Notes under the pieces: generated by a model | Told to the model about the DNA's origin: nothing | What the model saw: only the letters and a program-made list of their open reading frames with translations | Databases searched by the model: none | Translations under genes and position numbers: made by a program | Virus record (IMG/VR): IMGVR_UViG_3300030385_001471 | Span: 1-24,124 of that record | Length of the DNA: 24,124 bases | Reading direction: 5' to 3' (one strand) | DNA from: a virus | In this document: positions 1-24,124 of the stretch, one piece after another | Layout: each line of letters opens with the position of its first letter | How positions within the stretch are numbered: position 1 is the stretch's first letter

Positions 1-1
1 G

Positions 2-556
2 CAGCGTCGCCAGTCTGAACTGGCAGAACGTGTCGGACTGAGACAACAGGCACAGCAGGAACTGACCGGACTTCTGACAGGTCAGATGTTGCAGACACCT
101 CAATTGTCGAACTTCATACCCCCACAAGCCCCGATTGATATTTTGGGACCATACGCAATGCAGCAACAGAACGCTTTGCAACGAGCACAGATCGCATCCG
201 CAGATCGAGCGGCAACACTCGGGGCATTGGGGACAGCAGTAGGAACTGGTGCTGGAATTTACGCCGCGTGTGATTATCGTCTGAAAGAGAACATCGAACC
301 GATGCCTGATGGCGCGATAGCCAAGATTCTACAGTTAAAGCCAAAGAGTTATAATTATCGAGAGGAATCTGGATTAGATCCTTCACCGACAGAAGGCTTT
401 ATAGCGCATGAAGTACAGGAAGTTATTCCTGATGCAGTCACTGGCAATAAGGATGGTGTCCTGCCACAGATGATTAATATGATGAGTATTCTTTCGACTC
501 TGACAAAGGCAGTGCAGGAGATATCCGCTCGTCTTGTTAAGCTGGAGAATAACTGA
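2..556 (+). CDS. Virion protein with C-terminal S74-type intramolecular chaperone (5' partial)
   Basis: The frame is open from the first bases of the window, so the N-terminus lies outside; the first internal Met is at 86. After a Gln/Ala-rich helical stretch and a Gly/Ala-rich segment (GTAVGTGAG) comes an S74-like domain. It starts with CDYRLKENI at 269 and continues with the typical LKPKSYNYR and EGFIAHEVQEVIPDAV. Domains of this family fold trimeric phage fibres and spikes, then often cleave themselves off at a Ser in an SDxRLKxNI context. Here the cleavage position is Cys. The gene ends in a TGATG overlap with the next virion gene. The domain call is firm; whether the missing N-terminal part is a fibre or an internal virion protein is not known. 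Confidence 0.8.
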   Translation, partial: QRRQSELAERVGLRQQAQQELTGLLTGQMLQTPQLSNFIPPQAPIDILGPYAMQQQNALQRAQIASADRAATLGALGTAVGTGAGIYAACDYRLKENIEPMPDGAIAKILQLKPKSYNYREESGLDPSPTEGFIAHEVQEVIPDAVTGNKDGVLPQMINMMSILSTLTKAVQEISARLVKLENN

Positions 557-2091
557 TGGCATTTAATCTACAAGCGCGGCCTATGGTGCAGTCTCCTTAT
601 GTGGAGCAATTGCTTCAGCCTACTGAGATACAAGCATTCAGCAAAAAAGCGCAAATTCAGGAAGCGTTACTGAAAACATTAAGCCAACTTGGTGTGGGTT
701 ATGCGGCTGGTCAAGAGAGGCGTAGGTCAGAAGGTGTGCGGGACAGGTTACGAGATGTTATAGCTGAGATACCGACCAGAGGCCCTAGTGGTTGGGTAAA
801 TCCTGATGCTGGTTGGGTGCCACCTGAAGGTGTCGTAGATGTATCTATGGTACGTCAAGGCAGGTTAATCCCTGAAGCAGAACGAGGTGATCCACGTTAT
901 CGTATGAGTACTGATTTGATGGGACGCCAGGGTAGGGACGAGCCATATACGCCGAGGGATATCGTACCATTCAGGCCAGATGACCCAAAAGGCACCGTTT
1001 TAGCTGATCCAACACAATTACGCGGGAAAGAAGCACTCTTTTCCGCAATAGCGACAGACCCACAACTTCAGAGTTTGGTAGGCTCGGACATAGACCAGAT
1101 TACGCAAATGATGGTGGCGGACCTCATGCAAGGACAGCCGCGAATCCTTACTGAGCAAGAACTAACAGATTATAAATATGCGCCTGGTACTGTTGTGCAA
1201 GAACTGCCAGGAGGAGGCCATAACGTTATTCAGCAGCCAGTTAAACCCACAGAGACATTTCACCAGATGAGTTCGGAACAATTATACAAAACTTTCCCCG
1301 GTAACTTCAGTGCAGAATTTGTAGAGGAAAACGCTGGCAAAATGTGGAACTACAGCGATAAGAACAAAAAGATAACAGCACTCGGAGGTGCGGGACAAAC
1401 AATTAATGTCGGTGGCGACAAAAACCCATTTTTCATAAAATTTGAAGGAGCTGTTGCAGTAGACGCGGGGGAGGCATATGAAAAGGCCCGTGTTATTGGA
1501 GGTGGAGCGCAAGTGCTGGATACGATGTTGGCATTTTTTGATGACCCAGATTTCGGCACAGGCAAAATGGAATCAGCGCTTCTGCCGCTTCGACAATGGG
1601 GTCGTAGCCTTGGTCTTGACATAGATGAAAACGATGTAGCCACTGCAGAAGTGTTTAATGCAAAAGCACAGCAACTTGTATTAGGGCAAGTTGAATTTAT
1701 GAAAGGTGCTTTGTCCAATAAAGAATTGGATTTCTTGGAAGCCCAAGTCGCTGGTTTGGAAAAAACTCGTAATGGTAATAAACTTATACTTTGGTTGGGT
1801 AAATCAACGGCGGCAAAAGCGTCTGCGTTCGCTAGATATATGAGAAACTGGAGAGACCCGAAAACGAAAGAACCATTCCAGAAAGTGGGATCGACAGGCT
1901 GGTTCAATATGCTGGACGATTGGGAAAAGAGCGACACATACACTATGACTCCAAAAGAATATATTATGGAACTTGCGGAAACTGACGAAGAATTGTGGAA
2001 GTCAGAAAAAGTTCCCGAAGATGAAATAGCAAATCGTTTAGAGAATAGGTATTCGTTGTCGTTAATCGGACGAGTATTCAAGGATTATTAG
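556..2091 (+). CDS. Large virion protein, probable ejection/internal protein
   Basis: A 511-residue protein whose ATG shares one base with the upstream TGA, so it is probably translationally coupled. I see no enzyme motif, signal peptide or clear membrane segment. Composition is mixed and polar, with charged helical stretches near the C-terminus (residues about 440-505). It lies between the S74-domain protein and a large Gly/Ala-rich protein, where podovirus-like phages keep internal or ejected proteins, and virion placement rests on that context only. Antisense open frames across the 3' half are shadows. Function is unknown; an adaptor or tail-tube accessory protein is an alternative. Confidence 0.75.
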   Translation: MAFNLQARPMVQSPYVEQLLQPTEIQAFSKKAQIQEALLKTLSQLGVGYAAGQERRRSEGVRDRLRDVIAEIPTRGPSGWVNPDAGWVPPEGVVDVSMVRQGRLIPEAERGDPRYRMSTDLMGRQGRDEPYTPRDIVPFRPDDPKGTVLADPTQLRGKEALFSAIATDPQLQSLVGSDIDQITQMMVADLMQGQPRILTEQELTDYKYAPGTVVQELPGGGHNVIQQPVKPTETFHQMSSEQLYKTFPGNFSAEFVEENAGKMWNYSDKNKKITALGGAGQTINVGGDKNPFFIKFEGAVAVDAGEAYEKARVIGGGAQVLDTMLAFFDDPDFGTGKMESALLPLRQWGRSLGLDIDENDVATAEVFNAKAQQLVLGQVEFMKGALSNKELDFLEAQVAGLEKTRNGNKLILWLGKSTAAKASAFARYMRNWRDPKTKEPFQKVGSTGWFNMLDDWEKSDTYTMTPKEYIMELAETDEELWKSEKVPEDEIANRLENRYSLSLIGRVFKDY

Positions 2092-2102
2092 GAAAAAACA
2101 AT

Positions 2103-4082
2103 ATGAGTGATTCTGTAACCAAACAGCTCGTTGCTGGTGAGCGTAAACCCGAACAAACCACGGAAGACGCGCCTGGAGCTTTAACGTGGACAGATAGAGC
2201 GCGACTAGCTAGCCAAGGTGCAACATATAACTTTTCGGATGAATTGATTGGTACAATACGAGGTTTGGTTTCTGGTGACTTAACTGTAGGGCAAGCTATA
2301 GATCTGGAACGCGAACAGTTAGCAAAATCTAGGAAAAAACCAGGGGCGTTAGCGACAGAAATTGGTGGTGCAGTTCTGCCTGGTTTATTATTGGCTCCAT
2401 TCAGTGGAGGTGCAAGCGCGGCTGTGAGTTTGGCAAACCTAGCAAAAATCGGTGCAGGGCAAGGTGCGTTAGCTACTGTAGGTGCAGCCGAGGGAGACCC
2501 CATTGAAAGAGTTGTAGAAAACCCATTAGCTATTGCCACTGGTGCAGCTATAGGTGGCGTTGGCGGTCCAGCAATAACGAAAACAGTGCAAGGCATGGGG
2601 GCATTGACGATTCCGCTACAAAGAATAACTGATTGGACAATGAGAAAGTTAGGAGGTCGCTTGCCGAGAGCGGCTGAACAAGAACTGCTAACGGTATTAG
2701 AGCAGAACAAGTTACCGATTGAGGAGGTAATAGATCGAGTCGGACAAGGCGAAATAATCCCAGATATGTCAGAAGAATTGGCAAAGTATGTGAGGGCACT
2801 CTATGCAAAAAGCGGTAGAGGCGCGGAAATAATCGCTTCTAATGTAACGAGAAGAAGCACAGAAAAAGCATCAGGTGTGCTTAAGCAGATGAAACAAGAT
2901 TTAGCGCCAGGTGCAGAAACTCCGAATGTTACAAGGGCCGTTAGGAAAACAGAACGAGCACTGAAAAAAGAATCTAGTGACGAATACGATGCTGTTTTCA
3001 ACACTGCGAAAGTGATTGACGAATCATTGAATAAGGAAATTGTTTCTTTGTTAAACGATGTCCCTGCATTGCGAGAGATAGCAACAAAACATTTGCAGTT
3101 GAAACGATTAAAGCCGTTGTTCGAAATAGTAGATGGTAAACTCAAGCTCATACGTTCTGCTACTTTAGAAGAAGGGGAAGTTATACGAAGGGCGTTAGCG
3201 GATGGAAAAATGAAACCCGGCAACGAAGGCGCGTTATGGGGAGATTTAGAAAGAGGATTGCGCACGAAATTAGATGACTTTGAACCCTCATTAAAAGCAG
3301 TGAGAGCAAAGTGGGCATCTATTATGGCGTCCAAAGATGCGTTCAAACAGGGCCGGAAGGCATTGCGAAACCCAGATATAGACGCAGAAGAAATCTTTAT
3401 AGAAAATCTGTTGGACTCTGGTAGCGAAGAAGCACTAGCGGCATATAGAGCAGGGGTAGCTGAATCGTTACGTAGAATATCAGGAAGGACTGTTGGTTCC
3501 CGAACAACATTGATAAAGCAGCTTAATCATCTCGATGAGCCTGAAAGAATAAATGCGCGGAGAGTTTTAGAGCGGTTATACCCAGATGATAAATTAGAAA
3601 ACATACTAAAAAAGCTGGATCAGGCGGCACGATCTATAAGAACGGCCCAAACGGTAAGAGGTGGCTCGCAAACAGCTATAACACAAGAAGCAGTCAAGCG
3701 TATAGGGTCGAACAGCTTAGTTCCTAACCTCAGAGCGATGTTTAGAGGTGATGTTATGGCACCAGTACGGCTGGTAACAGATGTACTGAAAAATAGAGCG
3801 CAAAATTTGAACCAAAGCCAATTAACTAGAATCTCCCAATTGGTGGTATCAGAAAATCCTATTGCGTTGCGCAAAGCGTTGACAGAGCCAAATGCTCAAC
3901 GAGTTATAATAAATGCCATAGAAAATGCTTATGGTTTGGTTCAGCGTGGTGCATCGTCCGCAGGGGTTATAACAGTATCCCCCTTACCGATGGAATCTGG
4001 TGCTATCGAACAATCGCAAAAGATAATGCGCCAAATACCTGAGCTTCTTGGCTTGGGTAAACGACGACAGAGCCAACAATGA
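2103..4082 (+). CDS. Large virion protein with Gly/Ala-rich hydrophobic region, probable ejection protein
   Basis: A 659-residue protein with its ATG a few bases after an AGGAAA ribosome-binding site (from 2091). Residues about 81-170 are rich in Gly, Ala, Leu and Val with glycine-zipper-like spacing (GALATEIGGAVLPGLLL, ATGAAIGGVGGPAI). This is the kind of region found in proteins that phages push into or through the host membrane. The rest is charged and helical (residues 200-600). No peptidoglycan hydrolase motif was found. The role as an injected DNA-delivery protein is inferred from the hydrophobic segment and the neighbouring virion genes, not from a recognised family. Confidence 0.75.
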   Translation: MSDSVTKQLVAGERKPEQTTEDAPGALTWTDRARLASQGATYNFSDELIGTIRGLVSGDLTVGQAIDLEREQLAKSRKKPGALATEIGGAVLPGLLLAPFSGGASAAVSLANLAKIGAGQGALATVGAAEGDPIERVVENPLAIATGAAIGGVGGPAITKTVQGMGALTIPLQRITDWTMRKLGGRLPRAAEQELLTVLEQNKLPIEEVIDRVGQGEIIPDMSEELAKYVRALYAKSGRGAEIIASNVTRRSTEKASGVLKQMKQDLAPGAETPNVTRAVRKTERALKKESSDEYDAVFNTAKVIDESLNKEIVSLLNDVPALREIATKHLQLKRLKPLFEIVDGKLKLIRSATLEEGEVIRRALADGKMKPGNEGALWGDLERGLRTKLDDFEPSLKAVRAKWASIMASKDAFKQGRKALRNPDIDAEEIFIENLLDSGSEEALAAYRAGVAESLRRISGRTVGSRTTLIKQLNHLDEPERINARRVLERLYPDDKLENILKKLDQAARSIRTAQTVRGGSQTAITQEAVKRIGSNSLVPNLRAMFRGDVMAPVRLVTDVLKNRAQNLNQSQLTRISQLVVSENPIALRKALTEPNAQRVIINAIENAYGLVQRGASSAGVITVSPLPMESGAIEQSQKIMRQIPELLGLGKRRQSQQ

Positions 4083-4107
4083 CCCCACACAAAGAAGGCG
4101 CTGACTA

Positions 4108-5034
4108 ATGCCCAATTACGGGTTGTTAGCTCAACAAGGCAGGAGAGAAGACAACGCCGCTATGGGCGGTCAGGTAGCTCATATCAGTGCGGTGGAAGCA
4201 GAACTACTCAGACTGTTGGGCGGTGCTGGTACTACCAACCCTATGACTGGACTGCCTGAGTATCAGATGGGCACTTATGCGCAGGGACCGGGCGTTGCTT
4301 TCACTGCTGGTTCTGGTTCTGCAGCAGCACAAGCAGCGGCAGCGGCGGCAAGAGCGATGGGGGGTAGAACTTCATACGTTGCCGGAGGAAGTCCTTCTGC
4401 TTTTAAGGGCATGGGCGCTCAAGTTAGTAGCGGAGGTATGGGTTTCACGGCTGGCGAATCGGCAGCAGCAGCACAAGCAGCAGCAGCAGCAGCAGCAGCA
4501 CAAGCAGCCAACGTAGCAGCAGTGCAAGGAGGCCGTCCAGGCGCAAGGGGAGAAGCTCTCTATGGTGATAGGTCATGGCAAGAATCAACACCTCTTTCTA
4601 AGGAAGGGGAAAATGTTGCCGAGGGGTTAATGAATTTTGTTACATCTTATGAGGGGCTAAAAAGTAAACTTGGATTGGGAAAACTTGCTGTTCCTCTCAC
4701 TGTTGATGCCGTAATTAGTCTAGGTCTTAAAAGTTTTGCAAAAGCATTAACAAATACGGGAGGTTATTACGGCGCGGGTCAGCCTGGTGGAGTGAATCCA
4801 TACTCAACGCCTGCAACTGTACAGTTAGCGGATGTCATTGCTGCGCCGCTTGTAAAACCCGTTGAGGGTGAGCCGTTTATTCTTCCAACAGACCAGAAAG
4901 CTTTGGAAGATGCAAAATTACTAGAATTAGCGTTACTAGAGCTATTACCAAATATAGAAGGATTTCCTCCAGAAATAGCCTCTATCATGCAACAATTTGT
5001 GGAAGAAAAACAACCATTAGGAAGCACAGCATGA
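4108..5034 (+). CDS. Ala/Gln/Gly-rich low-complexity virion protein
   Basis: A 308-residue protein starting at ATG 4108 after AAGAAGG. It begins MPNYGLLAQQ, and the two genes at 5431 and 5820 also begin MPN. Residues about 65-140 hold two related low-complexity blocks, FTAGSGSAAAQAAAAAARA and FTAGESAAAAQ followed by an Ala run, separated by a Gly/Ser linker; they are encoded by GCA/CAG triplet repeats. The C-terminal half is ordinary, with a Leu-rich acidic helix (residues about 265-290). It probably belongs to the virion by position. Its stop overlaps the next start as ATGA. No family recognised. Confidence 0.7.
   Translation: MPNYGLLAQQGRREDNAAMGGQVAHISAVEAELLRLLGGAGTTNPMTGLPEYQMGTYAQGPGVAFTAGSGSAAAQAAAAAARAMGGRTSYVAGGSPSAFKGMGAQVSSGGMGFTAGESAAAAQAAAAAAAAQAANVAAVQGGRPGARGEALYGDRSWQESTPLSKEGENVAEGLMNFVTSYEGLKSKLGLGKLAVPLTVDAVISLGLKSFAKALTNTGGYYGAGQPGGVNPYSTPATVQLADVIAAPLVKPVEGEPFILPTDQKALEDAKLLELALLELLPNIEGFPPEIASIMQQFVEEKQPLGSTA
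4319..4509. repeat. GCA/CAG triplet-repeat tracts, two blocks
   Basis: Two blocks rich in GCA triplets, about 4319-4351 and 4462-4509, encode Ala runs broken by single Gln residues (AAAQAAA). The second is the purer, with an interrupted GCA array of 16 triplets. Slippage at such arrays makes length variation between related phages likely. Confidence 0.85.
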
Positions 5035-5419
5035 TTAAAGAACTTTTTTAATATCGGCTCTTACGCTAACAGCGGAACCGTTGTCAGCGGAACACAATGC
5101 CGTAATCCCACACCCTTGTGATTCAGGAGTCCAGCTACAAACACTGACGGATGCCTGGTCACGTCGATTTAATGCGGAATCCCGCGATCTTACTGAAGAA
5201 CAAAGATTTAATTTCCTTGAGAATGTCCCAATAGATGATGTCGATAATATCCGTGTATTCCGGTCAAACGTGCAGCCCGGTTATGCGGTTGTGTTAAGCT
5301 CGACATTCGAGAACTTCCTCGATGGGAAACTATTGGTCCAGATGCAGTGCGTTAAAAGGATCAACGGTGCCTTATCGATAATCTACAATCCTCCAGCATT
5401 CGAAGAACTTATTAAGTGA
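5031..5419 (+). pseudogene. Secreted-type protein interrupted by a one-base shift in a T run
   Basis: An ATG at 5031 overlaps the upstream stop (ATGA) and has AGGAAG (5019-5024) six bases before it, so the start is well supported. It reads MIKELF and stops at TAA 5049, inside a run of six T (5044-5049). Shifting by -1, or adding one T, joins it to a frame open to 5419, giving MIKELF-LISALTLTAEPLSA then EHNAV. That is a plausible signal peptide with an A-x-A-like cleavage site (LSA/E). The downstream frame has no ATG before its middle; only TTG 5081 would serve as an independent start. The 128-residue product would be exported. Sequencing error, real mutation and -1 frameshifting are all possible. 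Function unknown. Confidence 0.6.
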
Positions 5420-5430
5420 GGTAACTACCA

Positions 5431-5820
5431 ATGCCAAACCGAGCAGATTACAGAGGCGCATTACAAACAAGTCCGTTGGCGAGTGCTATTGTTGCGCCGC
5501 CTCCGCCGCCGCCTCCACCATCTTCTTTTCCGCAACAGGTAGGGCCTGATATTCCTGGCATACTTGGGAGGAGTGGCCCTCCTACACCACCGGCGGGAGA
5601 ACAGAATGTTTTGATGCGTTTACTAAATGCTTTGACAAATCGCAGCGAAGACCCAAGAGAAGCAAAAATGAATGCCATTGCGCGGAGAACTGGGGAAGAC
5701 CCTGCTGCTTTGCTAGGACTATCTGAGGAACAATTAGACCGTGTATATAGGGCCGTAATGAGCCAGCCTCCTGTTGGCGAACCACCTCCTGCTATACCAC
5801 GAGCCAGTGATATAGATTAA
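5431..5820 (+). CDS. Small protein with MPNRADY tag and polyproline tract
   Basis: A 129-residue protein starting at ATG 5431 with GAGGT eight bases upstream. Its first seven residues, MPNRADY, and a nearby TSPLA are shared with the next gene, and the first 20 bases of both genes are identical. After the tag comes a run of eight prolines (residues about 23-30) in a Pro-rich linker. A helical segment (residues about 55-110) follows, and then another Pro-rich end. No enzyme motif. The shared head suggests partial gene duplication or a common docking tag in the virion. Its stop overlaps the next ATG (TAATG). Confidence 0.65.
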   Translation: MPNRADYRGALQTSPLASAIVAPPPPPPPPSSFPQQVGPDIPGILGRSGPPTPPAGEQNVLMRLLNALTNRSEDPREAKMNAIARRTGEDPAALLGLSEEQLDRVYRAVMSQPPVGEPPPAIPRASDID

Positions 5821-6488
5821 TGCCAAACCGAGCAGATTATGGGGATGCTGGTGCATTGGCTAACTTGCTGGGTATGCAACCGCAAAAGACGAGTCCATTG
5901 GCGACATCCTTGGCCGGAACGAATTACACTATAGCGGATCGTAAAACTCCGACTCTAAAAGAAAAACTAATGCAAAGTGCTTACCTTGCAACCCCAGAAG
6001 AATCAGCATTGGAATTTGCCGAAGGCGATTTTCGATGGGGAGAGACAAAAAAAGGCGGGGATTCACCGAGAGATAAACCTGTTGTCTATATAAACTATGA
6101 CAAGTTTAAGGAAGGACTAGGACAGAAAGAACTAACGCCAGCACAAGTTGAAAAGTATCATCTTGGCGAAACCTTACACAATCTCAAAGATGTGGAACCA
6201 GAGACATACGAACGGCTAATGGAATCCGCCTTAGATAGTCCTGAATATAGAAAATGGATGGAAGATTCTTATCAATACGCCCTCAATGATCCATCTTATG
6301 AGGAAACAAGAGATATTAATGAATGGCACAGAGAGTCACGCTTCGATCAAGTTATCGGAGGTTATCTAGGTGCTGGTGATGAGGATTATCCAACTCTTAA
6401 AGACTGGTCACGCGATATGCCAGGTTATTCCAGTGACAAATTCAGAAAAGAATTAGAAAAGCTGCGAACGAGATTGGATATGGAATGA
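5820..6488 (+). CDS. Unknown protein with MPNRADY tag, acidic helical body
   Basis: A 222-residue protein that starts inside the upstream stop codon (TAATG). The N-terminus repeats the MPNRADY...TSPLA head of the previous protein. The body is different: a helical acidic domain with YHLGETLHNL (residues about 110-120), PETYERLMESALDSPEYRKWM and FDQVIGGYLGAGD, and a C-terminal charged helix. The HLGETLH stretch recalls metal-site patterns but is not HExxH, so no activity is claimed. It sits between virion and lysis genes and ends in an ATGA overlap with the next gene. Confidence 0.65.
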   Translation: MPNRADYGDAGALANLLGMQPQKTSPLATSLAGTNYTIADRKTPTLKEKLMQSAYLATPEESALEFAEGDFRWGETKKGGDSPRDKPVVYINYDKFKEGLGQKELTPAQVEKYHLGETLHNLKDVEPETYERLMESALDSPEYRKWMEDSYQYALNDPSYEETRDINEWHRESRFDQVIGGYLGAGDEDYPTLKDWSRDMPGYSSDKFRKELEKLRTRLDME

Positions 6489-6691
6489 ACGTCGAAGTAT
6501 TCGCAGCCGAGCTTCATTCTCACGTGGAGCATTGCAAGGAGAGGAATGAAATAAACTCACAGAGATTAGCGGAAATGAAACAGGAGTTGACTCGTTTGAA
6601 TGCCAGACTTGACAAGCTCCTATGGGTTTTTCTAGGTTTACTCGCAATTGCAGTAGGCCAGTTTATATTTACTGGTGTCCCGTGGCAGTAA
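6485..6691 (+). CDS. Small coiled-coil protein with C-terminal membrane segment
   Basis: A 68-residue protein beginning in an ATGA overlap with the upstream stop. Residues about 1-43 form a charged, heptad-like helix (EMKQELTRLNARLDKL). Residues about 45-62 are one hydrophobic span (LLWVFLGLLAIAVGQFIF), then a short end. This helix-plus-C-terminal-anchor layout is seen in XhlA-like phage membrane proteins encoded next to holins and endolysins, and the next gene is an endopeptidase. The role in lysis is inferred from topology and position. It overlaps the start of the endopeptidase gene by ten bases. Confidence 0.6.
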   Translation: MNVEVFAAELHSHVEHCKERNEINSQRLAEMKQELTRLNARLDKLLWVFLGLLAIAVGQFIFTGVPWQ

Positions 6692-7068
6692 CGTGGCGTT
6701 GGCCGAATTTCTCAATTAACGAACTGAAATGCAAAGGCAGCGGAGAATACCCCGACCTCACTCCAGAGATCGAAGCATTTTTGGACAAGTTACAGGCGAT
6801 ACGCGATACAGCGGGGCCGATGGTAATCACTTCCGGTTATCGTTCACCTTCGTACAATGCTCGCGTGTCCAAGACTGGTACGACAGGCCCACACACTACC
6901 GGGAGGGCAGTCGATGTCGCAGTACGTGGAATCGAAGCGTTCCAGGTAATACAACAAGCCCTTGAAAAGGGCATGACAGGAATCGGTATTAACCAGAAAG
7001 GGAAAGCCCGGTTCGTACATTTAGATGATTTAACGGACGGTCCTCGTCCGAGAATATGGAGTTACTGA
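6682..7068 (+). CDS. M15-family peptidase, phage endolysin
   Basis: Peptidoglycan-cleaving zinc peptidase of the D-Ala-D-Ala carboxypeptidase/VanY type, 128 residues from a GTG start at 6682. An ATG at 6622 in the same frame would add residues encoded inside the upstream membrane-protein gene with no family resemblance, so GTG is preferred. The product starts MAVTWRWPNFSINELKC as single-domain M15 endolysins do. The zinc ligands fit H71 and D78 in SGYRSPSYN...GPHTTGRAVDV, and H113 in FVHLD. There is no signal peptide, so it needs a holin to leave the cytoplasm. Candidate holins flank it, and the stop overlaps the next ATG (TGATG). Confidence 0.88.
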   Translation: MAVTWRWPNFSINELKCKGSGEYPDLTPEIEAFLDKLQAIRDTAGPMVITSGYRSPSYNARVSKTGTTGPHTTGRAVDVAVRGIEAFQVIQQALEKGMTGIGINQKGKARFVHLDDLTDGPRPRIWSY

Positions 7069-7229
7069 TGAAGAAATATAGAAAATTGATTGTAGCCGTC
7101 GTTGGGCTGGCGTTATTGCTGGCAAACGAGCATTTAGGCTTGAATTTACCAGGCACCGCGGAAGGCATTACTACAATGGTAGTTAGTGCTGGAACAGCGT
7201 TTGGTGTTTGGGGCGTTTCGAATGCCTGA
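7068..7229 (+). CDS. Holin-like small membrane protein
   Basis: A 53-residue product starting MKKYRKLIVAVVGLALLL, with a positively charged start. It has two hydrophobic stretches (residues about 7-19 and 34-50) separated by a short Gly/Pro/Asn-containing loop. The length, two-span topology and place directly after the endopeptidase fit a small holin that opens the inner membrane. Start and stop both overlap neighbours by one base (TGATG at each end). It is too short to be found by the usual ORF length cut-off. Holin activity is inferred. Confidence 0.6.
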   Translation: MKKYRKLIVAVVGLALLLANEHLGLNLPGTAEGITTMVVSAGTAFGVWGVSNA

Positions 7230-7435
7230 TGTTCACGTTTGCAAAAATACTGTCCCTCACAAATGTGCTTGTGGGCTGGCTAAAACAAAGAAGCTTGATA
7301 AAGATAGGTGAAGGAAAAGCAGTTAGAAAAGGACTCGCGGATGCCTTGGGCAAAATTAAAAAAGCTACTGCTGCTCGGTCTAATATCGACCGTTCCCGGC
7401 TGCGCCGGAAGTTCCGCGCTCCCAGAGATAGTTAA
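7229..7435 (+). CDS. Spanin inner-membrane subunit (Rz-like), probable
   Basis: A 68-residue protein from ATG 7229, which shares one base with the upstream TGA. The N-terminus is hydrophobic (FAKILSLTNVLVGWL, residues about 4-18). The rest is a cationic helix ending NIDRSRLRRKF, as in small inner-membrane spanin subunits of podophages. The stronger evidence is the out-of-frame partner at 7341, a lipoprotein-like gene overlapping its 3' end by 95 bases. Spanins fuse the inner and outer membranes at the last step of lysis. An upstream in-frame start at 7208 lies inside the holin-like gene and is less likely. Confidence 0.6.
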   Translation: MFTFAKILSLTNVLVGWLKQRSLIKIGEGKAVRKGLADALGKIKKATAARSNIDRSRLRRKFRAPRDS

Positions 7436-7565
7436 CTACATCCCCTGCGCGACACTGGAACCGTTTCTATATAGAGACGGCGATGCGTCGGACACTCTGG
7501 CGTGGGGCGATCGGTATAACTCTATCTGGGAGGTCCTCTGTGAGTCCGAAGCCATTAGACAATGA
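7341..7565 (+). CDS. Spanin outer-membrane lipoprotein subunit (Rz1-like), probable
   Basis: A 74-residue product in a different frame, overlapping the 3' end of the previous gene. ATG 7341 is preferred because AAAAGGA lies seven bases upstream and the product begins MPWAKLKKLLLLGLISTVPGC, a lipoprotein signal with the modified Cys at residue 21. The mature part carries two further Cys in a C...P...D...N...W..LC arrangement (PCATLEPFLYRD, NSIWEVLC) that I associate with small phage outer spanins. The lipobox V-P-G-C is slightly atypical. Together with the overlapped partner this is a convincing two-component spanin, and implies a Gram-negative host. Confidence 0.65.
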   Translation: MPWAKLKKLLLLGLISTVPGCAGSSALPEIVNYIPCATLEPFLYRDGDASDTLAWGDRYNSIWEVLCESEAIRQ

Positions 7566-7595
7566 TATCTTAAAAGAAGCTCCGCGTGATAAATA

Positions 7596-7823
7596 ATGGA
7601 CTTTATTTCAGAGTACTGGGAGCAACTAATACTATTAGGTTTAGGTGCGCTGATCATGGTCAAAATGAAATTTGTCCTAGACTCGCATTCTAAAGATATT
7701 TCCGACCTGGAAAGTCGCTCTACATATATTGATGTTGTAAAACTGAGAGCTGAAATGGACCAGTCGAATCGGCAAATCACGGCCTTGTGGGAACACGTCA
7801 ACTCACTGAAAAGTAGAGACTGA
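7596..7823 (+). CDS. Small membrane protein with coiled-coil tail
   Basis: A 75-residue protein with one N-terminal membrane span (residues about 11-27, LILLGLGALIMVKMKFV) followed by a charged coiled-coil-like helix (DISDLESRSTYIDVVKLRAEMDQ). It closes the lysis cassette, just before the point where the minus-strand operon converges. It could be a holin accessory, an antiholin or another spanin-like helper; nothing distinguishes these. No strong ribosome-binding site is seen before its ATG. Confidence 0.55.
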   Translation: MDFISEYWEQLILLGLGALIMVKMKFVLDSHSKDISDLESRSTYIDVVKLRAEMDQSNRQITALWEHVNSLKSRD

Positions 7824-7850
7824 TTAGCGATTATGTTTATGTCACGCTAA
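7824..7850. terminator. Weak hairpin between convergent operons
   Basis: TTAGCG (7824-7829) and CGCTAA (7845-7850) can form a six-base stem with a 15-base loop. It lies exactly between the end of the lysis cassette and the end of the minus-strand operon. There is no T tract and the minus-strand stop codon falls in the loop, so termination is only a possibility. Confidence 0.25.
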
Positions 7851-8150
7851 ACGCCACACACGGAGCATACGGGCGTGGTTCGATGGACGGGTACTAGCAC
7901 GCCATTTACCAGTGAACTCCCACTCAGGCCCTCTAAAAATGGCCCCGGCGGCTGGTCCAAGGGCATCAAAGTCCATGTCCCGGTCTTTGAACGCTTTATA
8001 AACGTGATCAGCCGTAACTTCCCCGTATTTACTGACCGCCAGGGTAGCGAAAACACGGGCATGATCGAGTGGCCTCATAGGGTTATTGGCCGCTTGTTTA
8101 ATGCCTTCTTCTTTAAGCCTTCTGGCTTCATCGAGGTCAAATAAGGTCAT
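7842..8150 (-). CDS. Conserved small phage protein, winged-helix-like
   Basis: A 102-residue protein and the last gene of the leftward operon. The N-terminus is helical (LDEARRLKEEGIKQAA). The middle reads KYGEVTADHVYKAFKD and LGPAAGAIF, then a beta-like stretch EWEFTGKWRASTRPSNHARMLRVWRL. The pattern of a helical pair followed by TG...S.....NHAR.LRVWRL recurs in small phage proteins that look like winged helices, so DNA binding is possible but not shown. Its start overlaps the stop of the upstream gene by four bases. Confidence 0.65.
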   Translation of the reverse strand: MTLFDLDEARRLKEEGIKQAANNPMRPLDHARVFATLAVSKYGEVTADHVYKAFKDRDMDFDALGPAAGAIFRGPEWEFTGKWRASTRPSNHARMLRVWRLA

Positions 8151-8344
8151 TGATTGATCCTTAGATTTTCTGCGGGACAGGATTTGATAATCTTCCCACG
8201 ATGACCGGGCCGGTCTTTGGTGACTATGTCATAAGTGGCTTTCTCTGGATAATCAAAAGCCCGACCTGTTATGACAGCATCCTCTAATTTTTTATCCAGG
8301 TGCATCAAATCGACGCGCTGACCTATTTCAAGCATTTGTTCCAT
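8147..8344 (-). CDS. Small unknown protein
   Basis: A 65-residue protein. ATG 8344 (MEQMLEIGQRVDLMHL) is preferred to ATG 8356 because the earlier ATG is itself part of the GGAGG ribosome-binding site (8354-8350), five bases before 8344. The sequence looks like a small beta barrel (RVDLMHL, AVITGRAF, TYDIVTKDR, GKIIKSCPAENL). It overlaps the upstream gene by 17 bases and the downstream gene by four. No family recognised. Confidence 0.6.
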   Translation of the reverse strand: MEQMLEIGQRVDLMHLDKKLEDAVITGRAFDYPEKATYDIVTKDRPGHRGKIIKSCPAENLRINQ

Positions 8345-8642
8345 CTTTGCCTCCATAACGCTTCATTGCGGCGTTCCAGATCGCATGAGCTTTCTTATCG
8401 TCTGTGTGGATAAAAAAGCCACAGGGATCAAAACGTAAATCAGTGAACTCTTCCTCGGATAGAACGTCCTCCAGATAAATGTAATCGATGTTGTACATTA
8501 CGCGAATAAGGTTGTGGAAATTATCAAAGGTGATTGCTTTCTTCGATTCTTCTTTTGGAACTGCCAAAAGGATTTCTTCAACTTGCTTAACAATTTCCGG
8601 TGACGCTACTTCCGATAGTTCAAGATTGAATACTTTTTCCAT
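8328..8642 (-). CDS. Unknown acidic phage protein
   Basis: About 104 residues. Two ATGs stand in tandem (8645 and 8642); AGGAG lies three bases before the first and six before the second, so 8642 has the better spacing. The product is acidic and mixed helix/strand (ELSEVASPEIVKQVEEILLAV, FTDLRFDPCGFFIHTDDKKAHAIW). No recognised motif. It belongs to the leftward operon with recombination-type genes. Confidence 0.6.
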   Translation of the reverse strand: MEKVFNLELSEVASPEIVKQVEEILLAVPKEESKKAITFDNFHNLIRVMYNIDYIYLEDVLSEEEFTDLRFDPCGFFIHTDDKKAHAIWNAAMKRYGGKDGTNA

Positions 8643-8651
8643 CATTATCTC

Positions 8652-8969
8652 CTAGATAGTGACGCGCAGACTCGCTTGTTGCGTTCTCCACGCGTCTATT
8701 GTTGTAGTCGCGGCCTCACGGTAGCCCTTCTGTAATTCGTCGGCATAAATAGCATCGCGCAGTTCTTCGACGGCTGTGACATATTTCTGGTCGGTATATG
8801 CGTTCCGTTCCTGGGCGCTGACAGGAAGAGTTTTATCCTGGGCCATAAGCATCGCTTTCGTATGCTTGAGCATATATTCAAGTTTTAAACGATCGGCGCG
8901 GGCTGCTGCTGCATTTGCAGGATTGTCAATTGTTGATAAAGCATCTTCGACCATTTTATTGGTTATCAC
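8652..8969 (-). CDS. Conserved helical phage protein linked to the HNH-like gene
   Basis: 105 residues from GTG 8969 (MITNKMVEDALSTI). The open frame extends upstream to 9068, but that part lies inside the neighbouring gene. GGAGG stands nine bases before the GTG, and the GTG overlaps the upstream TGA (GTGA). The product is almost all helical, with AARADRLKLEYMLKHTKAMLMA, PVSAQERNAYTD and a C-terminal helix ending IDAWRTQQASLR. I recognise this pattern as a common phage protein encoded beside HNH-like and exonuclease genes; its function is unknown and may belong to recombination. Confidence 0.7.
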   Translation of the reverse strand: MITNKMVEDALSTIDNPANAAAARADRLKLEYMLKHTKAMLMAQDKTLPVSAQERNAYTDQKYVTAVEELRDAIYADELQKGYREAATTTIDAWRTQQASLRVTI

Positions 8970-9262
8970 GGCCAGGTACCTCCGTTCCACATTAGATATC
9001 TCATTTTGGCTAGTTCGATTAAGGAACTCATCAGAAACTCGGGATGCTCGTTGGCCTGTTCCAGCCAAAACCGGACTTCACCAATCTGATGCTGTTCTTG
9101 GTGCAACTGATGAACTAAGGGAAGAACCCGATTGTCGTCCGGTTTCAAGCCCATGCCACCACCTCCACCAAAACGAATGTGGGCCGGATCGCAGGGAGAA
9201 GAGCCTGTAACGATGCAGGGACGCTCTCGGACCCAATCGAGATATTTACGATTCCGAATCAT
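8966..9262 (-). CDS. HNH-like (DUF968/Ref-type) nuclease-fold protein
   Basis: A 98-residue protein with the layout RPCIVTG...CDPAHIR...GMGLKPDDNRVLPLVHQLHQEQH...FW. Potential metal or catalytic residues are C16, C24, H28, D42/D43, H51, H54 and H58. This matches small HNH-fold phage proteins of the DUF968/Ref group, which act on DNA during recombination. The usual CxxC knuckle is CxxT here. It overlaps the upstream gene by 17 bases and the downstream GTG by four. Family is likely; nuclease activity is inferred. Confidence 0.7.
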   Translation of the reverse strand: MIRNRKYLDWVRERPCIVTGSSPCDPAHIRFGGGGGMGLKPDDNRVLPLVHQLHQEQHQIGEVRFWLEQANEHPEFLMSSLIELAKMRYLMWNGGTWP

Positions 9263-9719
9263 TCTTCATGCCTTTGAGATAGGCGTGCTTGGCGTTCTGA
9301 ATCATTCCTGTAAGTTCTTCCTGTTGGGGGAAATCCTTCTGATTGCCAACCCAGCGCCCTACTGTTCCCATCACGAACATAGAGGCTTCTTTTGTCAGAG
9401 CGGAATTTACTTGGACCGGCTGATTTACTGGCTGGTTTATTGTAGGCAGTACCTTAGTAATATGCTGCGCTCCGCCATTGGTTTTGGTATCAGATTTTGC
9501 ATATTCCCAATCGTACATCTTCCAATATTGTTTGCCGTCCGAGCCTTCTTCTCGCTGCCCTGACCAAGTGATCTTCGCACCCTTGACAGGCATGTCGCCG
9601 TCACCCTTCCAATCAATTTTCCAACCAGGGAATTGCCCGCCTTCCATTTGAACTTTGGGAAACTTCCCGGTTAGAATATCACTAACCTCAAAAACTTGTC
9701 CTTGGCCGTAAATTTCCAT
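9246..9719 (-). CDS. Recombination-operon protein, possibly ssDNA-binding
   Basis: 157 residues from ATG 9719, which shares a base with the upstream TAA (TAATG) and has GGAGG five bases before it. An ATG at 9731 is likely just part of that site region. The N-terminal two thirds look beta-rich and aromatic (KIDWKGDGDMP, ITWSGQ, QYWKMYDWEYA), like an OB-type fold. A Pro/Gln linker (INQPVNQPVQV) and a C-terminal helical segment (EASMFVMGTVGRWVG) follow. Its place directly after the exonuclease suggests a DNA-binding partner. The OB-fold idea is inference; no diagnostic motif is visible. Confidence 0.6.
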   Translation of the reverse strand: MEIYGQGQVFEVSDILTGKFPKVQMEGGQFPGWKIDWKGDGDMPVKGAKITWSGQREEGSDGKQYWKMYDWEYAKSDTKTNGGAQHITKVLPTINQPVNQPVQVNSALTKEASMFVMGTVGRWVGNQKDFPQQEELTGMIQNAKHAYLKGMKNDSES

Positions 9720-10447
9720 TATGCCCTCCATTTTTTTTGTGCAATTTTATGTGTTTCGTCGTTCCAGTAAAAACTATCTGGATTTAACGGGATGATTGTT
9801 GTCCCATCTTCAGGATTGACGCAGATATAGTCGAGCCGTTCAATGGCTTTCCAAGCGCCAAACATTGTGGTCCATCCGCGCTCGATCAGCGACTCAGGAA
9901 CGTGATACAGAGCGAATTTGTTGGGTGTCGCATATAACAAAGCGACTTTTTTATTCGTCAGCTTTGAATACACAGATTGTTGACGAACATGGCCGGTTTG
10001 CTGGTATCCAAAAATATTAGACGGACATCGAAGGGTGGCCTTGGTGTCGACGTATAAATCGTCGTAGCCAAAATCCGTGTAACCGATAACTTCGCGTTCC
10101 AGGCCATCGACCATTGTCAATATTTTATGTTGATAACTGTTCGGAAGCCCGAATTCTTTAAGGCCGAGCACAAAATTGACTGCGATAGGGCCGACGTAAT
10201 CACGTTCGTCACTAACGACGCCGTCGCGTAACTTGTCAAATTCCTCGATGGCGACCTTTTTGATTTGCTCGTCTGTTAGATTTTGCATGATACCAGCGTG
10301 ACAAGCGAACTCTGCTGCCGAGCCCATCGCCATACGAGCGTTGGCTTCATCACGGATATCAAACCCATATTTCAGGAGCCACCTGCTTGGTGAATCCAAG
10401 AACATATTCCCTCCTCCAGCGGAGTGTCTATAGTCTTTGTCAAGCAT
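9719..10447 (-). CDS. PD-(D/E)XK (RecB/Cas4-like) exonuclease
   Basis: A 242-residue nuclease of the PD-(D/E)XK superfamily. Visible motifs in order are SPSRWLL (residues 19-25), GSAAEFACH (42-50), IGYTDF with D125, VDTKAT with D134 and K136, and QxxxY at 156-160 (QQSVY). This set is typical of RecB/Cas4-like and phage recombination exonucleases, which resect DNA ends for annealing or strand exchange. It starts at ATG 10447, eight bases inside the previous gene (ATGCTTGA), so it is probably coupled. No partner annealase of a known family is seen in the operon. Confidence 0.82.
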   Translation of the reverse strand: MLDKDYRHSAGGGNMFLDSPSRWLLKYGFDIRDEANARMAMGSAAEFACHAGIMQNLTDEQIKKVAIEEFDKLRDGVVSDERDYVGPIAVNFVLGLKEFGLPNSYQHKILTMVDGLEREVIGYTDFGYDDLYVDTKATLRCPSNIFGYQQTGHVRQQSVYSKLTNKKVALLYATPNKFALYHVPESLIERGWTTMFGAWKAIERLDYICVNPEDGTTIIPLNPDSFYWNDETHKIAQKKWRA

Positions 10448-10679
10448 CTAAGATCATGCCCAGGGTGATGGATTCGCGTTCCTGCCCTTCTCTGATTGTC
10501 TTCAGTGCTCGTTCAACATCTTTGAGCAGCGTGACATTGCCGGGGCGGTGTTTCTCTTGCTCGGCTTCTTTGGCAAATCTGTTTAGAGCCTGAATAGCGT
10601 CCACCAACAGACGCTCCATGTCATCCTGGTGAGTTATCTCATAAGAATGAGGGCCTAGAATATCTTCCGCGTTCATCAT
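10440..10679 (-). CDS. First gene of the leftward operon, small unknown protein
   Basis: 79 residues from ATG 10679 (MMNAEDILGPHSYEI), with AAAGG eight bases upstream. The frame runs on to 10721, but that would put coding sequence across the promoter and operator. The product is mostly helical and charged (MERLLVDAIQALNRFAKEAEQE, LKDVERALKTIREGQERES). It is the first gene behind the divergent control region. No family recognised. Confidence 0.65.
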   Translation of the reverse strand: MMNAEDILGPHSYEITHQDDMERLLVDAIQALNRFAKEAEQEKHRPGNVTLLKDVERALKTIREGQERESITLGMILDA

Positions 10680-10709
10680 TTTTTTAACCTTTCCATATTT
10701 AAGTGTATA

Positions 10710-10761
10710 TTTATAGTCCAAAACGGGCTAAGAATATACTATTAATTTGCCCAAAGCAGGC
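10710..10761. promoter_or_regulatory. Divergent promoter with two repressor-type operators
   Basis: GTCCAAAACGGGC (10716-10728) is nearly identical to the site at 16157. A second copy, GCCCAAAGCAGGC (10749-10761, 11 of 13 matching), starts 33 bases away, about three helical turns, just before the start of the Cro-like gene. On the minus strand TATAAA (10715-10710) directly abuts the first site; on the plus strand TATACT (10735-10740) follows it. Binding here would block both promoters. The Cro-like product of the adjacent gene is the natural candidate repressor; this is inference from position. Confidence 0.6.
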
Positions 10762-10768
10762 GGAAATA

Positions 10769-10966
10769 ATGAGATTAGATGATTACATCGAAGATGAGGG
10801 CCTTACCTACGCTCAATTCGCCAATATGTGCGATATTTCGGCTCGGGCTTTATACCGGTATGCCAAGCATGAGCGCGTACCGCGAGAGGAAGTTATGAGA
10901 GCAATTATCCACACGACAGGGGGAGCCGTTCAACCAAATGACTTCTTTGATCTGTCAAACCTGTAA
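10769..10966 (+). CDS. Cro-like helix-turn-helix repressor
   Basis: 65 residues from ATG 10769 (MRLDDYIEDEGLTYAQFANMC). A helix-turn-helix spans about residues 14-33 (YAQFANMCDISARALYRYAK) with the spacing of Cro/CI-type proteins. A short C-terminal part (VQPNDFFDLSNL), like that of phage Cro proteins, follows. The in-frame extension to 10703 would cross the operator and is rejected. It sits beside two operator-like sites and heads the rightward early operon, so it probably represses itself and the leftward recombination operon. No large CI-type partner is seen in the window. Confidence 0.82.
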   Translation: MRLDDYIEDEGLTYAQFANMCDISARALYRYAKHERVPREEVMRAIIHTTGGAVQPNDFFDLSNL

Positions 10967-11126
10967 TGGCGACGGCGCGATCCTGCGGCCTCAAAAACTG
11001 GTGATGCGTGAGATTTGGCGAGATGCAGAAAAAGTATTCGTTCAAGATAAATCGGGCGGCCTTGACGCCTGTCCGGCTTGCGCCGCCTACGCAAACGCTC
11101 AATGGCAAGCCGCCACCATCGAGTAA
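10938..11126 (+). CDS. Small protein with two CxxC zinc-binding pairs
   Basis: 62 residues, overlapping the end of the Cro-like gene by 29 bases in another frame. It starts MTSLICQTCNGDGAIL and has a second pair CPACAAY near residue 45. CxxCxGxG...CxxC is the pattern of DnaJ-type or rubredoxin-like zinc knuckles often seen in tiny phage proteins. No other domain. Function unknown; perhaps a regulator or adaptor. Confidence 0.6.
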   Translation: MTSLICQTCNGDGAILRPQKLVMREIWRDAEKVFVQDKSGGLDACPACAAYANAQWQAATIE

Positions 11127-11134
11127 GATATATC

Positions 11135-11328
11135 ATGTTGGACATTTGGCAGTGGATCGTTATTCAATCCCCTCAATCTCGGGGAAATCCAGGGAAGAAA
11201 GCAATCAGGTTGATGACAAAGCGGGCTTATATTGGCATTTACACCGTAGACGCCAAGGGTTTTTGACCCAACGCAAAATCCGAGACGGAGTGTTTGAGTA
11301 TATCTATACTACAAAAAACAATGACTGA
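11135..11328 (+). pseudogene. Small protein interrupted by a one-base shift in a T run
   Basis: ATG 11135 opens a frame reading MLDIWQWIVIQSPQ to YIGIYTVDAKGF, stopping at TGA 11264 just after five T (11260-11264). One extra T, or a -1 shift, would continue it as LTQRKIRDGVFEYIYTTKNND to TGA 11328, a 64-residue product with sensible alternating strands (YIGIYTV, FEYIYTT). The extended form would end by overlapping the next start by eight bases (ATGACTGA), the same overlap seen at 10440-10447. That supports one original gene. The ribosome-binding site is weak. Function unknown. Confidence 0.45.
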
Positions 11329-11668
11329 ACAGGAACTCCATTTCCAGGTCGCGGATTATCTTAGGTTAGCATTGCCGACTCAAACGGTCTGGCATCATTC
11401 ACCCAACGAAGGACGCCGCCGCCCTCAGTATAACAAGAAGCTGGCTCGTCTGGGATTAAGGGCCGGATGGCCTGATATAGAAATTGTCCACAAAGGCCGT
11501 ATTATATTCATTGAATTGAAGACACCTAAAGGGCGGGTCTCACCAGCACAGAAACAGTGCCATAATGACCTTATGCTGGCCGGGGCTGTGGTCAAGATAT
11601 GCCGAAGTTTTCAGGAGGTTCAGGACTTTTTAACGATGTCGATCGGGGGGATAAATGGACATCACTAA
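11321..11668 (+). CDS. VRR-NUC domain nuclease
   Basis: 115 residues from ATG 11321 (MTEQELHFQVADYLRLAL). The VRR-NUC domain, a small PD-(D/E)XK nuclease, is clear: HHSPNEGRR, GLRAGWPD with D52, IFIELKTPKG with E65 and K67, SPAQKQ with Q77, and AGAVVKICRSFQEVQDFL at the end. Stand-alone VRR-NUC proteins of phages cut branched or junction DNA in replication and recombination. An in-frame ATG at 11294 lacks family resemblance. No ribosome-binding site precedes 11321, so coupling to the upstream (broken) gene is likely. Confidence 0.85.
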   Translation: MTEQELHFQVADYLRLALPTQTVWHHSPNEGRRRPQYNKKLARLGLRAGWPDIEIVHKGRIIFIELKTPKGRVSPAQKQCHNDLMLAGAVVKICRSFQEVQDFLTMSIGGINGHH

Positions 11669-12011
11669 AAATGCAGTATGGGTTTTGGGCGTAAAATCCG
11701 TCCTAATGTCGATGTATAAGATGCCGGAGGAGAAGGCTCGGGGTATCATTGGTAAGTGGGGCCGAGATTACCCACCAGAAACCGTTTTAGAAGCCCTTAT
11801 AGCGCTGGTAAAGAATGAGCCTATTGATCCTATTCCCTATATGGAAGCATGCCTGAAAGCGGCTCCCAAGCCGGTTAAACAAGAGGAACCCACAGGCCAA
11901 TGGGCCATGAGGGTCAAAGCCTGGGAAAACAAGCAAATGTGGCCGCTTATGTGGGGGCCACAGCCAGGTGAGGAAGGCTGTCAGTGTCCTCCCCATTTAA
12001 TCGGTAATTGA
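11655..12011 (+). CDS. DnaT/DnaD-like small replication protein, tentative
   Basis: 118 residues, overlapping the nuclease gene by 14 bases. The first 70 residues are helical: KARGIIGKWGRDYPPETVLEALIALVKNEPIDPIPYMEACLKAA. Repeats of the form A..IIGKW.....V.EAL......PI.YI.A.L are common in the C-terminal parts of phage replication initiators and helicase loaders. A Pro/Trp-rich end follows (WAMRVKAWENKQMWPLMWGPQPG), with two close Cys. Assignment to replication rests on this resemblance and the neighbouring VRR-NUC gene, and is moderate at best. Confidence 0.55.
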   Translation: MDITKNAVWVLGVKSVLMSMYKMPEEKARGIIGKWGRDYPPETVLEALIALVKNEPIDPIPYMEACLKAAPKPVKQEEPTGQWAMRVKAWENKQMWPLMWGPQPGEEGCQCPPHLIGN

Positions 12012-12090
12012 GTGGTAATTCGTTTCCGGTTGACAGGACGGACTCTAAATAGCCTATTTCGTGTCATATTGACAAAAGGAGAGATTAAGC

Positions 12091-12345
12091 GAGGCAACTG
12101 ACGGGTAAGACGTAGCGGTTGTCTTTTAAGGGTTACTAGGGCGCGATCATAGCTCAAAGGGGAGGTCGAAAGCGCAAACCCCGATCGCAGTCAAACGTAT
12201 ATTGGCTGAAGTAGTGCGCGACTGACCAGGGATACGATACCACTGGTTAGACTTGATGCGACGGGCTGGCTCCAAAGGCTAAGATCGCTAGAGTATAGAT
12301 CAACCTTGGCAATGTTCGCTGAGGCTGATCGATCTATACTTAAGC
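12091..12345 (+). ncRNA. Candidate structured RNA or origin: four stem-loops
   Basis: Stem 1 pairs 12091-12100 with 12116-12125, ten pairs including three G-U. Stem 2 pairs GCGATC (12143-12148) with GATCGC (12183-12188) and encloses GGGG/CCCC (12159-12162 with 12179-12182). Stem 3 pairs CTGACCAG (12222-12229) with CTGGTTAG (12243-12250), one G-U. Stem 4 pairs AGTATAGATC (12292-12301) with GATCTATACT (12331-12340), extended outward to 12287/12345 with one mismatch. The G-U pairs favour RNA. I recognise no known RNA family. It is not a tRNA: no acceptor, anticodon and T arms can be fitted. Confidence 0.35.
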
Positions 12346-12367
12346 TCAGGACTTCACCAAAGGCTAA
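12272..12367. repeat. 11-base direct repeat flanking the largest stem-loop
   Basis: CCAAAGGCTAA occurs at 12272-12282 and again at 12357-12367, one copy on each side of the 12287-12345 hairpin. The copies are 85 bases apart in the same orientation. They could be protein-binding sites or the footprint of a small insertion. Confidence 0.6.
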
Positions 12368-12385
12368 TATATAACTAAAGGGAAA

Positions 12386-12532
12386 ATGGAAACTAAAAGC
12401 CTGGCTTGGAAAGCAGGATTCAAAGCAGCGGAATATGCTAAAACGGTGCGAGATAATCCATTTAAGGGAAAAATAGATCGGGCGGAATTTCGTGAAGGTT
12501 TTTATGAATGGCTCAAAATGGCTCAAAAATGA
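12386..12532 (+). CDS. Tiny Rmf-like phage protein
   Basis: 48 residues from ATG 12386 after AAAGGG (spacing short, three bases): METKSLAWKAGFKAAEYAK...NPFKGK...EFREGFYEWLK. The pattern AW..G..AA......NP........F..GF..W resembles ribosome-modulation-factor-like small proteins, often met in phages. The resemblance is by eye and weak. Its stop overlaps the next start (ATGA), so the pair is coupled. It is the first gene after the structured non-coding island. Confidence 0.5.
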   Translation: METKSLAWKAGFKAAEYAKTVRDNPFKGKIDRAEFREGFYEWLKMAQK

Positions 12533-12633
12533 TCGAGTGCCCTTGGTGTGGTCAGCTTACCAGGCTAATACAAATCCACGGTCATTGGGAATGTTCAAAT
12601 TGCCATCGTGTGGTTATTGATTGCTGTGATTGA
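12529..12633 (+). CDS. Tiny zinc-ribbon protein
   Basis: 34 residues in an ATGA overlap with the previous gene. It reads MIECPWCGQLTRL...HGHWECSNCHRVVIDCCD. Two CxxC pairs about 15 residues apart form a minimal zinc ribbon, with two extra Cys at the end. Such tiny ribbons are frequent in phages and have no assigned role. Confidence 0.55.
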   Translation: MIECPWCGQLTRLIQIHGHWECSNCHRVVIDCCD

Positions 12634-12802
12634 GCTTAAAACACCATCCCTGAAACCCGGTTCGAAGGTCGAGGAGTATGTCATTGATCTGCATGGGAAA
12701 ATGTGGGAGCTTATTGCTATTATTGAACCTGGATTAACCGGCGATTGCCTTGAAGTTGCAACCAGGGTTATTGAAAAACATGCCAAGAGAACGACTTCCT
12801 AA
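12626..12802 (+). CDS. Small unknown protein
   Basis: 58 residues from GTG 12626 (MIELKTPSLKPGSKVEEYVIDLHGKMWELIAIIEPG). The same frame opens earlier at GTG 12608, but 12626 overlaps the zinc-ribbon stop by eight bases, the arrangement seen elsewhere in this genome. The product is short and mixed strand/helix. No ribosome-binding site is evident. It overlaps the next gene by 23 bases. No function can be suggested. Confidence 0.45.
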   Translation: MIELKTPSLKPGSKVEEYVIDLHGKMWELIAIIEPGLTGDCLEVATRVIEKHAKRTTS

Positions 12803-13073
12803 CCGGCGCCCTACAATTACCCACGATTTAGAATTTGGCGGAGACCGTTATCATGTTTCAATCGGTTATACTTTATTGGCAGAACCTAAAGAGGTGTTCA
12901 TTCGGGGAGCTAAAACTGGCTCTCACCTTGACGAACTCTTGGATGACGCAGCGGTTTGTATTTCCATCGCTTTGCAAAATGGCGTAAATGCGGAGGAATT
13001 ACGTCGAAGTCTGGGCGACTCCATTGTCAGCAGGGTTGTAGGATTACTGGATGGTCCGCCGAAACTATCGTGA
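12780..13073 (+). CDS. Stand-alone TSCPD-domain protein
   Basis: 97 residues from ATG 12780 (MPRERLPNRRPTITHDLEFGG). It matches the TSCPD domain found at the C-terminus of class II (NrdJ-type) ribonucleotide reductases: Y.VSIGY...AEPKEVFIRGAKTGSHLDELLDDAAVCISIALQNGVNAEELRRSL. No reductase catalytic domain is present in the window, so this is an isolated accessory domain. The frame is open back to 12750 but those residues overlap the previous gene. It might act on nucleotide metabolism or a host reductase. Family call good, role unknown. Confidence 0.75.
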   Translation: MPRERLPNRRPTITHDLEFGGDRYHVSIGYTLLAEPKEVFIRGAKTGSHLDELLDDAAVCISIALQNGVNAEELRRSLGDSIVSRVVGLLDGPPKLS

Positions 13074-13503
13074 ATTGCCCAACAAGTATGCTCGGAAACG
13101 TAACGAATACCGTACCGAAGAAACTGCACAGGCTGGCGTATTTCGCATCAAGAATGTATCAGAGGATCAACTTGGAACGTATCACCGACGAAAACTCATC
13201 ACGAACACGCAACTCGATGCGGGGCGGAAGTTCTCGAAATCATGTCGGCATCCTAAAGTCGTGGGATCTTATTCACAAACCATTCAAGGCGAACCAGAGA
13301 ATGCAGCCGAAACGCTCACGGACCACTATCTCGCTTGTAAGTCTCTTGGACCGCTAAGCAATATTGTAATCGAGGTCTGTGTGATGAACCACGCCGCTGG
13401 ACAGATACACTCGAAAGGAATCGATTTATTGCGCTTCGCCCTTGACCATTTAATCAAACATTATGGCTTGCGCGGCTCCGAGTCGGAGAGTACGATTACG
13501 TAA
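13051..13503 (+). CDS. DUF6456-like helical DNA-binding-type protein
   Basis: 150 residues from ATG 13051, overlapping the TSCPD gene by 23 bases. The N-terminus is basic (MVRRNYRELPNKYARKRNEYR). A stretch LGTYHRRKLITNTQLDAGRKFSKSC, like proteins with the DUF6456 fold (start of a helical domain with TxxQxDAGxxF), follows. The C-terminal part has IVIEVCVMNHAAGQIHSKGIDLLRFALDHLIKHYGL, again as in that group. Such proteins occur in Alphaproteobacteria and their phages and are thought to bind DNA; here that is only a suggestion. It is the last sizeable gene of the early operon. Confidence 0.6.
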   Translation: MVRRNYRELPNKYARKRNEYRTEETAQAGVFRIKNVSEDQLGTYHRRKLITNTQLDAGRKFSKSCRHPKVVGSYSQTIQGEPENAAETLTDHYLACKSLGPLSNIVIEVCVMNHAAGQIHSKGIDLLRFALDHLIKHYGLRGSESESTIT

Positions 13504-13520
13504 CAATCAAGAGGTATGGC

Positions 13521-13580
13521 ATGGCGAAGAAAAAAGGGGGCTACGGGAAGCCAACCCGCAAGCCCATTCCAAAACGCTAG
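13521..13580 (+). CDS. Very small basic peptide, possible
   Basis: ATG 13521, with AGAGG seven bases upstream, opens a 19-codon frame rich in Lys, Arg, Gly and Pro (MAKKKGGYGKPTRKPIPKR). The stop abuts the stop of the convergent minus-strand gene. The good ribosome-binding site and biased composition suggest it may be real, but it is very short. An ATG at 13516 in another frame gives a less regular peptide. Confidence 0.35.
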   Translation: MAKKKGGYGKPTRKPIPKR

Positions 13581-13811
13581 TTAAACTCCACCAAAAGAAT
13601 TATCGGTCATTAACGCGTCACCTAGTGCATTGATAGCATCGTATTTAGATTTCAATGTTAGCTTTGTTATTTCGGCATTGCGGGTCGGGATATCACGTTC
13701 TCGACACGCTCTTAGTGCTTCGCGCTTGGTGGGCCAATAATCCACATAACCTACATACATCTCACTCGTATTGTAATCGTCATTAGTGTAGTCAACTTTC
13801 CAAATAACCAT
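13581..13811 (-). CDS. Small unknown phage protein
   Basis: 76 residues and the last gene of the leftward modification cluster (MVIWKVDYTNDDYNTSEMYVGYVDYWPTK). The N-terminal half is rich in aromatic and acidic residues, a likely small sheet; a helix (REALRACRERD) and a second helical part follow. Its ATG overlaps the upstream TAA by one base, with GGAGAG a short way before. No recognised family. Confidence 0.6.
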   Translation of the reverse strand: MVIWKVDYTNDDYNTSEMYVGYVDYWPTKREALRACRERDIPTRNAEITKLTLKSKYDAINALGDALMTDNSFGGV

Positions 13812-14047
13812 TATTCAACTCTCCATATGCGAACACCTCGTTGATCGTTCTCTGTTAAACGTCTGCTGCTAAATCTTTTTCCTTTACGCTTATTTCCTGT
13901 TCCACAGGCAGACGATTTAGCTCCATTCGCTTTAGGGTCGGCAATAAAAACACTCTCACCAACTTCCATTGTACTGAATGGGTATATCGGCGGTCTTCCA
14001 AGTCTTCTTTCTGGCATCGGAATATTCTTTTCAATTATATATTCCAT
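13811..14047 (-). CDS. Small phage protein of the IPMPE...WRV type
   Basis: 78 residues. The outline is IIEKNIPMPERR...YPFSTMEVGESVFI...GKRFSSRRL...GVRIWRVE. Small phage proteins with this outline (IP.P....YPF..M..GDSF....R.WR) are common and may form a compact beta fold; no role is known to me. It joins its neighbours by one-base TAATG overlaps at both ends. Confidence 0.65.
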   Translation of the reverse strand: MEYIIEKNIPMPERRLGRPPIYPFSTMEVGESVFIADPKANGAKSSACGTGNKRKGKRFSSRRLTENDQRGVRIWRVE

Positions 14048-14262
14048 TATTCAGTCTCCCTCTGGATGCTGGTAAACTCTGCTTTTAGAGAATAGCGGCC
14101 CGCTTCGTGGGTTGCGTTCCACTCCTGTGCTATTTTCTGCGCTTTGGTTTCGCTTGCAATGTTCCGCGCAATCGTGCGCGATTTCCCAACGCACGGCTCC
14201 AAACCGTTCGGCCAATCTTTGTTCTCTGTCCACCATGTGCGGGTAAATACTTCATACGGCAT
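14047..14262 (-). CDS. Small conserved phage protein
   Basis: 71 residues from ATG 14262 (MPYEVFTRTWWTENKDWPNGLEPCVGKSRTIA); the GTG immediately upstream (14265) is an alternative. GGAGG lies eight bases before the ATG. The start YEV..RTWW..N..WPNGLEP.VG is a recurring small-phage-protein outline, probably a compact strand-helix domain ending in RYSLKAEFTSI. Function unknown. The terminal RETE is encoded by the ribosome-binding site of the next gene. Confidence 0.65.
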   Translation of the reverse strand: MPYEVFTRTWWTENKDWPNGLEPCVGKSRTIARNIASETKAQKIAQEWNATHEAGRYSLKAEFTSIQRETE

Positions 14263-14265
14263 CAC

Positions 14266-14421
14266 TCAGTCCTCCGCTTCAGCCTGTTTGACCAATGCTT
14301 TTTTGGTGCTGGACTTCATAGCATCGCCAAGTTTTTTGGCTGTCTTGTCGTCCGGCCCGATAACTATGACGTGTTCGTCCCACCAACTGTCGAACTTACT
14401 TTCTGTCTTTTTTGCCATCAT
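14266..14421 (-). CDS. Small Lys-rich unknown protein
   Basis: 51 residues. Two tandem ATGs (14421 and 14418) directly follow the upstream TGA. The product reads MAKKTESKFDSWWDEHVIVIGPDDKTAKKLGDAM and ends in a charged helix. It is too short for usual ORF thresholds, but it fills the gap exactly between two coupled neighbours and has a GGGAG ribosome-binding site. No family recognised. Confidence 0.55.
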   Translation of the reverse strand: MMAKKTESKFDSWWDEHVIVIGPDDKTAKKLGDAMKSSTKKALVKQAEAED

Positions 14422-14835
14422 TCAGTCTCCCTTTGATTTATATGGCTTTTGTATTTGCTTCCATGCTCTTTCAAATTCCTCGGCCCTTCTTTGGACGGTT
14501 TTGATAAGCCACTTATCGTTTTTGGTGATGCTGATTAATTCATATCCTTTTCGGTAACCTTGTATGCAGTTGACTACCGTTTTCTCTAGGTCAAGGATCA
14601 TCAGGTGGACGTCATACGGGACAGGCCAGTAGTCATCGATCCATCGTCGTACAGTACGTTCTTTAACGTCTGCCATCTTAGCAACTAGATGAACGCTTAA
14701 TCCGAGGCCGTACAAATAGTTCTGTAATTCAGTGCCACCCATTGTCTCGCTGCATTTAAAACAGTTAATCATGCCCAGACCCTCACCATCAGAGTCAGGG
14801 ATCATGCGTTCGTCATTACAAATAGGACAGGTCAT
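14422..14835 (-). CDS. Zinc-finger plus helix-turn-helix protein
   Basis: 137 residues. It begins with a zinc ribbon (C3, C6, C25, C28: CPIC...CFKC). A helix-turn-helix at about residues 47-66 (SVHLVAKMADVKERTVRRWI) follows, and then a longer helical part (residues 72-135). The arrangement suggests a DNA-binding regulator of the phage. It is coupled to the upstream methyltransferase gene by an ATGA overlap, so the two are expressed together; it might regulate or guide that enzyme, which is inference. Confidence 0.7.
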   Translation of the reverse strand: MTCPICNDERMIPDSDGEGLGMINCFKCSETMGGTELQNYLYGLGLSVHLVAKMADVKERTVRRWIDDYWPVPYDVHLMILDLEKTVVNCIQGYRKGYELISITKNDKWLIKTVQRRAEEFERAWKQIQKPYKSKGD

Positions 14836-15590
14836 TTTACGTTCTCCCGATTAGACAAATATACTGCCTTGGCAAATCCACGCGGGGTTGCGCTACGGAT
14901 GTTCTTGGTTCGTAAGGATTTCCCGCCTGTCCTTGCATGAACAGGCGAGTAGTTGTGACCCTTGGTAGGGTCGATGCGCTTGAATACTACATTCAAATGT
15001 TCGTGTTCCACGGGCCTTGTCTCAGGCATACGGAAACCGCATCCAGTCCACAGGCATGTGCGCTTCTTGTACGCATCCCGTGGGGGAATAACCTCTGGAA
15101 ATATTGGATGCTCATCCTCTTCTGGTAGATACCCACCGTACTGGTACGGATCAAACCGAAAGTCTGGCTTCCGCCATAAACGTGTCACGGCTCCAACAGG
15201 GTTCTCAATGTAAAACGGACACTGGAACGCTTCCGCAAGAATAGCGCAGTCCTTCAGCCGACCCGCGGCATCTGTCTGAAAGTGTGGATTGGCTTCCGCC
15301 TTCTTCTTCCACCACACGGCACCAGCGGAACTAAGGTCGGTGCATGGCGGGAACGCAGACAGGAACGCCACGTTGTTGATCCCGTGCCGTACAAAGAGCA
15401 TCAAAAGTGTCTCTTCTCTGTACAGGTCGGCATGGCTATAGGTTATGCTACCACTGCCGACTACCTCATGGCGATTGTACATCTTGTGTTGGATGTCATA
15501 CGCGAAGCATTCATATCCAGCCTCTGCCCACGGACGAAGAGCTTCGCCCGTGCAATCGTAGAGTGATATGACTATATTGGGTTCAGTCAT
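14832..15590 (-). CDS. C5-cytosine-type DNA methyltransferase family protein
   Basis: 252 residues from ATG 15590, overlapping the upstream TGA (ATGA). The start IVISLYDCTGEALRPWAEAGYECFAYDI fits the AdoMet-binding motif I of C5 methyltransferases. FPPCTDLSSAG holds the catalytic-type PPC (C83), YIENPVGAV is motif VI-like (E129, N130), and the end SATPRGFAKAVY resembles the last motif. It lacks the usual long target-recognition domain and is shorter than typical C5 enzymes. A phage subfamily that modifies its own DNA is likely; target and base are not deducible. Confidence 0.75.
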   Translation of the reverse strand: MTEPNIVISLYDCTGEALRPWAEAGYECFAYDIQHKMYNRHEVVGSGSITYSHADLYREETLLMLFVRHGINNVAFLSAFPPCTDLSSAGAVWWKKKAEANPHFQTDAAGRLKDCAILAEAFQCPFYIENPVGAVTRLWRKPDFRFDPYQYGGYLPEEDEHPIFPEVIPPRDAYKKRTCLWTGCGFRMPETRPVEHEHLNVVFKRIDPTKGHNYSPVHARTGGKSLRTKNIRSATPRGFAKAVYLSNRENVK

Positions 15591-16099
15591 GATTGCCCCC
15601 ACAATTCGAGAGCTTCCGTGAATGCCAATTGGTTTAGTATAATGGCATCTGGATGGCGTTTTCGGACCGCTTTGATATGGTCAGTAGTAGGCTCTATTTT
15701 GTAACTTGAGAATTTGCCATCTTCGTAAAGCATAATTTTTTTCAGCTTTAGTTTTAAGTTCTGAGACATCAATTTCTGGTTCACTAATTCTTCAATGTAT
15801 AAATCCATATCCGTATGAACCATTGTTCCGTTGCAATCCCACTTCGGCAAGCCAAGGCAATGAGTTCTGAATAAACTCTCTTCTGGAGTGTCTTTGTAGA
15901 TTTTCGGTTCGTCTTTATAATCCACTCCGTTTGTTTCTACCCTTGGTGCTTCTTGGTCAGCCCAATAGAAGAGAGGCTCTCCACCGGAGGCATCATTTAT
16001 TACTTCTGCGATTTTGGTTTTGTCACGGTAAAGGTTGCAGTTGAAACCACTACCTTCCATTCCGTTGAAAGTTTTGATATTTTTAACTGTATATGACAT
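15587..16099 (-). CDS. Conserved phage protein, first gene of modification operon
   Basis: 170 residues from ATG 16099 (MSYTVKNIKTFNGMEGSGFNCNLYRDKTKIAEVIND), with GGGGAG eight bases upstream. The frame runs on to 16171 across the operator, which argues against earlier starts. The outline MSYT.KNIK.F.G..G.GFN..L.RD...IA.V.D.A.GG...F.W and the C-terminal Y.I......H.K....RHPDA.ILN recur in phages, usually near small unknown genes. Function not known to me. It overlaps the methyltransferase start by four bases. Confidence 0.7.
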   Translation of the reverse strand: MSYTVKNIKTFNGMEGSGFNCNLYRDKTKIAEVINDASGGEPLFYWADQEAPRVETNGVDYKDEPKIYKDTPEESLFRTHCLGLPKWDCNGTMVHTDMDLYIEELVNQKLMSQNLKLKLKKIMLYEDGKFSSYKIEPTTDHIKAVRKRHPDAIILNQLAFTEALELWGQS

Positions 16100-16132
16100 G
16101 AGATTGTCTCCCCTATGGGTTGATGGGCCAAT

Positions 16133-16182
16133 GCCCGTTTCAATACAGACATTATAGCCCAAAACGGGCAAACAAGTATATA
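16133..16182. promoter_or_regulatory. Divergent promoter with operator matching the one at 10716
   Basis: GCCCAAAACGGGC (16157-16169) is the centre of a 21-base segment (16152-16172) that matches 10711-10731 at 19 positions. A perfect TATAAT (16156-16151) abuts it on the minus strand, and TATATA (16177-16182) follows on the plus strand, as at the first site. A half-site GCCCGTTT lies at 16133-16140. It stands between the leftward methyltransferase operon and the rightward ParB/methyltransferase operon. The -35 boxes are poor. Confidence 0.6.
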
Positions 16183-16219
16183 GCTAATTAGGCCAAACAA
16201 AACAAAGGGTTAGAAGGCT

Positions 16220-16354
16220 ATGCCGGTACGAAAAGTGACAGGTGGCTGGAAATGGGGAAAATCGGGGAAAATCTATTCAACAAAGAAGGGTGCCATGCAA
16301 CAGGCCAAAGCTGTGTACTCCAGCGGTTACAAATCTAAGAAACCCGCACTATAA
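16220..16354 (+). CDS. Small basic phage protein (MPVRKV family)
   Basis: 44 residues starting MPVRKVTGGWKWGKSGKIYSTKKGAMQQAKAVYSSGYK. The pattern of a Lys/Trp-rich turn (GGWKWGK.GKIY) followed by a helix (A..QA.AVY.SGY) recurs as a tiny protein in many phages and prophages; its role is unknown to me. AGAAGG lies just before the ATG. It is the first gene after the operator at 16157. Confidence 0.65.
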   Translation: MPVRKVTGGWKWGKSGKIYSTKKGAMQQAKAVYSSGYKSKKPAL

Positions 16355-16360
16355 AAAGAC

Positions 16361-16873
16361 ATGGAACTAAAACAGGTCGACGTTAATAGCCTGAAGGCGT
16401 ATCCCGAGAACGCTCGAACGCACAACGACAAACAAGTCGCACAGATCGCGGACTCAATAAAAGAGTTTGGATTTTGTGCGCCGTGTCTAGTTGATGAAAA
16501 AGGTGTTCTTATTGCAGGGCATGGCCGCGTTATGGCGGCTCAGAGTCTTGGTCTTAAAACCGTACCAACAATAAGTATTGAACATCTAACGCCGGCACAG
16601 GTTAAAGCCTACCGGCTGGCAGACAATCAACTGGCTCTAAATGCAGGGTGGGACTTTGACCTAGTAGGGTTAGAGTTAAATGAACTCAATGAAGATAGTT
16701 TTAATATTAAGTTATTAGGGTTCGATGAACGAGAGGTATTGGCATTTCTAGACCCTTTGGGCTCAGATGAAAATTATGATTCTGATGGAGTCAGAGAAAT
16801 GAATGAAGCTGACTTTAATAAATTCGACCATATTTGTCCTCGATGTAAATTTGAGTTCGATGAAAAAAAATAG
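16361..16873 (+). CDS. ParB-like nuclease-domain protein
   Basis: 170 residues. Residues 1-98 form a ParB/Srx-type domain: NARTH (17-21), IAGHGR (51-56), LTPAQVKAYRLADNQLALNAGWD. The C-terminus ends in a CPRC motif (159-162, HICPRCKFEF). In many phages this domain is fused to, or precedes, a DNA methyltransferase, and here a C5 methyltransferase follows with a 14-base overlap. Base composition falls from about 50% GC in the domain to about 30-40% in the last third, so the C-terminal part may be of different origin. It may bring the enzyme to DNA; nuclease activity is unproven. Confidence 0.82.
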   Translation: MELKQVDVNSLKAYPENARTHNDKQVAQIADSIKEFGFCAPCLVDEKGVLIAGHGRVMAAQSLGLKTVPTISIEHLTPAQVKAYRLADNQLALNAGWDFDLVGLELNELNEDSFNIKLLGFDEREVLAFLDPLGSDENYDSDGVREMNEADFNKFDHICPRCKFEFDEKK

Positions 16874-17906
16874 TGGGTCCTGGTTTTTATCTGATCTTGC
16901 CGCAGTAAAGAAAAATGGATTGACAGTATTCAGTTGTTTCCATTGTGGTGGAGGGTCATCCATGGGGTATAAGCTAGCTGGTTACGAAGTTTTTGGAGGT
17001 GTTGAGATAGATAAAGAAATGATAAATCTTTATCAGGAGAATTTTAAGCCAAAACATAGCTATTTTATGGGTGTGCAGGAATTTAACAAACTTGATATAA
17101 ATAAATTACCCGACGAGCTGAAAAAACTAGATATTCTCGATGGCTCTCCTCCATGTTCGTCGTTTAGTATGTCAGGTAAACGAGAGAAAAAATGGAGCAA
17201 AAAGCAGTATTTTCGAGAAGGGCAAAAAGAGCAAATACTAGATGACCTGTTTTTTGAATTTATCAGAATTGCGAAACGTTTGCAGCCTAAGGTAGTTATA
17301 GCGGAAAATGTTAAAGGTCTAATTTCTGGAAATGCAAAAGGATATGTAAAAGAGATTTTTACTGGCTTTAAGGATGCAGGGTACGAAACACAGCTTTTTT
17401 TATTGAATGCGAATCAAATGGGCGTTCCACAAAGCAGAGAGCGAGTATTCTTTCTAGCTCGTCGAAAAGACCAGAATTTTCCAAAAATAAAACTTAACTT
17501 TCAAGAGGCACCAATTGCTATTGGCAAAGTTTTATCTGATCCAGATATTGAGACACATACGGCTCGTAAACTTACACCAGCAGCAAAAAAATGGTGGATG
17601 CTAACCAAGCCTGGTGATACTTTTGCAAAAGTCCACCCGAAAGGCTCCTGGTTTAATTCGAGCAAGTTAGATCCAAGGAAGCCTTGTAGGACGTTGGTAG
17701 CTACAAAAGCAGGATGTCCTAGCCATTGGGCTGTACCGCGACTTCTTAGTAATGGTGAAATTTTAAGAATTCAAACGTTTCCAGAGGATTATAATTTTCT
17801 AAAAAGTGATCCACAATACGTAATGGGAATGAGTGTTCCGCCCTTTATGGTGCAACGCATTACCCTTGAAATTGCAAAACAATGGTTCAAAAAGGGATAT
17901 AAATGA
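16860..17906 (+). CDS. DNA cytosine-5 methyltransferase
   Basis: 348 residues from ATG 16860 (MKKNSGSWFLSDL); an in-frame start at 16803 lies within the ParB gene. All main C5 motifs are present: I-like FSCFHCGGGSSMGYKLAGYEV (residues 24-44), IV GSPPCSSFS with nucleophile C99, VI ENVKG (149-153), VIII QSRERVFFLAR, a later RTLVATKAG, and X-like MGMSVPP (322-328). Motif I is unusual, with Cys/His where DLFAG is common. The gene is strikingly AT-rich (a sampled 60 bases is 28% GC; a terminase sample is 52%), which suggests recent transfer. It probably protects phage DNA from host restriction. Confidence 0.88.
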   Translation: MKKNSGSWFLSDLAAVKKNGLTVFSCFHCGGGSSMGYKLAGYEVFGGVEIDKEMINLYQENFKPKHSYFMGVQEFNKLDINKLPDELKKLDILDGSPPCSSFSMSGKREKKWSKKQYFREGQKEQILDDLFFEFIRIAKRLQPKVVIAENVKGLISGNAKGYVKEIFTGFKDAGYETQLFLLNANQMGVPQSRERVFFLARRKDQNFPKIKLNFQEAPIAIGKVLSDPDIETHTARKLTPAAKKWWMLTKPGDTFAKVHPKGSWFNSSKLDPRKPCRTLVATKAGCPSHWAVPRLLSNGEILRIQTFPEDYNFLKSDPQYVMGMSVPPFMVQRITLEIAKQWFKKGYK

Positions 17907-17938
17907 ACACTCGATTGATTTGGAATAGTTTCATATTT

Positions 17939-18317
17939 AAGGAGAAAAGCATTGCACAAGCCGAATGATACGACAAAAGAACAAGTGCAGATGCTTGCGA
18001 CTATTGGTACGCCGCAGGAAGTAATAGCGAGGGTGATCGGGATTGACCGAGGAACTCTGGCAAAGCATTATGCGGATGAACTAGAACTCAGTAAGTCCAA
18101 GGCGGATGCGCGGGTTGCTTTATCCTTATATCAGAATGCCATTAATGGAAATGTCGCTGCACAGATATTCTGGTGCAAGACAAGGCTCGGCTGGAAGGAA
18201 ACCCAGGTTCTCGAACAACGTCAGTTTGCAGTATTTGTAGAGGGGCCAGATTTATCGGATGAGGAATGGCTAGAAGAATCTCTTGGGGACCACAGCCAGG
18301 GCCGCAAGCCGCATTAG
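17939..18317 (+). CDS. terS: Terminase small subunit, probable
   Basis: The coding start is TTG 17952, seven bases after AAGGAG (17939-17944, included here); the 121-residue product ends at 18317. The first part is a helix-turn-helix (TKEQVQMLATIGTPQEVIARVIGIDRGTLAKHYADEL), as in small terminases that recognise packaging DNA. Next come a helical AANGNVAAQIFWCKTRLGWKE-like segment, typical of this subunit in related phages, and an acidic end. It overlaps the large subunit by 52 bases in another frame. The next gene confirms the role. No ATG is available nearby. Confidence 0.78.
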
Positions 18318-19669
18318 TACGCTGTCCTATTGAAGAAATATTCTATGGTGGTTCTCGTGGTGGGGGAAAAACCGATGGGATGCTGGGCAAGTTTGGTCTG
18401 AAGGCAGCAAAGTATGGTGCAAAGGCCCGAGGGATATTCTTCCGCAGGGAAGTGCCTCAACTTGATGCAGCGGTCGATAGATCGAAAGAGATTTATACCG
18501 CTGTAGGAGCAGAATACTCGGAGTGGAAGAGGCTCTGGACATTTCCAAATGGGGCAACAATACGTTTCCGTTCCCTGGAGCGGGACGCAGATGCAGAAAA
18601 ATATCAGGGACATTCTTACACGGACGTGTTCTTTGAGGAATTAACGAACTATCCAAGCCCAATTCCGGTAATGAAAATCAAGGCGACACTCCGCTCCGCT
18701 GATGGGGTGCCGTGTCAATTCCACGCTACTGGTAATCCAGGTGGACCAGGACATAGTTGGGTCAAGACCAGATTTGTCGATCCGGCGCCGCAGGGCTGGG
18801 AGATTATCGAGGAGCAAGGCACCAAGCGTATCTTCATTCCTGCAAGGCTCAGTGACAACAAAGTCCTGATGGATGCTGACCCAGGCTATGTGGACAGATT
18901 AAAGCAGACAGGTTCCCCTGAACTAGTAAGAGCTTGGCTGGAGGGCGATTGGGATGTTATCGAGGGTGCATTCTTTGATTGCTGGAGGTCGGAAAAACAC
19001 GTTGTCGAGCCGTTTTCAATTCCTGATCATTGGCTAAAGTTCCGCTCGTTTGACTGGGGCTCTGCTGCGCCTTTCAGTGTTGGATGGTGGGCAGTCTCAG
19101 ACGGGATGGAAGTAGAGGACCAGGTATATCCGAAAGGAGCATTGGTTCGTTATCGGGAATGGTATGGTGCGGGAAGTCCAAATGTCGGGTTAAAACTGAC
19201 AAACGAAGAAATCGCTCGCGGCATATTGGAACGCGAAGATGAAAAGATTACCTATGGGGTAGCAGACCCCTCGATATTTATGGTACAAGGCGGGCCATCT
19301 ATTGCAGAACAGATGGCAAAAGCCGGTGTCTTATGGCGTAAGGCAGACAACCGCAGAGTCGGCGCCAGGGGTGCCATGTCAGGCTGGGCGGAAATGAGAT
19401 CGAGAATGATCGGAGAAGATCGTCCGATGATTTACTGTTTCAAGACCTGCCGGGATTCTATTAGAACAATCCCGAGTCTGCCACATGACAGCCATCGCGC
19501 TGAAGATGTTGACACGTCCAGCGAAGATCACGCTGCAGATGAATGGCGCTATGCTTGCATGTCAAGACCGTGGGCGAAGAAGCGGCCACTCAAACCGGCA
19601 GAGATAACCCGGCAACCATCATTTGATGATATGCTTAAATACACCGAACAAATCAGAGGACTAAATTGA
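18266..19669 (+). CDS. terL: Terminase large subunit
   Basis: 467 residues; packages DNA into the capsid with ATP. An N-terminal Q-type motif (QPGPQ) precedes Walker A GGSRGGGKT (28-36), Walker B VFFEEL (about 121-126) and a coupling motif ATGNPGG (154-160). The nuclease domain shows FDWGS with D263, VADPSI with D334, and DHAADEWRYA (421-430) with conserved aspartates. The ATG lies inside the small-subunit gene and the stop overlaps the portal start (TTGA). Length is typical for a podovirus-type large subunit. Confidence 0.93.
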   Translation: MARRISWGPQPGPQAALVRCPIEEIFYGGSRGGGKTDGMLGKFGLKAAKYGAKARGIFFRREVPQLDAAVDRSKEIYTAVGAEYSEWKRLWTFPNGATIRFRSLERDADAEKYQGHSYTDVFFEELTNYPSPIPVMKIKATLRSADGVPCQFHATGNPGGPGHSWVKTRFVDPAPQGWEIIEEQGTKRIFIPARLSDNKVLMDADPGYVDRLKQTGSPELVRAWLEGDWDVIEGAFFDCWRSEKHVVEPFSIPDHWLKFRSFDWGSAAPFSVGWWAVSDGMEVEDQVYPKGALVRYREWYGAGSPNVGLKLTNEEIARGILEREDEKITYGVADPSIFMVQGGPSIAEQMAKAGVLWRKADNRRVGARGAMSGWAEMRSRMIGEDRPMIYCFKTCRDSIRTIPSLPHDSHRAEDVDTSSEDHAADEWRYACMSRPWAKKRPLKPAEITRQPSFDDMLKYTEQIRGLN

Positions 19670-21561
19670 TAAACGAAGAAACCCACGGACCTGATGAAAT
19701 CGTCCAACGCTGGAAGCATGAAATAACACTTGCGACCAAGCGGGAAGCCAAGTGGCGAAGATCAGCCGAAAAGATTGAAAAGCGTTATCGCAATGAGTCA
19801 ACTGTAAAGGGCAAGACGTTTAACATTCTGTGGGCGAATACGGAGACTCTGCGTCCTGCGATGTATTCCAATACGGCAAAGCCGGATGTTCGTAGACGTT
19901 ATGGTATGGGAGATGCATCCGCCAGAGGTGGCGCGATGATAATCGAGCGCGGCATCGAGGCAATGATTGACAACTCCGAGTTTGATGTCGCGATGGAGCG
20001 CACCGTTCAGGATATGCTGTTAACCGGACGTGGTATCTCCAGGGTTCATTATCGGCCCAAGTATGAAAACGTATCCACTCGGATGGAGCTTACGGAAGCC
20101 AGTTCCGATATGGAACCATTTACCAGGTTTCTCGATGACAATGGAGATGAAAAAGAAGCTCAGTTTGATGACCAAGGCGCGTTCTTTTCCTCTGAAGAGG
20201 AAACGATTGTCGATGAAACCGTAGAAGTTCAGTTTATACCGTGGGATCAGATTCGTTTCGGCCCAGCCCGCCAGTGGTCGGAGGTTCAATGGATTGCATT
20301 TGAATCTATCCAGACCCGTGAGGACTTGATTGAGAATTTCGGGGAAAAAGGTAAGAACGCTCCGTTGATGATCCTGCCTGATGGCTATGATCCTGAATTG
20401 CCGGATGATGTTGTCAAGCGTTGTAGAGTCTGGGAGATATGGGACAAGAGAAAGCTGGAGGTTATCTTCATTGGGGAAGGCTCGAATGAACCGTTAGACA
20501 GACGGGATGATCCGTTAAACCTGAAAAACTTCTTCCCCATTCCGAGGCCTATGTATTCGATTGAGACAGACCGGACCATGCTGCCGGTACCGGAGTTCGA
20601 TCTCTACAAAGACCAGGCTGATGAATTAGACGACATTACCGGACGGATTGACCATCTGGTAAGTATGCTGAAAGTCCGTGGTGTCTATGATGCCGCCAAT
20701 GAAGAGCTAGGGAATATCTTTAACACAGCGGAAGGCACTATGATCCCTGCTCACAACTGGCAGGCATTTTCGGAAAAAGGTGGCTTCCGTGGATCAATGG
20801 ATTTCATTCCTATTGAATCGACGGCACAGGTTCTGGTTGGAATGTACCAGGAGAGAATACGTTTGATTCAGAGCATCTATGAACTGACTGGGATATCCGA
20901 TATTCAAAGAGGTTCTACAGACCCGAGAGAAACCAAAGGCGCACAGTTGTTGAAAGCGCAATTCTCTTCTCTTCGTTTATTGCCAAGGCAAAAGAAGGTC
21001 GAGAGATTTGTAAGGGATTTATTTAGATTAATGGCGGAAGTAATCGGGGAAGTATTCTCAGCGGAGACAATGACCCGTATGACAGGCCTGCCGGTCACTC
21101 CCGAGATACTTGATTTGCTAAGAGATGACGACTCCTATCAGATCGAAGTAGAAACAGACTCGACTGTGATTGCAGATGAAGCATCGGACAAAGCTGCGGT
21201 AGGGGAATATCTCCAGGCTGTTGCGGCGTTCATGCAGATGCAGGCATCAGGTGGAATTCCCAGAGAAGTTGCTTTGAAAATTCTTTTGTGGGCGTCCAGG
21301 CGATTCAAGGTCAGCAGGGAGATCGAGGATTTACTAGAGACACCATTCCCAGAAAACGAACAAGAACCTAGTAAACAACAAGTAGATATTCTAAAGGAAC
21401 AGCAGAAAGCGCAGTTTGCTCAACAGAAGATGCAACTGGATATCGCAAAGATGGATGGCGAGCAGCGGTTGAAATGGGCGGAAATTGAGCTTAAAGAGAA
21501 AGAGCTTGAACAGGAAAAGGTAGAGATAATGTTCAAGGCACAGGCGGCTCTCGGTGCGTAA
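19666..21561 (+). CDS. Portal protein
   Basis: 631 residues from TTG 19666, overlapping the terminase stop by four bases, with AGAGGA five bases upstream. It is the next gene after terminase and the right size for a podovirus-type portal, the dodecameric DNA gate. Features are a charged N-terminal helix (IVQRWKHEITLATKREAKWRRSAEKI), a large mixed core, acidic loops (about residues 145-185) and a Gln/Lys-rich C-terminal coiled coil (about 570-625), as in crown or barrel regions. Identity rests mainly on gene order and general outline. Confidence 0.85.
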   Translation: MINEETHGPDEIVQRWKHEITLATKREAKWRRSAEKIEKRYRNESTVKGKTFNILWANTETLRPAMYSNTAKPDVRRRYGMGDASARGGAMIIERGIEAMIDNSEFDVAMERTVQDMLLTGRGISRVHYRPKYENVSTRMELTEASSDMEPFTRFLDDNGDEKEAQFDDQGAFFSSEEETIVDETVEVQFIPWDQIRFGPARQWSEVQWIAFESIQTREDLIENFGEKGKNAPLMILPDGYDPELPDDVVKRCRVWEIWDKRKLEVIFIGEGSNEPLDRRDDPLNLKNFFPIPRPMYSIETDRTMLPVPEFDLYKDQADELDDITGRIDHLVSMLKVRGVYDAANEELGNIFNTAEGTMIPAHNWQAFSEKGGFRGSMDFIPIESTAQVLVGMYQERIRLIQSIYELTGISDIQRGSTDPRETKGAQLLKAQFSSLRLLPRQKKVERFVRDLFRLMAEVIGEVFSAETMTRMTGLPVTPEILDLLRDDDSYQIEVETDSTVIADEASDKAAVGEYLQAVAAFMQMQASGGIPREVALKILLWASRRFKVSREIEDLLETPFPENEQEPSKQQVDILKEQQKAQFAQQKMQLDIAKMDGEQRLKWAEIELKEKELEQEKVEIMFKAQAALGA

Positions 21562-21778
21562 AACTTATGTAATCCGAGAGGGGAAGTTAGTTCCCAAGTA
21601 TAAAGAACATAAAAACGTTCATAACGTAATTGGTGATCTGAACCCATATGAATCTATTATTACCGGAGAGATGATTGGTGGCCGAAGGCAACACCGCGAT
21701 CATTTGAAAGACAACAACTGCATCGAAGTTGGCAACGAACAGCCCAAATGGATGAGGGATAGAAATGAGCGAGACTGA
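21554..21778 (+). CDS. Small conserved head-module protein
   Basis: 74 residues from GTG 21554, overlapping the portal stop. It starts MRKTYVIREGKLVPKYKEH; the pattern of a short strand (TYVIREGKLVPK), a helix around GRRQHRDHLKDNNCIEVGNEQP, and a basic end recurs in tiny proteins between portal and scaffold of podovirus-like phages. Its role is unknown. It overlaps the scaffold start by 14 bases. Confidence 0.7.
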   Translation: MRKTYVIREGKLVPKYKEHKNVHNVIGDLNPYESIITGEMIGGRRQHRDHLKDNNCIEVGNEQPKWMRDRNERD

Positions 21779-22781
21779 AACAGAAGTCATCGAAGAAGAA
21801 AAATTGACAGTCGGAGACGAACTGCGCGATGCACTGGCCGCTGCGGAAGAAGTAATAGAAGATACACCGGAAGAGAAACCGGAAGAAACAGAGATTCCTG
21901 AAAAGGAAGCAGCGCCCGAAGAGGGGGTTGCAGAGGTCACGGGGGTAGTTGCGCCCGAGCACTGGCCGACCGAGGAGCGTGACGCATTTGGAACGCTCCC
22001 CGAGGAAGCGAAAACATTCGCATTGACTCAGGGAGAACGCCTTGAAGCACTTCATCAGAAGCGCCAGGAGGAGCTTGCTAGTCAGCGTGAAGTACTAACC
22101 CGCTTAGCACCTATAGACCAAGAGTTAGCGCCGTACAGGGAACAGCTACGATTGGAGGGGGTGGACGAGAGAAACGTCGTCAAACAATTCATGGCGATAC
22201 GTTCTTCTCTTGCAACCGCGCCCAAAGAAACAATTCAGTGGCTGGCTCAACAGACCGGGGTGGACCTAGGTTCTGTTAACGATGAAACGCTTGCCGATCC
22301 AACGGAACAACGTCTCAACGCGGTTGAACAGCAAGTCGCAAATGTAAACCAGCAGACTCAACAGGCTATTGGCCAAACTCAAGTTGATGCTGCAACGCGA
22401 CAAGCGCAAACGATGATTGATACTTTTTCCACTGTAAAGAACGACGACGGAAATTTGAAATACCCGCATTTCGATGCAGTTCAAGGAACCATGACGGAAC
22501 TGGCGACTGCTGATCGTGCTGCCGGGAAAACCATTGAGCTTGAAAATGTTTACCAACGAGCGGTCTGGTTACATCCCGATACACGAGAAAAACTATTGAT
22601 AGCGCGGGATTCAAACAACGAAGCCGATGTAATTGCAAAGGAAAAGAAAAATCAGCGTCAGCGTACAAGCCGTGCCAGACGCGCAGATACGACGATCCGC
22701 TCTACTGCAGAAGCTCCTTCTGTCCCAGACAAAAGTCTCCGACAGGAATTGAGTGATGCGTGGAAGGAGGCAACAAATTGA
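21765..22781 (+). CDS. Scaffolding protein, probable
   Basis: 338 residues. A very acidic N-terminus (residues 1-65, Glu-rich with Pro) is followed by long helical, Gln-rich segments (ERLEALHQKRQEELASQREVL, residues 190-215 NQQTQQAIGQTQ). It ends in a basic region (KEKKNQRQRTSRARR) and a short amphipathic end. This acidic-helical-basic layout directly upstream of the major capsid gene is typical of phage scaffolds, which bind coat protein through a basic C-terminus. No protease is seen next to it. Confidence 0.82.
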   Translation: MSETETEVIEEEKLTVGDELRDALAAAEEVIEDTPEEKPEETEIPEKEAAPEEGVAEVTGVVAPEHWPTEERDAFGTLPEEAKTFALTQGERLEALHQKRQEELASQREVLTRLAPIDQELAPYREQLRLEGVDERNVVKQFMAIRSSLATAPKETIQWLAQQTGVDLGSVNDETLADPTEQRLNAVEQQVANVNQQTQQAIGQTQVDAATRQAQTMIDTFSTVKNDDGNLKYPHFDAVQGTMTELATADRAAGKTIELENVYQRAVWLHPDTREKLLIARDSNNEADVIAKEKKNQRQRTSRARRADTTIRSTAEAPSVPDKSLRQELSDAWKEATN

Positions 22782-22797
22782 TAAGGAAACTTAGGCG

Positions 22798-23763
22798 ATG
22801 GCTGTTCCGAATCTATCGGAAATCGTAACTACTACTCTGCGGAATCGTTCAGGCGAATTCGCAGATAACATTACGAGTGACCTCGCGCTACTTCGTAGAT
22901 TGGAGGAGCGTGGGAATATCAAGCCCGCTGACGGTGGCCGGACTCTGGTTCAAGAACTTGAATATGCAGAGAACTCGACATTTCAGTACTACAGTGGATA
23001 TGAAGTCCTCAATGTAGCACCGAGTGAAGTATTCTCCGCTGCTGAGTTCAACTGGAAACAAGCGGCAGTTAATGTTACTTGGTCTGGTCTGGAAGCGGAT
23101 GTTCAGAACACTGGTCGTGAGAAAGTCATTGATCTTTTGGAAGGAAGAATTTCCAACGCCAAGAGAACGATGTCGAACAATCTCTCGACGGGTATTTTCT
23201 CGGACGGTACTGGTAGTTCAAGCAAACAGGTTGGCGGGCTTCAAAGCCTGGTAGCTGATGCTCCCGCTACTGGTACAGTTGGTGGAATCAATCGGGCGAC
23301 TTACTCGTTCTGGAGAAATCAGGTTTATGATTTTTCCGATGAGAGTATCACCGCGAGTGCCACCACTATTCAGGCTGCTATGCGAACCCTTTATTTATCA
23401 TGTAAGAAGGGGTCGTCGGCTTCTGAAGCTCCTGACTTTGCCGTAGCTGGCACTTCATACTTTGAGTTCTTCTGGAATTCCCTGACGACAATTCAGCGGA
23501 TTACCACGGATGACACGGGTGTGGCTGGCTTCGATTCACTGAAGTTCAGGAAATCGGACGTGTTCCATGATGAGGATTGCAACACTGCTAGGATGTATAT
23601 GCTGAATACTCAGTATCTATTCTGGCGTCCTCACCGTAATCGCAACATGGTTCCCCTTGAGCGTAAGGGTGCCATTAACCAAGATGCGACCGTAGTGCCA
23701 ATCGTATGGGCTGGGAATATGACCATGTCCAATGCCGCCCGCCAGGGCGTCATACATGCTTAG
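22798..23763 (+). CDS. Major capsid protein
   Basis: 321 residues from ATG 22798. The start MAVPNLSEIVTTTLRNRSGEFADNITSDLALLRRLEERGNIKP is as in HK97-fold phage capsid proteins lacking a cleaved propeptide. Position after the scaffold, a Gly/Ser/Thr-rich middle (residues 135-170, probably the A-domain or loop region) and the C-terminal PHRNRNMVPLERKGAINQDATVVPIVWAGNMTMSNAARQGVIHA support the call. An AAGGAA site is rather far upstream. No delta-domain is visible at the N-terminus. Confidence 0.85.
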   Translation: MAVPNLSEIVTTTLRNRSGEFADNITSDLALLRRLEERGNIKPADGGRTLVQELEYAENSTFQYYSGYEVLNVAPSEVFSAAEFNWKQAAVNVTWSGLEADVQNTGREKVIDLLEGRISNAKRTMSNNLSTGIFSDGTGSSSKQVGGLQSLVADAPATGTVGGINRATYSFWRNQVYDFSDESITASATTIQAAMRTLYLSCKKGSSASEAPDFAVAGTSYFEFFWNSLTTIQRITTDDTGVAGFDSLKFRKSDVFHDEDCNTARMYMLNTQYLFWRPHRNRNMVPLERKGAINQDATVVPIVWAGNMTMSNAARQGVIHA

Positions 23764-24124
23764 GAGGTAAAATCATGGCTTACATCTTAGGTATTAAATC
23801 TGACCAGACATCCACAACGGATATTCATGGTCTTGGCGCGATCGGACAGAATGTAACGTCTGATGGTATTAAAACCTTCAAATGGATGAAGTACGATACG
23901 GGCTCTGGTAGTGTGGCGGCTGTATCTGGACAAGTGGCGTATTACTACACGCTTGACGGATACAAAAATCACACTTGCACTTCCGATCTGTCTGATTCCG
24001 TGGAGATTGGTGCTGGCGTTTGTCAGTCCGCTCCCGGCGATGGTGAATATGCGTGGTTCCAGATTCAGGGACCGGCAACTCTTGCTCTCGCTTTAACTGC
24101 TGGTGCAGACGGTGATCCTTTAAC
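23763..24124 (+). CDS. Small beta-rich head-associated protein (3' partial)
   Basis: ATG 23775 is preceded by an excellent AGGAGG site (from 23762). The frame stays open to the window end, giving at least 116 residues. MAYILGIKSDQTSTTDIHGLGAIGQNVTSDG is followed by alternating strands and Gly/Ser turns (VAYYYTLDGYKNHTCTSDLS, EYAWFQIQGPATLALALTAGADGDP), which looks like a small sheet domain. Directly after the capsid gene it could be a decoration or head-stabilising protein. Family not recognised; C-terminus lies outside. Confidence 0.7.

What the first reader, a model, noticed from the sequence alone, without database searches (positions are those of the whole stretch)
12012..12385. Structured 374-base non-coding island inside the early operon
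In a genome where genes overlap by a few bases, a 374-base gap is exceptional. It holds four successive stem-loops (12091-12125, 12143-12188, 12222-12250, 12287-12345), several using G-U pairs, as expected of RNA. No known RNA family or tRNA fits by eye. It could be a novel phage small RNA, a long leader controlling the tiny genes from 12386, or an origin.
Basis: partly seen in the sequence, partly recalled or inferred. Interest (0 to 1): 0.65.

Follow-up and report, generated by a model that had tools for sequence, protein, structure and literature searches.

The report
New structured RNA in mobile elements
The gap in this phage genome encodes a real, previously uncatalogued folded RNA of about 280 bases, found also in prophages and genomic islands of bacteria, which always carries inside one of its loops a copy of the sequence that follows its own 3' end, hinting that it may bind back to its own DNA.

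Summary
The 374-base gap is real and about 280 bases of it (12091-12367, + strand) are a genuine structured RNA. Homologues sit between the same two genes in three other phage lineages (four contigs), and a covariance model built from these reached a distant phage and then eight alphaproteobacterial genomes (14 members). On the 13 aligned members, 65 of 81 predicted pairs show two-sided compensatory changes (248 cells against 73 in shuffles). No Rfam family matches. Every member carries a twin: an 8-10-base segment in the P6 loop (B) is repeated just 3' of the closing stem (B'). The sequence differs between lineages but matches within each (permutation p<1e-5). This is expected if the P6 loop hybridises with the template DNA strand at B', as ColE1 RNA II does when it opens its origin. 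In two lineages the RNA adjoins what looks like a replication-initiator C-terminal domain lacking its DNA-binding half. Elsewhere it precedes BREX or restriction operons, so a cis-acting leader/antiterminator or trans-acting RNA remains possible. The RNA family is near certain; the mechanism is a hypothesis (about 0.35).

The parts
12091..12367 (+). Structured RNA core (P1 to B' tail)
   Evidence: Homologues in L118 (79% over 283 nt), L078, L151, L152, L253 and in bacterial genomes; 81-pair consensus structure with strong covariation
12091..12125 (+). P1 hairpin, 5' of the closing stem; conserved loop GGGUAAGACGUAGC
   Evidence: helix 1 of A7/A8: 92.9-94.9% of cells paired, 8-10 of 13 pairs with two-sided changes
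12130..12142 (+). 5' side of closing stem P2 (12130-12134 and 12139-12142)
   Evidence: pairs with 12344-12354; helices 2 and 3
12143..12188 (+). P3 hairpin; conserved RUCGAAAG internal segment
   Evidence: helices 4-5: all 10 pairs with two-sided changes in A8
12189..12207 (+).
   Evidence: helix 6: 6 of 6 pairs with two-sided changes; its loop may kiss the P1 loop (ACGU/ACGU in most, ACGG/CCGU in L152)
12208..12217 (+). Highly conserved AAGUAG segment before P5
   Evidence: near-invariant in 13 sequences; its predicted pairing (helix 7) is weak, 66.7% paired
12222..12250 (+). P5 hairpin
   Evidence: helix 8: 9 of 9 pairs with two-sided changes
12258..12288 (+). P6 hairpin GCGACGG..GGCUCC..GAUCGC holding segment B
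   Evidence: helices 9-11; GGCUC[C/G][G/A] kept in all 14 members
12272..12282 (+). Segment B, CCAAAGGCUAA, in the P6 apical part
   Evidence: exact copy of B' at 12357-12367; only these two copies in the window and no antisense copy
12289..12343 (+). P7, long terminal hairpin with internal loop
   Evidence: helices 12-13: 16 of 19 pairs with two-sided changes
12344..12354 (+). 3' side of closing stem P2
   Evidence: pairs with 12130-12142
12357..12367 (+). Segment B' in the 3' tail, directly after the closing stem, within ..UUCACCAAAGGCUAA
   Evidence: tracks B across 12 lineages, permutation p<1e-5
11655..12011 (+). 118-aa protein, C-terminal-type domain of phage replication initiators (DnaD/DUF1376-like), no N-terminal winged helix
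   Evidence: always adjacent 5' to the RNA in four lineages; weak sequence and fold links to replication proteins
12386..12532 (+). 48-aa RMF-like small protein, first gene after the RNA
   Evidence: conserved in four lineages; weak RMF match only (E 0.0024 in L118)

Best explanation
Shown: a conserved, multi-branched RNA of about 280 nt, read from the + strand of the early operon, belonging to an uncatalogued RNA family of phages, prophages and genomic islands. It carries in the P6 loop (B) a copy of the sequence just downstream of its closing stem (B'). Inferred mechanism: as RNA polymerase passes B', the already folded upstream RNA presents B, which hybridises with the template DNA strand at B' behind the polymerase and starts a persistent RNA-DNA hybrid (R-loop). 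This opens the duplex as ColE1 RNA II does. In the phages the opened site would serve as replication origin or primer, with the neighbouring initiator C-terminal-type protein helping helicase loading in place of a DNA-binding initiator. Steps shown: the RNA structure, its conservation, the B/B' matching, the neighbouring genes. Steps inferred: hybrid formation, origin function, the role of the 118-aa protein.
For: RNA: five-sequence consensus with 30 of 81 pairs compensated; + strand consensus energy -86.9 against -47.7 for the minus strand; the model finds members that were not used to build it (L152 197 bits; L253 E 1e-9; seven of 385 Alphaproteobacteria, best E 1.7e-20); 65 of 81 pairs with two-sided changes over 13 members. 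Twin: B and B' match within each member (89 of 108 positions against 52.9 expected, maximum 77 in 100,000 permutations) and in a 14th member. A:B pairing inside P6 is not general, so both copies must match something else; the template strand at B' fits. The B' core has no other copy and no antisense copy in the records searched. Replication link: RNA next to the 118-aa domain in four lineages and directly before a 149-aa protein in L253 whose best phage relatives include annotated RepA-like replication initiators; related phages keep full winged-helix initiators (Pam5, EBPR podovirus 2 gp8); no helicase, primase or polymerase was recognised in the window. ColE1 RNA II precedent (PMC5043065).
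Against: No experiment. In prophage L277, BREX island L278, RM island L280 and island L285 no recognised replication gene adjoins the RNA. Headless initiator domains also occur without this RNA (Rhizobium phages L262, L267). B is only 8-10 nt. The identification of the 118-aa protein rests on weak matches (HMM E 0.02-0.06; Foldseek E>0.1). The RNA II loop-to-template parallel is from my own knowledge; the review read describes the persistent hybrid but not the loop contact.
Confidence: 0.35

Rival explanations
1. Cis-acting leader or processive antitermination element: the RNA is transcribed at the start or inside long operons of mobile elements and acts on RNA polymerase or on downstream expression, as put or EAR RNAs do.
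For: In most contexts examined the RNA lies upstream of operon genes on the same strand: early operon (window), rep gene (L253), BrxA-containing operon (L278), hsdMSR (L280), phage genes (L277, L281). In L078 it starts at the stop codon of the upstream gene, so it is co-transcribed there.
Against: Does not explain why B and B' must match and co-vary. put and EAR elements are much shorter (own knowledge).
Confidence: 0.27
2. Trans-acting RNA processed from the operon transcript (guide-like, bridge-RNA-like or ribozyme), with the P6 loop recognising DNA or RNA that carries the B' sequence.
For: Large ornate fold with long conserved unpaired stretches; B' has the layout of a protospacer with a conserved CACC flank; integrases or recombinases occur in L277 and L280.
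Against: No constant partner protein family (no IS110, TnpB, IscB or reverse transcriptase noticed near members); the B' core occurs nowhere else in the records searched.
Confidence: 0.2
3. Riboswitch-like translational switch: the 5' strand of P6 pairs with B or with B', exposing or hiding the start of the next gene.
For: In phage lineages the P6 5' strand can pair with B, and B' is nearly identical; B' lies 20-40 nt before the next start codon.
Against: The pairing strand is not complementary to B in most bacterial members, and B/B' identity extends over unpaired loop positions.
Confidence: 0.1
4. The DNA, not RNA, is the functional fold (single-stranded origin or packaging hairpins).
For: Origin-like location beside a replication-type gene.
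Against: Strand asymmetry of the consensus fold and many conserved G-U pairs, e.g. a G-U kept in 12 of 13.
Confidence: 0.04

Closest known systems
ColE1 RNA II pre-primer
   Same: Structured untranslated RNA at a proposed origin; an upstream RNA segment of the same sense as the downstream template-encoded sequence could hybridise with the template strand
   Different: No sequence or structure relation; about 280 rather than 550 nt; no RNA I-like antisense shown; replication function untested here
Large ornate phage/MGE RNAs (GOLLD, ROOL, HEARO/omegaRNA)
   Same: Large multi-branched noncoding RNA in phages and mobile elements
   Different: No Rfam match to any family; no IscB/TnpB partner noticed; B/B' twin not described for them to my knowledge
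IS110 bridge RNA
   Same: A loop carrying sequence matched to DNA beside the RNA gene
   Different: No IS110 recombinase noticed nearby; one matched site rather than target and donor loops
HK022 put / EAR antitermination RNAs
   Same: Structured RNA within phage or operon leaders
   Different: Far larger; twin segments unexplained

Membership tests
Any Rfam 15 family | Covariance model score at or above gathering threshold | tested here: not met
   none in the window, none but a chance match at E<=10, none at the RNA in L253 and L270-L276
tRNA/tmRNA | ARAGORN/Rfam tRNA or tmRNA fold | tested here: not met
ColE1 RNA II-type primer | Persistent RNA-DNA hybrid at the origin and RNase H/Pol I priming | not testable with these tools
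   needs experiment
ColE1 RNA II-type primer | Upstream RNA segment able to hybridise with the template strand near the RNA 3' end | tested here: met
   B/B' identity in all members, permutation p<1e-5
ColE1 RNA II-type primer | Antisense RNA I counter-transcript | not tested
   only a crude promoter scan was run, without hits in this region
IS110 bridge RNA | Adjacent IS110/IS1111 recombinase gene | tested here: inconclusive
   not noticed among the ORFs around members; not searched with a dedicated model
HEARO/omegaRNA | Match to HEARO model in Rfam | tested here: not met
   no IscB/TnpB gene noticed near members
Riboswitch switch (A:B versus A:B') | Two mutually exclusive pairings conserved in the family | tested here: not met
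   P6 5' strand complementary to B only in some phage members

The most novel reading that the evidence does not exclude
A widespread class of mobile-element RNAs that opens DNA at its own locus by looping an internal copy of its 3' flank back onto the template strand, and that in some phages substitutes for the DNA-binding half of the replication initiator.
Probability: 0.25. Interest if true: 0.92.

Novelty: categorically new. Interest (0 to 1): 0.78.

Why it matters
It adds a large, clearly structured RNA family shared by phages, prophages and defence-carrying islands of Alphaproteobacteria that is absent from Rfam 15. The matched B/B' segments are an unusual, directly testable design. If they drive R-loop formation, this would be an RNA-based origin-opening system in phages; if instead the RNA controls expression, it would be a shared regulator of phage early genes and of BREX/restriction islands. 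Novelty was checked only against Rfam and a few text searches of open-access papers, so an unregistered description elsewhere cannot be excluded.

Tried and rejected
Known families: Rfam at gathering and E<=10, tRNA/tmRNA. Protein-coding explanation: minus-strand ORFs across the gap are not conserved, and the RNA is conserved more than its neighbouring proteins. Minus-strand RNA: much weaker consensus. Translational bypass between B and B': stop codons adjoin both sites in L253 and no open frame enters (inspection). A second target for B in the phage genome: none found. UACU/AGUA pseudoknot: not kept across the bacterial members (inspection). VRR-NUC-only relatives do not carry the RNA. The genome pattern scan gave chance hits only. 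No BLASTN homologue in annotated phages or plasmids. The PDB fold search of the 118-aa protein found nothing.

Full report
Observation. The window is a complete IMG/VR record of 24,124 bases. Between the 118-aa gene (11655-12011) and a 48-aa gene (12386-12532) lie 374 bases without a plausible gene. Rfam finds nothing at its curated thresholds and only one chance match at E up to 10; ARAGORN finds no tRNA or tmRNA. The whole gap folds only slightly better than shuffled sequence (z -1.3), but the conserved core 12090-12361 folds clearly better (z -3.07, 0 of 200 shuffles).

Homologues. Phage relatives found through the terminase carry the same region at the same place: L118 with 78.8% identity over 283 nt and L078 with 72%. 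Pattern scans added L151 (a close relative of L078), and a search of the longer record behind L072 added L152. The flanking proteins are only 30-57% identical, so the non-coding stretch is better conserved than the genes around it.

Structure. RNAalifold on four sequences gives 81 pairs, 21 of them compensated, and on five sequences 81 pairs with 30 compensated. The + strand consensus is -86.9 kcal/mol and the minus strand -47.7, so the + strand RNA is the folded molecule. The fold is a 5' hairpin P1, then a closing stem P2 around P3, P4, P5, P6 and P7. A covariance model of four sequences found L152 at 197 bits although it was not in the model.

Distant members. The same model hit L253, an otherwise unrelated phage, over its full length (36.7 bits, E 1e-9). 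A second model including L253 found seven of 385 alphaproteobacterial genomes (E 1.7e-20 to 5e-7), none of 369 genomes of a gammaproteobacterial class sample, and one more genome within an order (2 of 76). Within orders the RNA is sporadic (2 of 76; 1 of 10). On 13 members, 91.6% of cells pair (65.8% after shuffling, 36-43% after sliding) and 65 of 81 pairs show two-sided changes (248 cells against 73). The alignment is fitted to the model, which inflates the paired percentage, but the earlier unfitted alignments show the same. Helix 7 (before P5) is not well supported (66.7% paired).

The twin. Segment B in the P6 loop is repeated just after the closing stem as B': window CCAAAGGCTAA twice; L118 CCGACTGTTAA/CCAACTGTTAA; L253 CCGTAGGGTCAGA/CCATAGGGTCAGA; L271 CCGATGAGCA/CCAATGAGCA; L275 CCGTTGAGCG/CCATTGAGCG; L284 CCAACGAGAG/CCAACGAGCG. 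The sequences differ between lineages but match within each: 89 of 108 positions, against a permutation mean of 52.9 and a maximum of 77 in 100,000. The segments were placed by hand from the alignment, so the exact p-value depends on that choice, but the effect is large; the match is weakest in L276 and L270. Pairing of B with the P6 5' strand is possible in some phage members but not in most bacterial ones, so that pairing does not explain the match. In the records searched the B' core has no further copy and no antisense copy.

Context. In the window and its three sister lineages the order is HTH regulator, VRR-NUC nuclease, 118-aa protein, RNA, 48-aa protein, then a zinc-ribbon or cargo gene and a TSCPD protein, as far as the contigs reach. 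In L078 P1 starts at the stop codon of the upstream gene, so the RNA there is part of the operon transcript. The 118-aa protein resembles the C-terminal part of phage replication initiators: its WGPKPGE.GC end is shared with winged-helix replication proteins, profile hits to a DUF1376 protein and others are weak (E 0.02-0.06), and its predicted structure best matches DUF1376, DnaD-like and replisome organiser proteins at weak E-values. It has no winged helix. In L253 the RNA lies directly before a 149-aa protein whose relatives include annotated RepA-like replication initiators, again without the winged helix. Pam5 and EBPR podovirus 2 have full winged-helix proteins in the corresponding region. 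In bacterial genomes the RNA is in prophages (L277 with serine recombinase and ParB-methylase; L281 with terminase small subunit), upstream of a BREX BrxA gene (L278), in an integrase and type I restriction island (L280), downstream of tRNA genes (L282, L283), or after an AlpA-like gene (L285).

Mechanism. A same-sense duplicate inside a loop and at the 3' flank is what is needed if the loop is to pair with the template DNA strand at the flank as the polymerase passes. ColE1 RNA II forms a persistent hybrid that opens the origin and primes synthesis without a plasmid initiator (PMC5043065); that an upstream RNA II loop contacts the template is my own knowledge. With initiator-like domains that lack a DNA-binding half beside it in two lineages, an R-loop origin is my preferred explanation for the phages (about 0.35). 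The operon-leading position in islands keeps a cis-acting leader or antiterminator open (0.27), and a trans-acting RNA (0.2). All of these are testable by changing B, B' or both.

Limits. No transcript evidence. Fourteen members from at most 13 distinct lineages; the bacterial hits are in unnamed, partly draft genomes. The homology of the 118-aa protein is weak. Novelty was checked against Rfam 15 and a small literature search.

Noticed in passing
window 12783-13073: Stand-alone TSCPD protein, like the C-terminal tail of B12-dependent ribonucleotide reductase (E 6e-11); shared with Rhodobacter phages, EBPR podovirus 2 and others.
   Followed up: partly
window 12508-12802; L152 274-1293 (-); L151 2751-3296 (-); L074 60-560: Between the 48-aa gene and the TSCPD gene the sister phages carry different cargo: small zinc-ribbon protein, radical SAM protein, or GNAT-like acetyltransferase. 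A variable slot.
   Followed up: partly
L156 (Pseudanabaena phage Pam5) 34535-35139: Unannotated winged-helix (HTH_36) replication-initiator-like gene containing repeats of GGGGTCAGAATGTGACCCC, a likely iteron origin.
   Followed up: no
L278 3665-6666: The RNA lies upstream of a BREX-type gene (BrxA) with an XRE-like regulator on the other side.
   Followed up: partly
L253 4926-5474; L281 4359-4865: Both a phage and a prophage with the RNA carry a NusG-like gene downstream (by eye), which might bear on the antitermination rival.
   Followed up: no
L262 2492-2830; L267 2992-3330: Rhizobium phages encode the initiator C-terminal domain alone, without a winged helix and without this RNA.
   Followed up: partly
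window 12386-12532: 48-aa protein resembles ribosome modulation factor weakly (E 0.0024 in L118).
   Followed up: partly
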